64,000 nt of DNA from Bdellovibrio sp. ZAP7 (GTDB lineage Bacteria > Bdellovibrionota > Bdellovibrionia > Bdellovibrionales > Bdellovibrionaceae): the NCBI RefSeq assembly GCF_006874645.1, contig NZ_CP030082.1, forward strand, positions 2,356,001 through 2,420,000. Reading direction: 5' to 3'. Below the pieces are notes generated by a model. The model saw only the letters and a list, made by a program, of their open reading frames with translations. It was not told the origin of the DNA and did no database searches. This document shows positions 1 through 64,000 of the stretch, one piece after another; within the stretch, counting starts at the first letter, position 1; the number at the start of each line of letters is the position of its first letter. A program made the position numbers and the translations under genes.

Positions 1-448
1 GCTTTGCGCTAAAGGCCCACAAGTGATGAGAGGTTACTGGAATCGCCCGAAAGAAACTGCAGACGTGCTTTCAGCTGATGGCTGGTTAAAAACTGGTGAC
101 GTCGCGACCGTGGACCAAGATGGATTCTTCAAAATCGTAGATCGCAAAAAAGACATGATCTTGGTTTCAGGCTTTAACGTTTATCCAAATGAGGTCGAAG
201 AAGTGATCGCATCCCACCCGGGCGTGCTAGAAGTAGCTGCCATCGGTGTTCCAGACGAACACTCCGGTGAAATCGTAAAAGTGGTGATCGTCAAAAAAGA
301 TCCAAGCCTGACACCAGAAGATGTGATCGCTCACGCCAGAAAGAGCCTGACGGGTTACAAGATTCCTAAATTGGTAGAGTTCCGCACAGAACTCCCAAAA
401 ACAAACGTAGGCAAAATCCTACGCCGCGCCCTAAGAGATCCCAAATAG
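1..448 (+). CDS. fadD: Long-chain acyl-CoA ligase (FadD/AMP-binding family), C-terminal part
   Basis: The reading frame is already open at base 2 ([13 protein letters not shown]...), so the gene starts outside the window and only about 149 C-terminal residues are present. The visible part is the end of the adenylating large domain (TGD, then [11 protein letters not shown] hinge) and the small C-terminal domain ending in TNVGKILRR, whose lysine is the adenylation lysine of the family. The family activates fatty acids to acyl-CoA with ATP. A fadE gene lies at 50.7-53.2 kb. The exact chain-length specificity cannot be read from this fragment. Confidence 0.9.
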
Positions 449-560
449 CAAAAAAGCCCAAAGGCGCTCGCCAACCATCCCAAGCAAGAAAGCCCGAAGG
501 GGCTTTCGAGCCATCCAAAGCAAGAAAATCCCAAAGGGATTTTCTTGCGCCCCAAAAATA

Positions 561-592
561 AAAAAAAGGTCCCACCAGGGACCTTTTTTTTA
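561..592. terminator. Bidirectional intrinsic terminator
   Basis: AAAGGTCCC / GGGACCTTT stem with a short loop, with an A-run before and a T-run after. It ends the acyl-CoA ligase transcript and could also stop leftward transcription from the HiPIP gene. Confidence 0.8.
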
Positions 593-612
593 TTTCAAAA
601 ACCGAGAACCAA

Positions 613-733
613 GGTTGGTCAAAACGGTTCGATTGCTAGGCGGAGTGACTTGCTCGCAGCGCAGGCGTGCCCCAGGCACGTCGGAGCGAGAACAAGTCGC
701 TCCAACAACGCAAGCGGGCCGTTTTCACCAACC
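613..733. repeat. Long cruciform-forming palindromic element, copy 1
   Basis: Four nested inverted repeats: 613-627 with 719-733 (14/15 match), 642-652 with 693-703 (one wobble), 653-657 with 686-690, and a central CGTGCC-CCA-GGCACG hairpin at 666-680. The central 38 bases (655-692) recur almost exactly at 53590-53627. It looks like a REP- or MITE-like intergenic element rather than a gene. Confidence 0.7.
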
Positions 734-741
734 GCCCAGAA

Positions 742-1101
742 CTAAGCTTTTTTGTTCCAGGATGCACACCACCCATTCGCCTTAACCAATTTTCCAGCGA
801 AGATTGTGCAAGTGCCTTTATCCGCGTCTTTCTTGCCATAGAAACCGCAAGTCGCGCAGTGATTGCCCTTTGCTTCAGGCGCTTTGGTGTGATCTTCAAC
901 GTACTTCACTGCTTTTGCTACAGAATCATTTGGATCAACCATTGGCATTGCGCCGCCAGCTGCCGCACCACCAGAAGGGGCTGCGCCTCTTCTTTTCTCC
1001 TGAGCCTGAGCTTCAGAAGAGAATGCACGCAAAAGTGTTGGAGCGATAACAGCGACTCCTGCTACGGATGCCAGTGTTTTAAAAAATCCACGACGGTTCA
1101 T
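742..1101 (-). CDS. High-potential iron-sulfur protein (HiPIP), Tat-exported
   Basis: 119 residues. The N-terminus carries a twin-arginine signal (NRRGFFKTLA) followed by a hydrophobic stretch and AQA-type cleavage region. An Ala/Gly/Pro linker leads to the C-terminal HiPIP fold with four cysteines (HCATCGFYG, GTCTIFAGKLV, NGWCASW), the usual ligands of one [4Fe-4S] cluster. Such proteins are soluble periplasmic one-electron carriers. An AGGAGG ribosome site precedes the ATG. It is a single gene with its own upstream region, and its redox partner is not visible nearby. Confidence 0.9.
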   Translation of the reverse strand: MNRRGFFKTLASVAGVAVIAPTLLRAFSSEAQAQEKRRGAAPSGGAAAGGAMPMVDPNDSVAKAVKYVEDHTKAPEAKGNHCATCGFYGKKDADKGTCTIFAGKLVKANGWCASWNKKA

Positions 1102-1227
1102 ATGTTGCCTCCTGTATGTTCGATTCGTATTATCAAATAGTATTCATTTTCACTATGTTTTCAATTACAAATCAAAAATAACCAGACACGACATAATCTG
1201 ACAAGGCCACAAAACGTTGCATGAAAT

Positions 1228-1255
1228 AAAAAAGCCGCATCAACTGCGGCTTTTA
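1228..1255 (-). terminator. Intrinsic terminator of the MerC-like gene
   Basis: AAAGCCGCA / TGCGGCTTT stem with a T-run when read leftward, just past the stop of the MerC-like gene. Confidence 0.75.
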
Positions 1256-1281
1256 ACTTATTATAATGTCTAAGAAATTAC

Positions 1282-1815
1282 TTAGTGAGAGTGAACTTCG
1301 CACTGACAGGCTTTGCGATTCAGCCAATGCGCGGATACTAAAATTAGACTTCCTAAGATCGTCACGACATCGTGCTCAAATACTTCAACCATTTCGTGAG
1401 GCAAAACCGACCCTGCACAAACCAGCAGCAATCCTGTCACACCCATTGCTAGCACCTTGCTTTGACGATGATGCTTATAGCCCGACCAAAACGCAAACAA
1501 CCCGATCGGTAAAATCACCGCGGCCATCGACAGATGCACCCAGTGAGACTCAAAAGCCTGCCCCATCACAGGCAAAGCCAGAATCAAAAGCGGCGTTACT
1601 AAACAGTGAATCGCACACAACGTCGACAAAAACATCCCAAGCCTATCCCAGATGTCGGTTTCTTCGGCGAATTGATCATGCTGAGAGTGATCGACATCGC
1701 AGCAAGGGGCTGCGTTTGGATTCATCGCGAAGGAAGATTTTAGGTCCGTGCCGGAAACAGTTTCCACTGCTTTAAAAACTGGTTTTCCGTTTAAAATTTG
1801 CTCGTCCACATGCAC
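1282..1815 (-). CDS. MerC-domain membrane protein
   Basis: 177 residues. After a hydrophilic N-terminus with CCDVDHSQHD there are four predicted membrane segments starting at DRLGMFLSTLCAIHCLVTP, the signature of the MerC domain (inner-membrane mercury/metal uptake family). The protein ends in CQCEVHSH, so both tails are rich in Cys and His metal ligands. No merA, merR or merT is adjacent, so mercury resistance is not implied; many such solo homologues are of unknown role. The start at 1815 follows a weak AGGCGG. A second ATG near 1725 has no ribosome site. Confidence 0.75.
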   Translation of the reverse strand: MHVDEQILNGKPVFKAVETVSGTDLKSSFAMNPNAAPCCDVDHSQHDQFAEETDIWDRLGMFLSTLCAIHCLVTPLLILALPVMGQAFESHWVHLSMAAVILPIGLFAFWSGYKHHRQSKVLAMGVTGLLLVCAGSVLPHEMVEVFEHDVVTILGSLILVSAHWLNRKACQCEVHSH

Positions 1816-1924
1816 CGCCTAAGCTACGGTTATCCCCTAAATGCAAGTCACTGTCAACTAGCCCCAAGGTCCCTCGTAAACTCTACAGCTTGCCTTTCAC
1901 CCCTGGGAAGCTCATACATGAGAT

Positions 1925-3334
1925 ATGAGCACTCACCAGCCCCCTCCTATTTATGAATTGGGACCCGAATTTTATGACGAGGTCCAGCCTGCAAGTTTCC
2001 CTAAAGCACAACTGCGCTATCGAAATCAAGCGGCGGCAGAATCTATCGGCTTGGGAAATTTAACTGAATCAGAGTGGAAATCTTATTTTGCGGATTTTAA
2101 ACCGATGCCGGGAAATTTGGTGACGGCCCTGGCCCTGCGCTATCACGGGCATCAATTTCGCTCGTACAATCCGCAAATTGGAGATGGCCGAGGCTTTTTA
2201 TACGCTCAGTTTTTAGTTAAAGAAAAACTTTATGATCTGGGCACAAAAGGCAGCGGACGCACTCCCTATTCGCGCACAGGCGATGGTCGCCTGACATTGA
2301 AAGGTGCCTTTCGCGAAATTCTCGCAACTGAACTTTTGGAAGCTTACGGTGTAAACACCAGTAAAACTTTTTCCGTTTTTGAAACCGGTGAAGAATTGGA
2401 AAGACACGACGAACCGTCACCGACCCGCGCTGGTGTACTAGTGCGTTTAAATCACAGCCACATTCGCTATGGTACTTTTCAACGTCTGGCATTTTTTAAA
2501 GAGTCTCAAAACATCATAAAGCTCGTAGATTACTGCTGTCGCCATTACTACCCAGAGCTTTTGCAATATCAAGGCGAAGAAAGAGCCGCTGCATTTCTCC
2601 AAGCGGTTTGCAGAAATGCAGCACGCACCGCTGCGGAATGGATGTTGGCTGGATTTGTTCATGGAGTTTTAAATACTGATAACATGAATATCACGGGTGA
2701 GTCTTTTGACTATGGTCCGTATCGCTTCATGCCGCAATATGATCCCGCGTTCACAGCTGCGTATTTTGACCAAAGTGGTCTTTATGCCTACGGTCGTCAA
2801 CCGACTTCGGTGCTGTGGAATTTGCATCAATTAGGATTCGCTTTAAAAGTCGGATATCCGAATCTGCCCTATGAAGAATTACTTGAAGAGTTTGCCGATG
2901 ACTTTAACTTTGAAAGTCGCAGACTGTTCATGCATCGCTTAAACATCAAGAATCCACTTCAGGATGAGCGTGCTTCCTTGGAGATGGATCAAGAGATGAT
3001 GATGAACTTCTTTAGGTTTTTAAGCGAAGCTCAACCGTTGTTTGAGCAAACCTTCTTTGATCTGCATTCAGGGATCGACGAAGATCGTCTGCGCAACTCC
3101 GCACAAAGTGCTGTTTATGCTCATCCAAGTTTTGCGGATTTAAAAAAGAATTTAGAATTTTATGAAGTCCTAAACGAAGAAAAAGCGGCGCACCCGTATT
3201 TTAAAAACAACAAGTGCTGCTCTTTGCTCATCGATGAATTGGAATCGATCTGGGCGCCCATCGCCGAAAACGATGATTGGAGTCTGTTTGATAAAAAGCT
3301 GCAAGAGATCCGCGCCATAAAAGGCATTTATTAG
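1925..3334 (+). CDS. selO: Protein adenylyltransferase SelO (YdiU family)
   Basis: 469 residues, near the usual bacterial length. Family blocks are clear: RYHGHQF and IGDGRG near residues 75-90, GTKGSGRTPYSRTGDGRLTLKG (about 107-128), then GVLNTDNMNITGESFDYGPY and QYDPAF (about 248-280), which include the metal- and nucleotide-binding residues of the pseudokinase-like fold. SelO transfers AMP from ATP to Ser/Thr/Tyr of target proteins and is linked to redox stress. It is transcribed away from the MerC-like gene and ends at its own terminator. Confidence 0.93.
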   Translation: MSTHQPPPIYELGPEFYDEVQPASFPKAQLRYRNQAAAESIGLGNLTESEWKSYFADFKPMPGNLVTALALRYHGHQFRSYNPQIGDGRGFLYAQFLVKEKLYDLGTKGSGRTPYSRTGDGRLTLKGAFREILATELLEAYGVNTSKTFSVFETGEELERHDEPSPTRAGVLVRLNHSHIRYGTFQRLAFFKESQNIIKLVDYCCRHYYPELLQYQGEERAAAFLQAVCRNAARTAAEWMLAGFVHGVLNTDNMNITGESFDYGPYRFMPQYDPAFTAAYFDQSGLYAYGRQPTSVLWNLHQLGFALKVGYPNLPYEELLEEFADDFNFESRRLFMHRLNIKNPLQDERASLEMDQEMMMNFFRFLSEAQPLFEQTFFDLHSGIDEDRLRNSAQSAVYAHPSFADLKKNLEFYEVLNEEKAAHPYFKNNKCCSLLIDELESIWAPIAENDDWSLFDKKLQEIRAIKGIY

Positions 3335-3372
3335 GTGCCACGTCCTGTTTACGGACGCGGCACCTTTTTTTT
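3333..3372 (+). terminator. selO terminator
   Basis: AGGTGCC / GGCACCT outer stem with inner CGTCC / GGACG stem and a T-run. The T-run overlaps the stop codon of the convergent RND gene. The left half (AGGTGCCACGTCCTGTTT) recurs after the stop codon at 34740. Confidence 0.8.
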
Positions 3373-6300
3373 AACCGCCTTCGTAGCCAGAGATTTTGGC
3401 AAGCACCTTGCGCACCCAAATGCGGAAGTCATCGATAAAGCCGAAGGCTGCAGGGACCACGACCAATGTCAAAAGCGTTGAACTGATCAATCCACCGATA
3501 ATGGCGATCCCCATAGATGTTCTCATCGCCGAGGCCTCGTTCAAACCAATCGCGATCGGAATCATACCCGCGATCAATGCCAGTGACGTCATCAGGATCG
3601 GACGCAGACGGGTGCGGCAGGCTTTTAACAAAGCATCCTTACGCTCCATACCCTCTTGCAAAAGATGATTGGTGTAATCGACCAGCAAGATCGAGTTCTT
3701 AGCCACAACCCCCAAGAGCAGCACAATCCCAATCAGCGAGAAAATATCAATAGTTTTTCCCGTGATCAAAAGTGCAATGAAAGCCCCCGTCATCGCCAAA
3801 GGCAATGCGAGTAAGATTGTAAATGGAGTGATGAAGCTTTCATACAAGCTCGCTAAGACCAGATAGATGAACGTGACCCCTAGGAAGATCGCGATCAACA
3901 TATTGTTGATCAAATCTTTAAAGTCATCAGCCTGACCTTGGAAGCGATACTCAATCCCTGCTGGTGGCTTCAATTCGGTTTTAAAGATCTTTTCAATCTC
4001 TTGAGAAACAGTTCCTAAGGCGCCTCCTTTTGCCAAGTTCGCTGAAACTTGGATGAAACGACTTTTATTTTGACGGTTGATTTGCGAATAGCCTTTTGAT
4101 TCTTCACCACGAGCCACCCGGGCCAGCGGAATCATATTAAAGTTGGCATTCGGAACCAACGTCGTTGCAAAGTTGCTACGCAAATCACGGTCTTTTTCAT
4201 TAAAGCGCACGCGCACTTTGTAATCGATTCCGTTTTCACGATAGATCGTGTCTTCGTTTCCTTCGGTACGGTTACGAAGCTCCGCACCCGCCTTGACCGT
4301 GGAAACACCCAACGCCTCGGAACGATTGCGATCAAAGATCACATGATACTCAGGCTTTCCAGCGCGGAAGTTCGTATCCACATCCACCAAACCTTTGATT
4401 TGACGAATACGCGCGACCACTTGTTCAGCGTATTTATTCAACTCTTCCAGATCTTGGCCGGTCAGATTGATATTCAAAGGTTTTTGACCTGAATTTACGG
4501 GATCAAACTCTCCGATACTGACAATGGCGCGTTTTTTAAATGGCTCCAAGCGCTTACGCAAATCTTCCGTGTAATCTGTTGTCTTCATCGAGCGTTGCTT
4601 CGGATCTACCAAGCGGACATACAAACTTGCCTTGTTGGATTCGTTATTAAAAGAACCCACCGTAGCAACCACGATGTCGACGGCTTTATCGCCATCAAAA
4701 ACTTTTTCAACTTCCGAAACAAAATTCCCCGTCGCCTCCAATGAAGAACCCACCGGCAATTCTATAGAAACAGAGAACTCTCCGGCATCGGCAGCGGGCA
4801 AGAACGTCTTAGGAATAAACGCCACAGTCACCATAGACGCCACGAAAACAAAAAATGCCCCAGTTAAAATGGTTTTAGGATGATTGATGGTGAATTTCAA
4901 AAGACGTTCGTAGATGTCCTCTAAGCGAGTTTGAAATCTATCAAAAGCACTTAGCATCTTACCGATGATGTTATTGCCTTTATTGTGTTCATCCGGATGC
5001 GCCAGGTAAGCTGACATCATCGGTGCCACGGTGAAGGCGTCGAACAAAGAAATAAGCATCGTAAATACGACCGTTAAACCGAATTGCTTAAAGAATTGCC
5101 CCACAATCCCTTGCAAGAAGGAGATCGGACCGAACACCGCGATCACAACCAAGGTCGTTGCGACAACGGCCATGGCCACTTCTTTAGTTCCATCCAAGGC
5201 GGCATCCTTAGGACGTTTACCCATTTCCAAATGTCGAAAGATATTTTCCCGCACCACGATCGCGTCATCAATCAATAACCCAACCGCCAGGGAAAGCGCC
5301 AACAGAGTCATCAAGTTGATGGTAAATCCCATGGCAAACATGATCACAAAGCCACCCAGCAAGGAATTCGGCAATGCCATTCCCGTGATAAGTGTCGAAC
5401 GCGCCGATCCCAAGAAAAAGAAAACGACCAAAACGCAAAGCCCAATACCGATCATGATGGACTCATTCACGTCGGCCACGTTCAGACGAATCGGACGTGA
5501 CGTATCACGCACGAGCTTCACTTCAGCTTTAATGCCTTTTGTCTGTAATAGCTCATTGGCCTTAGCAATGTTCTTTTTGATATTATCAGCCACGGCGACA
5601 GTGTTGGAACCGCGCTGTTTGTAAACTTGCATCAACAGGGCTTTTTTTCCTCGAATGCGGCCCATGGTTTTTTGATCTTCAAGACTTTTAATAACCTGAC
5701 CAATATCTTTGACCATCACCGGGCGATCGGATCCGATGAAATTGACGTTTACTTCCTCGATTTGTTTTAAAGATTCAAACTCGCCGCTGGTACGTAAGGT
5801 GGTTTCATGAGTGGGATTTTCGATCTTACCAATCGGCGTATCTTTGGAAGTTTCTAAAACTCTTTGAGACACCTGCAACATCGAAATTTTACGATCCTGA
5901 AGTTTGTTTTTATCAATGACAACGTGAATCTCTTGCTTACGCCCCCCATAGATATCAACCTGCCCCACATCTTTAAGACGTTCAAAGATCGGCTTTACGA
6001 CTTCATTCGCAAGGTCGTAGGCCTCCCCGTCCTCCATTTCAGCGACTAAAGCCAAAGTGACAATCGGTTGATCGGCGGGGTCAAAACGACGAATCACGGG
6101 TTCGTACATATCCGCTGGCAAATCACGGCGAATATTGCCGATACGATTACGAACATCTTGTTCCATCTCTTTGATGTCAGTGCCAAGACTGAATTCCAAT
6201 ACCAGAACCACCACGCCATCCAAATTGTTTGCTGTCAGAGTTTTTAACCCGGGCAATCCACCCAACTCATCTTCGATCGGTTTGGAAACTTGCTTTTCCA

Positions 6301-6475
6301 AATCCAAAGGCGAAGCCCCTGGATAAGTGATTTGCACCGACAGAATCGGAAACGTTACATCAGGAAAAAGATCCACGGGCATTTTAAATAAAGAAAACAC
6401 ACCCAGAATCAGGGTTAACAAAACCACACAAAGAATTGTGATCGGTCTACGAATCGAAAGACTTGGTAAATTCAT
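3371..6475 (-). CDS. RND-family efflux transporter (AcrB/HAE1-like)
   Basis: 1034 residues, the normal length for an HAE1 inner-membrane pump. The N-terminus (SIRRPITILCVVLL) is the first membrane helix; two large periplasmic loops follow TM1 and TM7. Two adjacent aspartates in LLIDDAIVVREN (about residue 400, TM4) form the proton relay of the family. The pump exports hydrophobic compounds by proton antiport. It lies 3 nt downstream of the TolC-like gene in one operon, but no membrane-fusion (adaptor) gene is present. Substrate cannot be inferred. Confidence 0.93.
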   Translation of the reverse strand: MNLPSLSIRRPITILCVVLLTLILGVFSLFKMPVDLFPDVTFPILSVQITYPGASPLDLEKQVSKPIEDELGGLPGLKTLTANNLDGVVVLVLEFSLGTDIKEMEQDVRNRIGNIRRDLPADMYEPVIRRFDPADQPIVTLALVAEMEDGEAYDLANEVVKPIFERLKDVGQVDIYGGRKQEIHVVIDKNKLQDRKISMLQVSQRVLETSKDTPIGKIENPTHETTLRTSGEFESLKQIEEVNVNFIGSDRPVMVKDIGQVIKSLEDQKTMGRIRGKKALLMQVYKQRGSNTVAVADNIKKNIAKANELLQTKGIKAEVKLVRDTSRPIRLNVADVNESIMIGIGLCVLVVFFFLGSARSTLITGMALPNSLLGGFVIMFAMGFTINLMTLLALSLAVGLLIDDAIVVRENIFRHLEMGKRPKDAALDGTKEVAMAVVATTLVVIAVFGPISFLQGIVGQFFKQFGLTVVFTMLISLFDAFTVAPMMSAYLAHPDEHNKGNNIIGKMLSAFDRFQTRLEDIYERLLKFTINHPKTILTGAFFVFVASMVTVAFIPKTFLPAADAGEFSVSIELPVGSSLEATGNFVSEVEKVFDGDKAVDIVVATVGSFNNESNKASLYVRLVDPKQRSMKTTDYTEDLRKRLEPFKKRAIVSIGEFDPVNSGQKPLNINLTGQDLEELNKYAEQVVARIRQIKGLVDVDTNFRAGKPEYHVIFDRNRSEALGVSTVKAGAELRNRTEGNEDTIYRENGIDYKVRVRFNEKDRDLRSNFATTLVPNANFNMIPLARVARGEESKGYSQINRQNKSRFIQVSANLAKGGALGTVSQEIEKIFKTELKPPAGIEYRFQGQADDFKDLINNMLIAIFLGVTFIYLVLASLYESFITPFTILLALPLAMTGAFIALLITGKTIDIFSLIGIVLLLGVVAKNSILLVDYTNHLLQEGMERKDALLKACRTRLRPILMTSLALIAGMIPIAIGLNEASAMRTSMGIAIIGGLISSTLLTLVVVPAAFGFIDDFRIWVRKVLAKISGYEGG

Positions 6476-6478
6476 AAC

Positions 6479-7903
6479 CTATTCCTCCACCGTCATAAAT
6501 AAACGGGCTTGGGCTTCCATTTTTCTTTGTTCAGCCTTTAAACGATTCATATTTAATTCCGAAGTGGCAGCATCATTTTCGGCGTCGACCACATTCATCG
6601 TAATGGTGCGACCTTTATTAAAAAGATCATTCGTCGCGCGCGAGCGATCGTTTTGCAGCTTATTAAATTGCTCGGCACTTTGCACTCGACGAGTCATCTC
6701 TCCGTAACGTCGGTTGAGCTCACTCCAGGCGCTATCACTTTCTAAGAGTTGACGTTCCGCGAGTAAGCGTGAAGCCAGAGCATTCTTCTTAGAGGCATCT
6801 TTAGCCGCACGTTTAACCGAAGTATCAAACATGTATTTTAAAGTTAATGCCACCTTTGCAGTCGGATTATTTACGTCGCCCAGATTTTGGGTCGCATCTG
6901 GCATGTCTTTAGAAAAAGTATTGGTATTATAGGAACCACTTAACACCAGGTCAGGACGGAAGCTGTCTTCAACTTCTTCGGCTTGGACGGCTGCGGCCTT
7001 TGCTTCAAGGGATTTTAAATAAGCTTCCATTTGTACAACTCGGCCCTTGCCGCCACTTACTAATGATTCCAATGGACGAGTGGCACTTAAATCCCCTTCC
7101 AAATTCGGAAAGGAAGACATCTCTTTAAGCTCCATCGCATCGAGGACCGCCTTTTTTGCCGCCTCCAAATCATCTTCGGCGGTAATCAAGACCAGCTGAC
7201 GTCCCGCCACCAGGGCCTGACCTTGTAAAAGATCGGCACGATCACTGATCCCATCTGCCACGCGGCGACGAGTCCACGATTCAATTTTTTTAGCGCGCTC
7301 CAAAGAACCTTTCGCTGTTTTCAAATTTTCCACAGCGTACAGGTACTCCCAATAAGCGGCTTCAGCTTGCACCAGGACTCCCCGGATTTTATAGTCAAAG
7401 TCCCCTTTTTGTGCGGCTGTCGCAGCATCTTGCCTCTCCCAACGAAGACGTGTCGCATGACCGAAAGCATCTTTCCACAAGGATTGAGAAAGAGTTAATC
7501 CCAATTGCCCGTAGCCGAACTTGCTGTAAGCCGCAAACTGCGGGTTTACTATTCCTGGGTTATCAAATTGAGTAACCGTCCCCCACAGGGAAGCTTGAGT
7601 ACCGGAAGAAAACTTTTTCGAGAATCCCAGATTATAGGCAAGCTGTTTGCTTTCAGGAACACCGAACATCGCAAACTGACTTAAAGGATTCTTATCACTT
7701 AAATAGCTTACTTCAGCTGACATCGCGGGAACCAATTCCAAGTCGCCGGCCAAATTTCGATCATCTGCCGCTTCTTTTGCGACATCCAAGGCTTTAATTG
7801 TTTTGTGATGCATTTCTACGGATTTCAAATACTCCTGCAAGTTCATGGCAAAGGCTTGCGACGATACTAACAGAAAAAGCGCGACACACAGTTTACTTGT
7901 CAT
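6479..7903 (-). CDS. TolC-family outer-membrane efflux protein
   Basis: 474 residues with a signal peptide (cleavage after QAFA). The rest is long alpha-helical stretches rich in Ala/Glu/Lys with the two-fold OEP repeat typical of TolC channels, ending in a coiled helical region (MNRLKAEQRKMEAQARL). It should form the trimeric exit duct for the RND pump encoded 3 nt downstream. The first gene of the operon. Nothing resembling an adaptor lies upstream. Confidence 0.87.
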   Translation of the reverse strand: MTSKLCVALFLLVSSQAFAMNLQEYLKSVEMHHKTIKALDVAKEAADDRNLAGDLELVPAMSAEVSYLSDKNPLSQFAMFGVPESKQLAYNLGFSKKFSSGTQASLWGTVTQFDNPGIVNPQFAAYSKFGYGQLGLTLSQSLWKDAFGHATRLRWERQDAATAAQKGDFDYKIRGVLVQAEAAYWEYLYAVENLKTAKGSLERAKKIESWTRRRVADGISDRADLLQGQALVAGRQLVLITAEDDLEAAKKAVLDAMELKEMSSFPNLEGDLSATRPLESLVSGGKGRVVQMEAYLKSLEAKAAAVQAEEVEDSFRPDLVLSGSYNTNTFSKDMPDATQNLGDVNNPTAKVALTLKYMFDTSVKRAAKDASKKNALASRLLAERQLLESDSAWSELNRRYGEMTRRVQSAEQFNKLQNDRSRATNDLFNKGRTITMNVVDAENDAATSELNMNRLKAEQRKMEAQARLFMTVEE

Positions 7904-8046
7904 AGAGATAAGCCCTTCCGTGACTCATTCTTGTTTACCCCAAAAGCGTAAAATAATTAGGGTCAGTAAACAACTCTTTCGATACAACACTTTTAACATT
8001 CCAACAAACATACCCGATGTGTGAACTAGAGTAGCGACTTTACCAA

Positions 8047-8075
8047 AAGAAAAACCCTCGACTGGCGAGGGTTTC
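8047..8075 (-). terminator. Terminator of the Cys-rich lipoprotein gene
   Basis: AAACCCTCG / CGAGGGTTT stem followed by a T-run in the leftward direction. Confidence 0.75.
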
Positions 8076-8114
8076 ACGAACATTTCGATTCAAATGTTAA
8101 TACTGAAAAGAGAC

Positions 8115-8312
8115 TTAGTTGCTCTTTTTATCTTCCGCAGCGTGGCAGTCAGCGCAACCAGAAGCCGAAGCTTTTTTATCTACGGCACACTCGCCACCGT
8201 GGCATGCTGATTTGGCTTTATCCATTCCACATGCACAAGATTCTTTTTTTGCAGTCGATGCACACGCACCCAAAAACAAAGCGACTAAAGATGCGAACAC
8301 GATTTTTTTCAT
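8115..8312 (-). CDS. Small cysteine-rich lipoprotein with a CxxCH motif
   Basis: 65 residues. A lipobox (LFLGAC) places the acylated cysteine at residue 17. The mature part is only about 49 residues but has six more cysteines: CAC, CHGGEC and CADCH, separated by Lys/Ala. CADCH matches the c-heme attachment pattern, but the mixture of pairs also fits a metal-binding peptide. A clear signal sequence, own terminator and ATG support a real gene. Function unknown. Confidence 0.75.
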   Translation of the reverse strand: MKKIVFASLVALFLGACASTAKKESCACGMDKAKSACHGGECAVDKKASASGCADCHAAEDKKSN

Positions 8313-8558
8313 CAGGACTCCCTATGTTGTTTATCAAACTAACTGAATTTTCTGATTATTTCTCGGGCAGATCAAGGGAACTCTTCCAGACGCACCATGA
8401 TACTAACCCTGCGCACCAATGAGTATTTTCAGAGCAGAAACATCGTCCTGCCTGCACTTAACGCAAGGTGATATCCCCCGAACCAAAAACTGACAGAATC
8501 AATTGTTGAAACTCCAATAATTCTCAAGGTAAAAATTTATCCATTCGCGGGGGGAATA

Positions 8559-9515
8559 ATGGATTTCGTGAGGGGCATGAAATTCGCTACGTTTATGGGG
8601 GTCTTTGCAACAGCTTTGCTGAGTGCAAATACGACTCTGGCCGAGGAGTCATCACAGACGATGCCTCCGGTGCACGCATCACAAACGGGCGATTCACAGC
8701 AAGCGGTACCCGCTCCATATACAGATAAACCACAATGGCATCAGTTCTATATGATTGATGATACCAACTTGGATCAAGTCACAGTTCGCGGCACTCAAAC
8801 AATGCCTATGGAACTGATGGCTCCCACGGAACTGATCTCGGCATTCGCCAGAAAAGTTAAAGTGGCAGTCGTGAACTTGCTTCGTTGGAATCAATATAAT
8901 TACGACATGCCAGTACCGACTGAAAAGTACATGCGCAAGCTGCACTTCGGCCGCTGGATCAATGATCCTTCGGACGAAACCTGCATGAATACACGCGCCA
9001 AGGTTTTGGTTCGTGATTCCAAAGGCGAAATCACTTATCGCAATGGCAAAACCTGCGTAGTGGAAGATGGCCTGTGGGACGATCCGTACACGAACACGGA
9101 AATCACTTCATCTCGTCAAATTCAGATCGATCACATGGTTCCACTTAAAAACGCTTATATGTCAGGTGCATTTAACTGGGACTATAAAACGCGCTGTTTG
9201 TATGCGAACTACATGGGCCTGAAAGAGCACTTGGTTTCAGCCGAAGCTCACCAGAACATGTCCAAAGGCGATAGCGGTCCTGAAGGTTACCTTCCACCGT
9301 TTGAACCAGGTCGCTGCCAATACATCCGTAACTGGATCGCCATCAAAATGATCTGGCGTTTGACGTTGAATCCTGAAGAAGCAAAAGCTATCAGTGACAA
9401 CATCATCAAGTACAACTGCAAGGCTTCTGATTTCGTCTTTACTAAAGATGAATTGGACAACCAACGCAACGTTATCACGCAGAACTTAAACTTCTGCATG
9501 ATCAATAAAAGATAA
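8559..9515 (+). CDS. Secreted HNH-type nuclease (DUF1524-like)
   Basis: 318 residues (312 from the inner ATG). A signal peptide (MKFATFMGVFATALLSANTTLA) precedes a linker and a C-terminal domain with IDHMVPLKNAYMSGA, a His-Asp metal/nuclease core, and YIRNWIAIKMIWRLTL, seen in HNH nucleases of the DUF1524/GmrSD-C type. Two starts each have a ribosome site: ATG 8559 (GGGGGA) and ATG 8577 (GAGGGG); the second gives a cleaner signal peptide. An exported nuclease would suit prey DNA digestion (inference). It is coupled by a TAATG overlap to the next gene. Confidence 0.75.
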   Translation: MDFVRGMKFATFMGVFATALLSANTTLAEESSQTMPPVHASQTGDSQQAVPAPYTDKPQWHQFYMIDDTNLDQVTVRGTQTMPMELMAPTELISAFARKVKVAVVNLLRWNQYNYDMPVPTEKYMRKLHFGRWINDPSDETCMNTRAKVLVRDSKGEITYRNGKTCVVEDGLWDDPYTNTEITSSRQIQIDHMVPLKNAYMSGAFNWDYKTRCLYANYMGLKEHLVSAEAHQNMSKGDSGPEGYLPPFEPGRCQYIRNWIAIKMIWRLTLNPEEAKAISDNIIKYNCKASDFVFTKDELDNQRNVITQNLNFCMINKR

Positions 9516-10189
9516 TGTTTAAAATTCTGTTCGAGGATGACTGGTTTTTAGCGGCTGAAAAGCCCGCCGGTCTTCCTTCGCAAGCGACGGTGGACAAAAG
9601 CCGTCCTGACTTCTTCACTCAATTAAAAAAACAACTTCAGGCTGAGCGAGGCGCTGATTTTTATCTAGCCCTACACCACCGCTTGGACCGCGACACTTCG
9701 GGCGTGATGATCTTTGCAAAAAACAAAGAGGCGAATGATCCTTTGGCCAATATGTTTAAAAAGCATTTGATCCAAAAAACCTATCGCTGCCTGACCCGCA
9801 ATCGCAAAATGCCAGAAACCTGGGAAATCCAGAACCATCTGGCTGAAGTGAAAGATCACAAACTAAAAAAAACCAAGATGAAATCCACCACGTCCGGTGG
9901 CGATAAAGCTCACACCAAATTCCGTTTGATTGAAAAATTCAAATCAGGAATGCTGGTGGAGGCACAACCGCTGACAGGACGTATGCATCAAATCCGCGTG
10001 CATTTGGCAGAAGAACACATGGGTATCTTTGGCGACGACATTTACCCGTGCAATAAAACGCCAGTAGCTCCCCGCCTGATGCTGCATGCACTAAGCCTGG
10101 AATTCACTCATCCGTTTACCCACGTTCCGATAAAAATAGAATCTGCTTTACCCGAAGACATGGAAGAATTTATTAAGACGCTCAGATAA
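9515..10189 (+). CDS. RluA-family RNA pseudouridine synthase
   Basis: 224 residues, catalytic domain only, with no S4 domain. The active-site motif HRLDRDTSGVMIFAK (about residues 50-64) has the catalytic aspartate. LVEAQPLTGRMHQIRVHLA is the second family block. The enzyme isomerises uridine to pseudouridine in rRNA or tRNA; the exact target is not readable. Its ATG shares one base with the stop of the nuclease gene, so the two are translationally coupled although the functions seem unrelated. Confidence 0.9.
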   Translation: MFKILFEDDWFLAAEKPAGLPSQATVDKSRPDFFTQLKKQLQAERGADFYLALHHRLDRDTSGVMIFAKNKEANDPLANMFKKHLIQKTYRCLTRNRKMPETWEIQNHLAEVKDHKLKKTKMKSTTSGGDKAHTKFRLIEKFKSGMLVEAQPLTGRMHQIRVHLAEEHMGIFGDDIYPCNKTPVAPRLMLHALSLEFTHPFTHVPIKIESALPEDMEEFIKTLR

Positions 10190-10351
10190 TTCAGCGTGAA
10201 TCCTACGAGTTCTGCGACCAACAACCTTGTTTATTACAGAATTCTTCCCGGACATGGTGGACAGAGGCTAGTGATCCTCAGGTACCCTCATTTCCAGTGG
10301 CGCATTTCCGACATGTAATCCAACAATGGCTCATAACGGAGAGAAGGAACC

Positions 10352-10750
10352 ATGCCGGATATGGAAAAGAAAATACCAACAATCATCGTTCGTAAACCTC
10401 AAACCGACAGCGGATCAAAGTCTGGAGCTGAGGACACTTCAACGATGGATTTCATCCCCAACAAAAACGAGATTATAGAAAACGCTCGCATCAAACTCGA
10501 GGAAATCCTCAAGTTGATCGTCGACTTCCCGGAAGAAATTTCGGTGACAGTAACCCAAGGTGAACGCACAACCATCTTCAACATCGATTGTTCAAAAAGA
10601 AATTTCGGAAGAATGTTAGGTTCTCGCGGAAAAATGATCGGAAGCCTTCGTAATGTCACGCTAGCGATGACGGCTCGTCATGGAATCCGCTCGATAATAG
10701 AAGTTCCTTACTTTTCTCAAGACATGAAGCCACTGAAACAATCGGCATAA
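10352..10750 (+). CDS. KH-domain RNA-binding protein (KhpA/YlqC-like)
   Basis: 132 residues. A hydrophilic N-terminal tail of about 40 residues leads to a single KH domain with GRMLGSRGKMIGSLRNVTLAMTARHGIRS, containing the GxRG loop that contacts RNA. KhpA-like proteins bind RNA in many bacteria, often with a KhpB partner; none is seen here. An AGAAGGA ribosome site precedes the ATG. It is followed 63 nt later by an XRE/TPR regulator. Confidence 0.8.
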   Translation: MPDMEKKIPTIIVRKPQTDSGSKSGAEDTSTMDFIPNKNEIIENARIKLEEILKLIVDFPEEISVTVTQGERTTIFNIDCSKRNFGRMLGSRGKMIGSLRNVTLAMTARHGIRSIIEVPYFSQDMKPLKQSA

Positions 10751-10813
10751 ACAGATTCACAATTATCCAAACTAGACTGTCACTTTTTAGACCAATTAGT
10801 ATGCTTATGTAAT

Positions 10814-12100
10814 ATGAGCAATGAACTAATTGAAATCGATTCGAACGCCTTACGCAATTTACTAAAGCATCACCAGATGTCCCAGTACGATCTTGCGGTA
10901 AGGCTTGATATCTCGACGAAAACCATCCAGCGCTGGATGAACCAAAGTATTCGCCGAGTAAAGCCTGAGACAATCAATAAACTCATGGAAGTTCTGGGTC
11001 CAACCGCGGGGGAAATCAAAAGAGACTCCCCTGCTTTAAGTCTGCGCCCCACCGACAAAGCCGTGGCGGAGATTTGTTCTGAACGATCCTTTCAATCCAT
11101 TCGCTTAACTGATGATTGGAATCGGTATCTGGAAATTCTAAAATCCATTCACACCGAAGCCTTATCCAGTGAGCAATGTTTTGTGATTTCCCGAAACATC
11201 GGAATTTCTTCTTTCTATCTGGGAAAATTCCAGGCTGCCAAAATTTACCTTAGCAAAGCGATGAAATACGCAGAACTTTTGCAAAACGAAAATCACATGG
11301 GGGATATTCGCAATTGGTTTGCACGCTTGGATGAAGCTGTCGGAAATCTTTTTAAGGCCGAGGACTATTTAAATCAGAACCTGCAAAACCTAGAAAAGAT
11401 CACTCGCCCCAGTGTTCTGGCAGAGTATTCCTATGTCCGTGGCCGCGTCCATTTGCATCGCTGGCAAAATGCTGAAGCCGAGATCCAACTGCGCCGGGGT
11501 TTGCTTACGACTTTAAAAGCGCGCTCCAAACCTTATCCTTTGCTTGCGGCGTGGATGTATCTTCATTTGGTTCATTTATACTTACGTACCAAAAATCTTC
11601 CAAAAGCCCAAGCATGCTGCCGTCGATTCTTAAGTACCGCAGAAAGATCCGGGTGGGGCCGTGGGATTCTTTTGGGAAACTATTATTTGGGAATTATTGA
11701 AGAGTTTAAAAATGGTTCAACCACGCGCTCGAATCAATATTTTGGCAAAGCTCGCATGATGCACAAATGCACTCTGGTGGATCGCTATTGCCCGCTACTT
11801 TCCCAAGCCGAATTTTTGTATTTTACTTTAAAGGGCCGTTACGCTGAAGCCCGAACAATTCTTGCACATAGATTGTTTAAAACTCGCCGTGCGGAATTTT
11901 ATCTGGCATCGACTACGATCGATGGCCTATTGCTTTCAAAATTAAATCCTGGCAGCCATGGCATCCGCAAAAGCATGATCACGAAGGCTAAAGAATACTA
12001 TCAAACACAGGGCATTCAATACCCTCTGGCTTTGATTGAAAAACTTGAAGGGCGCACAGAAGTGTCACCTCAAGAAATCGCGGAATTTTACTACTACTAA
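10814..12100 (+). CDS. XRE-type HTH regulator with TPR-like repeats
   Basis: 428 residues. Residues about 12-70 form a Cro/C1-type helix-turn-helix (MSQYDLAVRLDISTKTIQRW). The remaining 350 residues are alpha-helical tetratricopeptide-like repeats (for example AKIYLSKAMKYAELLQ, AEDYLNQNLQNLEK, AEIQLRRGLLTTLK), as in peptide-responsive regulators of the Rap/PlcR type. The ligand is unknown. Unlike the regulators at 36.7 and 48.7 kb it has no overlapping secreted-protein gene; it ends at a terminator shared with a convergent secreted protein. Confidence 0.75.
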   Translation: MSNELIEIDSNALRNLLKHHQMSQYDLAVRLDISTKTIQRWMNQSIRRVKPETINKLMEVLGPTAGEIKRDSPALSLRPTDKAVAEICSERSFQSIRLTDDWNRYLEILKSIHTEALSSEQCFVISRNIGISSFYLGKFQAAKIYLSKAMKYAELLQNENHMGDIRNWFARLDEAVGNLFKAEDYLNQNLQNLEKITRPSVLAEYSYVRGRVHLHRWQNAEAEIQLRRGLLTTLKARSKPYPLLAAWMYLHLVHLYLRTKNLPKAQACCRRFLSTAERSGWGRGILLGNYYLGIIEEFKNGSTTRSNQYFGKARMMHKCTLVDRYCPLLSQAEFLYFTLKGRYAEARTILAHRLFKTRRAEFYLASTTIDGLLLSKLNPGSHGIRKSMITKAKEYYQTQGIQYPLALIEKLEGRTEVSPQEIAEFYYY

Positions 12101-12120
12101 TCTGCACTCGTTAAAAACTA

Positions 12121-12146
12121 AAAACCCCACATCGCTGTGGGGTTTT
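12121..12146. terminator. Bidirectional terminator between convergent genes
   Basis: AAAACCCCAC / GTGGGGTTTT, a 10-bp perfect stem with a 6-nt loop, flanked by A- and T-runs. Confidence 0.85.
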
Positions 12147-12155
12147 AAAAAGTCA

Positions 12156-12614
12156 TTATTTTTTTGCGAAAGTGCAAGTATCTGAAGTCGTTCCGTTACC
12201 GTAGTCTTCGCTGTATGTGTATTCAGCTTTAACTGACAAAGCGGCCTCGGTGCGAGACAATACGAAGTTTGTTTCTTCGCCATCCCAACCCCAGTCACCC
12301 ATTTTGATTTCTGTTGCAGTGACGCTTTCAAGTTTAGAGATCGCAGAAGAGTAAATCGCCACCTCTTTGAAAGCTTCTGTATCACCAGCAGTCAAGCTGA
12401 CGTAAACGCTGCCTTTACCGTTGATCACTGTATAGTCGAATTTCAAGCTGCAAGGGTGACCGTTAGCTGCTTTACCCGCCGTCAAATCGTAACCGCGAGT
12501 GTATGAGCGAAGAAGTTGGAAGGTATTCAAAGCCTCATCAGGCAATTGAGATGCTTGAGCGAAACCAGAAATCATAAGACCAGTCAAAAGAACCACTGAC
12601 GAAAGCGCTTTCAT
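12156..12614 (-). CDS. Secreted protein of unknown function, paralogue of the 25.5-kb protein
   Basis: 152 residues. Signal peptide to about residue 21 (QASQ). The mature protein has a cysteine in NGHPCSLKFDY and another near the C-terminus (SDTCTFAKK), a probable disulfide pair, and a beta-rich pattern. The NGxPCxL motif after a DLTAG/LMADG-type segment recurs in the protein at 25486-25953, suggesting one family. No known domain recognised. SD and ATG are clear. Confidence 0.7.
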   Translation of the reverse strand: MKALSSVVLLTGLMISGFAQASQLPDEALNTFQLLRSYTRGYDLTAGKAANGHPCSLKFDYTVINGKGSVYVSLTAGDTEAFKEVAIYSSAISKLESVTATEIKMGDWGWDGEETNFVLSRTEAALSVKAEYTYSEDYGNGTTSDTCTFAKK

Positions 12615-12730
12615 AAAAAACTCCCTATTAGGTTTTGGCTGGAACCTCTTTTACTCGGGAATGGCTTTTTATGAAACAATATTCTCTGGGACCATAGAAG
12701 GATTACCCGACTCTCGCAGGATTTTAACAA

Positions 12731-13258
12731 TTAAGGCTCATCCGGGGTTTGTAGAGCACTCTCGCAAACCAGATCAGATTGCTTTACAGAGCAGGAATAA
12801 AGCTCATTGGCATCGGCAGAAGGGCTCGAAATACGACCATAAACCGTCGCCCCCAGCTGCCAGAATTTAAGCTGACCGATACCCCAGGGACGAGGGATTT
12901 GGGTCTGTTGAAAGGCCGCCTCGTATATCGCCATCGCGGAATAGCTTCCACCCGGCGTATAGTAAAAACAGCGCGGATCCCGGGCCACTTGCTCGCACCC
13001 CTGGCTGGAGCAAACGTAATCGTTTAAAATCACATCCACCGGTGAATCGGCATGATAAACGGTGACCTTATTTTCGTTTCCCGCTGCCGTAATCGAAAAG
13101 CCCATAAAGTTATTGGAAGGCTTATTTAAGCCCAGATTGTTCTGCTTAGCATAGATCTGCAAGGCCTCCAGCAAGTCCCCTTTAAAAGAGCTTTCTGCCG
13201 CAATGACCGGTACCGATAGAAAAAGAGCACATAAGAACAGTCTGAACGCATTTCTCAT
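12731..13258 (-). CDS. Secreted protein of unknown function
   Basis: 175 residues from the ATG at 13258; a GTG at 13279 would add seven residues and has a slightly better upstream AAGGG. The N-terminus (MRNAFRLFLCALFLSVPVIAAE) is a signal peptide. The next segment (LLEALQIYAKQNNLG) resembles secretin/TonB short N-terminal domains only weakly. Four or more cysteines (CSSQGC, RCFYY, YSCS, VCES) suggest periplasmic disulfides. No family assigned. Confidence 0.6.
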   Translation of the reverse strand: MRNAFRLFLCALFLSVPVIAAESSFKGDLLEALQIYAKQNNLGLNKPSNNFMGFSITAAGNENKVTVYHADSPVDVILNDYVCSSQGCEQVARDPRCFYYTPGGSYSAMAIYEAAFQQTQIPRPWGIGQLKFWQLGATVYGRISSPSADANELYSCSVKQSDLVCESALQTPDEP

Positions 13259-13349
13259 AGAGGGTAGATCGGAACCCACCCTTATTACTTAACCAAACGT
13301 CTGAATGACTAGACTTAGTTATGTAAAACGCGACAACCGTACTGTAGCA

Positions 13350-13763
13350 CTATGATTCATCAGGGAATGTTTCGAACTTCCTGATCTTTTCAAGATCGAC
13401 ATCCCAGTTGGCTTTACTTGAACAAAAAATATGAGCATTGGGTTTCATAGAAACCTCGCCGTCTAAACTTCCCGCAGGAACGACCAGCAACTGCCCATTC
13501 ATCTGCAGACCCGGCAAGGCCGAACCACATTCGCTGCAAAAGCTTTTGGAATGGCGGGTACCTGGCAAAGTAAAACTCTTTACCAACTCCTCCCCACTCA
13601 ACCATTTTAGGCACGTTTTGGAGGAGAACAAGTTCGCTCCGTGAGCAGAGCCTGTGTCCTTTTGGCAGTGCTTGCAGTGACATAAAAAGAAGCTTTCAAA
13701 GCTGCCTTCGATTTTAAACGTCACTCGCTGACACAAACAAGAACCCTGATATTGATTACTCAT
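13350..13763 (-). CDS. GFA-family zinc protein
   Basis: 137 residues, full length for the family of glutathione-dependent formaldehyde-activating (Gfa-like) proteins. Zinc ligands are visible as GSCLCQRVTF (N-terminus), CHCKHCQ (about residue 28-34) and CSECGS (about residue 76-80). Cytosolic. The formaldehyde role applies only to some members, so substrate is left open. Stands alone, transcribed away from the tRNA-Leu gene. Confidence 0.85.
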   Translation of the reverse strand: MSNQYQGSCLCQRVTFKIEGSFESFFLCHCKHCQKDTGSAHGANLFSSKTCLKWLSGEELVKSFTLPGTRHSKSFCSECGSALPGLQMNGQLLVVPAGSLDGEVSMKPNAHIFCSSKANWDVDLEKIRKFETFPDES

Positions 13764-13885
13764 GGGATTATGGTGCCATACTTGCCTGATATTATGGCAA
13801 GTCTTTGGTTTTTAGATTTTAACGCTGCGCCTAAAGTTGACCTTTAAGCAAAGACAGGTATCATCTGTTCTTCTTCGCACGATTT

Positions 13886-13977
13886 GCCTCGGTGGCGAAA
13901 TTGGTAGACGCACAGGACTTAAAATCCTGGGATTCCTTTACAGGGTCGTGCCGGTTCGATTCCGGCCCGAGGCACCA
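13886..13977 (+). tRNA. tRNA-Leu (anticodon UAA)
   Basis: Acceptor stem GCCTCGG / CCGAGGC, D-arm with TGGTAGACG, anticodon loop CTTAAAA (UAA), a long class II variable arm, T-loop GTTCGATTC, discriminator A at 13974 and genome-encoded CCA at 13975-13977. A long inverted repeat begins exactly at the CCA end. Confidence 0.95.
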
Positions 13978-14115
13978 TTCCCTCTCCAAATTTCTTCGGA
14001 CAGTCCTCGCTCGGGATTACTTCTTTTCATTTAGTTTTGTTTTTGGCTCGATGTTTTTTCTATGGCTTCGTTGTAGCTACAGAGGACTGCGGAACTTGAA
14101 ATTTGGAGAGGGAAT
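13977..14115. repeat. Long inverted repeat abutting the tRNA-Leu 3' end
   Basis: Arms 13977-13994 and 14098-14115 are 18-bp perfect inverted repeats (ATTCCCTCTCCAAATTTC). A second 8-bp pair lies inside (14001-14008 with 14082-14089). The 73-nt central part has no gene. It could act as a tRNA terminator, a processing structure, or be a MITE-like insertion. Confidence 0.7.
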
Positions 14116-14200
14116 GGTTTTAGTGTTTGGGATTAGCTGGCCCCTTCGGGGCTCGCTTTAGTGGGGCATGTGAAATTACCGCGAAGCCTTGCGAATAAAT

Positions 14201-14233
14201 AAAAAAACCGCTGAATAAAGTCAGCGGGTTTTA
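14201..14233 (-). terminator. Terminator of the 14.7-kb secreted-protein gene
   Basis: CCGCTGA / TCAGCGG stem with a 6-nt loop; leftward it is followed by a T-run of seven. Confidence 0.8.
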
Positions 14234-14253
14234 ATAATCTTTTTGATGGCTCG

Positions 14254-14733
14254 TTATTCGTTATCAGACTTAAGAGAGAATGGTTTTACATCGACCAGTT
14301 CCAAAGTGCGAACTCCGCCTTCAACTGTGTCTTTGATCACGATGATGTATGAAGTACGCATGTTATGACCGTTGTAAGCCTTCTCTTGAGTGTTCACCAT
14401 CGCAATTTGCTTGTTATATGATTCACCGCAACCCATGCGCACGTGAGCAGCCAAGGTCGGCTCTGATACCCAAACGTAAACTTCGGCTTTGCGTTCTTGT
14501 GCTGCTTTTTGTTCAATTTTGTAAAGCTTAGAATTTTTATCAGCTTCCATGTTTTTGATGAACTCACGTACAGTCTCACCATCAGTGGAGTTTGCACCAT
14601 TTGAACAAGTATCAGCGTAAACGGCGACGCCTTTATCGCTCGAAATCATTTTCAAAGGTTCCACTGGAGCTGGTGCTGCGAAAACAGAACGTGCTACTAA
14701 ATTTGTGACTATAAAAACCAACATTTTTTTCAT
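14254..14733 (-). CDS. Secreted protein of unknown function
   Basis: 159 residues from the ATG at 14733, chosen because GGGAGAA lies upstream at proper spacing; an upstream TTG would sit in that site. Signal peptide MKKMLVFIVTNLVARSVFAAPAP. The mature part has two cysteines (DTCSNG, MGCGES) and a charged helical middle (AQERKAEVYVW). No domain recognised. Confidence 0.65.
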   Translation of the reverse strand: MKKMLVFIVTNLVARSVFAAPAPVEPLKMISSDKGVAVYADTCSNGANSTDGETVREFIKNMEADKNSKLYKIEQKAAQERKAEVYVWVSEPTLAAHVRMGCGESYNKQIAMVNTQEKAYNGHNMRTSYIIVIKDTVEGGVRTLELVDVKPFSLKSDNE

Positions 14734-14952
14734 AATGAATTCTCCCAAAATTGTTTTGCACCCAAGCTACATGCAAGTGTGCGTTGAACGAAGAGAGGTT
14801 TAATTCAGTATGTCGGTCGGTGTATATTAGAGATATTCGAATCCAAGCTTCGAATTATTTGAAGGGAGTCCGCAATGGCCTCCATTTAAAGACAGACAAT
14901 CCAAATTGCGAATCGGAAAATGAAAAACCTGTTCCTTCGCTTGGAACAGCAT

Positions 14953-16800
14953 TTAGCGACTGTTGTTAAACACCTGTGGCAAAGGAATGTCGGTGGATTT
15001 TAAACTGTCCAAACGTAAAGATCCTTTTACGGTTTTTGGAAAAGTTATGCCTTCGGCTGATCTAAGAGATTGCAGATTCAAATTTCCATTTACAATGCTT
15101 GGAAAAACCAATCCCGGAGCCTGCTTCAGATAACTCAACTGAATGTTTCCTCCAACTTCCAAAGGCAATTTAACTCCTTGGGCATGAATGACATCATCCA
15201 TTATTAAATCACCAGTCACCTTGCGCGGGAAAATCATCCCTTCTGCAGAATCTACTCTCATAAACGACAAATCCCCATGCAACAGCTCTGGCATTTTTTG
15301 AGTAGATTCAAGAATAACCAGATTGCCCACAAGGACTTTAAAGTTCTGACCTGCGTTAATAAATTCTGCCGCTGAAAGCGCGATCTCTTCTTTTTTATAA
15401 CGACCATCGAAAATCAATACGTAGTCTTCTTTAAGATCGCGCTTAGCGAGGATCTCGTCTATACGCGGATCTTTTTGATGACCGAATCCTTGAATAGGTC
15501 TTTCCACTTCGCGAAGAAAGACAAGTTCGTCTTTATTTAAAGACTGTCCTAGGCGAAATTTCTTTTCGATGAGGGTAAGCTTTTTCATATCCGCATCTTT
15601 TTGCGCAAATGCGGCTCCACGCTCACCAAAGGAATTCACTTTATCTGAAACGATTGAAGTCGAAAGAATCTGCGAATCTAAATTCTGATCTTTACCGACA
15701 CCGCGAACTTCAGCAATCTGATCTCCATCCATGCGAATCGCGGCACGAGGCAGAACGCTTTGTCCTTTATTATTTTTGCTATAGTAGACATAAAAATCAC
15801 CACTGCTTAACTGTCTTTGTGCCGTGGCTTCACCAGAGGTACACCAACCTGTATTACGACCTTCCAAAGACTTAACCAACGGCATGTGGTCAGAACCGCG
15901 ATCATAGCGAACCCATTGACCTTCGTTGGTTAAAAATGATCCTTCCCGACCGATGCCTAATTTAAACAAGGCTTGCCCATACAATTTACCGAAACTCATG
16001 CCCTCCAGAGCTTTTAGAAATACTGGATCTTCGATATCAGCCAAAGACTTCTTATTTACTTTTCTGACAACAACATCGGCAACATATGCCAAGGCCTCGT
16101 GATTCACTTCAACATAAGGAGCCACAGTTTCTTTGCTTCTATTACCAAAGCCGCCCGTTTCGGCGTCAAACTTTGAAAGCTTTGTCATACCAGTGAACAT
16201 CCAGTACTTCAGCCACATCGGATAGACCTGGGTGTCTTTGGAAACTAGATAGTCCACCCACAAATCCAAGGACTGTTGTTGATCTTTAATGACTGTTGCC
16301 GCGAGCTCAACTCTTTGTTGGGCATTCAATTTAACGTCACCGTGACCGCGCTCTTTGGCGATACGCGCTTGCTGTGCATAGTAGCTTTCAGGTACATCCA
16401 AAGGATTCATCACGTATTGATTGCGCAGAATTTCCTTCACTTGCTCTCTGGCAAAAGCGGAATGACTGGCTTTAGCTGAAACTTTAGCTAACTGTCCCAA
16501 CCACGCATTCAACTTATCACCGGGTTTAGACACTGAAGTGCCGGTAGTTCTTTGGGATTGCTTTACGGTCCTTTCAACGAATGACGAAGTGTGAAGTTTA
16601 GAGTCTTTTTCGTGAAGGAAAAGAGCACCTTGCCTAAGTTCGGCTTTTTGAATACTTGTAAAAATACTGGAGCATGACTCTGCGGCGAGTGTCTCATTTT
16701 GAAACAGCACACTGAACGTCAAAGAAAATAGGAAGACACCTGTAAAGAGTCTAACCATGGCTGAAAGCCAAAGGCCTTTATCTTTGAATTGAGTACGCAT
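14953..16800 (-). CDS. Large exported protein with C-terminal leucine-rich-like repeats
   Basis: 615 residues from the ATG at 16800, which has AGGAGA eight bases upstream (a longer frame to 16836 would cover that site). A signal-type hydrophobic segment (residues about 15-40) is followed by a helical region, a block TGWCTSGEATAQRQLSSGDFYVYYS reminiscent of the WCT/YVY block in some phage- and symbiont-type proteins, and finally four or five ~20-residue repeats of the form GxLxLxxLxxAxGLxFPxxV. Last gene of the PAP2/DUF3943/barrel cluster. Function unknown; surface or prey-contact role is only a guess. Confidence 0.65.
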   Translation of the reverse strand: MRTQFKDKGLWLSAMVRLFTGVFLFSLTFSVLFQNETLAAESCSSIFTSIQKAELRQGALFLHEKDSKLHTSSFVERTVKQSQRTTGTSVSKPGDKLNAWLGQLAKVSAKASHSAFAREQVKEILRNQYVMNPLDVPESYYAQQARIAKERGHGDVKLNAQQRVELAATVIKDQQQSLDLWVDYLVSKDTQVYPMWLKYWMFTGMTKLSKFDAETGGFGNRSKETVAPYVEVNHEALAYVADVVVRKVNKKSLADIEDPVFLKALEGMSFGKLYGQALFKLGIGREGSFLTNEGQWVRYDRGSDHMPLVKSLEGRNTGWCTSGEATAQRQLSSGDFYVYYSKNNKGQSVLPRAAIRMDGDQIAEVRGVGKDQNLDSQILSTSIVSDKVNSFGERGAAFAQKDADMKKLTLIEKKFRLGQSLNKDELVFLREVERPIQGFGHQKDPRIDEILAKRDLKEDYVLIFDGRYKKEEIALSAAEFINAGQNFKVLVGNLVILESTQKMPELLHGDLSFMRVDSAEGMIFPRKVTGDLIMDDVIHAQGVKLPLEVGGNIQLSYLKQAPGLVFPSIVNGNLNLQSLRSAEGITFPKTVKGSLRLDSLKSTDIPLPQVFNNSR

Positions 16801-16853
16801 AAGAGATTCTCCTAATATGCTGTACTTCATTTTCAAGAATGGGACCTAGGATA

Positions 16854-17537
16854 CTAGAATATGAATCCACCCATGGTGATATAGATGGTATAAAGCTGAG
16901 AGCGGCCATCCAAGGCCGAGCGTGCGACAACAACAGGAACGTCTTTGTCCATTTGAATGCCGCTTTCACGAGTCATCCACTCACCCGTCGCCGAGACTTC
17001 CCAGAACCAGATATTCTTTTTTTCTGTTAAGCGCATGCCGCCGAAAGCGATGCCAACCATAGGGCCTTCGAACTGAATGCGGCTATAGGCCTCTTCAAAT
17101 TCAGGCAATTTCTGACCATCTGTATAGACGACATTCACACTGGTACCCGTAAAAAAACGGAAGTAAGGAACTTGCTCGTCATACCAGCCTTGCGGCAAAC
17201 GATAACGAAAGCCCACGCCAAATTCAGTTCCCCAAATGCGCAGTTCGTTTATTCGCGCAAATTTAATCAATGAACCTGTTTCTAGTGCCCACCGATCATT
17301 TAAGTAGTAACTCACATCCGTTTTGATCGCGAGACCCATCGCGTACTCTCGTGCGGATCCCTCTGCCAGATAAACTCCGCCATGAATTCCAAGACCAGCA
17401 TCAATGTGCAAGCCCTCACGCCAGATTAAATCCACGGAAGGTAATTCGGCTGCAACATTCACGATGTCCGTTTGCGCATGAGCTGACCAGGATACTAACA
17501 ATGACAAAATGAGGGAAAAGAATTTTGAAGTTCTCAT
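16854..17537 (-). CDS. Outer-membrane beta-barrel-like protein
   Basis: 227 residues with a signal peptide cleaved after AHAQ. The mature protein shows alternating amphipathic strands (LHIDAGLGIHGGVYL, MGLAIKTDVSYYL, TEFGVGFRYRLP, LYTIYITMGGFIF) and ends in an aromatic residue, as in outer-membrane barrels. It shares a 4-nt ATGA overlap with the DUF3943 gene, so they are co-translated. Ligand unknown. Confidence 0.65.
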   Translation of the reverse strand: MRTSKFFSLILSLLVSWSAHAQTDIVNVAAELPSVDLIWREGLHIDAGLGIHGGVYLAEGSAREYAMGLAIKTDVSYYLNDRWALETGSLIKFARINELRIWGTEFGVGFRYRLPQGWYDEQVPYFRFFTGTSVNVVYTDGQKLPEFEEAYSRIQFEGPMVGIAFGGMRLTEKKNIWFWEVSATGEWMTRESGIQMDKDVPVVVARSALDGRSQLYTIYITMGGFIF

Positions 17538-18229
17538 TCAAAACTCCAAGACAGATTCACCCCATGAAAGTTTTGAGATACAACCGGCACCGCCACATAT
17601 CCATATCGAGAACTTTTCAACAAACTAAATGGATTGAATACATAACCCAACAGCCGATTCGACCACGTTTTTTTAGAGTGAAAATAGAGACTTAATTTTT
17701 CAAAACCGACACCCACGACAGTCCCCAGCACCGGGGTCTGATAAAGATCTTGATAGCTGGGAGCTTCAGTGACAGTTTCAATTGTAAATTCAAACGCTGT
17801 CGACGAAGCCACCGTCCATAAAAAGGCTTCGGTTTCCGTGTACCCGCGCGAACGATAGAATTGATAATACAATTCACCCGACAAAGAGTGCTTAAAGATA
17901 TTATAATCGTAAGTATCTTTGTCGTACTCAGCATAAGAGGGATTCGTGATCCAGTTATGAAAGGATCCGTGCTCCTGAATGGTCTCTGCTTGAGTGATAG
18001 CATACACAACCCACTGCAAACCATACATGATCCCAAAGTTTTTAAGCTTTTCATATTTTTCAAACTCTGGTTTTTCAAAATGACGGTACTCTTCATAAAG
18101 ACCGGAGGGATCTTTTTGAAAAGAAGGTGTTTCCTCTTGCGCATGAGCGGGAGACGCCAACAAAAGGGCTGCACTCAGAAAAAGTGCACTAAAAATCTTT
18201 AGAGAACTGAACAAGAAGGCCTCCGTCAA
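17534..18229 (-). CDS. DUF3943 family exported protein
   Basis: 231 residues. Signal peptide to about SPAHAQ. The middle carries the conserved DUF3943 signature: DKDTYDYNIFKHSLSGELYYQFYRSRGYT, then EFTIETVTEAPSYQDLYQTPVLGTVVG. The family is membrane-associated and of unknown function. Its 5' end overlaps the PAP2 gene by 41 nt and its 3' end overlaps the barrel gene by 4 nt, marking a tight operon. Confidence 0.8.
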   Translation of the reverse strand: MTEAFLFSSLKIFSALFLSAALLLASPAHAQEETPSFQKDPSGLYEEYRHFEKPEFEKYEKLKNFGIMYGLQWVVYAITQAETIQEHGSFHNWITNPSYAEYDKDTYDYNIFKHSLSGELYYQFYRSRGYTETEAFLWTVASSTAFEFTIETVTEAPSYQDLYQTPVLGTVVGVGFEKLSLYFHSKKTWSNRLLGYVFNPFSLLKSSRYGYVAVPVVSQNFHGVNLSWSFE

Positions 18230-18941
18230 TAGGCACTGGATAGATCATGGTCGTATTCTGTTTCTGACTGTCGGTCACAAGGGCACTCGCACGGCCCCAA
18301 TAAATTCCGAGCGCCGCTGCCGCAACGACATCACTTAGCCAATGGACTTGTGCGGATATTCTGGATGCCGCAATAAAAGTTGCCACGCCATAGGAAGCCG
18401 TCCCCACCCAAGGCCCGTAGGAATAAGCCATCGAAGTCGCAATCGCAAACGCATTCGATGTGTGACCTGATGGCCAAGACCAACCGCGATCTCCTGTCGG
18501 TCGTTGTCGATTGATACTGGCCGCCAATGTTACATGAGTCACTGTCGTTAATAACATCGCACGGAAAGTTTGTAGACCGCCCGGTTGATCCCACCAAAGT
18601 TGGGAAATTGCCAGGATCACTCCAGGGCTGCCACTACCAAGGTAACCACCCAGTTGCTCCCAGGAGTCCGACATGATCGTGTGATGCTGAGTATACTCAA
18701 ATACTTTATCATCCTGAGTACCGGCCGCGGCGGAAGCCATTAAGCCCCCAACAATAATTCTTGCACCCTTCTCATCAAAACCTTTTACGATAGTTGGTTT
18801 TAATTGGTCATCCCACACCCACGGGAAAAATGCTTTGCCTTCGGTTGGATCATGCCACTCCCCCTCGCCAGAGGCGAACGAGACATTTGAGAGTGAAAAA
18901 AGCAGGAATGTGATTGCGGCTAACAAACGGCGAGCTGTCAT
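18189..18941 (-). CDS. PAP2-family phosphatase
   Basis: 250 residues, signal peptide (NVSFA) then hydrophobic helices. The three PAP2 phosphatase motifs are present: NRQRPTGDRG (motif 1, degenerate K), SWPSGHTSNAF (motif 2) and SRISAQVHWLSDV (motif 3), with the catalytic histidines intact. Members dephosphorylate lipid phosphates such as phosphatidic acid, PGP or undecaprenyl pyrophosphate at the periplasmic face. First gene of the envelope operon running to 14953, suggesting a lipid-remodelling role (inference). Confidence 0.85.
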   Translation of the reverse strand: MTARRLLAAITFLLFSLSNVSFASGEGEWHDPTEGKAFFPWVWDDQLKPTIVKGFDEKGARIIVGGLMASAAAGTQDDKVFEYTQHHTIMSDSWEQLGGYLGSGSPGVILAISQLWWDQPGGLQTFRAMLLTTVTHVTLAASINRQRPTGDRGWSWPSGHTSNAFAIATSMAYSYGPWVGTASYGVATFIAASRISAQVHWLSDVVAAAALGIYWGRASALVTDSQKQNTTMIYPVPIDGGLLVQFSKDF

Positions 18942-19037
18942 TTTTTTAGTTTAACTGCATTTCAACATTCACGTCAAAAGCGATCTCTCTTTGCTAGTCT
19001 TTCAAAAGAGGAGTAAAACAGAAGATGAGGTTCATCT

Positions 19038-20477
19038 ATGTCCCCTACTCCCACCTCCACTCACTCCGCATCCCCCGCTTCAAATCGTCTTCTGTGGTTA
19101 GTCGCCATTGGCTTTTTCATGGAGACCCTTGATTCAACGATTGTGAACACCGCCCTCCCCAGCATGGCAAAAAGTCTGAATGCCAGCCCACTCCTGATGC
19201 AGTCAGTGGTGATTGCATACGCCCTCACAATTGCCGTCCTGATTCCCGCGTCGGGTTGGATCGCTGATCGCTTTGGCACTCGTCGAGTCTTTTTCTCGGC
19301 GATATTTTTATTTACGATTGGATCCTTGTGCTGTGCGATCTCACAAACTTTACCTCAGTTGGTGGCATCAAGGGTTTTACAAGGAGTCGGTGGTGCGATG
19401 ATGATGCCCGTCGGTCGTCTTGCAGTACTTCGTGCATTTCCGGCAAACCAATTTCTTCGCGCTATCAGTTTCGTCACAATCCCCGCTCTGATCGGACCCT
19501 TGATTGGTCCAACACTGGGGGGCTATCTTGTCGAGTACGCCTCGTGGCACTGGATTTTTTTAATAAATATCCCCGTGGGAATTTTGGGTTGCATTGCAAC
19601 TTACATCGACATGCCCGACATTCGCGGTGTGGAAGTACCAAAATTTGACTTGGCTGGCTTCATCATGCTGTCGACATGTATGGTGATGATCTCCTTTGCA
19701 CTGGATGGAATGTCGGAATTAGGTTTTCAACATGCGACCGTTTTATTGTTAGTTATTTTTGGTATGGCGGCACTGACCGCTTACTGGCTTCATGCCCGTC
19801 GCCATCCTCGCCCTCTATTCTCGTTAAAGCTTTTTAGTTCGCAAACATATACTATTGGACTTCTTGGAAACCTGTTCGCACGTATTGGCAGCAGTAGCAT
19901 GCCTTTCTTAATTCCTCTGTTTTTACAGATTAGCTTGCATTACTCACCATTTGAGGCGGGACTCACAATGATTCCTGTAGCTCTTGCTGGGATTTACGCT
20001 AAAAAATTAGCAACGCCTCTTATCATGCGTTTGGGCTATCGCAAAACCCTTGTGTTCAACACCTTGTGTGTCGGGATCATGATGGCAAGCTTTGCGTTGA
20101 TCACCGTCGATCAACCCAAATGGATTCGGGTTCTTCAGCTGTTATTATTTGGAACTGTGAATTCACTTCAGTTCACAGCGATGAACACTCTGACACTTAA
20201 AGATCTGAATGCGAAACTCGCCTCCAGCGGGAACAGTCTGTTTTCCATGGTGCAAATGTTAGCGATGAGCTTTGGCGTGGCGGCAGCTGGAGCTCTACTT
20301 TCCACCTTTGCCACGCACTATCCAGCAATGGAAGGTGGAGGCATGGCTTTGCAAGCGTTCCGTGCCACTTTTCTTTGCATGGGGCTGATCACTTGCAGCT
20401 CGGCCTGGATATTTTGGCAGCTACCATCCGAGATGATGGCGCGCGCCGAAGATCCAAAGAAAGTTACCGTCGAATAG
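19038..20477 (+). CDS. MFS drug-resistance transporter, DHA2 family
   Basis: 479 residues with about 14 membrane helices. Motif A-like GWIADRFGTRR lies between TM2 and TM3, and the LDSTIVNTALPSMAKSL motif in TM1 is typical of the DHA2 (EmrB/QacA-like) family. Proton-coupled export of small molecules. Divergent from the PAP2 operon. No MFP partner. Confidence 0.88.
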   Translation: MSPTPTSTHSASPASNRLLWLVAIGFFMETLDSTIVNTALPSMAKSLNASPLLMQSVVIAYALTIAVLIPASGWIADRFGTRRVFFSAIFLFTIGSLCCAISQTLPQLVASRVLQGVGGAMMMPVGRLAVLRAFPANQFLRAISFVTIPALIGPLIGPTLGGYLVEYASWHWIFLINIPVGILGCIATYIDMPDIRGVEVPKFDLAGFIMLSTCMVMISFALDGMSELGFQHATVLLLVIFGMAALTAYWLHARRHPRPLFSLKLFSSQTYTIGLLGNLFARIGSSSMPFLIPLFLQISLHYSPFEAGLTMIPVALAGIYAKKLATPLIMRLGYRKTLVFNTLCVGIMMASFALITVDQPKWIRVLQLLLFGTVNSLQFTAMNTLTLKDLNAKLASSGNSLFSMVQMLAMSFGVAAAGALLSTFATHYPAMEGGGMALQAFRATFLCMGLITCSSAWIFWQLPSEMMARAEDPKKVTVE

Positions 20478-20576
20478 ATTGGATTTGAAGCCGACGCTGC
20501 ATTTCCTGACACAAAAATCAGATGAAACAACCGTTAAGATCTACAATAATCCCCTTAGGAATTCGGGGGAGATTTT

Positions 20577-21461
20577 ATGGCATTTCGTTGGATCGGCAAA
20601 TCACATGATGGAAACACAGTCACACTGAATAAGCTTGTGGAGTGCCCGGTTAAATTCCCCGAATACGCCACGGACACTTGGCTAAATACCAATCAAGATA
20701 TCGTTCGCAAAGGCATGGTTTTGGACGTGGAGACAACAGGTCTTAACCAAACTGACGACGTGGTGATTGAAATTGGTATGCGCCAATTCGATTTCAATAA
20801 AAATACGGGCGAGATTTTACGTTTAGGTAAATCTTATTCCGCATTCCAAGATCCGGGCCGCCCGCTTTCTCCAGAAATTATCGCGCTAACTGGAATCACC
20901 GATGCTGATCTTGAAGGTCAGAAGATTGATTGGGCCCATGTGGATCAATTGATCTCAGAAACTTGCCTGGTGATCGCTCACAACGCAAAATTCGATCGTC
21001 CCTTCATTGATCGCAAATCTAAAACCTCTACAGAAAGAATCTGGGGTTGTTCGTTTAAACAAGTCGACTGGAATTCCAAAGGCTTTACCAGCCCAAAACT
21101 GGAACTGCTGAACATCTATCACGGCTTCTTTACGGATTCGCATCGCGCCCTCAACGACGTCGACGCCCTTCTTTATTTGCTAAGTCATACTGCACACGAC
21201 ACAGATAAAACGTATTTGCATGAACTGACTAACAATGCCAAACGCATGATGACCCATGTGATTGCAAGCTCCGCTCCTTTCGAATCCAAAGAGCATTTAA
21301 AAACTCGCGGTTACTCGTGGGATAACACCAATCGCTTCTGGTCTAAAATTATCTTTAAAGACGATGTGAAAAACGAAGTGACCTGGCTTGAAGACACCGT
21401 TTACTGCGGCCCCTTCAATGGCATTCAACGCGATATCGCGTTGATGGATAACTTTAAGTAA
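20577..21461 (+). CDS. DnaQ-like 3'-5' exonuclease
   Basis: 294 residues. DEDDh exonuclease motifs: DVETTG (ExoI, about residue 50), HNAKFDRPF (ExoII, about 142) and HRALNDVDAL (ExoIII, about 190), giving all five metal/catalytic residues. A C-terminal extension of about 80 residues (SWDNTNRFWSKIIF...) follows, seen in bacterial DnaQ-like proteins fused to a small domain. It degrades DNA or RNA 3' ends; not obviously the replicative epsilon subunit. Stop codons of this and the next gene abut. Confidence 0.88.
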   Translation: MAFRWIGKSHDGNTVTLNKLVECPVKFPEYATDTWLNTNQDIVRKGMVLDVETTGLNQTDDVVIEIGMRQFDFNKNTGEILRLGKSYSAFQDPGRPLSPEIIALTGITDADLEGQKIDWAHVDQLISETCLVIAHNAKFDRPFIDRKSKTSTERIWGCSFKQVDWNSKGFTSPKLELLNIYHGFFTDSHRALNDVDALLYLLSHTAHDTDKTYLHELTNNAKRMMTHVIASSAPFESKEHLKTRGYSWDNTNRFWSKIIFKDDVKNEVTWLEDTVYCGPFNGIQRDIALMDNFK

Positions 21462-21941
21462 TTATTGAACGGAAAGAATTTCGTACTCACGAACCTGGTC
21501 GCCCTGCTCAACCACGGCGACGTCTCCTTCGCGAAGATCCAGCAGTGCCTCCCCCAGAGGGCTGCTGGGAGTGACGATCTGAATGCGTTTACCGTCGAAG
21601 GTCACATTCACACCCCCACCATGAGTCATCATGAGCAGAAAGCTGTTCTTGCCACTGTGTTCAACTTCGATCAAGGCCGTGCCAGCGATTTTATCGTCAG
21701 GACCGAAGTCCTTGATATTCACGTGAGTTAAAATCACCAGAAGTTCTTTAATTTCAGAAATACGTTTCGCCTGACCTCGCGCTAAGTAAGAGGCCTCCAG
21801 GCTACGCGTATCGTATTGGTTCTCAGGCTTAGCTTCCTCGCTGGTGGCGGCTTCGATGGATGCCTTTGCGGCAGCCGTCAGACTTTCTAAATCTTTCTCA
21901 AGTTCCATTCGAATTTGAGCTATCAATTTTCTCTTATCCAC
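21462..21941 (-). CDS. GreA/GreB-family transcription elongation factor-like protein
   Basis: 159 residues. The N-terminal half is a charged helical hairpin (coiled coil) and the C-terminal half is the FKBP-like domain with SPLGEALLDLREGDVAVVEQG, the family block. Gre factors insert the hairpin into the RNA polymerase secondary channel to rescue backtracked complexes. The hairpin tip acidic pair is not obvious, so this may be a Gre-like paralogue rather than GreA itself. Confidence 0.8.
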   Translation of the reverse strand: MDKRKLIAQIRMELEKDLESLTAAAKASIEAATSEEAKPENQYDTRSLEASYLARGQAKRISEIKELLVILTHVNIKDFGPDDKIAGTALIEVEHSGKNSFLLMMTHGGGVNVTFDGKRIQIVTPSSPLGEALLDLREGDVAVVEQGDQVREYEILSVQ

Positions 21942-22002
21942 AAGGCCACCTCAATGCTACAATAACTCCTTTAGAGTGTCTGATTTAAACAAGGATTGCA
22001 AT

Positions 22003-23289
22003 ATGTCTGATTCGTTTCTTGCTATTGACTTTGGAACCAGCAACTCCCTGGTGGGCGCATTCCATAATGGAAAAACTCATGGGGCACTTCCGCTGGATCA
22101 CAAGGCCGCAGATCCGACATTAATGCGAACACTTCTATATTTTCCAAATCCCGATCTTTGTTATTACGGCGCGGAAGCGATCGAGCAATACATCGAGCAG
22201 GATATGGAAGGCCGCTTATTCCGTTCTTTCAAATCCCACTTACCGAATCAAAGCTATTTGGGCACGGTGATCGACAATCGCATCGTCACCCTTGAAAATA
22301 TGGTGGGTATTTTTTTGCTAGAATTAAAAAAGCGCGCTGAAAAACATTTGAACCATGAAGTTACCAAAGCTGTGATCGGCAGACCCGCGCGTTACTCGAT
22401 GGATCCCGTGGCAGATGGTTTTGCTTTGCACCGAATGGAAAAGGCCGCAAAGATGGCTGGCTTTACCGAAGTTCAATTTGTTCCAGAACCCTTGGCCGCG
22501 GCCTTTGACTATCGCAAACAAATCACTCAGGAAAAAATCGTTATGATTGGCGACTTTGGCGGAGGAACCTCGGACTTCACTTTGATTCGCTTGCGCGCCG
22601 AAGGTTTTGATAACAAAGACGTACTGGCGATTGATGGCTGCCCGATGGCGGGTGATGCCTTGGATTCGGTTTTCATGAGTCACCGTTTGAATCAATATTT
22701 CGGCGCAAAATCTCGTTATCGCCTGCCGATGAGCAATAATGTTCTGACGATGCCACCAGCGGTATCACAAAAATTGAATCACCCTGCGCACATCGTGCAC
22801 CTGAAAGAAAAAGACACTTACGAATTTATCCGTGAAGTGAAAAAGTGCTCATTAACGGCTCAAGACAAAGAAGCCATCGAGCGTTTGTTTATTTTACTGG
22901 AGGACCAACAGATCTTCCCATTCTTTGAAGCGATTGAAAAAACCAAACGCGGGCTTTCCGCTTCTGAAGATTTTGACTTTAGCTTTGATTACCCGGAAAT
23001 CGAAATCACCGAGAAATTCACGACCACGCAATTCGTTGATTGGGCGATGAACACCCGCGAAAAGATCTTTGAAGGCCTGGATCGCTGCCTGGAATCTGCA
23101 GGGGTCACTGCAGAACAAGTAGACTTAGTGTGTCTCACTGGCGGAACAGCCAAAGTGCCTTTTATTCAAGGTGAGCTGGAAAAGCGCTTTGGCAAAAACA
23201 AGCTTCAGACCCAGTCCCACTTCCACTCCGTGCTTTCGGGCCTGGTAGAATCGGCTAGCTTCTGGGCAAACGGTCAAAAGGTCACTTAA
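22003..23289 (+). CDS. Hsp70-like chaperone (YegD family)
   Basis: 428 residues from the ATG at 22003 (AAGGA upstream; a GTG at 21976 lacks one). N-terminal ATPase motifs: AIDFGTSNSLVG (phosphate 1), IGDFGGGTSDFTLI (phosphate 2) and VCLTGGTAKVPFI (adenosine). There is no peptide-binding SBD-beta plus lid of normal DnaK length, matching YegD. Substrates unknown. Monocistronic with a terminator. Confidence 0.88.
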   Translation: MSDSFLAIDFGTSNSLVGAFHNGKTHGALPLDHKAADPTLMRTLLYFPNPDLCYYGAEAIEQYIEQDMEGRLFRSFKSHLPNQSYLGTVIDNRIVTLENMVGIFLLELKKRAEKHLNHEVTKAVIGRPARYSMDPVADGFALHRMEKAAKMAGFTEVQFVPEPLAAAFDYRKQITQEKIVMIGDFGGGTSDFTLIRLRAEGFDNKDVLAIDGCPMAGDALDSVFMSHRLNQYFGAKSRYRLPMSNNVLTMPPAVSQKLNHPAHIVHLKEKDTYEFIREVKKCSLTAQDKEAIERLFILLEDQQIFPFFEAIEKTKRGLSASEDFDFSFDYPEIEITEKFTTTQFVDWAMNTREKIFEGLDRCLESAGVTAEQVDLVCLTGGTAKVPFIQGELEKRFGKNKLQTQSHFHSVLSGLVESASFWANGQKVT

Positions 23290-23324
23290 TTTTCAGCTCA
23301 TATTCATCCTGTTAGACTTTAAAG

Positions 23325-23361
23325 GCTGTCATCTAAAACCATGACAGCTGTCTAACTTTTT
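23325..23361 (+). terminator. Terminator of the Hsp70-like gene
   Basis: GCTGTCAT / ATGACAGC stem with an 8-nt loop and a T-run a few bases later. Confidence 0.65.
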
Positions 23362-23446
23362 CGTCTCTCCCTTCGGTATTTTACAATTGGCCCTGGCCCC
23401 CAAGTTGCTTTGTCTCATTGTACGAACACGCTCTGGGGAGGGCTCA

Positions 23447-24121
23447 ATGATGAAAGCACATGTTTATATCAACGGTATCCACGCACTGCCACCACAACTT
23501 AAAAAAGACAAATCACTGAAATCAGAAATTGTCGATAATCCGTATGAATTGCGCGATAAAATGAAAGACGAAACGATTGCGGAAAAAATCATCGTCGCTT
23601 TTCTGCCCTTTTTGGAAATCCGCCACTATGAACTGTACATGCACCTACAAAAAACTACTCCGAACCTTAAGATCTTTTTTATCGTGAGTGAACTTTCCAG
23701 CAATATGCGCATTCGCCTGCGTGCCGACAATAACTTTGTGGTGATGTGGAAAACGGAAGAAACTAATCTGGTCAAAAATATTCACAAATATCTGGATGGC
23801 AAATCTGTGGAGTCACGTCAGGATCGCAGAGAGCATGCAACCTCCAAGGGTCTTTTAAGTCCTTCGAAGTTGCCACTGGGGCATCAAAACAAAGGTTTTC
23901 AACCGATTCTGGGCGGAAGTTTCGAAAATCTCTCGCCCCATGGAACCTGCATGAAGATTCAAGCTCCATTTTACGAGCACAAAGACTTCGTGAACCTGAC
24001 TTATCAAAATAAAGAGGGCGAGTTTGTTTCGCTAGAAGGCCAAGTGCGTTGGTCCAAGTGGAATACAGACACGAAAACGCAAGAACTGGGAGTGCAATTT
24101 CTCTCTTCCGTCATAGTTTAA
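23447..24121 (+). CDS. PilZ-domain protein with degenerate receiver-like N-terminus
   Basis: 224 residues from the ATG at 23447 (GGGAGG upstream; a second ATG follows immediately). The C-terminal half has both c-di-GMP motifs of PilZ: RxxxR as RQDRR and (D/N)xSxxG as NLSPHG, followed by EGQVRWSKW...LGVQF. The first 110 residues have an alpha/beta pattern like a response-regulator domain without a convincing phospho-aspartate. It probably binds cyclic di-GMP and controls an unknown partner. Confidence 0.8.
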   Translation: MMKAHVYINGIHALPPQLKKDKSLKSEIVDNPYELRDKMKDETIAEKIIVAFLPFLEIRHYELYMHLQKTTPNLKIFFIVSELSSNMRIRLRADNNFVVMWKTEETNLVKNIHKYLDGKSVESRQDRREHATSKGLLSPSKLPLGHQNKGFQPILGGSFENLSPHGTCMKIQAPFYEHKDFVNLTYQNKEGEFVSLEGQVRWSKWNTDTKTQELGVQFLSSVIV

Positions 24122-24145
24122 AAAAATTTAATGTACGTTTCTTTC

Positions 24146-24195
24146 CGCGGGAAGTTATAGATCGTTAACTCCCCTTCCCGCGTCTCTTTTCTTGC
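24146..24195 (+). terminator. Terminator of the PilZ gene
   Basis: CGCGGGAAG / CTTCCCGCG 9-bp stem with a large loop, then TCTCTTTTCTT. Confidence 0.65.
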
Positions 24196-24226
24196 ATGCG
24201 TTCACAAAACGAAGTTTAATCTATCC

Positions 24227-25306
24227 ATGATTGAAGCATTAAAAGAAAAATCTGAATTAATCACTTGGGCCCTTCTGATCACCCTGTCGGCACTTTTCCT
24301 TTACATCAATTTACCATTCTTGGTGCCTCTGATTTTGGCGGGCATCTTTGCGATGGGATTAATTAACTTCGTCAACCGCATGGCTGCAAAAACTCGCGCA
24401 CCACGATGGTTGTCAGTTCTGGGAATTGTATTAGTCGGTTTAGCTTTGATTTGGATTCCTATTTCTTTGGCACTGTATCGTATCGGTGTTCACTTAAGTG
24501 CTCCACAGGAATTTCAGTCTTCACCAATCATGACTCAGCTTAAAGGTCTGCAGGAATCAGGTCTTAATCTTTTGAAACAAGCGACGGAGTGGACTGGATA
24601 TGACCTGGTGAAACCAGCTCAAGGCATGATGACGAATGTCTTTGGCAAAGTTGGAAATTGGGCCTTGGCTTATTCTTCAGACGTCGTGGCACAACTGCCG
24701 GGTATTTTATTTAATTTCTTTATCTTTGTTTTGTTTTTGTACTTCCTGCTTTTAAAAGCGGCGCAAATCAAAGAATTCGTCATTCGCTATAGCATCGTTG
24801 ACGACAACTTGACCGAATCTCTGATCAAGCTTGCTAAGGACTCTTGTTCGGTGACTTTGTTTTCGACCTTTGTAATCGGCTTGATTCAAGCCTTCTTCAT
24901 CGGCATCGGCGGATTGATTTTCGGCGAGGGAGATTTCTGGTTAGTCGTGACCGTGACGTTCGTAGTTTCCTTTATCCCGATCATTGGAGCCGCCCCAGTA
25001 GGTTACTTGCTTTCAGCACTTGCCTTTATTGGTGGTCGCACAGGATCTGGTATCGGTATGGCCGTGATCGCAACGATCGCGGGAACCATCGACAACGTCT
25101 TAAAACCATTTTTTGTGGGGAACTTGGGCGATCAAAAAATCTCCCCCCTGGTGGGCTTTACGTGTGTTATTGGTGCCATTGTGATGTTTGGTATTTCCGG
25201 CTTGCTTCTTGGCCCAGTGATCATGAATCTCGCTTACGGCGCGATCCCGTTGCTATTAAAACACTTAAAGCACAACGGTTCGACATTCTTTACTCACGAC
25301 ACCTAA
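24227..25306 (+). CDS. AI-2E family transporter (PerM/YdiK-like)
   Basis: 359 residues, about eight membrane helices. Two N-terminal helix pairs, a soluble segment (about 95-150), and a C-terminal block with FVVSFIPIIGAAPVG, IDNVLKPFFVGNLGDQKISPLVGF and GLLLGPVIM identify the AI-2 exporter-like superfamily. Members export autoinducer-2 or carry Na+/H+; the substrate here is unknown. Monocistronic, followed by a terminator. Confidence 0.9.
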   Translation: MIEALKEKSELITWALLITLSALFLYINLPFLVPLILAGIFAMGLINFVNRMAAKTRAPRWLSVLGIVLVGLALIWIPISLALYRIGVHLSAPQEFQSSPIMTQLKGLQESGLNLLKQATEWTGYDLVKPAQGMMTNVFGKVGNWALAYSSDVVAQLPGILFNFFIFVLFLYFLLLKAAQIKEFVIRYSIVDDNLTESLIKLAKDSCSVTLFSTFVIGLIQAFFIGIGGLIFGEGDFWLVVTVTFVVSFIPIIGAAPVGYLLSALAFIGGRTGSGIGMAVIATIAGTIDNVLKPFFVGNLGDQKISPLVGFTCVIGAIVMFGISGLLLGPVIMNLAYGAIPLLLKHLKHNGSTFFTHDT

Positions 25307-25356
25307 TAGCTCCCCAGAGCCAACGAAAACTCCCCCCAAATTTGAATACCTTTACA

Positions 25357-25386
25357 AAACGGCAAGGCTTCTTGCCGTTTATTCTT
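25357..25386 (+). terminator. Terminator of the AI-2E transporter gene
   Basis: AAACGGCAAG / CTTGCCGTTT perfect 10-bp stem with loop GCTT. Confidence 0.75.
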
Positions 25387-25485
25387 CGTTAACTTTGCGT
25401 TTACCAGAATCCGTGCACTAATTAGAAAAATGATTGGTGCTATCTTTAATTCATAGTAACTCCCCCCCAATAAAGGAATTTATCT

Positions 25486-25953
25486 ATGAATAAGTTTTTA
25501 GTATTTACTTTGGTTATTTTTGTTCAATCACTTGGCTTTGCTATGACAAATGCGAAAAAGTTTGAACTAAAGCTAGGCGAACCCGGATCTCGCTTGATGG
25601 CAGATGGCCACGCACCCAACGGCGCGCCTTGCAAACTTGATGTCACTTATATTGGCCTCTCTACCGACGATAAAGAAGGTTTTGGATTAGACGGCGTCTT
25701 GCGCTTGGGTTTCCATAACGGACAAGTTGGAACGAATGCGTGGGGAACAGCCTTTTTTGATTCCAAAGAAAACACGGACGACACAATCCTGTTAGTTCAG
25801 AACTTCACGCACAGTACGGCAAAAAGCCGCGTCCTTATTACATTCGGTGATAATGGCGATCCGATTTACGCAAAAAGCAAATTCACTAAGTTTCTGAAAG
25901 AAACCAAAGTGATTGAGTGCAAGATCGAAAAGTACAATTATCTACCTCGTTAA
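25486..25953 (+). CDS. Secreted protein, paralogue of the 12.2-kb protein
   Basis: 155 residues. Signal peptide to about LGFA. The mature sequence has SRLMADGHAPNGAPCKLDVTY, matching in layout the DLTAGKAANGHPCSLKFDY of the protein at 12156-12614, and a second cysteine near the end (VIECKIEKY), so one conserved disulfide is likely. Beta-rich, otherwise unrecognised. Single gene with own terminator. Confidence 0.7.
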   Translation: MNKFLVFTLVIFVQSLGFAMTNAKKFELKLGEPGSRLMADGHAPNGAPCKLDVTYIGLSTDDKEGFGLDGVLRLGFHNGQVGTNAWGTAFFDSKENTDDTILLVQNFTHSTAKSRVLITFGDNGDPIYAKSKFTKFLKETKVIECKIEKYNYLPR

Positions 25954-25971
25954 TTTTCATTCAATAAAACA

Positions 25972-25999
25972 AAAAAGGCAGGATCTCTCCTGCCTTTTT
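25972..25999. terminator. Bidirectional terminator between secreted protein and fumarase
   Basis: AAAAAGGCAGGA / TCCTGCCTTTTT, a 12-bp perfect stem with loop TCTC. Confidence 0.88.
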
Positions 26000-26047
26000 A
26001 TTTCACCCGTCGTTGAGAAAGTGTGTCTTCACCTCTGGCGCGAACTT

Positions 26048-27664
26048 TTAGACTTTCTTTAGGAAGGATTTGAAGAAGTCGTTTCCTTTGTCGTCGACGA
26101 TAATAAACGCTGGGAAGTCTTTCACTTCGATCTTCCACACGGATTCCATGCCTAGCTCTGGGAAATCCAGAACTTCCACTTTCGTGATGCATTCTTTGCC
26201 CAAACGCGCAGCTGGACCACCGATGGAGCCTAGATAGAAGCCACCGTGCTTTTTACAAGCGTCTGTGACCTGTTGGGAGCGATTGCCCTTGCCTAGCATG
26301 ATCATCGAACCACGCAGACCTTGGAACGTATCCACGTAAGGATCCATACGCTCTGACGTCGTTGGACCGAAGGATCCTGATGCATAGCCTTTAGGAGTTT
26401 TCGCAGGTCCCGCATAGTAAACGGCGTACTGCTTAAAGTAATCAGGGACGCCTTCGCCGCGATCGACTTTTTCCTTAAGCTTAGAGTGCGCAATATCGCG
26501 CGCCACGATCATCGGACCGTTTAGCATCACACGAGTAGCGACCTTCAGCGATGAAAGGATTTTCAGAGTTTCATCAATCGGTTGATTCAAATCAATGCTG
26601 ATCGCTTCAGCTGCTGTGTCTTGCAAGTGATTTGGCAAGTACTGCTCTGGGTGAAGCTCCAATTGCTCAAGGAAGATACCTTCGCGAGTGATTTTGCCAC
26701 GGATATTACGATCCGCAGAACAACTCACGCCCACACCAATGGGACAGCTGGCACCGTGACGAGGCAGACGAATCACGCGCACATCATGTACGAAGTATTT
26801 ACCACCAAATTGCGCCCCGATACCGCTTTCGCGCGCCCACTTCTCGACATTTTTTTCCATCTCAAGGTCACGGAACGCACGGCCCCCCTCAGATCCTGAA
26901 GTGGGAAGTCCATCGAGATAACCCGCAGAAGCATATTTTACGATTTTCAAAGTTTCCTCGGCGGAAGTTCCACCCACACAGAACGCCAAGTGATACGGAG
27001 GACAGGCCGCAGTCCCCAAAGAAACCAAAACTTCTTTTACGAATTTCTCAAATCCTTCCGGATTCAAAACCGCTTTGGTTTTTTGATGCAAATATGACTT
27101 ATTGGCAGAACCGCCACCCTTAGCCAGAAACAAGAAGTGATACTCGTCACCCTTTTCAGAATAGATATCAATTTGTGCTGGCAAATTCGTCCCGGTATTT
27201 TTCTCGTCAAAGAAAGTCACCGGAGCCATTTGCGAAAAGCGCAGGTTGCGTTTTTGGTAAGTGTTAAAAACACCCTTAGACAAATACTCTTTGTCATCAA
27301 AGCCCGTGAAAACGCTTTCACCTTTTTTACCCACCACGATTGCCGTTCCCGTATCCTGACACGAAGGAAACTCCATTTGCGCCGCGATGATCGCATTTTT
27401 CAATAGATCCACAGCAACGAAACGATCATTCGCAGAAGCCTCAGGATCCTGAAGAATGTGTTCAAGCTTTTGCAAGTGCGCAGAACGAAGCAAATGTGAA
27501 ACATCACTTAAAGCTTCTTGCGCAATTAGTTCCAATGCTTCGGGTGCGACGACTAAAACTTCGCGCTCGCCCAGCTTTTGCACACTCACGTGATCTGAGG
27601 AAATCTTGCGATATTGGGTTGTATCTTTTTGCTTTTCATAGAGAGGAAAATACTTAAATGACAT
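26048..27664 (-). CDS. fumA: Fumarate hydratase class I (Fe-S)
   Basis: 538 residues from the ATG at 27664, where the family N-terminus ([11 protein letters not shown]) begins; the frame stays open 56 residues further upstream but that part is non-conserved. Single-chain class I fumarase with both alpha and beta regions. Conserved blocks include [29 protein letters not shown] and [14 protein letters not shown], carrying the three cysteines that hold the catalytic [4Fe-4S] cluster. Converts fumarate to malate in the TCA cycle. The leader holds a GC-rich structure and no strong SD. Confidence 0.92.
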
Positions 27665-28187
27665 GCAATTGAGAATACGCTTGCGAGCCGCTCTCCGCAA
27701 GGCTTGATGCGGACGCGCGCAAGCCCTCGGTTGGCTTTTTAGGTGGGACTTATAGGGTGGGACTTCGAACGCCGCGATTACGGCAAAAAATTTGTGGGAC
27801 CAGGGCTCTCTGTGCGTTCGAGAGGGGTCCAAGGACCTTCCGAGGGAGGAGAATCAAACTTGTTGTCTCCTTCTGAAACCCAACATATCAACCTGGACCT
27901 ATAAGCACAAAACGATAATATTTGTCTCATCCATAAGTTTTGCTTATGGATGGATAATGCCGAAACTGAGCCTTATTTGAGGAAGTTTCTGTAATTTCTC
28001 CATGAGAAATTCCATTTGTGAATGATAGCCACCCTATGAATATCTTGATGCGCTGAATTTATAGCCATCTGAGAGCTAAAATAGCGAAAACCTAAAGATT
28101 GTTAAGCGATTATCGCACCTCCCCCGATTGCATAATTTATATTTATCGCTTACCTTCAGCTCGCAAATTTACATTTGGAGGCTTTCC
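27665..28187. other. Divergent-promoter region with several hairpins
   Basis: No gene. It contains a nested GC-rich structure at 27679-27724 (GCTTGCG / CGCAAGC, inner CCGCA / TGCGG), three GTGGGAC repeats (about 27743, 27757, 27794), a GGACC...GGTCC hairpin near 27797-27835, a perfect palindrome at 27928-27952 and AATTTCT / AGAAATT at 27993-28011. Confidence 0.55.
27928..27952. promoter_or_regulatory. Perfect palindrome, possible operator or terminator
   Basis: CATCCATAAG / CTTATGGATG, 10-bp arms with loop TTTTG, between divergent fumarase and OPA transporter genes. It has no T-run, which favours a protein site over a terminator. Confidence 0.4.
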
Positions 28188-29714
28188 ATGGCTTTAGCTC
28201 TCGTGGGACTGTGTCTTGCTGCGGTAATTTTTTTATACTTCAGCAACAATCCGTTGAATCATTCACGCAAGTTTATGATTCGTCGCTTCGTTAACTGGTT
28301 CCCGTTGGGCATGTCCTATGCCTTCTTGTACATGGGCCGTTACAACCTGAACGTTTCCAAGAACGCCTTGGGCGATATGATGACGAAAGAACAATTCGGT
28401 ATCATTTTCGCCGCCGGGACCATCACTTACGGTCTTTCTTTCCTGATCAACGGTCCCATCGTCGATAAAATCGGTGGTAAAAAAGGGATCATCATCGCAA
28501 CCCTGGGTTCATCGATCATGAACTTACTGATGGGTGGAGCGACTTACCTTTATCTAATGGGTCGTTTGAAAACAAACATGGTTGTGGCTTTCTCCATCCT
28601 GTTTGCGATGAACATGTTCTTCCAATCTTACGGCGCCGTTTCCATTATTAAAGTAAAAGCTTATTGGTTCCACGTTCGTGAGCGCGGGGTCTTCGGAGCG
28701 ATCTTTGGTACTTTGATTTCTTTCGGTGTGTACTTTGCATTCGACTGGGGTCAAGCGATCGTCGAAGCTTCCAAGCTTCACATCGAAGGTCAAATGACAG
28801 CCTTCCAATCCTTTATCCAACACATCTTTGCGATCGACACAGGAACTACGAATGCCACTTGGTTGGTATTCACGATCCCAGCTTTCATTTTGATCTGCTG
28901 GGCCCTGATCGACATGGTTCTTTTGAAGGACTCCCCTCAAGAAGCTAACTTCGGCGAATTCGATACAGCCGATGCTTCTTCGGATGACGACGAAAACGTT
29001 AAAATCACAATGGGCTTGGTACTTAAAAAAGTTTTCTCTAATCCCATCATGTACACGATTGCCTTGGTAGATTTCACTTCCGGTGTTCTTCGTAACGGTA
29101 TCATGCAGTGGTATCTGGTTTTCGCGCACGAGATGAAAGCGACAGACGAAGCCTTCTATAATGCTTCCGAGTTCTTCGTTAAGAACTGGGGCTTGCTACT
29201 ATGCTTAACCGGTATCATTGGTGGCTTCATGGCCGGCATGATGTCTGACCGCTTCTTCCAATCCCGCCGTGGGCCGCCAGCGGCGATCAACAACGTGATT
29301 ATGATCTTCCTTTTGATCTTGATGTCGATTTTCCTGACGAAAGAACCCAACATCGTGGGTGGCTGTGCGATCTTGATGACTCTGGCAGTTATCGGCGTTC
29401 ACTCTTTGATGTCTGGTACAGCTGCTGCTGACTTTGGTGGTAAAAAAATGACGGCGACTGCTTCTGGTATCGTGGATGGTTGCGTGTACTTGGGTTCAGG
29501 TATCCAATCATTGGCGATTGGTTACTTGTCTGCGAAAAGCTGGCATTATTGGCCATTGTTCCTTCTGCCGTTCTCTTTCTTGGGCTTGTACCTTTCTCTT
29601 CGCATGTGGAATGAACTTCCTGAAGCGACGAAGAAGTACATCCTGAAACAAGAGCAGGAAGCTGCTAAAGAACAGGGAAAGACTTTAGGTAGCGAATCCC
29701 CAGCTACCAACTAA
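28188..29714 (+). CDS. OPA-family MFS transporter (GlpT/UhpT-like)
   Basis: 508 residues from the ATG at 28188 (TTGGAGG upstream; the longer TTG frame lacks one). Twelve membrane segments. The N-terminal half has YMGRYNLNVSKNALGD, the organophosphate:phosphate antiporter signature, and INGPIVDKIGGKKG in the first cytoplasmic loop. The family exchanges glycerol-3-phosphate or sugar phosphates for phosphate, which would fit uptake of prey metabolites (inference). Long insertion at about residues 180-225. Confidence 0.85.
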   Translation: MALALVGLCLAAVIFLYFSNNPLNHSRKFMIRRFVNWFPLGMSYAFLYMGRYNLNVSKNALGDMMTKEQFGIIFAAGTITYGLSFLINGPIVDKIGGKKGIIIATLGSSIMNLLMGGATYLYLMGRLKTNMVVAFSILFAMNMFFQSYGAVSIIKVKAYWFHVRERGVFGAIFGTLISFGVYFAFDWGQAIVEASKLHIEGQMTAFQSFIQHIFAIDTGTTNATWLVFTIPAFILICWALIDMVLLKDSPQEANFGEFDTADASSDDDENVKITMGLVLKKVFSNPIMYTIALVDFTSGVLRNGIMQWYLVFAHEMKATDEAFYNASEFFVKNWGLLLCLTGIIGGFMAGMMSDRFFQSRRGPPAAINNVIMIFLLILMSIFLTKEPNIVGGCAILMTLAVIGVHSLMSGTAAADFGGKKMTATASGIVDGCVYLGSGIQSLAIGYLSAKSWHYWPLFLLPFSFLGLYLSLRMWNELPEATKKYILKQEQEAAKEQGKTLGSESPATN

Positions 29715-29723
29715 AACAAAATC

Positions 29724-29750
29724 AAGGCTCACTTCTGTGAGCCTTTTTTG
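29724..29750 (+). terminator. Terminator of the OPA transporter gene
   Basis: AAGGCTCAC / GTGAGCCTT stem, loop TTCT, T-run. Confidence 0.85.
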
Positions 29751-29839
29751 TATCCTCACACAAAGATCTTCGCTGGTCTTGCCCTCCCCCCACCTTATCG
29801 TGCGCAATAAAAAGGTCTAACTTGCGCCGGGAGGTCGGA

Positions 29840-30811
29840 ATGAGAATCATCTGGGCTATGGATGCCTTTGAAGACAATAAAGAGCTCAATCAAAGAATGG
29901 CTTCATATCTAAGCCGCCTACATGAAAGCACCGGCGCAGATATAGAACCCGTTTATCTTCTTCGAGAAAACGAAATCGTGCTCCCCAGTTATGAAGTTCC
30001 GACGTGGGTGACAGATCACTCCCGCACCGCGGAAGCACTATTTAAAGAAGTCCTGGGCGATTATGACTTAAGCTTCTTGCTTGAACCCAAAGTCATTCCC
30101 CATGCCTCACAATCTCACGCTGGCGCTGCTGAAACGCTCTCGGCCTATGCCGACCGCACCCACGCTGATCTGATCGTGGTGGGCAGTCATGGACGCCAGG
30201 GCTTCCAACGCTTCCTCTTGGGAAGTTTTGCGGAAAGTCTGCTTTTAGAATCAGATGTCCCGGTTTTTGTTGTCGGCGCACACACCACGCAAAAGCCAAT
30301 TTCAAATATTCTGTTCCCGACAGAGTTCGGTGATCACTCCAAAGAAAACTATCGCCATGTTTTAGATCTGGCTAAAAAGTTTAATGCCGAAGTAACTCTG
30401 TTTCACTGCATCGCCCGCCCGATTGAAAGTCTGTTCGAGATGGACACGCGCCCGCGCGTTTACAACTTTAAAGGCAAGATGCTGACCCTCGAACAAATAG
30501 TCCAGCAACAAATTGAGCACCAATCCCAGCGCGCCGAACACTGGATCTCTTGGGCACGCAGCGAAGGTGTGGTGGCGCAATATCACATTGATAGTTCCTA
30601 TAAGTCTGTGGATGAGGCGATCTTGGAAGCTATACCCCAGCACGATGTTGGTTTGGTGGTGATGGAAGCACAGAGCGGACCGTTAAGTTCTGCCATACTA
30701 GGCAGCTTCACTCGCAACGTGGTTCGCCAGGCAGAATGTCCGGTGTATGTTCTGACTCGTCACTTTTACGATCATGTGGAAGATCGCTTTGGCGATGCAG
30801 CTGCGCCTTAA
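29840..30811 (+). CDS. Tandem universal stress protein (two Usp domains)
   Basis: 323 residues from the ATG at 29840 (GGGAGG upstream). Domain 1 (about 1-150) keeps the ATP-binding motif GSHGRQGFQRFLLGS. Domain 2 (about 155-315) has EAQSGPLSSAILGS in the equivalent place, without the first glycine pair, so it may not bind ATP. Tandem Usp proteins act in stress or starvation survival. Convergent with the LuxR-type gene. Confidence 0.85.
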   Translation: MRIIWAMDAFEDNKELNQRMASYLSRLHESTGADIEPVYLLRENEIVLPSYEVPTWVTDHSRTAEALFKEVLGDYDLSFLLEPKVIPHASQSHAGAAETLSAYADRTHADLIVVGSHGRQGFQRFLLGSFAESLLLESDVPVFVVGAHTTQKPISNILFPTEFGDHSKENYRHVLDLAKKFNAEVTLFHCIARPIESLFEMDTRPRVYNFKGKMLTLEQIVQQQIEHQSQRAEHWISWARSEGVVAQYHIDSSYKSVDEAILEAIPQHDVGLVVMEAQSGPLSSAILGSFTRNVVRQAECPVYVLTRHFYDHVEDRFGDAAAP

Positions 30812-30836
30812 ATTAAATTTGAACATGAGAACTAAA

Positions 30837-30860
30837 AAAGGGCTCCAGAGGGAGCCCTTT
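30837..30860. terminator. Bidirectional terminator
   Basis: AAAGGGCTCC / GGAGCCCTTT perfect 10-bp stem, loop AGAG, between convergent Usp and LuxR-type genes. Confidence 0.85.
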
Positions 30861-30873
30861 CGTTTTTAGAACC

Positions 30874-31365
30874 TTATGCGACGCGACCCTGTGTGGGGCG
30901 CATGGATGGTGGAAGTTTTTTATAAGCGTTATTCAAATGAGTTTTCAAAGTCGCTTTCGAGATAAAGAGTTTATCAGCGATTTGTTGATTCGTCATTCCT
31001 GAGGTCACCATGCGCATGATGCGAATTTCACTAGGAGTGAGACCTTTATTCACGAAGAAAGCTTCTTGAGCGGCTAGCTTCTCGGCTTCGTTTTTAATTG
31101 GGTAAAGGAACGTCATCACATTCTCGCCGTCTTTTACCAACATCACATCGACGAATTGACCTTCAATGTGCTGGCCTTTGTGAAGCTTCATGCCATCTTG
31201 GATCGGCGAAGTCTCTTCCACCTGCTTCATCATCTCTGCACACGCGGTATTTCCGCAAACACCCGGTGCCTTAGAACCACAAGTCTTCTGCGAAGCTTCG
31301 TTCTGAAATAGAACTTCATTTTTACTATTGCGGATACAAATACTAAGTTTGTCACCTGTGCACAT
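30874..31365 (-). CDS. LuxR-type HTH regulator with Cys-rich sensor domain
   Basis: 163 residues from the ATG at 31365 (GGAGGA upstream; ATG 31380 has none). C-terminal LuxR/FixJ HTH: LTPSEIRIMRMVTSGMTNQQIADKLFISKATLKTHLNNAYKKL. The N-terminal ~95 residues are PAS-like (ICIRNSKNEVLFQN) and carry five cysteines, three in TCGSKAPGVCGNTAC. No receiver domain. The cysteines suggest metal, Fe-S or redox sensing (inference). Confidence 0.8.
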   Translation of the reverse strand: MCTGDKLSICIRNSKNEVLFQNEASQKTCGSKAPGVCGNTACAEMMKQVEETSPIQDGMKLHKGQHIEGQFVDVMLVKDGENVMTFLYPIKNEAEKLAAQEAFFVNKGLTPSEIRIMRMVTSGMTNQQIADKLFISKATLKTHLNNAYKKLPPSMRPTQGRVA

Positions 31366-31863
31366 TTGCAGATCCTCCATCCAACTAAGTATATTATGTC
31401 ATTTACCGCCTAAAACCGAGGATGATCTCGATCATGTTTTCTTGAACTTTTTTAAATGTGAGGTCCAAGGTCGATTGCACAATGACTAGGCATGGCGGAC
31501 GAGAGGGTTTCATATTGCAAGATCACAGGAGCTTGCTTGATTTATTACTAAAATGTAAGAAGGAACCTAAGGATTCTCCTCTGGAATCTCATGGAAATCG
31601 TGAAACTTATGTGCGAATAATCCGTATAAATTTCGGAAAAATGCCGTTTTCCGGGTGGATTTATTGCGTCCATGTAATAAACGAGCCGCAATTTGATGCC
31701 GTATCAGAATAAGCCAATGGTTCAGAAAAAATTCTCGCATGTACCCCATGCCGACTCCTTGGTACTGCTAATTGATACTTGAACTACTGGTATTGAATAT
31801 TAAACCGCTCTGACCGAATATGAACCTGAGCCAAGTTAATAAAACCTCAGACAAGGAGGAAGT
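31366..31863. other. Intergenic region without a convincing gene
   Basis: Two short open frames (about 60 and 84 codons) overlap on opposite strands without family features or good ribosome sites. A weak ATGATC / GATCAT hairpin with T-rich tail lies at 31422-31456. No clear TetR palindrome was found before the regulator gene. Confidence 0.45.
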
Positions 31864-32490
31864 ATGGGTGCCAGTCCAGTAAGCCACTCGAATCCGGATA
31901 AAAAGTATATGTTGAAAATTCCGGTGCAAAAACGCTCGAAAGAAACAGTGGCGAGCATTGTTGAATCCTGTGCACGACTATTAGTACAGGAACCATATCA
32001 CGCAATCACTACAGATAAGATTGCGGAGATGGCCGGTGTAAGTATCGGATCGTTATATCAGTTCTTTGCAAACAAGGAAGCCATCGTCGCGGCGGTTATC
32101 GATGATCTTCTGCAAAAAGACTTGATATATATTGAAGAGAACTTAGCAAAACTAACGACACATGACTTGGATACTAAAATCCACGCATTTATCGATATCG
32201 GTTTTGCGCGTTTCCATGACAATCGCCCTCTAAGAACAGCCCTTCAAGGCGTTCAAGGAATGCTCGATTATTGGGAAACTCGCCGCGTGTTCTTTGAACA
32301 TTATCAAAAAGCCGTGTTAGCGCATATGCCGCAAATCCCAGGGCGCGATCGCGAGATGATTGCACTGTTCATTGTGAGCAGCTTCAATAACATCCTGCAA
32401 TTAAGTCTTTTGGGTCCACAATCTCCGGAAAGAGAAAACGAAATCAAAAAAGAAGTGTTCATTTTGATCAATCGTTATCTAAAACCTTAG
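31864..32490 (+). CDS. TetR-family transcriptional regulator
   Basis: 208 residues, AAGGAGGAAG ribosome site. N-terminal TetR HTH at about residues 30-75: ITTDKIAEMAGVSIGSLYQFFANKEAIVAAVIDDL. The C-terminal ligand domain is divergent. It lies 65 nt upstream of the ClC gene in the same direction and probably regulates it and the following monooxygenase. Ligand unknown. Confidence 0.88.
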   Translation: MGASPVSHSNPDKKYMLKIPVQKRSKETVASIVESCARLLVQEPYHAITTDKIAEMAGVSIGSLYQFFANKEAIVAAVIDDLLQKDLIYIEENLAKLTTHDLDTKIHAFIDIGFARFHDNRPLRTALQGVQGMLDYWETRRVFFEHYQKAVLAHMPQIPGRDREMIALFIVSSFNNILQLSLLGPQSPERENEIKKEVFILINRYLKP

Positions 32491-32555
32491 TCATAAGAAA
32501 AACCTTGTGACTTTATAAATCCTCCTCGTATGCTGAATGTATCGAGGGGGATTTT

Positions 32556-33758
32556 TTGTTTAAAGCAGTACTGCAGTGGTTTGGTTTGTCTTTAGTTATC
32601 GGCGCTCTGGCCGGAACTGCCTCTGCGGGATTCTTAGCTTCCCTTGATTTCGTCACTAAAACTCGTCTTGAATACCCTGCTCTACTTTTCTTGCTGCCCG
32701 TCGCGGGAATATTAGTCGCGTGGCTTTATCATCGTCATGGAAAAGCTGTGATGGCGGGAACGGATTTAATTCTAGATGAGATTCACAGCCCCAAACAAGT
32801 CGTTCCCTTGCGCATGACTCCTCTGGTTTTACTTGGGACTTTGATCACTCATCTTTTCGGTGGCTCCGCGGGACGCGAAGGCACTGCTGTGCAAATGGGT
32901 GCCTCACTATCGGACCAGCTCACGCATGTGTTTAAGTTCGAAGGACAACAGCGAAAAATCTTGTTGATGGCGGGCATCTCTGCCGGGTTTGCCTCTGTAT
33001 TTGGAACTCCCTTGGCAGGAGCGATTTTTGGTTTGGAAGTTTTGCGTGTGGGTCGCCTCCGCTATGCGGCCCTGTTGCCCTGCTTTGCTTCGGCGATCAT
33101 CGCGGACCGCGTGACTTCTTTATGGGGCATTCATCACACTGTTTATAAAATTTCAGAATTCGCACCTTTAGAATTAGCTCCTCTGGGTTATGCGGTTTTT
33201 GCGGGGATTGCTTTTGGTTTGTGCGCGCGACTTTTTTCACAAAGCCTGCACCATATGATTCGTCTTTTTAAAAATGGCGTGAGTAATCCGATGGTACGCG
33301 CCTTTGTCGGCGGAATCATTGTGATTGTTCTGGCCGCTTTGATGCAATCGGATCGCTATTTGGGATTGGGCTTACCCGTTATCGTTGAAACTTTTAATCG
33401 ACATGTTCCAGCCTATGACTTTATTTTAAAGACCTTGTTCACCGCGGTCACCTTAGGCTCCGGATTTAAAGGTGGCGAGGTCACGCCGTTATTTTTTGTG
33501 GGTGCGACATTAGGCAATGCTTTGTCTTGGATTCTTCCCTTACCAATGTCACTCTTAAGTGGAATGGGATTTGTGGGAGTTTTCGCAGGCGCAGCCAACA
33601 CACCTCTGGCGTGCACAGTAATGGCCATGGAGCTTTTTGGAACTCAAGGCGCCGTTTTCTGTGCGATTGCTTGCATCGTTAGTTATCTCTGCTCGGGTCA
33701 CAAAGGCATTTATCATTCGCAAAGAATTGGGGTAAAAAAGCATGTTGAAACAAATTAA
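32556..33758 (+). CDS. ClC-family anion transporter, possibly fluoride-type (CLC-F)
   Basis: 400 residues, TTG start with GAGGGGGA upstream. About ten membrane helices. ClC motifs are altered: GGSAGREGTAVQMG holds the gating-glutamate region (canonical GxxGxEGP) and GSGFKGGEVTPLF replaces GxFxP. These variants resemble fluoride-exporting CLC-F proteins more than chloride ClCs, from memory of the family. No fluoride riboswitch is seen upstream. Overlaps the next gene by 17 nt. Confidence 0.8.
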   Translation: MFKAVLQWFGLSLVIGALAGTASAGFLASLDFVTKTRLEYPALLFLLPVAGILVAWLYHRHGKAVMAGTDLILDEIHSPKQVVPLRMTPLVLLGTLITHLFGGSAGREGTAVQMGASLSDQLTHVFKFEGQQRKILLMAGISAGFASVFGTPLAGAIFGLEVLRVGRLRYAALLPCFASAIIADRVTSLWGIHHTVYKISEFAPLELAPLGYAVFAGIAFGLCARLFSQSLHHMIRLFKNGVSNPMVRAFVGGIIVIVLAALMQSDRYLGLGLPVIVETFNRHVPAYDFILKTLFTAVTLGSGFKGGEVTPLFFVGATLGNALSWILPLPMSLLSGMGFVGVFAGAANTPLACTVMAMELFGTQGAVFCAIACIVSYLCSGHKGIYHSQRIGVKKHVETN

Positions 33759-34740
33759 AACTCCCTTTACTGAAATGATGGGAATTGATTTTCCTATCAT
33801 CGCAGCTCCGATGTTTTTGGTAAGCAATGCGGATATCGTCTCTGAAGCCAGTGAAGCTGGTGGTATTGGCACCTTCCCCGCTTTGAATTATCGCCCTTTG
33901 GAAAATTACGCCGCTGCTTTAAAAGAAATGCGCGAAAAAACGAAAAAACCGATTGGGCTTAACATTATCGTTAATAAATCGAACACGCGCCAAAATGATG
34001 ATTTAAGAATCGCCTTGGATCACGGGGTGAATCTTTTCATCACTTCTTTGGGCAATCCTAAAACTGTGATTCAAGAAGCCCATAAAAATGGCGCTAAAGT
34101 TTTTTGTGATGTGACGAACCTGGATCACGCTTTGAAAGTTCAAGACTTGGGTGCGGATGGCGTAATCGCCGTCGGCGCGGGCGCTGGGGGTCATGCGGGC
34201 CCCATCTCCCCTCTGGTTTTGATTCCTTGGCTTAAAACTCGCTTGAATATTCCTATCATCGCAGCCGGCGGTATTTCTCATGGCTCAATGATAGCTGCAT
34301 GTATGGCACTGGGAGCTTCTGGCGTCAGCGTGGGAACCCGCTTTATCGCAAGCAAAGAAGCCAACGTCGATCAAGCCTACAAAGACGCCATTATCAAATC
34401 CACGCCAGAAGATATCGTGATGACGACACGAGTGTCGGGCACCCCTGCCGCCGTGATCAACACACCTTACGTGCAAAAAATGGGTACGGACTTACCTTGG
34501 GCAATGAAGGTTTTAAAAGACCACAAACTTACAAAAAAATATATGGTCCCGTTGATTCACTTGATGGGTATGAAGTCTTTAGAAGAAGCTGCGGTGAAAC
34601 CAACTTGGAAAACAGTTTGGACTGCAGGACAGTCCGTGGGCTTAGTCGAAGAAATTCTGACGGTGCGTGAGATCTATAAAAAACTGATTTCTGAATACGA
34701 AGAAAGCGTGAATAACTTAAACCAACTCGGCATCAAATAG
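33742..34740 (+). CDS. Nitronate monooxygenase / FabK-like FMN oxidoreductase
   Basis: 332 residues, TIM barrel of the 2-nitropropane dioxygenase family. FMN-binding features: IIAAPMFLVSN at the start, GAGAGGHAGP around residue 150, IPIIAAGGISHG and ALGASGVSVGTRF. Oxidises alkyl nitronates, or acts as FabK-type enoyl-ACP reductase in related enzymes; the two cannot be separated here. Overlaps and is likely co-translated with the ClC gene. Confidence 0.87.
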   Translation: MLKQIKTPFTEMMGIDFPIIAAPMFLVSNADIVSEASEAGGIGTFPALNYRPLENYAAALKEMREKTKKPIGLNIIVNKSNTRQNDDLRIALDHGVNLFITSLGNPKTVIQEAHKNGAKVFCDVTNLDHALKVQDLGADGVIAVGAGAGGHAGPISPLVLIPWLKTRLNIPIIAAGGISHGSMIAACMALGASGVSVGTRFIASKEANVDQAYKDAIIKSTPEDIVMTTRVSGTPAAVINTPYVQKMGTDLPWAMKVLKDHKLTKKYMVPLIHLMGMKSLEEAAVKPTWKTVWTAGQSVGLVEEILTVREIYKKLISEYEESVNNLNQLGIK

Positions 34741-34790
34741 GTGCCAGGTCCTGTTTCTTGTTGCACGCAGCCGAAGTGCTTGTTCGCAAA

Positions 34791-34818
34791 AAAAAGACAC
34801 AGAGTTCTGTGTCTTTTT
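34791..34818. terminator. Bidirectional terminator
   Basis: AAAAAGACACAGA / TCTGTGTCTTTTT perfect 13-bp stem with a 2-nt centre, between convergent genes. Confidence 0.85.
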
Positions 34819-34819
34819 T

Positions 34820-35254
34820 TTATAAACTTTTGCGCATTTTCTTATGCGGAAGACCCACTTCACCAAAGGTTTCACCGACGACCTCATAGCCAAGCTTCAA
34901 ATAAAACGGAACGGCCGTTTCGCGAGCATTCAATTCGATTTCTTTATATCTCAACTCTCGGGCCTTGGCTTCAGATGCTTCAACCAGAATTCTGCCAACA
35001 CCGGTGCCTTGAGCATGCGGATCGACAGCCACTTGGCGCATCTTCACAACCGTGTCGCTGACTTTTCTTAAAAGCAGGCACCCGAACAAAGCTTTGCCGC
35101 GAAAGGCACCCAAATGAACGTCGTCTTTCTCGGCACGCAAATCTTCTTGGGAAAATTTAAGTCCCAATGGTTTTCGCAAAACTTCATGCCTTAGATTAAC
35201 TTCTAGCTGGTACTCGCTGGAAGCATATTTGATCTCTTTAACTTCGATACCCAC
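34820..35254 (-). CDS. GNAT-family acetyltransferase
   Basis: 144 residues, the size of a minimal GNAT domain. Acetyl-CoA pyrophosphate-binding block QVAVDPHAQGTGVGRILVEASE lies around residues 73-94, and AVPFYLKLGYEVVGE is the family C-terminal block. Substrate unknown. It is 22 nt downstream of the DUF4442 gene in the same direction. Confidence 0.88.
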   Translation of the reverse strand: MGIEVKEIKYASSEYQLEVNLRHEVLRKPLGLKFSQEDLRAEKDDVHLGAFRGKALFGCLLLRKVSDTVVKMRQVAVDPHAQGTGVGRILVEASEAKARELRYKEIELNARETAVPFYLKLGYEVVGETFGEVGLPHKKMRKSL

Positions 35255-35276
35255 AAGGAAAACCTCAGAAATCAGT

Positions 35277-35759
35277 TTAAGACTTCAGTGATCTATTACG
35301 AACCGACAAAGTCAGCTCATACGTCATGACGGGCTCTTGGCTTTTGCTTGGAACAATCGCGTAGCCTTTCATTTTTCTTTCCAGACGTTCTGGATTTTTC
35401 TTAGCCTCTTCGATCAAAGATTTTACAGCTTCCACTTCATCACAGATAAAATGAACATCGCCATCCGCGCGCTTTCCATACTGCGCAGTAAAGTCTTTAA
35501 AAATGAAATCGATCTTTTGCTTGCTTTCGGCGATCACCTGCACCGCCGGGGCTGCGATAGAAAGTTCTGCGCCTACTCCCAAAGCACCAAAGTACATCGA
35601 GTTCAGATGATTTTTTGTGCGATAGCCCAATGGAATTTTGATTACGAACTTCTTATCCGTCATCTCAACCACTTTAGGGCCGATGAAAACTAAAAGAGGA
35701 ATTTTTAAAAGACCATAGACAGCTAAGAAGGCATTAAATTTGAAAATTTTTGTATTCAT
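35277..35759 (-). CDS. DUF4442 hotdog-fold thioesterase-like protein
   Basis: 160 residues from the ATG at 35759 (AAAGGG upstream; an upstream GTG lacks one). YRTKNHLNSMYFGALGVGAELS around residues 62-83 matches the DUF4442/PaaI-like hotdog motif. Possibly an acyl-CoA or acyl-ACP thioesterase. Two hydrophobic N-terminal segments suggest membrane contact. Confidence 0.75.
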   Translation of the reverse strand: MNTKIFKFNAFLAVYGLLKIPLLVFIGPKVVEMTDKKFVIKIPLGYRTKNHLNSMYFGALGVGAELSIAAPAVQVIAESKQKIDFIFKDFTAQYGKRADGDVHFICDEVEAVKSLIEEAKKNPERLERKMKGYAIVPSKSQEPVMTYELTLSVRNRSLKS

Positions 35760-35822
35760 GCCCTTTATCTTAAGACTCGAGACCAGAGAAGGGCCAGCAC
35801 TTTTCACTGAGGGCGGACTATT

Positions 35823-35851
35823 TTGACATTTTCCACTTAGAAGGAGACAAT
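35823..35851 (+). promoter_or_regulatory. Sigma-70-like promoter of the candidate ncRNA
   Basis: Perfect -35 TTGACA, 17-nt spacer, -10 GACAAT (4 of 6). Confidence 0.45.
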
Positions 35852-35857
35852 ATCCTT

Positions 35858-35998
35858 AGACAGACAGCTCTCACGGGAAGCGGATCCCTCAGTTCTCATT
35901 CCCTCTGAACACACTTCCCCTTGACGGAGCTGATCTCATAGACCCCCGATTCAAGTTCGCTTAAGGAAGAACTTTTGCAACCGGGGGTTTCCTTTTTA
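35858..35998 (+). ncRNA. Candidate structured small RNA with intrinsic terminator
   Basis: From the predicted start, three nested pairings: CAGCTC 35865-35870 with GAGCTG 35927-35932, GGGAAG 35875-35880 with CTTCCC 35914-35919, and an inner GTTC/GAAC loop; internal asymmetric bulges resemble a long-stem regulatory RNA. A second domain (CCCCCG / CGGGGG with inner AAGTTC / GAACTT) ends in a T-rich run like a terminator. No known family (6S, SRP, tmRNA, RNase P) matched by eye. Confidence 0.45.
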
Positions 35999-36023
35999 TC
36001 TCCCCAGCTCCGATGCGGCCTCG

Positions 36024-36215
36024 AGGGAGAGGTACTTATTTAATTTTTTAATTTAAGTCGACGCGCCATCCAGGGCTCAACCGTCGCCCGCCTTTGGCGG
36101 GTTCGCGGATGTCAAGGGCTTCTGCCCTTGCCCCTTCGGGCTTCGCGCAAAAATAGCATCCTGCTATTTTTGACTATGCGCCGACGGAGGTCGACTTACA
36201 TAAGTACCTCTCCCT
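36024..36215. repeat. MITE-like element with 16-bp terminal inverted repeats
   Basis: Ends 36024-36039 and 36200-36215 are perfect 16-bp inverted repeats (AGGGAGAGGTACTTAT). A 9-bp pair TAAGTCGAC / GTCGACTTA lies inside, and three perfect hairpins fill the centre: CCCGCC-TTT-GGCGGG (36087-36101), CAAGGGC-TTCT-GCCCTTG (36113-36130) and an 11-bp stem at 36148-36172. Partial similarity continues outside the ends. No transposase. Confidence 0.65.
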
Positions 36216-36353
36216 AGCAGCCTTCGAAACTGGGATTCGAACGGGAGATCCCAATGAGGGCGCGTAGGAATTTCATTGTAATTTTGTTCGGTTTTGTACG
36301 TGGACCGTTGGGCTCTGTTTGGAATATTTTTTGGGCAACGGAGGTATTGATTT

Positions 36354-36620
36354 ATGAAGGCTTTTTTGATGATCGTTTTGTTGGGTTTTGGGATTAATGC
36401 TCGCGCGGATCAGGTGTTTTCTATTCGGGCTTGTTCTAGTTACTTTAAAGCTACGATTGAGGACCATGCAAAGTCGGCACAGCAGAATTTTACTGATAAA
36501 GCCAATCGTACTTGCCAGGGATTGGGGTCTTTGACTTGGGATGTGATTGAAAGCCAGACACATTCTGCTTTTAATGTCCCGGTTTATTGTATTTCTGGAA
36601 AGATTCTTTGCTACCAGTAG
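36354..36620 (+). CDS. Small secreted protein
   Basis: 88 residues, GGAGG ribosome site. Signal peptide MKAFLMIVLLGFGINARA. The mature ~70 residues contain four cysteines (RACSS, RTCQG, VYCIS, ILCYQ), likely two disulfides. No family recognised. It starts just right of the MITE-like element. Confidence 0.6.
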   Translation: MKAFLMIVLLGFGINARADQVFSIRACSSYFKATIEDHAKSAQQNFTDKANRTCQGLGSLTWDVIESQTHSAFNVPVYCISGKILCYQ

Positions 36621-36748
36621 GTGACTAACTTTTTAACATGGATCCGCAGATTGGGAGCGAAGGGGCTATTTCTCCCCTTCATTTCTCTTATAGTGAAGCT
36701 GTCTAAGCATGGGATTTGAAACAGTTTAGCTTACCAAGGAGCGTTCCC

Positions 36749-37972
36749 ATGTCACTGCCAAAAACAGCCAAAGAAGCACTCTATGAGGGTCGTTACAGCG
36801 ACGCTCTGGTTTTATTGGATGCGCAGCTAAAGGCCACTCCTCAAGATATCGAAGCCCTTTGCGATCGAGCACTGTGCTGGCATCAATTGGGTCTTCCACA
36901 GGAGCTTGATAGAGACCTTCACCAGGCCCATCAGCTACTCACTGGCCATGATCTGGCGGCTCGGGAAAATTTCAGTCATTTTATTTTTGTTGCAAAGTTG
37001 ATGGAAGAAAAAGGTCTGTATTCGGAGGCGATTCAACTTCTTTCAGTGATTTGGGATGAGCCTTTAAGCATCAAACAAATGCAAATGCTCAAAATTCAGC
37101 AATTGCGTTTGGCGACTGAAACTCGCGATCTGCCATTGATCAAAAGTCTTTATGCAAGCGTCGTTGCGGGAACCAACCACAGTCTTAATTTTGAAATTGA
37201 GCGTGAGCATGCTTTAATGCTTGCGGACTTTGTTATATTTGGATTTGAGCAGGCGCTGGAACGCTATCAGATGGCGCTGACTCACGATTTGTCTGCGGCG
37301 GATATTTCGTTCTTAAAGGGCGAAATTATGGAGCTTGCGATATTATCGAAAAACTTTGAGGTTATTGCCTCATTGAATCCTGATTCTGCTCTTGAAGGCG
37401 AATATGAAAAGCTTCAGGCAGCAATGGGTCTTGCCTTTATCAATAAGGCGCAGGACTTTGAATTTTCAACTCTCCGACTGGAAAAGACGCTGAGCTTGGT
37501 TTCGATGTTAAGGGTTTTACGCCAGGCGGTGCTTTTATTTCCGCAGTCTCCTCTAAGGGAAAGTCGCTTGGAAAGATTTAAGTTCCACGTACAAAGACTG
37601 ACTCACAAAACCGTGCAGGAAAACTTTTTAGCTCCGCTATACCTAAACAACATCCCTAGCAAAGTTATCGCCCAAGCGGATCGTCAAACTGTTACGATCA
37701 ATGGGAGCGAAAAGATTTTTAAGTCCAAACTCTTTTGGCAACTACTTCCTCTGTTTTCAGCCGACAGCAAAGAAGTGGCCTTTGACGATGTCATCACCGC
37801 GCTTTACGAAGAAACACCGAATATACAGCACTTTGATCGCTTAAGAGTTGGTTTGACTCGTCTTAACAAAGATATTGAAATGCATTTCAATATCAAATCG
37901 TTTTTTAAACTTAGTAAGACCAAATTATCGCTTTTGATTCCCATCACTATTACAGCAGAGGTCGCAGAATGA
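36749..37972 (+). CDS. TPR protein with winged-helix-like C-terminus
   Basis: 407 residues from the ATG at 36749 (AAGGAGC upstream). N-terminal TPR (EALYEGRYSDALVLLDAQLKATPQDIEALCDRALCWHQL) and further helical repeats to about residue 300. The last ~90 residues (SEKIFKSKLFWQLLPLF...FDRLRVGLTRLNKDIEMHF) look like an OmpR-type winged helix with recognition-helix layout, so it may be a cytosolic DNA-binding regulator. It overlaps the next gene by 4 nt, like the regulator/peptidase pair at 48.7-50.6 kb. Confidence 0.6.
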   Translation: MSLPKTAKEALYEGRYSDALVLLDAQLKATPQDIEALCDRALCWHQLGLPQELDRDLHQAHQLLTGHDLAARENFSHFIFVAKLMEEKGLYSEAIQLLSVIWDEPLSIKQMQMLKIQQLRLATETRDLPLIKSLYASVVAGTNHSLNFEIEREHALMLADFVIFGFEQALERYQMALTHDLSAADISFLKGEIMELAILSKNFEVIASLNPDSALEGEYEKLQAAMGLAFINKAQDFEFSTLRLEKTLSLVSMLRVLRQAVLLFPQSPLRESRLERFKFHVQRLTHKTVQENFLAPLYLNNIPSKVIAQADRQTVTINGSEKIFKSKLFWQLLPLFSADSKEVAFDDVITALYEETPNIQHFDRLRVGLTRLNKDIEMHFNIKSFFKLSKTKLSLLIPITITAEVAE

Positions 37973-39099
37973 AATCCCTCCTTTCACTCGTTCTTGTGAT
38001 ATTGAGTTTTGCAACGAGCGCGTACGCTGCTGACGAATGGAAAAGAACTGCCATTCCAGTGCGACCGTCATCGAAAATACAAAAGCAAATCGATCTGGCG
38101 GTTAGCCAAGTGTTTGCGGGTAAAATCCATAATACCTTCTGCCAGGTCTTTCAAAATAAAGAATCCTTACAAAAAAGCCTGGGCGTCACCCCTGCAACCG
38201 CGGAGTCTTTGCGCCGCAGTTGCCCGCGTTCTACGGAAACAACTGCGCTTAGTACAAAACTGAATTCAAAAATTTATCTTTTGTCCTTTAACGGTCCCCG
38301 CGATCTGGACAGCTGGACAGATTCTAACAACAGAACTTATATCTTTATTAACGGCAGATTAAGTCAGCGCAAATTAGAAAGCATCTTGCTTCATGAAATC
38401 TCTATCGCGCTAGATGCGAAATATAATTTCACGATGAAGGAATACCTCAGTGAATTGCAACGCCGCGGATATTCGCCTGCGGGCAATCAAAACGATTTGG
38501 AAAATGCATTTATAGGTTCCATGTGGAGACCCGTCGCTTTGACGTTTGCGACTCTTAGAGCATTCAATATTGAAGCTATAAATAACGGACGACCTTCGCT
38601 GACACTCTCGCAAAGTTCTTGTGCTTCGCATTTCCGACAAGCTTACCAGGTTATTCAGCGCATTCCTTATACGCCACCGGCGCTCACTACTGAAGCCATG
38701 CTCTACAATGCTTCGGAGCTTTTAATCGCCAGACAAAGCGAAGCGGTTGCTCCGCAGTCGGCGGCAGAAGCACAACGACTTATATCTTTGCTGTCGTCGT
38801 CCTCAATACAAGTGAGAGATTTCAAGGGTCGCCAGATCAGTTTCTGTGAATTTATGGCGGCACCTGCATTAACTTCCAACGCCTTGGGTAGTTTTTTAAG
38901 CAATGGTCCAAGACCAAGATTAACAGGTGGCTCTGGTGGCGAAAGTGGTTTTACTTCACAAGATGATGGAAAAGTTCAAGAAGCACTGGATGAGGCTCGT
39001 AAAGAACAATCCAAATATGCAGCCGACTACAGCAAGGTTCTTCAAGCTGATTCGATCCTGAGCGGAGTTTCCGGCGGCAATATTAATGATCGCAATTAG
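37969..39099 (+). CDS. Secreted protein with degenerate peptidase-like HExx site
   Basis: 376 residues. Signal peptide to AYAA. A central segment NRTYIFINGRLSQRKLESILLHEISIALD parallels NRICVSS...LMMHEYSHLIGFDE of the secreted peptidase at 49608-50648, but the second zinc histidine is lost (HEISI). The C-terminus is Gly/Ser-rich and hydrophilic. ATGA overlap with the preceding TPR gene. Function unknown; a non-catalytic relative of the peptidase is an inference. Confidence 0.6.
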   Translation: MKSLLSLVLVILSFATSAYAADEWKRTAIPVRPSSKIQKQIDLAVSQVFAGKIHNTFCQVFQNKESLQKSLGVTPATAESLRRSCPRSTETTALSTKLNSKIYLLSFNGPRDLDSWTDSNNRTYIFINGRLSQRKLESILLHEISIALDAKYNFTMKEYLSELQRRGYSPAGNQNDLENAFIGSMWRPVALTFATLRAFNIEAINNGRPSLTLSQSSCASHFRQAYQVIQRIPYTPPALTTEAMLYNASELLIARQSEAVAPQSAAEAQRLISLLSSSSIQVRDFKGRQISFCEFMAAPALTSNALGSFLSNGPRPRLTGGSGGESGFTSQDDGKVQEALDEARKEQSKYAADYSKVLQADSILSGVSGGNINDRN

Positions 39100-39124
39100 G
39101 CTGCCTTACAGAGAGCGGCCAACT

Positions 39125-39511
39125 CTAAAGATCAATTCCTAAAAAGAACGAAGCGACCAAGCAAGCAAAAACGGCAAAGGCCATCACTGCTAAGACACGA
39201 TCTTTCTGTTTTACGAATAAGACACCCGTTAAAAACACGCGTGTGATGGGAAGTAAAACCAGAACGACCAAACCTGCCAATGAAATCAAAAGCGGACGGT
39301 CGTGCATAACCACGGCCCAGTGGATGGTTTCAAACAAAGATCTGGATTCGTAAGTTGTAAAGTTGTCCAACGTATCTCCGCTATTGAACAACTGCCACAG
39401 CCAGCCGATCAACAGCAACATCCCAGCGACGTAAACTCCACTGCGAAGCATTTTGCTAATTTTCAATTCCAGATCATGAAGGACTTTGTCTTGTTGAGGT
39501 TCAACAGCCAT
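39125..39511 (-). CDS. DUF1634 membrane protein
   Basis: 128 residues with three membrane helices (GVYVAGMLLLIGWLW, LISLAGLVVLVLLPITRVFL, VLAVMAFAVFACLVASFFLG). The pattern and its position 1 nt overlapping a TauE/SafE gene identify DUF1634, which regularly accompanies that transporter and may be an accessory subunit. Confidence 0.8.
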   Translation of the reverse strand: MAVEPQQDKVLHDLELKISKMLRSGVYVAGMLLLIGWLWQLFNSGDTLDNFTTYESRSLFETIHWAVVMHDRPLLISLAGLVVLVLLPITRVFLTGVLFVKQKDRVLAVMAFAVFACLVASFFLGIDL

Positions 39512-40323
39512 TATTTAAGTCCTTTCATAATCATTTGCACCGATACGATCGATAAAACGACGACAAAGATCTTACGAATAATTCCGGCTGGCATTTTTAC
39601 CATGGCTTTTGCACCGGCCATAGAACCAATGATGATTCCAACGGCCACGGGTGCCGCGATTTCAGGTCGTACGTCGCCTTTTAACAAATAAGCTCCAGCA
39701 CTTGCAGATGCTGTTACCCCAATCATGAAATTCGAAGTGGCTGATGAAACCTTGATCGGAAGTTTCATGGCGCCATCCATTGCCAGGACTTTAAAAATTC
39801 CGCTGCCGATACCTAGCAATGCCGATAGGATGCCTGCACCGAACATGGCAAACAAACCCAGAGGCACGTGTTCAACTTTGTAAGTCTTCCACTCGCCGCC
39901 TTCGGGGAATCCGCCGTCTAATTTTAATTTTTCTGCCCAGGGGTGATTATGGGCTGAGTAGTGTTCGTGACGTTTTCTTAGCATCATCAGAGCGGAAAAG
40001 AACAAGAATGTACCGAACAGCAAAAATAGAAACTGGGCTTTAATGTACGTTGCCAGCAAAAAGCCTACGATTGCGCCGCTGACTGTGCCGATTTCTAAAA
40101 ACACGGCTAAGCGTAAATTAGTCAGAGAGTCTTTAAGGTAACTGGCAGCTGCACCAGAAGAAGTGGCGACAATGGAGATCAGACTGGCTGCGATCGCGTA
40201 GCGGATGTCGATGTGATAGACCAGAGTGAGAACAGGCACGATGATGATACCTCCTCCCAGGCCAAGGAGAGCTCCCAAGAAGCCCGCCCCGATTGCTGTG
40301 ATTAGAAGAAGTATCTCATGCAT
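39511..40323 (-). CDS. TauE/SafE family sulfite/anion exporter
   Basis: 270 residues, about eight helices, two internal repeats each starting with a glycine-rich motif: GAGFLGALLGLGGGIIIVP and GAGILSALLGIGSGIFKVL. Family members export sulfite, sulfoacetate or related anions. TAATG overlap with the DUF1634 gene shows an operon. The central cytosolic loop (KLKLDGGFPEGGEW) is typical of the DUF1634-linked subtype. Confidence 0.9.
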   Translation of the reverse strand: MHEILLLITAIGAGFLGALLGLGGGIIIVPVLTLVYHIDIRYAIAASLISIVATSSGAAASYLKDSLTNLRLAVFLEIGTVSGAIVGFLLATYIKAQFLFLLFGTFLFFSALMMLRKRHEHYSAHNHPWAEKLKLDGGFPEGGEWKTYKVEHVPLGLFAMFGAGILSALLGIGSGIFKVLAMDGAMKLPIKVSSATSNFMIGVTASASAGAYLLKGDVRPEIAAPVAVGIIIGSMAGAKAMVKMPAGIIRKIFVVVLSIVSVQMIMKGLK

Positions 40324-40339
40324 AAAAAAACCTAGAACC

Positions 40340-40732
40340 TTACTTTTTCGGGCATTCGTACAATTTAACTAAGCGGGCACCAAAATATGTTCCGCGTTTT
40401 TTTAACTCCCAAGGTGGGTATGGCAAATACACTGCTTCTGCACATTGTCCTTTTTGTACAATCGCCCATTGACGATCTTCAGATGTGGCAGCAAACAATT
40501 CATTGGTAGTGTCATCTTTAATACTGATAGCGAAGGAAAACACTTTTTCATTCAGCTCGCCACCGGCACGGGCAATCAAAGCCACCGGAAGCTCGACACG
40601 TTCCACATTGATGACTTCTCCGACGACCGTTTTTGAAAAGATCACGCTGTAGTTCGCAAGAACAACCCAAACAATCGCGACCAAAAGAACAAAGCCCAGA
40701 ACCGATTTCAAAATTTTACTTAGTGTTGCCAT
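40340..40732 (-). CDS. Membrane-anchored protein of unknown function
   Basis: 130 residues: one N-terminal transmembrane anchor (about residues 10-30) and a periplasmic domain with SEDRQWAIVQKGQCAEAVYLPYPPWELKKRGTYFGARLV. This conserved block appears in unannotated proteins of other Proteobacteria as far as I recall. No function known. Divergent from the MFS gene. Confidence 0.65.
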   Translation of the reverse strand: MATLSKILKSVLGFVLLVAIVWVVLANYSVIFSKTVVGEVINVERVELPVALIARAGGELNEKVFSFAISIKDDTTNELFAATSEDRQWAIVQKGQCAEAVYLPYPPWELKKRGTYFGARLVKLYECPKK

Positions 40733-40784
40733 AGAGTTGGATTATCGGGTATTTTTCTATAACGTCAACCAAAAGGACCCCGCA

Positions 40785-42023
40785 GTGTTTTCCAAAAAAG
40801 AAAAAATCCTTCTCGGCATTCTCGCTTCTGTTCAATTCAGCTCTATCGTGGATTTCATGATCATGATGCCTTTGGGACCCCAATTGATGCGTCTTTTTGG
40901 AATCACTCCCCATCAGTTCGGACTCCTTGTGTCATCGTACAGTTTCTGTGCGGGGCTAAGCGGCTTCACTGCTTCATTCTTCATGGACAAATTTGATCGC
41001 AAGAATCTTTTGCTGTTTTTCTTTGTCGGATTCTCGGTCGGCACGGTGGCGTGTGCGCTTTCTCCGACTTATGAACTTTTGCTTTTGGCCCGCGGACTGA
41101 CAGGAGTCTTCGGCGGAGTCCTGAGTTCTCTGGTGCTTTCCATCGTCAGCGATGCCATTTCTTACGAGCGTCGTGGTTCCGCGATGGGTGTTATCATGAC
41201 ATCTTTTTCAGTAGCTTCGATTTTCGGCGTGCCATTTAGCTTATTTCTGGCAAATCAATTCTCGTGGCATGCGCCCTTCTTCTTCTTAGGGATCGCTTCT
41301 TTGTTTTTATGTGTGGTTGCCTACTTTGGTGTGCCCTCAGTGAAAAGTCACTTGGAACACCCTCGTCAAAAAGAGGCCGTTTATCAGGGCTTGGTGCGTA
41401 TCTTTAAGAATCGTAATCAGGTTCGCGCCTTGATCTTTATGGCTGCCGTTATCTTTGGTCACTTTGCGATCGTTCCTTATCTTTCACCCTCGATGGTGTC
41501 CAATGCCGGACTGACCGAGGCCCAACTTCCCTTGATCTATATGATCGGTGGCTTGTTCACGATCTTCACATCGCCGGCGATTGGCCGCATGTCAGATAGT
41601 TTTGGTAAGCACAAAGTTTTCTTGTATGGTGCAGGCCTTTGCACTTTGCCGATATTTGCCATCACAAATCTGGGACCTAATCCTGCATGGATTGTTCTAG
41701 CGATCACGTCGGTATTCTTTGTGGTTTCTGGTGGCCGGATGATTCCTGCCACAGCACTGGTTTCTGGAACGGCTTCTCCGCAAAATCGCGGAAGCTTTAT
41801 GAGTATCGTCAGTTGCGTGCAACAGCTGTCTTCGGCGGCGGCAAGCTACCTGGCGGGAATAATCATCGTAAAAAGCGATGTGGGTCGTTTGGAAAACTAT
41901 GAAATCGTAGGTTACATGTCGATTGCCGTGACATTGCTTGCGATCTATTTATCAAGAAGAATTCAAGCCACTGAAGGCCCATCCAAGACTCCCCAAGAAC
42001 CTGTCGTTGCAGAGGTTCACTAG
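40785..42023 (+). CDS. MFS transporter (DHA1/AraJ-like)
   Basis: 412 residues if it starts at GTG 40785, which has AAGGA upstream; the frame is open back to 40737 (TTG). Twelve membrane helices, with ASFFMDKFDRKNLLL as the motif-A loop and ISYERRGSAMGVIMTSFSVASIFGVP (motif C-like). Proton-coupled small-molecule exporter; substrate unknown. Confidence 0.85.
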   Translation: MFSKKEKILLGILASVQFSSIVDFMIMMPLGPQLMRLFGITPHQFGLLVSSYSFCAGLSGFTASFFMDKFDRKNLLLFFFVGFSVGTVACALSPTYELLLLARGLTGVFGGVLSSLVLSIVSDAISYERRGSAMGVIMTSFSVASIFGVPFSLFLANQFSWHAPFFFLGIASLFLCVVAYFGVPSVKSHLEHPRQKEAVYQGLVRIFKNRNQVRALIFMAAVIFGHFAIVPYLSPSMVSNAGLTEAQLPLIYMIGGLFTIFTSPAIGRMSDSFGKHKVFLYGAGLCTLPIFAITNLGPNPAWIVLAITSVFFVVSGGRMIPATALVSGTASPQNRGSFMSIVSCVQQLSSAAASYLAGIIIVKSDVGRLENYEIVGYMSIAVTLLAIYLSRRIQATEGPSKTPQEPVVAEVH

Positions 42024-42424
42024 TAGAGCTTCTTACGACCTGCTTTAACTTCGGAATGACGTTTTTTTGAATCCAGGCGCTTGCGCACAGAGCTGCGCGT
42101 CGGTTTTGTTGCCACACGTTTTTTAGGTACGAACAAAGCTTTTTGCAATAAGGCCTGCAGTCTTTTTAAGCAGGCGGAACGATTTTGATCCTGGTCACGG
42201 AACTCTTCACTGCGAATTAAAATATCGCCATCAACAGTCAGCTGCGCTGCTAACTTTTCCAACAGACGTGCTTTAATATTTTCAGGCAAAGCTTGAGAGT
42301 CGCGCAAATTCCAACGCAGAATCGCAGCGGAATTGGTGCGATTCACATTTTGCCCACCCGGTCCCCGCGAGCGAGCATAGGTGAAATCAAATTCATGATA
42401 AAATTGCGACACATCAATCAACAT
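42020..42424 (-). CDS. arfB: Alternative ribosome-rescue factor ArfB (YaeJ/ICT1 type)
   Basis: 134 residues. RSRGPGGQNVNRTNSA holds the catalytic GGQ of peptidyl-tRNA hydrolysis, and the basic tail (KRVATKPTRSSVRKRLDSKKRHSEVKAGRKKLY) inserts into the mRNA channel of stalled ribosomes. TAATG overlap with the OsmC gene upstream. Overlaps the MFS stop by 4 nt in convergent orientation. Confidence 0.93.
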   Translation of the reverse strand: MLIDVSQFYHEFDFTYARSRGPGGQNVNRTNSAAILRWNLRDSQALPENIKARLLEKLAAQLTVDGDILIRSEEFRDQDQNRSACLKRLQALLQKALFVPKKRVATKPTRSSVRKRLDSKKRHSEVKAGRKKLY

Positions 42425-42900
42425 TAAGAATGTGATTCCTTTTCGTGCGGCGTGAAATCCGCTTTGCCTTCATGGATTTTAGTTTCGTTTAGAAACACTT
42501 CAAATTCCACAGGAGAGGTTGGACACACCATGGCCGTTACACCACAGTACTTCGTCATCGAAAGCACCACTGCTTTGGTTGCCTGTTCTGGCTTGATATT
42601 GCTGCCTTTGATTTGGTATTTAACGCGAACTAATTTGAAAATCGCAGGATGGCCTTCGGTGGTTTCGGTTTGCGCATCAACATCGCAAGATTGAAGATCC
42701 AGTCGCATTTTTTGCAATATTGAAACCACGTCCATTCCAGAGCAGGCACAGATACTTGCGAGCAATACTTCCTTTGGAGATGGACCTTGATCGCTTCCGT
42801 CAGCAGGCTTTCCGTCCATAACGAACTTCATTCCACGTGACTCGGCCGCAAAAGCCAATCCTTTACCAGTCCACTGCGTCTTCGTTTCCATCTGGGCCAT
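42424..42900 (-). CDS. OsmC/Ohr-family protein
   Basis: 158 residues from the ATG at 42900 (GGGAGG upstream). The two redox cysteines of the family are visible in ASICACSGMDVV (about residues 52-58) and TKYCGVTAMV (about 118). It reduces organic peroxides in characterised homologues. Operon with arfB. Confidence 0.85.
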   Translation of the reverse strand: MAQMETKTQWTGKGLAFAAESRGMKFVMDGKPADGSDQGPSPKEVLLASICACSGMDVVSILQKMRLDLQSCDVDAQTETTEGHPAIFKLVRVKYQIKGSNIKPEQATKAVVLSMTKYCGVTAMVCPTSPVEFEVFLNETKIHEGKADFTPHEKESHS

Positions 42901-43008
42901 ATTTGCCTCCCTGCGCGTCAGTCTAGACTGAATAACACACGAAGTAAACCCTCTGAAAATTTGCGTTATTAACATATGGGCAGTAAACTTAAAGGGTTAG
43001 GAGTATTT

Positions 43009-44592
43009 ATGACTGCATTGATTGCTACAGCCCTGGTTGGAATTATCGCCGGTGGGATTTTGGGTTGGGCCTTGCACAAGTTGAATGTGAAACGCACACT
43101 TCGTCTGGCGCGTGAAGACGCCCAGGAAATTGTCGATGAAGCGAAGGAAGCGATCGAGCTGAAAGAGCTTGAGCAAAAAGAGCGCATTCAAGAAATCGAA
43201 ATGGAAATGTGGACCAAAGTTGAACCTGACATGTTGAAGTCAGAAGGTCGCATTGAAGATTTGCAAGAGGTCGCAAACGAAAAAAAAGCCAAAGCCGATT
43301 CCATCGTTCAAGAAGAGAAAAAGAAACTTCAGGAACGCGAAGCCGACGTAAAAGCACAGGAACAGGCTTTACGTGGCCAAGAAGCCGAACTTACGAAAAT
43401 CAAGGATGCACAAAAAGCATTGAATAATGAATTCGTACAAAAGCTTACGGTAAAACTGGGAACTTCTGCGGAAGATTTCAAAACGGAACTAAAAGCTAAA
43501 ATGGAAGACGAAGCTGTTCGTCGTGCTGCGCGCTTGGCACAAGAACACGAAGAAGATGCAAAAGAACACGCGGAAACCCGTGCAAAACGCATCCTGGCTT
43601 TGGTGATCGACCGTTTTGCAAGACCGTATTGTCCTGAGCGCGGCATTGGTGCCGTGAACTTCCCGGATGCTCACGTGCGCAAATTGTTTGTGGATCCAGC
43701 GGGAGCCAACATCAAAGCAGTTCAAGAGAGCTGCGGTTGCGATATCATTGTGGAACAAGACATGGAAATGGTCGGCGTTGCCGGCTTTGACCCTGTTCGC
43801 CGTGAACTGACGCGCAGAACTTTAGAAAGAATCTTTAAAGAAAAGAAAAGCATCACCCCTGAGTTCATCAAAAAAATTGCTGAAAATCAGAAGAAAGAAC
43901 TTTTCAAAAACATCAAACACGATGGCGATGCTATGGCAAAAGAGCTTAAGCTTGAGGGCCTGAATGCGGAAGTTCGTCAGATGATGGGTTCTTTGCGCTA
44001 TCGTTACTCCTTCACGCAAAACCAATACTTTCACTGCGGCGAAGTGGGTTGGCTTGCGGGATTGATGGCTGCAGAACTGGGGCTTGATATCAAGAAAGCT
44101 CGCCGTGTGGGCATGCTACACGACATCGGCAAATCCATGGACCACGTGATGGAAGGTGGACATGCCGTGATTGGTGCCGACTTTATCGCGGCCCGCGGTG
44201 AAGCGCCTGATGTCGTTCACGCGGTTAAAGCCCATCACTTTGACGAACAACCCTCTACAGATCATGCCTTCCTGGTTATCGCAGCCGATGCAGTGTCTGG
44301 TGCGCGCCCTGGGGCTCGTCGTTCAACGATCGAGTCTTACAATCAAAAAGTTTCTGAACTTCAAGACATTGCTCGCAGCTTTCCTGGAGTTACAGACTGC
44401 TTTGTATTGAGTGGTGGTCGCGAGTGCCGTGTGCTTGTGAACGGTAAAAAAATCGACGATATGCACGCTTTAGATCTGTCTAAAAAAATTGCAGCGAAGA
44501 TCGAAGAAGAGTGCAATTACCCTGGGCAAATCAAAGTTGTTGTGGTCCGAGAAACCGTGGTGAGTGAGCAAACGCGCAAAGAACTTGCGTAA
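43009..44592 (+). CDS. rny: Ribonuclease Y, with divergent KH domain
   Basis: 527 residues from the ATG at 43009 (TAGGAG upstream; ATG 42976 has none). An N-terminal membrane anchor (ALIATALVGIIAGGILGW) leads to a long coiled coil (about 30-200), a KH region, and an HD domain with MLHDIGKSMDH and AVKAHH. The KH loop expected as GREGRNIR reads DPAGANIK, so nucleic-acid contact by GxxG is altered. Family role: endonuclease starting mRNA decay. Followed by a strong terminator. Confidence 0.9.
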   Translation: MTALIATALVGIIAGGILGWALHKLNVKRTLRLAREDAQEIVDEAKEAIELKELEQKERIQEIEMEMWTKVEPDMLKSEGRIEDLQEVANEKKAKADSIVQEEKKKLQEREADVKAQEQALRGQEAELTKIKDAQKALNNEFVQKLTVKLGTSAEDFKTELKAKMEDEAVRRAARLAQEHEEDAKEHAETRAKRILALVIDRFARPYCPERGIGAVNFPDAHVRKLFVDPAGANIKAVQESCGCDIIVEQDMEMVGVAGFDPVRRELTRRTLERIFKEKKSITPEFIKKIAENQKKELFKNIKHDGDAMAKELKLEGLNAEVRQMMGSLRYRYSFTQNQYFHCGEVGWLAGLMAAELGLDIKKARRVGMLHDIGKSMDHVMEGGHAVIGADFIAARGEAPDVVHAVKAHHFDEQPSTDHAFLVIAADAVSGARPGARRSTIESYNQKVSELQDIARSFPGVTDCFVLSGGRECRVLVNGKKIDDMHALDLSKKIAAKIEEECNYPGQIKVVVVRETVVSEQTRKELA

Positions 44593-44630
44593 TTACTCAG
44601 CGCTTAATTCATATTTATTTAGCCTTTAGA

Positions 44631-44672
44631 CTGTCGAAACACGAGTGATTTGTGTGTTTCGACAGACCTTTT
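44631..44672 (+). terminator. rny terminator
   Basis: CTGTCGAAACAC / GTGTTTCGACAG 12-bp perfect stem and a T-rich tail. Confidence 0.8.
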
Positions 44673-44762
44673 ATTAAGATCCCGTCAGACAGCCTCTTTT
44701 AGAAGATTCTCCGTTTTACATCGGTTCAAATGATCGAAGTAAGACAATTACAGGAGAGTTTT

Positions 44763-45200
44763 ATGGTGCTAGATACCAGTTCATCGACATCACTAGAAAA
44801 ACAACGCATCCCTCGAGTTCTTGTCATCGACGACAGCTTGGACTCCGTTAAGTTGATGTCACACATTTTAGATCACTATAAATGCGACGTTACCATGGCA
44901 TTCGACGGTCAGGACGCCATCCCCCTACTTGCGAGCAAACCCTATGACCTCGTAGTGCTAGATTGGCAAATGCCACAGATGGGCGGCCGCGATACACTTT
45001 TGTTAATGGATCGACTGCTAACTGAGAAAAAGGTCAATAAGATCAAAAAGACCATTCCCGTGGTGATTTATACAGGCCACAGCGAAGAGGAATTGGATCT
45101 ACCATTGGTGCGTAACTTCTCGTATTTAGGCTTTATTAACAAACGACAGGCATTCAGCTCCATGATGCGCTCGTTTAACTTTATCCTCAAAAGTATCTAG
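44763..45200 (+). CDS. Single-domain response regulator
   Basis: 145 residues from the ATG at 44763 (AGGAG upstream). Receiver domain with the acidic pair in VLVIDDSLDS, phospho-acceptor Asp in VVLDWQMPQMGG, Thr in VVIYTGHS and Lys in GFINKRQ. There is no output domain. No histidine kinase is adjacent. Confidence 0.85.
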   Translation: MVLDTSSSTSLEKQRIPRVLVIDDSLDSVKLMSHILDHYKCDVTMAFDGQDAIPLLASKPYDLVVLDWQMPQMGGRDTLLLMDRLLTEKKVNKIKKTIPVVIYTGHSEEELDLPLVRNFSYLGFINKRQAFSSMMRSFNFILKSI

Positions 45201-45221
45201 CTAACACAATCTTGTTACATG

Positions 45222-45257
45222 GTGCCCGAATTCATCTTTGATTCGGGCCTTTTTTTT
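45222..45257 (+). terminator. Terminator of the response regulator gene
   Basis: GCCCGAAT / ATTCGGGC stem with a T-run of eight or more. Confidence 0.85.
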
Positions 45258-45343
45258 GCTACTGTGAGCACCTATGAATCCTGACCCCTTACCCAATTTT
45301 CTAGTAGCCTCCCCTTTTTCAACAATTAAACTAGGCGACGACC

Positions 45344-46372
45344 GTGACTGAGTTTTTAGTCGTCATCATTTGTCTAGCGATCAATATGCTGTTGTCGGGC
45401 GCTGAAATGGCCTTTGTCACAGTTAGAAAAGTACAATTACAAAAACTTGGAAACGATGCTCGCGCGCGCCTTTTGTTAAAGCTGAAAGCCAGCCCTGAAC
45501 GCACACTTTCGGTCATTCAGATTGGCATTACTGTCGTGGGTGCTGTCGCTGCTGCCGTGGGTGGTGCTGGTGCTGAAGAAGCACTTTCTCCGCTATATAT
45601 TGAGCACTTTAAGGTTTCACCAAGCACTGCCGATGCTTTATCAATCGTCACCGTGGTTTTGCCTTTGTCTTACTTGAGCGTCGTTGTCGGCGAGTTGGTT
45701 CCAAAGACATTGGCATTACGAAAATCTTTGATCATTTCCTTATGGACTGCGCGTGCGCTCTATTACGGTGAAAAAGTCCTCTCCCCCTTTGTATCGATTC
45801 TCGAAAAATCGACACATATGATCTTAAAGGTCTTTTCTTTGGGACAAACCCATGATGCTAACCATGGCGAGCATGACTTTGAACTTGAAGATCTGCCACA
45901 CCAAACGAAGCAATATATCATGAACCTGGTGAGCGCTGATAAGCTGCTCGCTCGAGACATTATGGTGCCCTGGAGTGAAGTGGTTTTCGTTCGCAAAGAC
46001 GATGCCATTGAAGACGTGGAAACGATTATCGTTAACTCAGGTCACACCCGCATCCCGGTCATGCACGATAACGAAATCATTGGTTTGATCAACTCCAAAG
46101 AGTTCTTTACGGCTCTTAAATATAAAAACCTGGATTGGCAGACACTGATTCGCCCGGTTCTAAAGTTCAAAGCTTTTGAACCCGTGTTCCGCATTTTGCT
46201 GCAAATGCAGCAGCAGAATTCGCACATGGCGATCATTTATGAACGCGCGAATTTAAATGGCCTGGTCACGATGGAAAATATCTTTGAAGAGATCATCGGA
46301 GATATTTTTGACGAAGATGACGATGGGTTTGTTAAAAAGCTTTTGGCAGCGAAATCTCGCCGCCGTCCTTAA
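45344..46372 (+). CDS. CNNM/CorC-like membrane protein with CBS pair
   Basis: 342 residues, GTG start with weak AGGCG upstream. DUF21 membrane domain (about 1-165, NMLLSGAEMAFVTVRK, VVGELVPKTLALRKS) then a CBS pair (IMVPWSEVVFVRKDD..., NGLVTMENIFEEIIGDIFDE). Family members take part in Mg2+/Co2+ or Na+ handling. No C-terminal transporter-associated domain, so this is a shorter form. Confidence 0.85.
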   Translation: MTEFLVVIICLAINMLLSGAEMAFVTVRKVQLQKLGNDARARLLLKLKASPERTLSVIQIGITVVGAVAAAVGGAGAEEALSPLYIEHFKVSPSTADALSIVTVVLPLSYLSVVVGELVPKTLALRKSLIISLWTARALYYGEKVLSPFVSILEKSTHMILKVFSLGQTHDANHGEHDFELEDLPHQTKQYIMNLVSADKLLARDIMVPWSEVVFVRKDDAIEDVETIIVNSGHTRIPVMHDNEIIGLINSKEFFTALKYKNLDWQTLIRPVLKFKAFEPVFRILLQMQQQNSHMAIIYERANLNGLVTMENIFEEIIGDIFDEDDDGFVKKLLAAKSRRRP

Positions 46373-46380
46373 TTCAAACT

Positions 46381-46401
46381 GCCCTTGGGTGCCCCAAGGG
46401 C
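46381..46401. terminator. Hairpin between convergent genes
   Basis: GCCCTTGGG / CCCAAGGGC perfect 9-bp stem, loop TGC. T-runs are weak on both sides. Confidence 0.5.
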
Positions 46402-46404
46402 GAA

Positions 46405-46941
46405 TTAAAACTCCAAATTATCAACTTGAATTGGCAGGCCATAGACTTGCTCTTCCTGGGTATTACCTTCCAGCGCGTCGCCTACGACTTCGATTTTTCC
46501 ATTCATAGTTCCTGCTATATCATCAGCAAACTCGATCCCACCGCAAAGCATGGCGCAATCAGTGCCCACATAGGTGTATTGATGATTTGCTGACTTTTTA
46601 ATGGTCAGCCAATCTCCCATACCCAGAGCCAGCAATTCGTCACCGACGACACTGCACTTATACTCGCCGCCTTTTAAAATTTTGTCGCGGATGGAAACGC
46701 GGATTTCGCGAATGCGGAAATCCTTTTTTGGATTAGACCAAAGGAAACTAAGATTTCCGAGGTTGATGTATTTAGGTTTGATGTTATCCTGCTCTTGACC
46801 ATCGTTCCAGGCCTTGCAGCTTTTTGAAGTGGATGGCACCGCCCAGATATTTTGATTCGCGGTAATTTGCAGCTCTGCCTGCGCGAACGACGAAGACAAT
46901 AGCAGCCCCACAAAGATGGTCCCACCTTTTAATCCAAACAC
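46405..46941 (-). CDS. Secreted protein of unknown function
   Basis: 178 residues, GTG start with GGAGG at good spacing. Signal peptide cleaved after AQAE. The mature protein has five cysteines (KSCKAW, YKCSV, DCAMLCGG), likely disulfides, and mixed beta segments. No known family. Confidence 0.65.
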   Translation of the reverse strand: MFGLKGGTIFVGLLLSSSFAQAELQITANQNIWAVPSTSKSCKAWNDGQEQDNIKPKYINLGNLSFLWSNPKKDFRIREIRVSIRDKILKGGEYKCSVVGDELLALGMGDWLTIKKSANHQYTYVGTDCAMLCGGIEFADDIAGTMNGKIEVVGDALEGNTQEEQVYGLPIQVDNLEF

Positions 46942-47197
46942 TGTAACCTCCGATGAAGCTCAAGCTTAAGAGAGCTCCCCTCTCGGAGCCATCCACCTTG
47001 GTAAAATACAAAAAGATTCAATTAAAACCCTGGGCACATCACCTGGGGTTTTCTATTTCAAATCACAGATCTTCAATCCCCTCTGGGAAACAGAAGTTGC
47101 GTCTCGCCTTGAGATTCTAAGCAAACCATATTTTGCGCACCTAATTTATCGCCGAAAATAAAATATCATCTTTTCGCAATTGCACAGCGGAGGACAC

Positions 47198-48120
47198 TTG
47201 GGAAGAACCTACTCCATACAAAAGTTATTTTGGGTGATCGGGACCGCCATAACCGTCGTCGCATTTAATAACTGTGGTCAAGGGTTCACGATCCTAAATT
47301 CAACCTCCCTCGGTGGGAGCACTGAATTTTCCACTGCCAATGGCGAGACCTGCGAAGAAGCCATCGTTCAAGTTTACGCTAGCACCTTTCATCCATTTTT
47401 GACTCAGACTTGCGGTGGTTGTCACGTGGCTGGTGGTATCGGTAAAGGCGTGTTTGGTAGCGCCGATGTTCTGACTTCTTACAATGCCTTTACACCCGTG
47501 GGGCGGCGAAAATTTCTAGCCAAGCCGTAAATGCTTCTCACCAGCCGCCCGCGACGGGACCCGCAAATCAAGCGCGCATTGATGAAATCAATCTGTACTG
47601 GGCACGCGCTCAAGATAAATACGCTCAGTGTGTGGCGGATAATGGACCAGTGGTGCAACCAAGCCCAACGGTGACACCGATGCCGACTGCGACAGTAACC
47701 CCATCGCCAACGGCTTCGCCTTCACCATCACCGACTGCTTCGCCGACGCCTACTGTGACGCCGTCTCCATCACCTACGGTCACTCCAACTCCTTCGGTCA
47801 CTCCGTCACCGTCGCCAACACCAACGGTAACTCCGACGCCGACTGTGTCGCCGACGCCTTCTCCAACATCTGCGACTGTGACTTACACTCAACTTGCAGC
47901 TTCGGGAGGAGTGTTTGCTACAAACTGTTTTGCTTGCCACAAAGCTGGTGGCGCCTCTGCAGGATTGGATCTAACCAGCTATACTCAAGCGAAAGCCGCG
48001 GCATCGAAAATCAAGTCGCGCATGAACAACTCAAGTAAGCCAATGCCGACTAGCGGTTTGTTGCCTCAGACACAAAGAACCCTGGTTGACACTTGGATTG
48101 CGAACGGCACTCCACAATAG
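47198..48120 (+). pseudogene. Frameshifted lipoprotein with two CxxCH sites and a Thr/Pro linker
   Basis: The 5' part (TTG 47198 after GGAGGA) has a lipobox VVAFNNCGQ and TCGGCHVAGG, then runs into a stop at 47530. In another frame the sequence continues without break ([10 protein letters not shown]..., [25 protein letters not shown]) into an 80-residue Thr/Pro/Ser repeat linker and [10 protein letters not shown] near the C-terminus. One missing G in the run at 47500-47503 (GTGGGGCGGCG) restores one frame. The full product would be a surface diheme cytochrome-like lipoprotein. It could be mutation, phase variation or sequence error. Confidence 0.75.
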
Positions 48121-48134
48121 ATGATCTAAAAAAG

Positions 48135-48166
48135 AAAAACCCCAGGCTCACCATCTGGGGTTTTTT
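48135..48166. terminator. Bidirectional terminator
   Basis: AAAACCCCAG / CTGGGGTTTT stem between the frameshifted gene and the convergent secreted-protein gene. Confidence 0.85.
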
Positions 48167-48190
48167 CATTTTCAATTTTAATAGATCAGA

Positions 48191-48496
48191 TTACTCAGCG
48201 CAAACTTCCATTTTGCGGCCTTCCTTATCAACACTGATCGTTTTTTCAGTCGACCACTTATAGACAATCTTTGTATTGATTGGATCCCAGCTGGCTTTCT
48301 TTACTTGAATCTCAACAATGTAAGACTCGCCATCTGGAAGACATGGATTTTGATCTTGGTCATTATTTACGACTTTAACAACAGTTCTAGTGTCGTTTTC
48401 TTTGATTTCTTTCGCAATCTTTTCGATCGATACACCGGCTGCGAAAGTTGTGGAAGTCATACCAAGGATTGCGATAAGTGCGATTACGGATTTCAT
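48191..48496 (-). CDS. Small secreted protein
   Basis: 101 residues. Signal peptide MKSVIALIAILGMTSTTFAAG. The mature part has two cysteines (NPCLPDG, MEVCAE) and beta-type strands (YIVEIQVKKASW, KIVYKWSTEKTISV). AGGAGATAAT ribosome site. Unrecognised. Confidence 0.65.
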   Translation of the reverse strand: MKSVIALIAILGMTSTTFAAGVSIEKIAKEIKENDTRTVVKVVNNDQDQNPCLPDGESYIVEIQVKKASWDPINTKIVYKWSTEKTISVDKEGRKMEVCAE

Positions 48497-48607
48497 ATTA
48501 TCTCCTGTTAAATATTTGGGACGTTTTAGCTAACTGCTGACATCCGCATATTTACACGACTGCATTCTTACTCCGCAAGTTTCTACCCTATCTATAACTC
48601 ACTTGTC

Positions 48608-48719
48608 GTATTCTAAATTTGAATACAGTAATATTTACCGCTATTTAACTATAGTTTTACATTAGAACGTATTCCATGGTGTATTCTTGCTGAACCTAAA
48701 CTGGACACTTAATGAATAC
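48608..48719 (+). promoter_or_regulatory. Repeated GTATTC boxes upstream of the regulator/peptidase operon
   Basis: A 19-bp palindrome GTATTC-TAAATTT-GAATAC (48608-48626), two direct GTATTC boxes 12 bp apart (48669 and 48681), and a GAATAC overlapping the start codon region (48714). The spacing suggests an autoregulatory operator (inference). Confidence 0.45.
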
Positions 48720-49611
48720 ACCCTCCGCCAAACCCTCTATCTTGTCTTACGTGGACTATCGCCTGTTTTTACAGGCGTGGTATGCCTACAACAAAGAACA
48801 TAAAAGAGGTTTTTCTTACGGCACGTGGACGCTGCAACTGGGTTTCAAAAGTCGCAATCACATCCGCTTGGTGATGATCGGCGAAAGAAATCTGGGTACG
48901 GATTCAATCGCACCAGTTATTAAATCATTGTCCTTGTCTGCAAATGAAGCGGAATACTTTGAACACTTGGTCCACTATGCGAATGCCACCAGCTTTGACA
49001 CCAAGGACTATCACTTTCAACAGATTGTTCGTCTGAACAAGGGGCAACTGGGCTCACAGATTCGCGATGTTTATAAATTTCTATCCAATCCAAAAACTCC
49101 CCGCGTGCATCTACTCTTAAGCCTAAAAGACCTTAGGTGTACTGTTTCTTATGTTGCTGAGACTTTGGGAATGACTCAGGCCGAAGCCCAAGAAATCTTA
49201 AACAACATCCACAGCTGCGGACTGGCCACTTATGATCAAGCCACAGAAATCTGGGCAGCGTTAGAGCGTGATTTACAAATCCCCAACCAATTGGGCAACC
49301 AAGCCATTCAGTCTTTTCACAATAAAAGCCTGGAAGAAGCCCAAGCGGCGATCACCAAAAATCCAACAGAGCGCTTATTGAGCGCTCTGCTGATGACTTT
49401 GGACGAAAGCGAATACCAAGAACTGCAGCAAGACGTTGAGCAGTTCCAAAACTTTTTAACTAAGAAATACAGTTCAAAAAAACTAGCGGGCTCACGCATC
49501 TTTCAAATGAACCTTAACGTGATTCCGACGAGCTCCCTTCTGCAGGAAAAAGCCACCGAGCCTCTTTTTGAACAAGCTGAAAATAAAATTACGATGGAGA
49601 TTGAGTCATGA
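48712..49611 (+). CDS. TIGR02147-family protein (DUF4423)
   Basis: 299 residues. ILSYVDYRLFLQAWYAYNKEHKRGFSYGTWTLQLGFKSRNHIRLVMIGERNLGTDSI is the N-terminal signature of TIGR02147, a family expanded in Bdellovibrio and Fibrobacter that looks like an HTH-containing regulator followed by a helical domain. It overlaps the secreted peptidase gene by 4 nt, so the two are co-expressed. Binding target unknown. Confidence 0.82.
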   Translation: MNTPSAKPSILSYVDYRLFLQAWYAYNKEHKRGFSYGTWTLQLGFKSRNHIRLVMIGERNLGTDSIAPVIKSLSLSANEAEYFEHLVHYANATSFDTKDYHFQQIVRLNKGQLGSQIRDVYKFLSNPKTPRVHLLLSLKDLRCTVSYVAETLGMTQAEAQEILNNIHSCGLATYDQATEIWAALERDLQIPNQLGNQAIQSFHNKSLEEAQAAITKNPTERLLSALLMTLDESEYQELQQDVEQFQNFLTKKYSSKKLAGSRIFQMNLNVIPTSSLLQEKATEPLFEQAENKITMEIES

Positions 49612-50648
49612 AAATCGCCGCAATGCTAACCGCTCTTTTACTGGTGTCCTCCTTTGGATACGCCAACACAGTTCGCATTGGGAATGGTGGCGACACCCAG
49701 GCAGACCAGACCTTGACGGACCAAAACATCACGCATGCCATTTATCGTGCTGCCACTGATGCTCAACTTTTGATTCATGCTTGGCTGCGCAATCCCCCGT
49801 TTAATCTTCAGCTAAAGAAAAACCAGCCTTTGGATCTTTTGAATATCATTCGCACAACTCCGGTCGACATCATTGGTTACGATGGTTGTTCTGATGGCGT
49901 TAGCAAAAAAGATGCAGTCGCATATTCGCAACCTTCAAATCGTATTTGCGTAAGCTCGTTGCAACTAAAAAGCAAATTGAGCTCTGCAAACTATCGCCTG
50001 CAAATTTTAGCTTTGATGATGCATGAGTATTCACATCTGATTGGATTTGATGAAGCCGCGGCCACAGAATTTCAACAATACATTTTACGATTTATCGAAT
50101 TCGCTGGCTATCCGGTGACTCAGCCGGAAGGCATCGACGATTTTGTTTTATACAATCCTTATTCCATCTTTGAAGGGGTTTGGAGCAATAAACAGCGCCT
50201 GTCCGAAGACGTGACCGCATACAGCAAAGACCTCCGCGAAAAAATCCAAAGCTATGCAGCCTACACGTCGAGCAACTACCCTTTGGTGCCACCACAGATG
50301 GATCTGACGGGCGATATTTTATTACGCTTAACCTATTTGGACTTAGTGAATAAAGCTTACTGGAAACAACCTGGAGATGCAGAGCTACGCAAGCGTCTGA
50401 AATTTATGGCAGGACATGATGGCCAGGTAGATATGTTGATTTTTAATAACTCTGATATCAACCCGACACTTATGCAGTTCAGTCGCACAAATCTGACGAC
50501 ACCGCGAGTACAGGATCAAAAGGAAGCCGACTTCAAAGCTTTCATTCTGCAAGTCGATCAACTGAAGGTCGAAATGGAAGCGTATATGTTAAGCGTTTTA
50601 AGGCCCACTCCGAAATTTAACTACTACCCGACACCACCTTCGAAATAA
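49608..50648 (+). CDS. Secreted zinc metallopeptidase-like protein (HExxH)
   Basis: 346 residues. Signal peptide to GYAN. The active site MMHEYSHLIGFDEAAATEFQ (about residues 139-157) has the HExxH zinc motif and a following acidic cluster that may hold the third ligand (gluzincin-like). The N-terminal part carries VRIGNGGD. C-terminal helical. It is translated from an ATGA overlap with the TIGR02147 gene. Prey-protein digestion or signalling cleavage is a guess. Confidence 0.72.
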   Translation: MKIAAMLTALLLVSSFGYANTVRIGNGGDTQADQTLTDQNITHAIYRAATDAQLLIHAWLRNPPFNLQLKKNQPLDLLNIIRTTPVDIIGYDGCSDGVSKKDAVAYSQPSNRICVSSLQLKSKLSSANYRLQILALMMHEYSHLIGFDEAAATEFQQYILRFIEFAGYPVTQPEGIDDFVLYNPYSIFEGVWSNKQRLSEDVTAYSKDLREKIQSYAAYTSSNYPLVPPQMDLTGDILLRLTYLDLVNKAYWKQPGDAELRKRLKFMAGHDGQVDMLIFNNSDINPTLMQFSRTNLTTPRVQDQKEADFKAFILQVDQLKVEMEAYMLSVLRPTPKFNYYPTPPSK

Positions 50649-50649
50649 T

Positions 50650-50687
50650 AAAAAAACCCCGGTTCATCACCGGGGTTTTTTATTTTT
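50650..50687. terminator. Bidirectional terminator
   Basis: AAAAACCCCGGT / ACCGGGGTTTTT stem between the peptidase and fadE. Confidence 0.88.
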
Positions 50688-50710
50688 AAGCTTTATTAAA
50701 GCGGATCCGA

Positions 50711-53164
50711 CTAAGGGATCACTTTGTTAGCGTGATATTGCTCTTCGTTGTAATCATCAACCAGGATCGCGTCATAGCGAACTTGGTCGGCTTCTTTAAG
50801 AAGCTTAGCTTCTTCCGCCGTGATGATGTTTTTGTTCAAAGCTTCATCAACCAAAGTGTTTGTCTTCTGTTTAGGAAGAGCTTTGTCACGGATGGCTTTT
50901 TTGATTTTCTTCTCAGCAGCTTCTGCTCTTAAAGAAACCGAGAAAGCGTAATCCAAACGGCCTACAGCTTGATCACGTTCTTTAGGAAGGTAAATACCTT
51001 GAGTCAAACGATCACGGATGCCGCCTTCTTTCATCATTTCTGATGCGATAGCGTGAGTCCAACCGTCAGAGGCTTGAGAACCGATAGAGTTGATACGAGA
51101 CCAAGCACCGATCCAACCTTTAAAGAACCAACGAGCACCTGGGATCTTCAAGTTATCAAAGATACCGTCGAAACCTTTTTGGATTTCAACCATGCACATT
51201 TTCAAATTGTAGTGAGCGAATGCCAAGTCTTCTTCTTTGCGGCCTTCTGCTTCGAAACGGCGAAGGATCGCAGTTGCGATATACATGTGAGCCAGGATAT
51301 CAGCGAAACGGCCCGTAATTTTCTCTTTCATTTTCAAAGAACCACCCAATACACCCATCGCTACGTCAGATAGCAATGCGAATGTAGCGGAAGCCCAAGA
51401 CATACGACGGAAGTAAACTTTCATTTGCGGATGGCAGTCTGGAGTGGCAGCTAAGTAACCGCGAGAGCATGACAACAAGATCGCACGGCACGTGTTACGA
51501 ACGATGTGACCAATGTGACCGAAGAATGCTCTGTCGAAACCTTTTAGATCATTAGCTTCGTAAGCTTTCACTTCCGCATAAGCGAACGGATGCGCACGAA
51601 GAGCACCTTGACCAAAAATGATCAATGTACGAGTCATGATATTTGCACCCTCAACCGTGATACCGATTGGAGTTGCGATATAGATTTCTGCTAGCACGTT
51701 ACGGGGACCCAAAGAAATACCGGCACCGCCCATGATATCCATAGCATCGATGATCACTTTACGACCCATTTCAGTCGCATAGTATTTTTGCATCGCTGTG
51801 ATAACGCCTGGCTTAATACCTTTATCCAAAGCACCCAAGCAATATCTTCTCATTGCTTCCAATGCATATGTCGAGGCACCGATACGAGCCAGAGGCTCTT
51901 CAACACCTTCGAATTTACCGATAGAAACACCGAATTGACGACGAACCACTGCGTGAGCCGAAGTTACGCGCATCGCAAGTTTAGTACCGCCTGTAGCTTG
52001 AGCTGGAAGAGAGATACCGCGACCCGCAGCCAAACACTCCATCAACATCATCCAACCACGACCTGCACCACCAAGACCGCCAACGATTGCGTCTTCAGCA
52101 ACGACGACAACGTCTTTACCTTGTGTTGGGCAGTTATAGAACGGAGTACCTAGTGGATCATGGCGACGACCCAAAACCACGCCTGGCGTGTTCGAAGGGA
52201 TCAAACCGCAAGTGATACCAAGGTCCTCACCTTTACCCAAAAGATTTTCGGGGTCACGAAGACGGAACGCCAAACCGATAACCGAGGAGATCGCAGCAAG
52301 AGTGATCCAACGTTTATTCCAGTTTAATTTAATTTTGATTTTGCCATCAGTGTCTTTGAAAAGAACGCCTGAAGAAGTGATCGCACCCGCATCAGAACCC
52401 GCATTTGGTTCAGTCAAACCGAAGCATGGGATTTCCAAGCCATCAGCCAAACGAGGCAACCAGTGTTTTTTCTGAGCATCAGTACCGTAGTGAGCCAATA
52501 GCTCTGCAGGACCCAATGAATTCGGAACCATCACCTGAATCGCAACTGCCAAAGAGCGCGAAGAAAGCTTCATGATAACTTCAGAGTGACAAAGTGCCGA
52601 GAAGCCAAGGCCGCCGTACTCTTTAGGAACGATCATTCCTAAGAATTTTTCTTTCTTGATGTAATCCCAAATAGCTGGAGGAATTTCTTTCGTTTTATAG
52701 ATTTCCCAGTGGTCAATCATTTTACAAAGAGTCTCAACCGGGCCCTCAACGAAAGCTTTTTCTTCCGCAGTCAAATCCGGATAAGATTCTTTCATCAAGT
52801 TAGAGAAGTTAGGCTTACCAGAGAAAAGATCTTTCTCTACCCACACCACACCGGCATCAAGTGCCGCTTTCTCAGTATCAGAAATTTTAGGCAGAAACTG
52901 GAACTTTTTAAAGATCGCAAACACACCTGAAGTAACAAGTGCTGTACGAATCGGCGGCACGTTGAAGATCACTGCCAAAACAGCACCCACAACAAACAAC
53001 CACATTGGAGCCGCAAAGCCCACCATGATGGCCGCTAACAAGATCGTCCAAACGATCAAAGGACTTCCAAAGAAGCCAACAAACAACAGCGCCACAATCG
53101 AGCCCAAAACCCAAGCCCAAGTGCAGCACTCTAAGAAATACCCATAAACGCTGATTGAATCCAC
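50711..53164 (-). CDS. fadE: Acyl-CoA dehydrogenase FadE (membrane-linked, long form)
   Basis: 817 residues, as in E. coli FadE. Residues 1-75 contain membrane-type hydrophobic segments. The ACAD core follows (FGLTEPNAGSDAG, QFGVSIGKFEGVEEPLARI, MDIMGGAGISLGPRN, TVEGANIMTRTLI), then the long FadE-specific C-terminal domain. First dehydrogenation step of beta-oxidation. GGAGAATC ribosome site. Monocistronic. Confidence 0.92.
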   Translation of the reverse strand: MDSISVYGYFLECCTWAWVLGSIVALLFVGFFGSPLIVWTILLAAIMVGFAAPMWLFVVGAVLAVIFNVPPIRTALVTSGVFAIFKKFQFLPKISDTEKAALDAGVVWVEKDLFSGKPNFSNLMKESYPDLTAEEKAFVEGPVETLCKMIDHWEIYKTKEIPPAIWDYIKKEKFLGMIVPKEYGGLGFSALCHSEVIMKLSSRSLAVAIQVMVPNSLGPAELLAHYGTDAQKKHWLPRLADGLEIPCFGLTEPNAGSDAGAITSSGVLFKDTDGKIKIKLNWNKRWITLAAISSVIGLAFRLRDPENLLGKGEDLGITCGLIPSNTPGVVLGRRHDPLGTPFYNCPTQGKDVVVVAEDAIVGGLGGAGRGWMMLMECLAAGRGISLPAQATGGTKLAMRVTSAHAVVRRQFGVSIGKFEGVEEPLARIGASTYALEAMRRYCLGALDKGIKPGVITAMQKYYATEMGRKVIIDAMDIMGGAGISLGPRNVLAEIYIATPIGITVEGANIMTRTLIIFGQGALRAHPFAYAEVKAYEANDLKGFDRAFFGHIGHIVRNTCRAILLSCSRGYLAATPDCHPQMKVYFRRMSWASATFALLSDVAMGVLGGSLKMKEKITGRFADILAHMYIATAILRRFEAEGRKEEDLAFAHYNLKMCMVEIQKGFDGIFDNLKIPGARWFFKGWIGAWSRINSIGSQASDGWTHAIASEMMKEGGIRDRLTQGIYLPKERDQAVGRLDYAFSVSLRAEAAEKKIKKAIRDKALPKQKTNTLVDEALNKNIITAEEAKLLKEADQVRYDAILVDDYNEEQYHANKVIP

Positions 53165-53589
53165 GATGATTCTCCTTATTAATGCTTACCCCATTAATTA
53201 GACGCCTCAATCGTGCACTAATCAAGCGCGATCCCACATTTACCCAACAAATACGAGGGCTTAAGTACTGTCAAAACTAGAGCCCCAATCCTAGTTCCAA
53301 GTTTCCCTCTCCACCCACGCAGCAGAAAAACCCGGCAAAAACCTCCCCGTCCCCAGGGGGACAATGGGTGCAACCCCACCCGGGGGCAAGGGGCTGAAAG
53401 CCCCACCAGAAGCGGCGCTAAGTCTTCAAAGGCGACAGTCAGCCAGAAAACAGCGGCGCCCGCAGGGCCAGCCAAAAAACAAACGGAAAGCTCGTAGAAT
53501 TGTCCCAAACAAGAGGGTTGATCAAAAAGGTCCAGATGCACAAAATGTCGAAGGCATTTTGCGGCGAAGCCCACGCGGAGGGAGCGAAC

Positions 53590-53627
53590 CGCAGCGCAGG
53601 CGTGCCCCAGGCACGTGGGAGCGAGGA
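53590..53627. repeat. Second copy of the palindromic repeat core
   Basis: Differs from 655-692 by two substitutions only; contains the same CGTGCC-CCA-GGCACG hairpin. Flanks do not match those of copy 1. Confidence 0.75.
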
Positions 53628-53650
53628 CCGCACCCGACAACGAAGGCAAA

Positions 53651-53677
53651 AAAAAAGCCACCTAAGGTGGCTTTTTG
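53651..53677 (-). terminator. Terminator of the Ala/Thr-rich lipoprotein gene
   Basis: AGCCACC / GGTGGCT stem with a long T-run in the leftward direction. Confidence 0.8.
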
Positions 53678-53700
53678 AACTAACTAATCTAGCAAACTAA

Positions 53701-53928
53701 TTACTTAGTTTCGCCAGCAGGAGCTGCTGGAGAAGCTGCTGGAGTTGCAGTTGCATCAGCTGCTGGAGCCGCTGTAGCGTCAGCTGCTGGAGCTGCAGTA
53801 CCGTCAGCTGGAGCTGTAGTAGTTGTAGTCTCAGTTGTAGTTGTAGTTTCAGCTGGTTGGTTTTTAGAGCAAGTGAAACCAGTTGTGAAAGAAAGTGCTA
53901 GCAAAGCTGCGATAACGATAGCTTTCAT
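53701..53928 (-). CDS. Ala/Thr/Pro-rich low-complexity lipoprotein
   Basis: 75 residues. Lipobox TGFTC puts the acylated cysteine at residue 20. The mature part is TTTTETTTTT then four or five Ala-Pro-Ala-Ala-Asp-Ala-Thr repeats, encoded by imperfect 12-24-bp DNA repeats that may vary in number. An AGGGAC site precedes the ATG. Surface spacer or wall-linking role is a guess. Confidence 0.7.
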   Translation of the reverse strand: MKAIVIAALLALSFTTGFTCSKNQPAETTTTTETTTTTAPADGTAAPAADATAAPAADATATPAASPAAPAGETK

Positions 53929-54048
53929 TGTTGTGTCCCTTCGTAAATTTACAAACCCACCGAAATGGCGAATCTGTGTTTTTTGTTAATCTCGACTAAG
54001 GGCTAAGTTATACAAATTTATAATACCTTAGCAATAAAATTTTAAAAA

Positions 54049-54867
54049 TTATTTCTGACAATGTCCGCACCAAAAAGTATTTCGACCGCCCATCACTTTC
54101 GATTTGATCTGTTGTTTGCATACAACACAGGGCTGTCCCGCGCGATCATACACTTTGAAAGTGTTTTGAAAGTACCCGCTTTCGCCCGAAGTTTGGGCAA
54201 AATCACTGATCGAAGAACCACCTTTTTTTATGCTCTCAGCAAGAATGCGACGGATCTCTTTTACGAGTAAATTTGCTCTCTCAAGAGAGAGTTTTTTTGC
54301 AGGCAAAGTGGGTTTAATTTTTGCGGCAAAAAGCGCTTCGCTCGCGTAAATGTTCCCCACCCCGACAACGATTTTTTGATCCATAATGGCGACCTTTAAA
54401 GCGATCTGTTTATTGCGCAAACTCTGCCACAAAGATTCGCCTGTAAATTCAGCACTCAGCGGCTCAGGCCCCAAGATCTTCAGTCTTGGATGCACAGCAA
54501 CATCGTCTGCGGCCACAAAGTCAAAAATCCCAAACCGGCGCGGATCACGGTAAGCCAAGCGCAAACCACCTGAAAAGTGCAAATAGATGTGATCATGCAA
54601 CCGTTCATCACCCTTCTCCGCGACTCGCCACGTCCCCGTCATTCCCAAATGTGAAAGCATCCCGCCCTTGTCGGTCCAAATCAAAAGATACTTAGCGCGA
54701 CGCTCGACCTTGCGAACCTTCTGACCAATCAAAGTTTTTAGTTTTTTTAGCGGAATCGGATCGCGCAAATCCGGACGTTTGAGCTCAATATCTAAAAGCG
54801 TCGGTTCTTTTTTAAGAATTTCTTCCAGCCCCTTACGGACGACTTCGACCTCTGGCAATTCAGGCAT
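54049..54867 (-). CDS. mutM: Formamidopyrimidine-DNA glycosylase
   Basis: 272 residues from the ATG at 54867, which gives the required Met-Pro-Glu-Leu-Pro start (GAGGTG upstream). Catalytic Pro2, PELPEVE helix, the lysine in RRAKYLL (about residue 58), and a C-terminal zinc finger with CVVCKQQ and CGHC. Removes 8-oxoguanine and FaPy lesions and cuts the strand. Confidence 0.95.
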   Translation of the reverse strand: MPELPEVEVVRKGLEEILKKEPTLLDIELKRPDLRDPIPLKKLKTLIGQKVRKVERRAKYLLIWTDKGGMLSHLGMTGTWRVAEKGDERLHDHIYLHFSGGLRLAYRDPRRFGIFDFVAADDVAVHPRLKILGPEPLSAEFTGESLWQSLRNKQIALKVAIMDQKIVVGVGNIYASEALFAAKIKPTLPAKKLSLERANLLVKEIRRILAESIKKGGSSISDFAQTSGESGYFQNTFKVYDRAGQPCVVCKQQIKSKVMGGRNTFWCGHCQK

Positions 54868-54939
54868 ACGCACACCTCGTGATTTCTGCTTTCTATCACT
54901 GCTTGCATTCGATCACCAACCCAAATAGCGTCATCCTTG

Positions 54940-55302
54940 ATGAAATATAATGCCCTTTCCATTGTTTGGCCGAACGGAAGTAAAATTGCGTCGGGCGAGA
55001 AAAAGCTAGAGATCCGATCTTGGACTCCCCCAGCCGACTTTGATTTCAAGGGGGATCTTCTGATTGTTGAAAACAACAACTTCCTGAGAAAAGAGGGCGA
55101 AATCGATCCCGCGGGTAAACCCGTCGCCTTAGTTAAGATTAAAAATGTCAGACCTTTTAGGGCCGATGATTTATTGGATGCTTGCTGGGATAAGTGGGAA
55201 CCTGGTTTGTTTGCTTGGGAATTGACTGACGTGCGTCCGCTTAAATCAGACAAGGTGGCTGTCGCGGCTCGGAAGATTTACGAACTGGAGATCGACCTAT
55301 AA
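54940..55302 (+). CDS. ASCH-domain protein (PUA-like)
   Basis: 120 residues from the ATG at 54940 (no strong SD). GEKKLEIRSWTPPADF and KGDLLIVEN near the start match the ASCH domain (possible RNA-binding or nucleoside amidohydrolase activity). Divergent from mutM, convergent with the chemoreceptor gene. Confidence 0.78.
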   Translation: MKYNALSIVWPNGSKIASGEKKLEIRSWTPPADFDFKGDLLIVENNNFLRKEGEIDPAGKPVALVKIKNVRPFRADDLLDACWDKWEPGLFAWELTDVRPLKSDKVAVAARKIYELEIDL

Positions 55303-55337
55303 GCCTTCGTACAACAACACTTTAGGTATCTAAAAAG

Positions 55338-55374
55338 CAAAAAGCCTGCTCATTTCTGCGCAGGCTTTTTTTTA
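55338..55374. terminator. Bidirectional terminator
   Basis: GCCTGC / GCAGGC stem with A-run and T-run flanks. Confidence 0.8.
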
Positions 55375-55387
55375 AATAAATATTTTC

Positions 55388-56896
55388 TTAAACTGCCGTT
55401 TGCTGATCTGCTGCATGGATGGCGTCGGATTTTAAGCCGGTTAACGACGCCAGATTTTCAATCGTTGACGTCAACCCTTGCGTCGATTCATTTAGACGTG
55501 CCGCTGCTTCCGAGATCGCTTCTGAAGAGGCCGCATTTGACTGCGTCACTTGATCTAGCTGATTCATAGCTTGAGTGATTTGCGAAACACCGGTGCTTTG
55601 TTCATTGCTGGCTGTGGAAATTTCGTTATTGAGGCCTGCTACCTTAGTCACAGAACTTACGATTTTCTGCAATGCTTCGGCACTGGTTTCAGCGACATTT
55701 TTACCCGCCTCTACTTGATCAACACTTTCCGAGATCAAACCCGAGATTTCTTTGGCAGAAGCAGCACTTCGTTGTGCCAGCGCACGAACTGCTTCAGCCA
55801 CGACCGCAAAGCCTTTGCCCTGTTCCCCTGCACGCGCAGCTTCAACCGCGGCGTTAAGTGCCAATAAATTTGTTTGGAACGCGATATCGTCGATCACAGA
55901 CACGATGTCTTCAATTTTTTTAGAAGAGTTTACGATCGCACCCATGGCATTCATTAGGTTCTGAATTTCACGAGAGCCTTCTTCCGCCGTACTTTTCGAA
56001 GTTTGTGACAATGTGGATGCAGAAAGCGCGTTCTCGGCATTCATTTTAACCATGCTTGATAGCTCTTCCAAAGAGGCCACGGTTTCTTCTAGCGATGCTG
56101 CCGACTCGGTTGATGCCGCAGACAAATCTGCACTTGAACTGCTAAGACTTGCCACGGATTCGCGAATTTGCACATAGGACTTCGTTAAAGATTCAGCTTG
56201 GGTACGGATACCCTGACGAAGCGCGCGCGAAGATAACAACATCGTCATAGATAAAACAACGATAAGCCCGGCCACACTGTATAGAGCCAACGTTGAATAC
56301 CGAAGCGCTTCCTCGACGCGAGCAAAAGTTCGCGCCTCCATCATTTTTAAAAACTGCTGAATGGGTTCACCAATCGAAGCTGCCGCTTTGTGATAGAAAT
56401 CATCATGCATCAATTTTCTTGCGAGATCTAAATCAGGATCCTTTTGAATTGTGAATTTCCCACTTCCGTCAGCAAATAAACCTTTAACCGCATTCATGGC
56501 GATCGTTTCTTGCTTAGCCAAGTCATTAGAGCGCTTCTCGGCCTCAGTTAACAGAGCAAATTCTTGATCAGTAAATCCAGCTTGGCGCATCAATTCTTTC
56601 AAGGCAATTTTACGGCCGTCAGGGCGAGCCTTTTCACCGTTACGAATCGCGATAATATCAAAGTACTCTGTTTCAAATTTCGGATCTTTCGTCACAACAA
56701 AAGTACGAGCGGTGCGTGTAAGATCATACGAGCTTTGCTGCAGCTCTCCTGCAAGCTTCATCGAAACGAATTTATTGTCGTGGGCTTTATTTAGCTCCGA
56801 CTTGTAGTGAAACGAAATCGCAATGGCGACGTACAAAGCGACAACCGATGTAACAGACAAAATATTAAACAGACGAACTTTGGCAAAAATGTTCAC
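55388..56896 (-). CDS. Methyl-accepting chemotaxis protein
   Basis: 502 residues. One N-terminal membrane helix, a periplasmic four-helix-type sensor (about 35-200), second helix (about 203-225), then the signalling domain. The hairpin tip [43 protein letters not shown] is clear. Class 24H-like short cytoplasmic domain. No HAMP domain of full length is obvious. A FliA-like promoter lies upstream. Confidence 0.92.
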
Positions 56897-57215
56897 GCTT
56901 CCTCCCGAGAAACACGGATATTTATCGGGATTTCAGATCGGAGTTCTAAGCAAGCCTAAGAGTCTAGAACTGGATTTTTGATCGGAACTTAACTGCAATT
57001 TGGACTAATAAATAAAAGTTTATTCGGTCGAGCCGCATCCAAAATAGAAACACGATCGGCCTGAATAAGGCTTTTTATTAACGACGCATCTTGCATACAT
57101 CAATTACGGTTTAAAATAATTTTACTATGTTCATCTTCAATACTTCTCTAAACATTCCCCGTGACGTCACTAAGATCACCGCCTAGCGTTTGATTTCAAC
57201 TACGGAGGACTCTTC
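56897..57215. other. Intergenic region upstream of the chemoreceptor
   Basis: Holds a possible flagellar-sigma promoter (56922-56948) and AT-rich sequence before the degenerate hemerythrin gene. No gene seen. Confidence 0.5.
56922..56948 (-). promoter_or_regulatory. Possible FliA (sigma-28) promoter of the chemoreceptor
   Basis: Leftward TAGA-N15-CCCGATAA against consensus TAAA-N15-GCCGATAA, 26-52 nt before the chemoreceptor start. Two mismatches. Confidence 0.4.
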
Positions 57216-57761
57216 ATGAACATTTATGATTTTATTACGGCACAACACAACCTGGTCTTACAGAAAGTCGATTTGATCCGCAGTCTTCATATTTCTGACA
57301 AAGTCAGCCGCGATATATTCGTGAAGGATCTTTACGAAAGCCTGGAAAACCTTTTCCGCACAGAACAGATTTCCTTTTACCCACCACTTTTAGAATCCAA
57401 ACAATACGGTGACATCACCGAGACAGCTTTGATGCAACAGCGTAATATTTTAAACAGCATTCAAATGATCCCACATCTGTCACAAGAAGAATTCATGCAG
57501 ACACTTCTACGAACACTGGCCATCTTAAATGCCTATAACTCCAATCAACAATTATTTCTTTTTACCGTTTTGCGGAATCAACTAGCGCCCGACGTTGCTG
57601 TAAGGTTGGGAACTTTTGCCATGCAATTTCATACGGAACTTACGATCGGTAAAGACTTGCAAACAGCTTATGATGTTTGCAGTCACTTGATGCCTTCCAC
57701 CTTTTCTACGAAATCTCGTGGCCATATCAAAGCCATGGCCAATCAAGTTCGCCAAGCCTAA
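57216..57761 (+). CDS. Degenerate hemerythrin-like protein
   Basis: 181 residues, ACGGAGGA ribosome site. Helical layout of an HHE domain (MNIYDFITAQHNLVLQKVDLIRS, FRTEQISFYPPLLE, FAMQFHTEL) but the HxxxE ligand motif is missing its histidine. It may be a structural paralogue that no longer binds iron. A canonical hemerythrin is about 500 nt downstream. Confidence 0.5.
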   Translation: MNIYDFITAQHNLVLQKVDLIRSLHISDKVSRDIFVKDLYESLENLFRTEQISFYPPLLESKQYGDITETALMQQRNILNSIQMIPHLSQEEFMQTLLRTLAILNAYNSNQQLFLFTVLRNQLAPDVAVRLGTFAMQFHTELTIGKDLQTAYDVCSHLMPSTFSTKSRGHIKAMANQVRQA

Positions 57762-57777
57762 CCAGCACTGCCACAAT

Positions 57778-57815
57778 AAAAAAGGACGATGGATTAAACC
57801 ACCGTCCTCTATTTT
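57778..57815. terminator. Bidirectional terminator
   Basis: AGGACGATGG / CCACCGTCCT stem (one mismatch) with A/T-rich flanks. Confidence 0.7.
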
Positions 57816-57830
57816 TCAAAGACTTTAATC

Positions 57831-58121
57831 TTATCTTCTTAAGGTGTTGTTATCTGTTGTGGATTCGTCTTCCATCGCTCTGCGACCGAAATCATTCAAA
57901 TCTAGAGATTTTGAAGGACGCGATACCCGTGGATTCGTTGGCATTGCGGAAATATCATCACGTGCCCAAGGGTCAGATGATTTAGGATGACGAGTGTTAA
58001 TATTTTCTGAATTAGATGGCGGCGGATAAGGTTTATTTTTACTTTTACTATAATCTGCCGCCATGGATGTGCTCGTAGCCATAACAAAAATCGATGTGAG
58101 GACAAGACCTTTCAGTTTCAT
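57831..58121 (-). CDS. Small exported Pro/Ser/Asn-rich protein
   Basis: 96 residues from the ATG at 58121 (AAAGGAGC upstream; the frame is open further but lacks a start site). Signal peptide MKLKGLVLTSIFVMATSTSMAAD. The mature part is charged and disordered-looking (SKSKNKPYPPPSNSENINTRHPKSSDPWARDD). No family. Confidence 0.6.
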   Translation of the reverse strand: MKLKGLVLTSIFVMATSTSMAADYSKSKNKPYPPPSNSENINTRHPKSSDPWARDDISAMPTNPRVSRPSKSLDLNDFGRRAMEDESTTDNNTLRR

Positions 58122-58243
58122 AGTTGCTCCTTTTATTAGCTCCTTCATGGTCCATGAAATTAAGGGCTTTGAGCAGCCGGATCTTATTTTTATTTTCAAA
58201 AAACAAGGGAACACGTTCCCGGCTGCCAAACGTCAGTCCACAA

Positions 58244-58792
58244 CTAATGAATTTCAGAATTCCAATCTGATTCATGCGGAGTTTCTTGCCCGCCTTTCTC
58301 CAAATACTGAACTTTCAATGCCAAGAATTTTTCACCCAACTGCATGCGCTCCTGAGGTTCAGAGTTCTTTCTGAACTCTGGTAAAAGATCCTCTTCCTCT
58401 TCTTCAATATGATGCTCGACCAATTCGGCGAGCACTTTGATTTTTGCTCCGATCTCATCTGGATCTTCAGTGCGCATAATCTCTTCACAAAGTTGATCGG
58501 CCAGTTGATGCTCAACATCTCCTTCAAACCCATCTTCGCGAAGTTCCTCATTGCCTTTCATATATACGTAAAGACTTTGTTCTTCGGGTTTTGCGTGGCA
58601 GACTAAAAGTGGAGCGAACTCCGCGAAAGCATCTTCACGAGCTTCCAGATCTTTATCCGAGTCCTTCATAATTTTAATCAGCTCTTTTAGTGGTTTATGA
58701 TCTTCCAAAATCATTTCGACGATGTCGTCTTGTTTTGAAAACTCTTTGCCACCCGACCATTGATTACCTTGCTGTTGCTGATGTTGTGCCAT
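58244..58792 (-). CDS. Hemerythrin HHE-domain protein
   Basis: 182 residues, GGGGGAA ribosome site. Canonical ligand pattern: EDHKPLKELI, LLVCHAKPEEQSLY, VEHQLAD and AELVEHHIEEEEEDLLPEF, which holds a di-iron centre for O2 or NO binding. The N-terminal 20 residues are Gln/Gly-rich. Cytosolic oxygen or NO protection is typical. Confidence 0.85.
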   Translation of the reverse strand: MAQHQQQQGNQWSGGKEFSKQDDIVEMILEDHKPLKELIKIMKDSDKDLEAREDAFAEFAPLLVCHAKPEEQSLYVYMKGNEELREDGFEGDVEHQLADQLCEEIMRTEDPDEIGAKIKVLAELVEHHIEEEEEDLLPEFRKNSEPQERMQLGEKFLALKVQYLEKGGQETPHESDWNSEIH

Positions 58793-58819
58793 GGAATATT
58801 CCCCCTTGCTGAGTGTGAT

Positions 58820-59017
58820 CTATTTTTTACCATCGGATTTCGTACGATTGTGAGTTGTCGCCTGTGAATGATTGACGAGCGTTTCCCTCACATCCGCGCC
58901 CTGATTTTCCGTGCGGAATTCCTCCCCTTCGATCTGAGATTGTATGATCTTCTCTCTCAGAGCGGGGCCTCGTACTGTGGTAGGTCGCTGTCCTTTGCTT
59001 GAGTTTGAATTTTTCAT
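58820..59017 (-). CDS. Small hydrophilic protein
   Basis: 65 residues from the ATG at 59017 (AAGGAGA upstream). Highly charged and Asn/Ser/Thr/Gln-rich with no hydrophobic stretch. Possibly a stress-type small protein. Not recognised. Confidence 0.5.
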   Translation of the reverse strand: MKNSNSSKGQRPTTVRGPALREKIIQSQIEGEEFRTENQGADVRETLVNHSQATTHNRTKSDGKK

Positions 59018-59158
59018 AAATGTCTCCTTGGTCCACAGTATAACGCCGGCATGGCTGCAGAAAATTTGAAAGTGATTGTTTTTAGTCACTCGCCTAAGGG
59101 CTGTAAAGCCATCGTGTAGATGTTGCTTGAAACAGGACTTCTCTGAAAGAATAGATGA

Positions 59159-59431
59159 ATGGAAGATTTTGAAACCGTCCCATCGATTCCGTCCCCACTA
59201 GAAACAATGCAAACGCTGGGGTTTGACTACAGTGTGGGCGCCCTTGTTGCCGCAACCCTTTTCGGAATCATCGGGATCTGGCTGTTTCGCAAAGGTCGTC
59301 GCGAGGCCCACCTTCCTAACGTCGCTGTCGGGGTTGGACTGATGGTCTACCCTCTTTTCGTCACAAGCACCCTTTACACCTGGGTCGTTGGGACTTTGCT
59401 GTGCGGCATTGCCTATTATTATTGGCCTTAA
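59159..59431 (+). CDS. Small two-helix membrane protein
   Basis: 90 residues. Segments GALVAATLFGIIGIWLFRKGRR and VAVGVGLMVYPLFVTSTLYTWVVGTLLCGIAYYYW span the membrane. The pattern resembles small proteins annotated as amino-acid transport-like, but no function is known. Confidence 0.6.
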   Translation: MEDFETVPSIPSPLETMQTLGFDYSVGALVAATLFGIIGIWLFRKGRREAHLPNVAVGVGLMVYPLFVTSTLYTWVVGTLLCGIAYYYWP

Positions 59432-59483
59432 TCAAATAAACGCCTTTCTCACTTTGACGCCAGACAAGATTGAAACTTTACAT

Positions 59484-59504
59484 ATGTATCAGTTACTGAT
59501 ACAT
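59484..59504. promoter_or_regulatory. Palindromic operator candidate upstream of the GST gene
   Basis: ATGTATCAG-TTA-CTGATACAT, 9-bp perfect arms, 55 nt before the GST start codon. Typical of a dimeric repressor site; regulator not identified. Confidence 0.55.
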
Positions 59505-59516
59505 TAATGTCGCTTT

Positions 59517-59537
59517 CGTTATTCGTTATTCGTTATT
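59517..59537. repeat. Tandem 7-bp repeat (CGTTATT x3)
   Basis: Three perfect copies lie between the operator candidate and the GST ribosome site. Variation in copy number could alter promoter or leader spacing. Confidence 0.6.
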
Positions 59538-59558
59538 TACCAACAAAGGAACATTTCA

Positions 59559-60167
59559 ATGAATCTGTTTTATTCTCCAGGCGCATGTGCCCTTGCTTCC
59601 CAAATCGCTCTTCGTGAAGCCGGCTTGAACTTTGAACTCGTTAAAGTAGATCTAAAAGCGAAAGAATATTCTGGCGGCGACTATAAAAAAATTAATCCAA
59701 AGGGTTACATTCCGGCTCTGCAACTGCCTAACGGTCACTTGATGACTGAGGGCGCGGTGATCTTGCAATGGATCGCTGACCAGGTTCCAGATAAAAACCT
59801 TCTTCCAAAGTACGGGACAATGGAGCGCTATAAAGCTATGGAGTGGTTAAACTTCATTGCGACAGAAATCCATAAGGGATTGGGTTCATTGTTCGGTGGC
59901 GCCGTCATGAATGAAGAAACAAAAGAGCAAATCAAAGGCAAAGTTCAATTGCGCTTGGCAGTTTTGGATCAACATCTTCAGCAAAATCCATTTATTTTGG
60001 GCGAGACCTTCTCTGTAGCTGATGCTTACGCCTACAACGTTCTTCGTTGGACAGGCTTGGTTGGTGTGGATATCGCTCACCATAAAGCTTTGCAAAACTT
60101 CATCAGCAAAATGGCTGACCGTCCGACAGTAAAAGAAGCTGTTGCCGCAGAAGGTATTCGTCTTTAA
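59559..60167 (+). CDS. Glutathione S-transferase
   Basis: 202 residues, AAAGGA ribosome site. Thioredoxin-like N-terminal domain with SPGACALASQIALREAG (Cys10, beta-class-like) and IPALQLPNGHLMTEGAVILQWIA, then the helical C-terminal domain with LGETFSVADAYAYNVLRW. Conjugates or reduces electrophiles with glutathione. Upstream palindrome suggests repressor control. Confidence 0.9.
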   Translation: MNLFYSPGACALASQIALREAGLNFELVKVDLKAKEYSGGDYKKINPKGYIPALQLPNGHLMTEGAVILQWIADQVPDKNLLPKYGTMERYKAMEWLNFIATEIHKGLGSLFGGAVMNEETKEQIKGKVQLRLAVLDQHLQQNPFILGETFSVADAYAYNVLRWTGLVGVDIAHHKALQNFISKMADRPTVKEAVAAEGIRL

Positions 60168-60169
60168 TT

Positions 60170-60201
60170 AAAAAGAGCGCAGGCAACTGCGCTCTTTTTT
60201 C
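60170..60201 (+). terminator. GST terminator
   Basis: AAAAGAGCGCA / TGCGCTCTTTT stem followed by T-run. Confidence 0.85.
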
Positions 60202-60220
60202 CCAAGTTTTTCAAACCGGA

Positions 60221-60511
60221 TCAATGTCTTGGATTCTTCTCGATCTCGATATTGATATTTTTCTGATTCCAATCTTCTTTTTGATCGAAATCCATATCAT
60301 CCGGTTCTAATTCGTCAGTGTTGAAATCTTCGTTTTGCGAAGTTGCCTGTTTAATCTGACGAGCGTCTTGTTTAGGAGCTTCTTTTCCGGCAGGCTGCAC
60401 AGTGCTTTTATCTGCGCCCGTTTCTAGTTCGTCTTCCTGCTTCCAGTTTTTGTTTTTCTGATTCTGATTTAAGTTCTGACTTGGACCGCTTTGTTGATTT
60501 TGGGTAGCCAT
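60221..60511 (-). CDS. Small hydrophilic Gln/Asn/Asp-rich protein
   Basis: 96 residues from the ATG at 60511 (AGGAGG upstream). Begins MATQNQQSGPSQNLNQNQ and is acidic towards the end (DELEPDDMDFDQKED). No signal, no hydrophobic core; probably disordered. Not recognised. Composition echoes the small protein at 58820-59017. Confidence 0.55.
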   Translation of the reverse strand: MATQNQQSGPSQNLNQNQKNKNWKQEDELETGADKSTVQPAGKEAPKQDARQIKQATSQNEDFNTDELEPDDMDFDQKEDWNQKNINIEIEKNPRH

Positions 60512-60560
60512 AAAAACCTCCTGCGCCTTTAACAGCACGTGTTCGGTCATCATATACCCA

Positions 60561-60596
60561 AAAAAAAATGAGGACTGTTTTTGCAGTCCTCATTTC
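60561..60596 (-). terminator. Terminator of the paired lipoprotein genes
   Basis: AAATGAGGACTG / CAGTCCTCATTT stem with nine or more T in the leftward direction. Confidence 0.85.
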
Positions 60597-60637
60597 AAGG
60601 CCATGGGCCAATTAATTTCAATATAAAAAGCTATGGA

Positions 60638-61243
60638 CTAGTAACCGCGACCGTCATTGCGACGTTGCTCACGTTGCTTTTTTAATGACATCGTAAATGG
60701 ACCGCCACAGATATTTTCTGTTCCGTTGTCTCTTAAAACGATCGCACCAGATTTTTTACGACGTGGCGATGCCGGGTTGATTTCAACTTGCAAAGTATTG
60801 CTGCGAGCTCCTTGCAGTTCATAGCCCTGTTCATTCACCAAACGAGTCTGGTTGATAGTGAAGGTACCTGCATTTACCGTGTATGTTCCCGAACCAAACA
60901 TAAGACAGTTTCTCATACAGCGGTAGTCCGCACTGACTTCCTGAGCATAAGAACCATCCTGGTTAAACGAAAAAGCAATGCTTGTTCCAACGATGCGATC
61001 CGTTGCCCAATCATTATCGCAACGAACAGTTGCAGTGTATGTCCCTGGCTCGAGCGCACTTTGATTAGGGTAAACACCACCACTATTCGGCGGATACTGA
61101 TTTTGATCATAAGGACCAATTACAGTGGGCTGCGGATAAACGGCGTTATCAGGATTACCACCGCCGCCACCGGAATTACCAGTACAAGCAACCATGGCTA
61201 CCGATACGATCATCAAAGAAAAAACAGACTTCATAGTATTCAT
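60638..61243 (-). CDS. Lipoprotein, paralogue of the adjacent gene
   Basis: 201 residues. Lipobox AMVACTG. A Gly/Pro/Asn-rich linker (about 22-65) leads to a domain with EPGTYTATVRCDND, YRCMRNCLMFGSGTYTVNAGTFTINQ and KKSGAIVLRDNGTENICGGPFTMSL. The same blocks occur in the upstream neighbour, so the two are duplicated. Four conserved cysteines. Arg-rich tail. 15-nt gap to the upstream gene. Confidence 0.75.
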   Translation of the reverse strand: MNTMKSVFSLMIVSVAMVACTGNSGGGGGNPDNAVYPQPTVIGPYDQNQYPPNSGGVYPNQSALEPGTYTATVRCDNDWATDRIVGTSIAFSFNQDGSYAQEVSADYRCMRNCLMFGSGTYTVNAGTFTINQTRLVNEQGYELQGARSNTLQVEINPASPRRKKSGAIVLRDNGTENICGGPFTMSLKKQREQRRNDGRGY

Positions 61244-61258
61244 AAATTTTCTCCGCAG

Positions 61259-61813
61259 TTAGCGACGTTGAGTGCCGCCGTCTTTAGTCAAATATAATTC
61301 CATTGGGCCACCGCACATATTGTTGCTGCCTTTATCGACCAGAACAATCAAACCTGATTTTCTGGAAGTGATCGGGCTGAACTTGCGAGTGTAGGTGTTA
61401 TTACGAACACCTTGAACGATCGCACGGTTGCTAGAAACAATTTGGCGTTGGTTGAAGGTCATACCTTCAGCAGATGAAAGGAACGTGCCCTCACCGCGCA
61501 GATAACAATCTTGTCTGCAGCGTCTTTCAAGACTTACGATTTCTTGAAGATAGCTGCCGTTACGTTTCAAAGTGAATTTCATCGCCACATCGGGAAGATT
61601 TTGAGTCGCTATTTCATCGGCACAATTAACAGCAACACTGTAAGTGCCCGGTTCATCAGCCATTTGATATCCACCGTATGGCGCGCCGGATTGGTCTGAC
61701 GGAGTGACTACTTGCTCTGCGGTATTGCCGTTATTATCATTGGATTTTGAGTCACAACCAACAACAGCTAAAGTCACAACCATCACCGAAACTAATGATT
61801 TGAATGTGTTCAC
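61259..61813 (-). CDS. Lipoprotein, paralogue of the adjacent gene
   Basis: 184 residues. Lipobox AVVGCDS. Shares with its downstream neighbour EPGTYSVAVNCADE, RRCRQDCYLRGEGTFLSSAEGMTFNQ and RKSGLIVLVDKGSNNMCGGPMELYLTKDG. First gene of a two-gene operon. Unknown function; secreted or outer-membrane-linked. Confidence 0.75.
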   Translation of the reverse strand: MNTFKSLVSVMVVTLAVVGCDSKSNDNNGNTAEQVVTPSDQSGAPYGGYQMADEPGTYSVAVNCADEIATQNLPDVAMKFTLKRNGSYLQEIVSLERRCRQDCYLRGEGTFLSSAEGMTFNQRQIVSSNRAIVQGVRNNTYTRKFSPITSRKSGLIVLVDKGSNNMCGGPMELYLTKDGGTQRR

Positions 61814-61870
61814 AGCGCGCTCCGATTATTAGGTAGAGAGACAACACGCGCAATTTATACCATACAATGT

Positions 61871-61900
61871 AAAAAGCCTCAGGGTTCCCTGAGGCTCTTT
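61871..61900 (-). terminator. Terminator of the truncated protease gene
   Basis: AGCCTCAGGG-TT-CCCTGAGGCT perfect 10-bp stem and T-run leftward. Confidence 0.8.
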
Positions 61901-61909
61901 GCAATGCTT
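61892..61909. repeat. 18-bp direct repeat, left copy
   Basis: AGGCTCTTTGCAATGCTT, identical to 62369-62386. It covers the right arm of a terminator plus ten bases. Confidence 0.75.
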
Positions 61910-61956
61910 TCCTGATTGTACAAACTTTGGACAGGTCAGCCCTGCTCCAAAGGCCT

Positions 61957-62307
61957 TTAAAGCGCTTTAATCGTTTTACGGATCCAAGTGAGCTGAGACT
62001 TCACATAAACCGAGCCACCTATGTAACCGCAGGGATCCTTTTCAATGCCTTCTACAAACGAATTGATCCCAGCTACCTGCATTTCATTTCCCACCTGACA
62101 AAGACCGGTCCCCCCAGAATCGCCACTGCAAGTTCCGTTATGAGGCTGCTGGATAATGAGCAGATTGCCACTGCGAATGCTGACGTCATCCATGTCCTTC
62201 GTAGTCATACGCAGATATCCAGCATCGTCACCATTGGAACTGGTAATACAATATCCAACCAAGGTCACAGTGTCTGAAGTGACCTCTTTGGGCGTGGTAA
62301 TCATCAT
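61957..62307 (-). CDS. Trypsin-like serine protease fragment (GDSGG), truncated
   Basis: 116 residues, AAGG ribosome site. NGTCSGDSGGTGLCQVGNEMQVAGINSF is the nucleophile-serine block of S1 (trypsin) proteases, and the C-terminus (VYVKSQLTWIRKTIKAL) is the usual final helix. The histidine and aspartate halves and the signal peptide are absent, so it should be inactive. Flanked by 18-bp direct repeats. Probably a remnant. Confidence 0.7.
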   Translation of the reverse strand: MMITTPKEVTSDTVTLVGYCITSSNGDDAGYLRMTTKDMDDVSIRSGNLLIIQQPHNGTCSGDSGGTGLCQVGNEMQVAGINSFVEGIEKDPCGYIGGSVYVKSQLTWIRKTIKAL

Positions 62308-62349
62308 GTGCCTTAAAAGAATTTGCGACGAGATATATCACAAAAACAA

Positions 62350-62376
62350 AAGAGCCTTGGAAATCCCAAGGCTCTT
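62350..62376 (-). terminator. Terminator of the 62.7-kb secreted-protein gene
   Basis: AGAGCCTTGG / CCAAGGCTCT stem with a T-rich leftward tail. Confidence 0.8.
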
Positions 62377-62386
62377 TGCAATGCTT
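62369..62386. repeat. 18-bp direct repeat, right copy
   Basis: Identical to 61892-61909; the two bracket the truncated protease. Confidence 0.75.
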
Positions 62387-62404
62387 ATCGGAATGTAAAA
62401 AAAT

Positions 62405-62758
62405 TTACCAGCCGACTTGCTGGCAATAGTTCGTTCTAACGATATAATTTAGAGCTGAGACCTGGGCTTTCAAACCCACTTGATCTTTTTCAACGTAAAC
62501 GAAAGTTTTTCGGTCAACAGATTTGAACATCATGACGTTTTCGTCGGAGTTTTGGTAATCGTAATTGACTGTTTTAGTCACCAGCGTTTCGCCCTGACCG
62601 GTGATTTTCATGGTCATAGAATCACGACAATCTTGAATCAACGTGACTGTGTCTGCACCTTGAAGATCGCCTGAAGTAATCGGACAGCGGTAAATTCCCG
62701 ATGCCATTGAAGTTGAAGTAGCAAGTAATACTGCGGCCGATAAAATCAAAGACTTCAT
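62405..62758 (-). CDS. Secreted protein of unknown function
   Basis: 117 residues. Signal peptide MKSLILSAAVLLATSTSMASG. Three cysteines (RCPITS, QDCRDS, NYCQQ) and beta segments. A clear signal and AAAGGGAG ribosome site support it. Not recognised. Confidence 0.65.
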   Translation of the reverse strand: MKSLILSAAVLLATSTSMASGIYRCPITSGDLQGADTVTLIQDCRDSMTMKITGQGETLVTKTVNYDYQNSDENVMMFKSVDRKTFVYVEKDQVGLKAQVSALNYIVRTNYCQQVGW

Positions 62759-62933
62759 ACAAACTCCCTTTTTAAGATATCTATGAAGTCCATGGTGAGG
62801 GAAGAAGCGGCCTTACGCCACCCCTTCTGCGCCGTTACATTTATTTGATTACGGCAATGGATATGCAGACAATCGGTTGTCACCGCTTCGCTTAATATCT
62901 ATCCTTAAATCACTAACAACCAAGGATTAAGCC

Positions 62934-64000
62934 ATGCGCATCTCAACTTTGATTCTTTTAATTGCGACTTTTATGGGTGTTCCCGCGGGCGCGGCTGGCA
63001 ACGAAGTTTCGGTAACAACTAAGGGCGATGACAAACTTAGTATTCCTGGTGTTGCAGAGGTTGAGATTCCAGAAAAGTGTTTTAAAGACAAAACCAAAAT
63101 CACTCTAAATAAGACTGCTCTAAAAGAAGCCATCGAGGACTTTAATGCGCACTATGAAGGAAAAGACCGTGTTCCTTATGAAGTTCGTATTAATACAGGT
63201 AAAACTTTGCCGGAATGTGCATTTAAATTGAAAATGACCGTTCCGTCTGAGTTCGCAAAAAAGTCGACCGATAAAAATGCAGAACCTGCGCTGTATGGCC
63301 AAGAGTTCACGCGCACCGAAACGGAAACTTACGATATCTTTCAAGTGGTCACGGCCGACTTTGACGCAAAAAAGGAAACTTTATCTGGCGAGATCTCGCC
63401 TAGGCTTTTTACAAATGAAAGAACCAAAGACGATACCTATGAAGCGGTCTTTGTTATTTCCCAGGACTTAAAATTCATGCCGCCACAAGAAGATCTTCTG
63501 CCTTTGCCAAAATCAGAAGTTGCTAACGACGCTTATATCATCGCGGATGCACAGTTTGAACGCCAGGACTTTACTGCAGCCAATCCTCTGGATGAAAAAC
63601 GAAACGACCTCCCCGTCACTTTTCACCGAATTAAAAGCGGCAAAGGGACCGTTATTGCTCTAAGAATATTCGATCCGATGGATACAACGACTGCCGACGA
63701 CGAGATCTTTGAGAAAGTCACCATCTGGATGGAGCAATGGAAGTCAGGAACTTACACTTTCGGTAAAGACAAAATGACAGCCTTCTATGCGAGAGGTGGA
63801 TCGGCTTGGCCAAAAGCTGAATGCGGCTATGTACTTGATAATGGCACCTTGAGAATCACGGAAGGTAGAGATGGAAAAACCGAAATTACAATCTCAACCG
63901 AAGTAAAATGCAACAATCCATTCCAAAAAGGGAACTTCAAAATCGCCAAGACTTTCAGCGCTAAAAAAATCACCGCAAAAGAAGTCACACCTTGGATTGG
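62934..64000 (+). CDS. Large secreted protein of unknown function, 3' end outside window
   Basis: An uninterrupted frame of at least 355 codons from the ATG at 62934 (CAAGGA upstream) runs past the right edge. Signal peptide MRISTLILLIATFMGVPAGAA. The mature part has beta-strand-type sequence with cysteines in PEKCFKD, PECAFKL, AECGYVL and VKCNNPF. No domain recognised. Confidence 0.7.
   Translation, partial: MRISTLILLIATFMGVPAGAAGNEVSVTTKGDDKLSIPGVAEVEIPEKCFKDKTKITLNKTALKEAIEDFNAHYEGKDRVPYEVRINTGKTLPECAFKLKMTVPSEFAKKSTDKNAEPALYGQEFTRTETETYDIFQVVTADFDAKKETLSGEISPRLFTNERTKDDTYEAVFVISQDLKFMPPQEDLLPLPKSEVANDAYIIADAQFERQDFTAANPLDEKRNDLPVTFHRIKSGKGTVIALRIFDPMDTTTADDEIFEKVTIWMEQWKSGTYTFGKDKMTAFYARGGSAWPKAECGYVLDNGTLRITEGRDGKTEITISTEVKCNNPFQKGNFKIAKTFSAKKITAKEVTPWI

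What the first reader, a model, noticed from the sequence alone, without database searches (positions are those of the whole stretch)
36749..39099. Two regulator-like genes each overlapping a secreted HExx protein
Here a TPR/winged-helix gene overlaps by 4 nt a secreted protein with degenerate HEISI. At 48712-50648 a TIGR02147 gene overlaps by 4 nt a secreted protein with intact HEYSH. The layout around the site is alike (NR..., then LxxHE). This may be a repeated regulator-plus-exported-effector module, one active and one dead.
Basis: partly seen in the sequence, partly recalled or inferred. Interest (0 to 1): 0.65.

Follow-up and report, generated by a model that had tools for sequence, protein, structure and literature searches.

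The report
Regulator genes paired with exported proteins
In the predatory bacterium Bdellovibrio and its relatives, two unrelated families of probable DNA-binding proteins are each encoded right next to, often overlapping by four bases, a gene for an exported protein (one of them a likely zinc protease), and these undescribed gene pairs recur across the whole phylum.

Summary
In detail: both pairs exist, each overlapping by 4 nt. The pairs belong to two different conserved modules, not to active and dead copies of one.

Module 1 is the C-D pair at 48712-50648. TIGR02147 regulators (XRE-like plus winged HTH) sit beside exported proteins. D belongs to a zincin-like family (HExxHxxGxxE). Among 69 D-family loci in the phylum, 54 have a TIGR02147 gene on their 5' side. 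For 20 TIGR02147 genes chosen by score alone, all 16 same-strand 3' neighbours are exported, and 13 overlap by exactly 4 nt. These partners come from unrelated families but often share a Gly/Asn-rich stretch after the signal peptide.

Module 2 is the A-B pair at 36749-39099. A is TPR plus an OmpR-like winged helix. B is an exported family whose motif is HExx[IV]xxD in 23 of 23 members, so HEISI is the family norm and not decay. An A gene adjoins B in all 22 testable loci.

B and D show no detectable homology, nor do A and TIGR02147. Best explanation: each regulator controls its own exported partner. The linkage is near-certain; the control is inferred. No earlier description was found in the literature held.

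The parts
36749..37972 (+). gene A: N-terminal TPRs plus C-terminal OmpR/PhoB-like winged helix (probable regulator)
   Evidence: TPR; profile A12 of the C-terminus gives mostly OmpR-type DNA-binding domains in the PDB, best E 0.0085
37646..37969 (+). C-terminal winged-helix-like region of A (F.RLR....RLN motif)
37969..39099 (+). gene B: exported protein, conserved SWTD, HExx[IV]xxD and GPRPRxxGG motifs; overlaps A by 4 nt
38392..38415 (+). HEISIALD, the family motif HExx[IV]xxD of B (residues 142-149)
   Evidence: A1 invariant columns H142, E143, D149; 23/23 family members
48607..48625 (.). inverted repeat GTATTC-N7-GAATAC upstream of C, candidate operator (unproven; position approximate to a few bases)
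   Evidence: identical in relative G018, which is close enough for this to be weak evidence
48712..49611 (+). gene C: TIGR02147/DUF4423 protein with XRE-like HTH (N-terminal) and ArsR/MarR-like winged helix (middle)
49608..50648 (+). gene D: exported zincin-like protein; overlaps C by 4 nt
49680..49694 (+). Gly/Asn-rich stretch GNGGD just after the signal peptide of D (residues 25-29)
   Evidence: A2 invariant columns G25, G27, G28; enriched in TIGR02147 partners
50022..50054 (+). HEYSHLIGFDE, HExxHxxGxxE motif of D (residues 139-149)
   Evidence: invariant H139, E140, E149 in A2; repeated in most phylum members

Best explanation
Two kinds of two-gene module lie in this window. In each, a cytoplasmic DNA-binding protein is most likely the dedicated local regulator of the exported protein next to it, made from the same transcript or from a shared divergent promoter. 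In C-D the regulator is TIGR02147 (XRE-type HTH plus winged HTH), and the exported partner is a zincin-like, probably zinc-dependent, peptidase acting in the periplasm or outside the cell. In A-B the regulator is a TPR protein with an OmpR-like winged helix, and the partner is an exported protein of unknown fold with a conserved HExx[IV]xxD motif that is not a canonical zinc-peptidase site. Shown: gene boundaries, overlaps, conserved linkage, family separation, export signals (heuristic), HExxHxxGxxE conservation. Inferred: DNA binding, control of the partner, peptidase activity. Unknown: the inducing signal, the substrate, and whether the target is prey, self envelope or environment.
For: Linkage: 54 of 69 D-family loci from 369 phylum genomes have TIGR02147 on the 5' side, 45 divergent and 9 tandem (expected about 2%, binomial p below 1e-67). 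All three D-family members of the own genome adjoin TIGR02147. An A gene adjoins B in 22 of 22 B loci with enough flank, in three arrangements: B-A tandem 19, A-B tandem 2, convergent 1. Conserved adjacency with changing order argues for a functional pair. For 20 TIGR02147 genes chosen only by score, 16 of 16 same-strand 3' neighbours are exported against 19 of 56 other ORFs (p about 1e-6), and 13 of 20 overlap by exactly 4 nt. Regulator nature: TIGR02147 profile matches CzrA, AdcR and SmtB winged helices (E 6e-4 and up) and, weakly, XRE-type HTHs; A's C-terminus matches OmpR-type domains weakly. Divergent intergenic regions are mildly palindrome-rich, and one subfamily shares TTTAGTATTACTAAA. 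Related regulators in the own genome carry related partners (Mantel Pearson r 0.44, p 1.5e-4). D residues 37-167 align with zincins: 3e11 Z 7.3, selecase 7.3, jannalysin 6.2.
Against: No expression or binding data. The D model is weak (mean pLDDT 49), Z stays below 8, and Foldseek alone found nothing significant. B was folded without an alignment and the model is useless. The Mantel signal vanishes with rank correlation. Palindrome enrichment is modest (mean z 1.4). A subgroup of the D family reads HExxE, and several other TIGR02147 partners lack HExxH, so peptidase activity cannot be general.
Confidence: 0.62

Rival explanations
1. The regulator does not control the exported neighbour; linkage only reflects co-expression or co-transfer as a mobile unit, and the regulator acts on genes elsewhere.
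For: TIGR02147 and the secreted families are many-copy and patchy between close species, as expected of transferred units. No operator was proven.
Against: Linkage is kept in tandem and divergent layouts with very diverged proteins. Divergent layouts at roughly 100-170 nt with palindromes fit local control.
Confidence: 0.17
2. A (and perhaps C) is a cytoplasmic partner or chaperone of the exported protein before export, not a transcription factor; for A the TPR part would bind B.
For: TPR proteins often bind client proteins. The A winged-helix match is weak (E 0.0085). Order swaps between A and B suit physical partnership as well as regulation.
Against: The C-terminal hits of A are mostly OmpR-type DNA-binding domains; TIGR02147 hits almost only DNA-binding regulators.
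Confidence: 0.14
3. Toxin-antitoxin or ImmR/ImmA-like switch: an HTH repressor whose adjacent HExxH protein cleaves or poisons.
For: HTH gene overlapping an HExxH gene recalls ImmR-ImmA (own knowledge).
Against: D and B have signal peptides, so they would not meet the cytoplasmic repressor. Many partners lack HExxH. Divergent layout is the commonest for D.
Confidence: 0.05
4. One reading: A-B is a dead duplicate of C-D.
For: Same layout, export signals and an HE motif in both.
Against: No homology between B and D or A and C. B's motif is conserved in 23/23 members.
Confidence: 0.02

Closest known systems
TIGR02147 (Fsuc_second) / Pfam DUF4423 PF14394
   Same: C is a clear member.
   Different: The family has no described function or partner in the held literature. 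The rule that it adjoins or overlaps exported-protein genes is what is added here.
Zincins, especially minigluzincins (selecase, jannalysin) and the zincin-like protein 3e11
   Same: D has HExxH plus a conserved Glu, and residues 37-167 align with these folds.
   Different: D is exported, has the spacing HExxHxxGxxE, a Gly/Asn-rich N-terminus and a long extra C-terminal region, and matches no Pfam or NCBIfam model at cut-off.
OmpR/PhoB-type winged helices and TPR-containing regulators
   Same: A's C-terminal profile resembles OmpR-type DNA-binding domains.
   Different: No receiver domain; the TPRs lie N-terminal; always found beside B where testable.
ImmR-ImmA (XRE repressor plus HExxH antirepressor), from own knowledge
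   Same: HTH gene beside an HExxH gene.
   Different: Here the HExxH protein is exported and often divergently transcribed, so direct cleavage of the regulator is unlikely.
Bd3700 of B. bacteriovorus HD100 (DUF4423; PMC12546842)
   Same: Same regulator family.
   Different: Only reported as up at prey exit (log2FC 2.67); its partner and role were not described there.

Membership tests
TIGR02147 (protein C) | score over the curated cut-off across most of the model | tested here: met
   121.9 bits against cut-off 50, model positions 3-270 of 272
Zincin metallopeptidase (protein D) | HExxH motif | tested here: met
   HEYSH in D; HExxH in most phylum members, HExxE in one subgroup
Zincin metallopeptidase (protein D) | third metal ligand | tested here: inconclusive
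   E149 in HExxHxxGxxE is invariant in A2; ligand role not shown
Zincin metallopeptidase (protein D) | zincin fold | tested here: inconclusive
   Low-confidence model (pLDDT 49; core 60-78) aligns best with zincins, Z up to 7.3
Zincin metallopeptidase (protein D) | peptidase activity | not testable with these tools
   needs assay
Zincin metallopeptidase (protein B) | HExxH motif | tested here: not met
   0 of 23 family members have the second His; all have HExx[IV]xxD
   BLASTP none; hhalign 1.7% over 14-16 columns
OmpR-type winged helix (protein A) | profile match to the DNA-binding domain | tested here: inconclusive
   most PDB hits are of this type but best E is 0.0085; no Pfam match
ImmR-ImmA or toxin-antitoxin | cytoplasmic metallopeptidase/toxin partner | tested here: not met
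   D and B carry signal peptides

The most novel reading that the evidence does not exclude
TIGR02147 regulators are hard-wired to exported proteins of unrelated folds that share one mature N-terminal Gly/Asn-rich tag (GTDTGNP, GVDxGNG, GNGGD, GGVSGGGGN). The tag, and not the body of the protein, would be what the system reads, for instance as a sorting signal or as a feedback peptide that tells the regulator whether its partner has been exported. That would be a new way of coupling gene control to export.
Probability: 0.12. Interest if true: 0.85.

Novelty: new variant of a known kind. Interest (0 to 1): 0.6.

Why it matters
TIGR02147 is one of the largest regulator families of Bdellovibrionota (present in 131 of 141 genomes of the order; over 30 members in this genome) and has no described function in the held literature. 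Showing that its members are tied to exported proteins gives a testable role to dozens of unknown genes per genome, names candidate secreted peptidases of a bacterial predator, and predicts what each regulator controls. The A-B pair is a second, wholly uncharacterised module of the same design.

Tried and rejected
B-D homology: BLASTP and hhalign negative. A-TIGR02147 homology: negative. Phage origin: three viral-contig scans found no relatives. Named relatives: the genome-contig scan gave only three loci, all Bdellovibrionota or Oligoflexia, so the D alignment for folding had four sequences and the model is weak. B folded alone: pLDDT 38, not used. Foldseek on D: no match with E below 0.001. 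PDB sequence search for B: none; for D: only chance-level hits. The looser signal-peptide rule called half of all window ORFs exported and was replaced by the stricter rule. Literature: TIGR02147 in no paper, DUF4423 in one; four other searches gave nothing on the pairs.

Full report
OBSERVATION. The four genes are as described. A (36749-37972) overlaps B (37969-39099) by 4 nt; C (48712-49611) overlaps D (49608-50648) by 4 nt. C is TIGR02147/DUF4423. A has TPRs, and the profile of its C-terminal 110 residues hits mostly OmpR-type DNA-binding domains in the PDB, weakly (best E 0.0085). B and D have signal peptides by a strict heuristic. The genome is a 4.12-Mb single contig. Its genus includes G019, whose contig of 36,407 bp matches Bdellovibrio sp. 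BIN15, so the host is Bdellovibrio by genus.

B AND D ARE NOT COPIES. BLASTP finds no similarity. Family profiles meet only at the HE itself (1.7% probability, 14 columns). Profile comparison of A with TIGR02147 gives 0.1%. B's relatives never have a second His: 23 of 23 read HExx[IV]xxD, with conserved SWTD and GPRPR-type motifs. The degenerate site is therefore the family norm, and 'dead copy' is rejected.

MODULE 2 (A-B). B relatives occur in 20 of 369 phylum genomes, giving 23 distinct genes. Twenty-two have an A-family gene directly beside them; the exception is cut by a contig end. B precedes A in 19 (8 of them overlapping by exactly 4 nt), A precedes B in two (this window and G026, both 4 nt), and one pair is convergent. 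A search with A alone again finds B beside A in 9 of 11 hits. The pair is conserved although order and sequence vary widely. The own genome has a second pair at 542020-544493, which lies 130 nt downstream of a TIGR02147 gene, the only place seen where the two module types touch.

MODULE 1 (TIGR02147 plus exported protein). The own genome has about 35 TIGR02147 genes. A survey of their neighbours showed repeated 4-nt overlaps with, or divergence from, exported proteins. D relatives occur in 87 of 369 phylum genomes and 51 of 182 genera. In 69 D-family loci, 54 have TIGR02147 on the 5' side (45 divergent, mostly about 100-170 nt apart, a few over 400 nt; 9 tandem), 3 have it convergent on the 3' side, 8 have none, and 4 are cut by contig ends. 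Chance would give about 2%. Looked at the other way, 20 TIGR02147 genes chosen by score only have 16 same-strand 3' neighbours; all 16 are exported, against 19 of 56 other ORFs in the same loci (p about 1e-6), and 13 overlap by exactly 4 nt. In the own genome 17 of 23 such neighbours are exported, against 38 of 127 others.

A SHARED N-TERMINAL STRETCH. The exported partners are not one family: zincin-like D relatives, short lipoproteins beginning CGTDTGNP, an apparent ankyrin-repeat protein, and others. Many share a Gly/Asn-rich stretch straight after the signal peptide. Profile comparisons between partner families align there and not in the bodies (D-A3 81%, A3-A56 87%), although a shared signal peptide contributes to such scores. 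Among exported proteins the stretch is enriched in TIGR02147 partners (12/29 against 2/46 in the own genome; 12/21 against 1/25 in the 20-locus sample), with the caveat that the motif was defined after seeing the data. A cleaner test: the DNA pattern for GT[DE]TGNP, searched in 141 genomes without reference to TIGR02147, has six matches, and all six lie directly 3' of TIGR02147 genes listed. Three of these genomes had helped to suggest the motif; the other three are independent.

WHAT THE PROTEINS ARE. The TIGR02147 profile matches winged helices of CzrA, AdcR and SmtB (E about 6e-4 and up) in its middle and, weakly, XRE-type HTHs near its N-terminus. D has the invariant HE, a conserved HExxHxxGxxE in most members, and two conserved cysteines. 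A low-confidence model (mean pLDDT 49; core 60-78) aligns over residues 37-167 with zincins, best 3e11 and selecase (Z 7.3), deuterolysin (6.7) and jannalysin (6.2). Z below 8 is not proof, but the top rows are nearly all of one fold. B gave no usable model.

MECHANISM. Most likely each regulator controls its exported neighbour, and often itself, from one transcript or one divergent promoter. Supporting but not decisive: palindromes in divergent promoters (TTTAGTATTACTAAA in one subfamily; 36 regions with mean z 1.4), an inverted repeat GTATTC-N7-GAATAC upstream of C, and correlated divergence of regulators and partners within the own genome (Pearson r 0.44, p 1.5e-4; not significant by rank). 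Whether the exported proteins act on prey, on the own envelope or in the environment is open. The only published datum found on this regulator family is that Bd3700 (DUF4423) rises at prey exit in B. bacteriovorus HD100 (PMC12546842).

VERDICT. Observation confirmed; interpretation partly supported. The gene pairs are real, recurrent and apparently undescribed. Local regulator plus target is a known design; the phylum-wide coupling to exported proteins, and the shared N-terminal stretch, are the new parts.

Noticed in passing
own genome C1:542020-546234 (L066, L021): The second A-B pair of this genome lies directly downstream of a TIGR02147 gene that also has a divergent exported neighbour (545539+), so both module types meet at one locus.
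   Followed up: partly
window 47180-48120: Two neighbouring + strand ORFs with CGGCH and CFACH haem-like motifs and a Pro/Ser/Thr-rich linker, with a gap at 47530-47632; possibly one interrupted cytochrome-like lipoprotein.
   Followed up: no
L058 2540000-2548000 and L073 3420000-3427000 of the own genome: Tandem pairs of TIGR02147 genes next to each other.
   Followed up: no
L055:3338-4633: A TIGR02147 partner with GNGGD after its signal peptide carries what look like ankyrin repeats instead of a zincin domain.
   Followed up: no
L033, L036, L037, L038, L041, L043, L030: A short D subfamily (about 180-217 aa) has HExxE instead of HExxH, with GG[VM]SGGGGN-type N-termini.
   Followed up: partly
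window, a lipoprotein ORF in 60638-61813 (- strand): An exported protein with a Gly-rich start (CTGNSGGGGGNP) that resembles the TIGR02147-partner stretch although no TIGR02147 gene was seen beside it.
   Followed up: no
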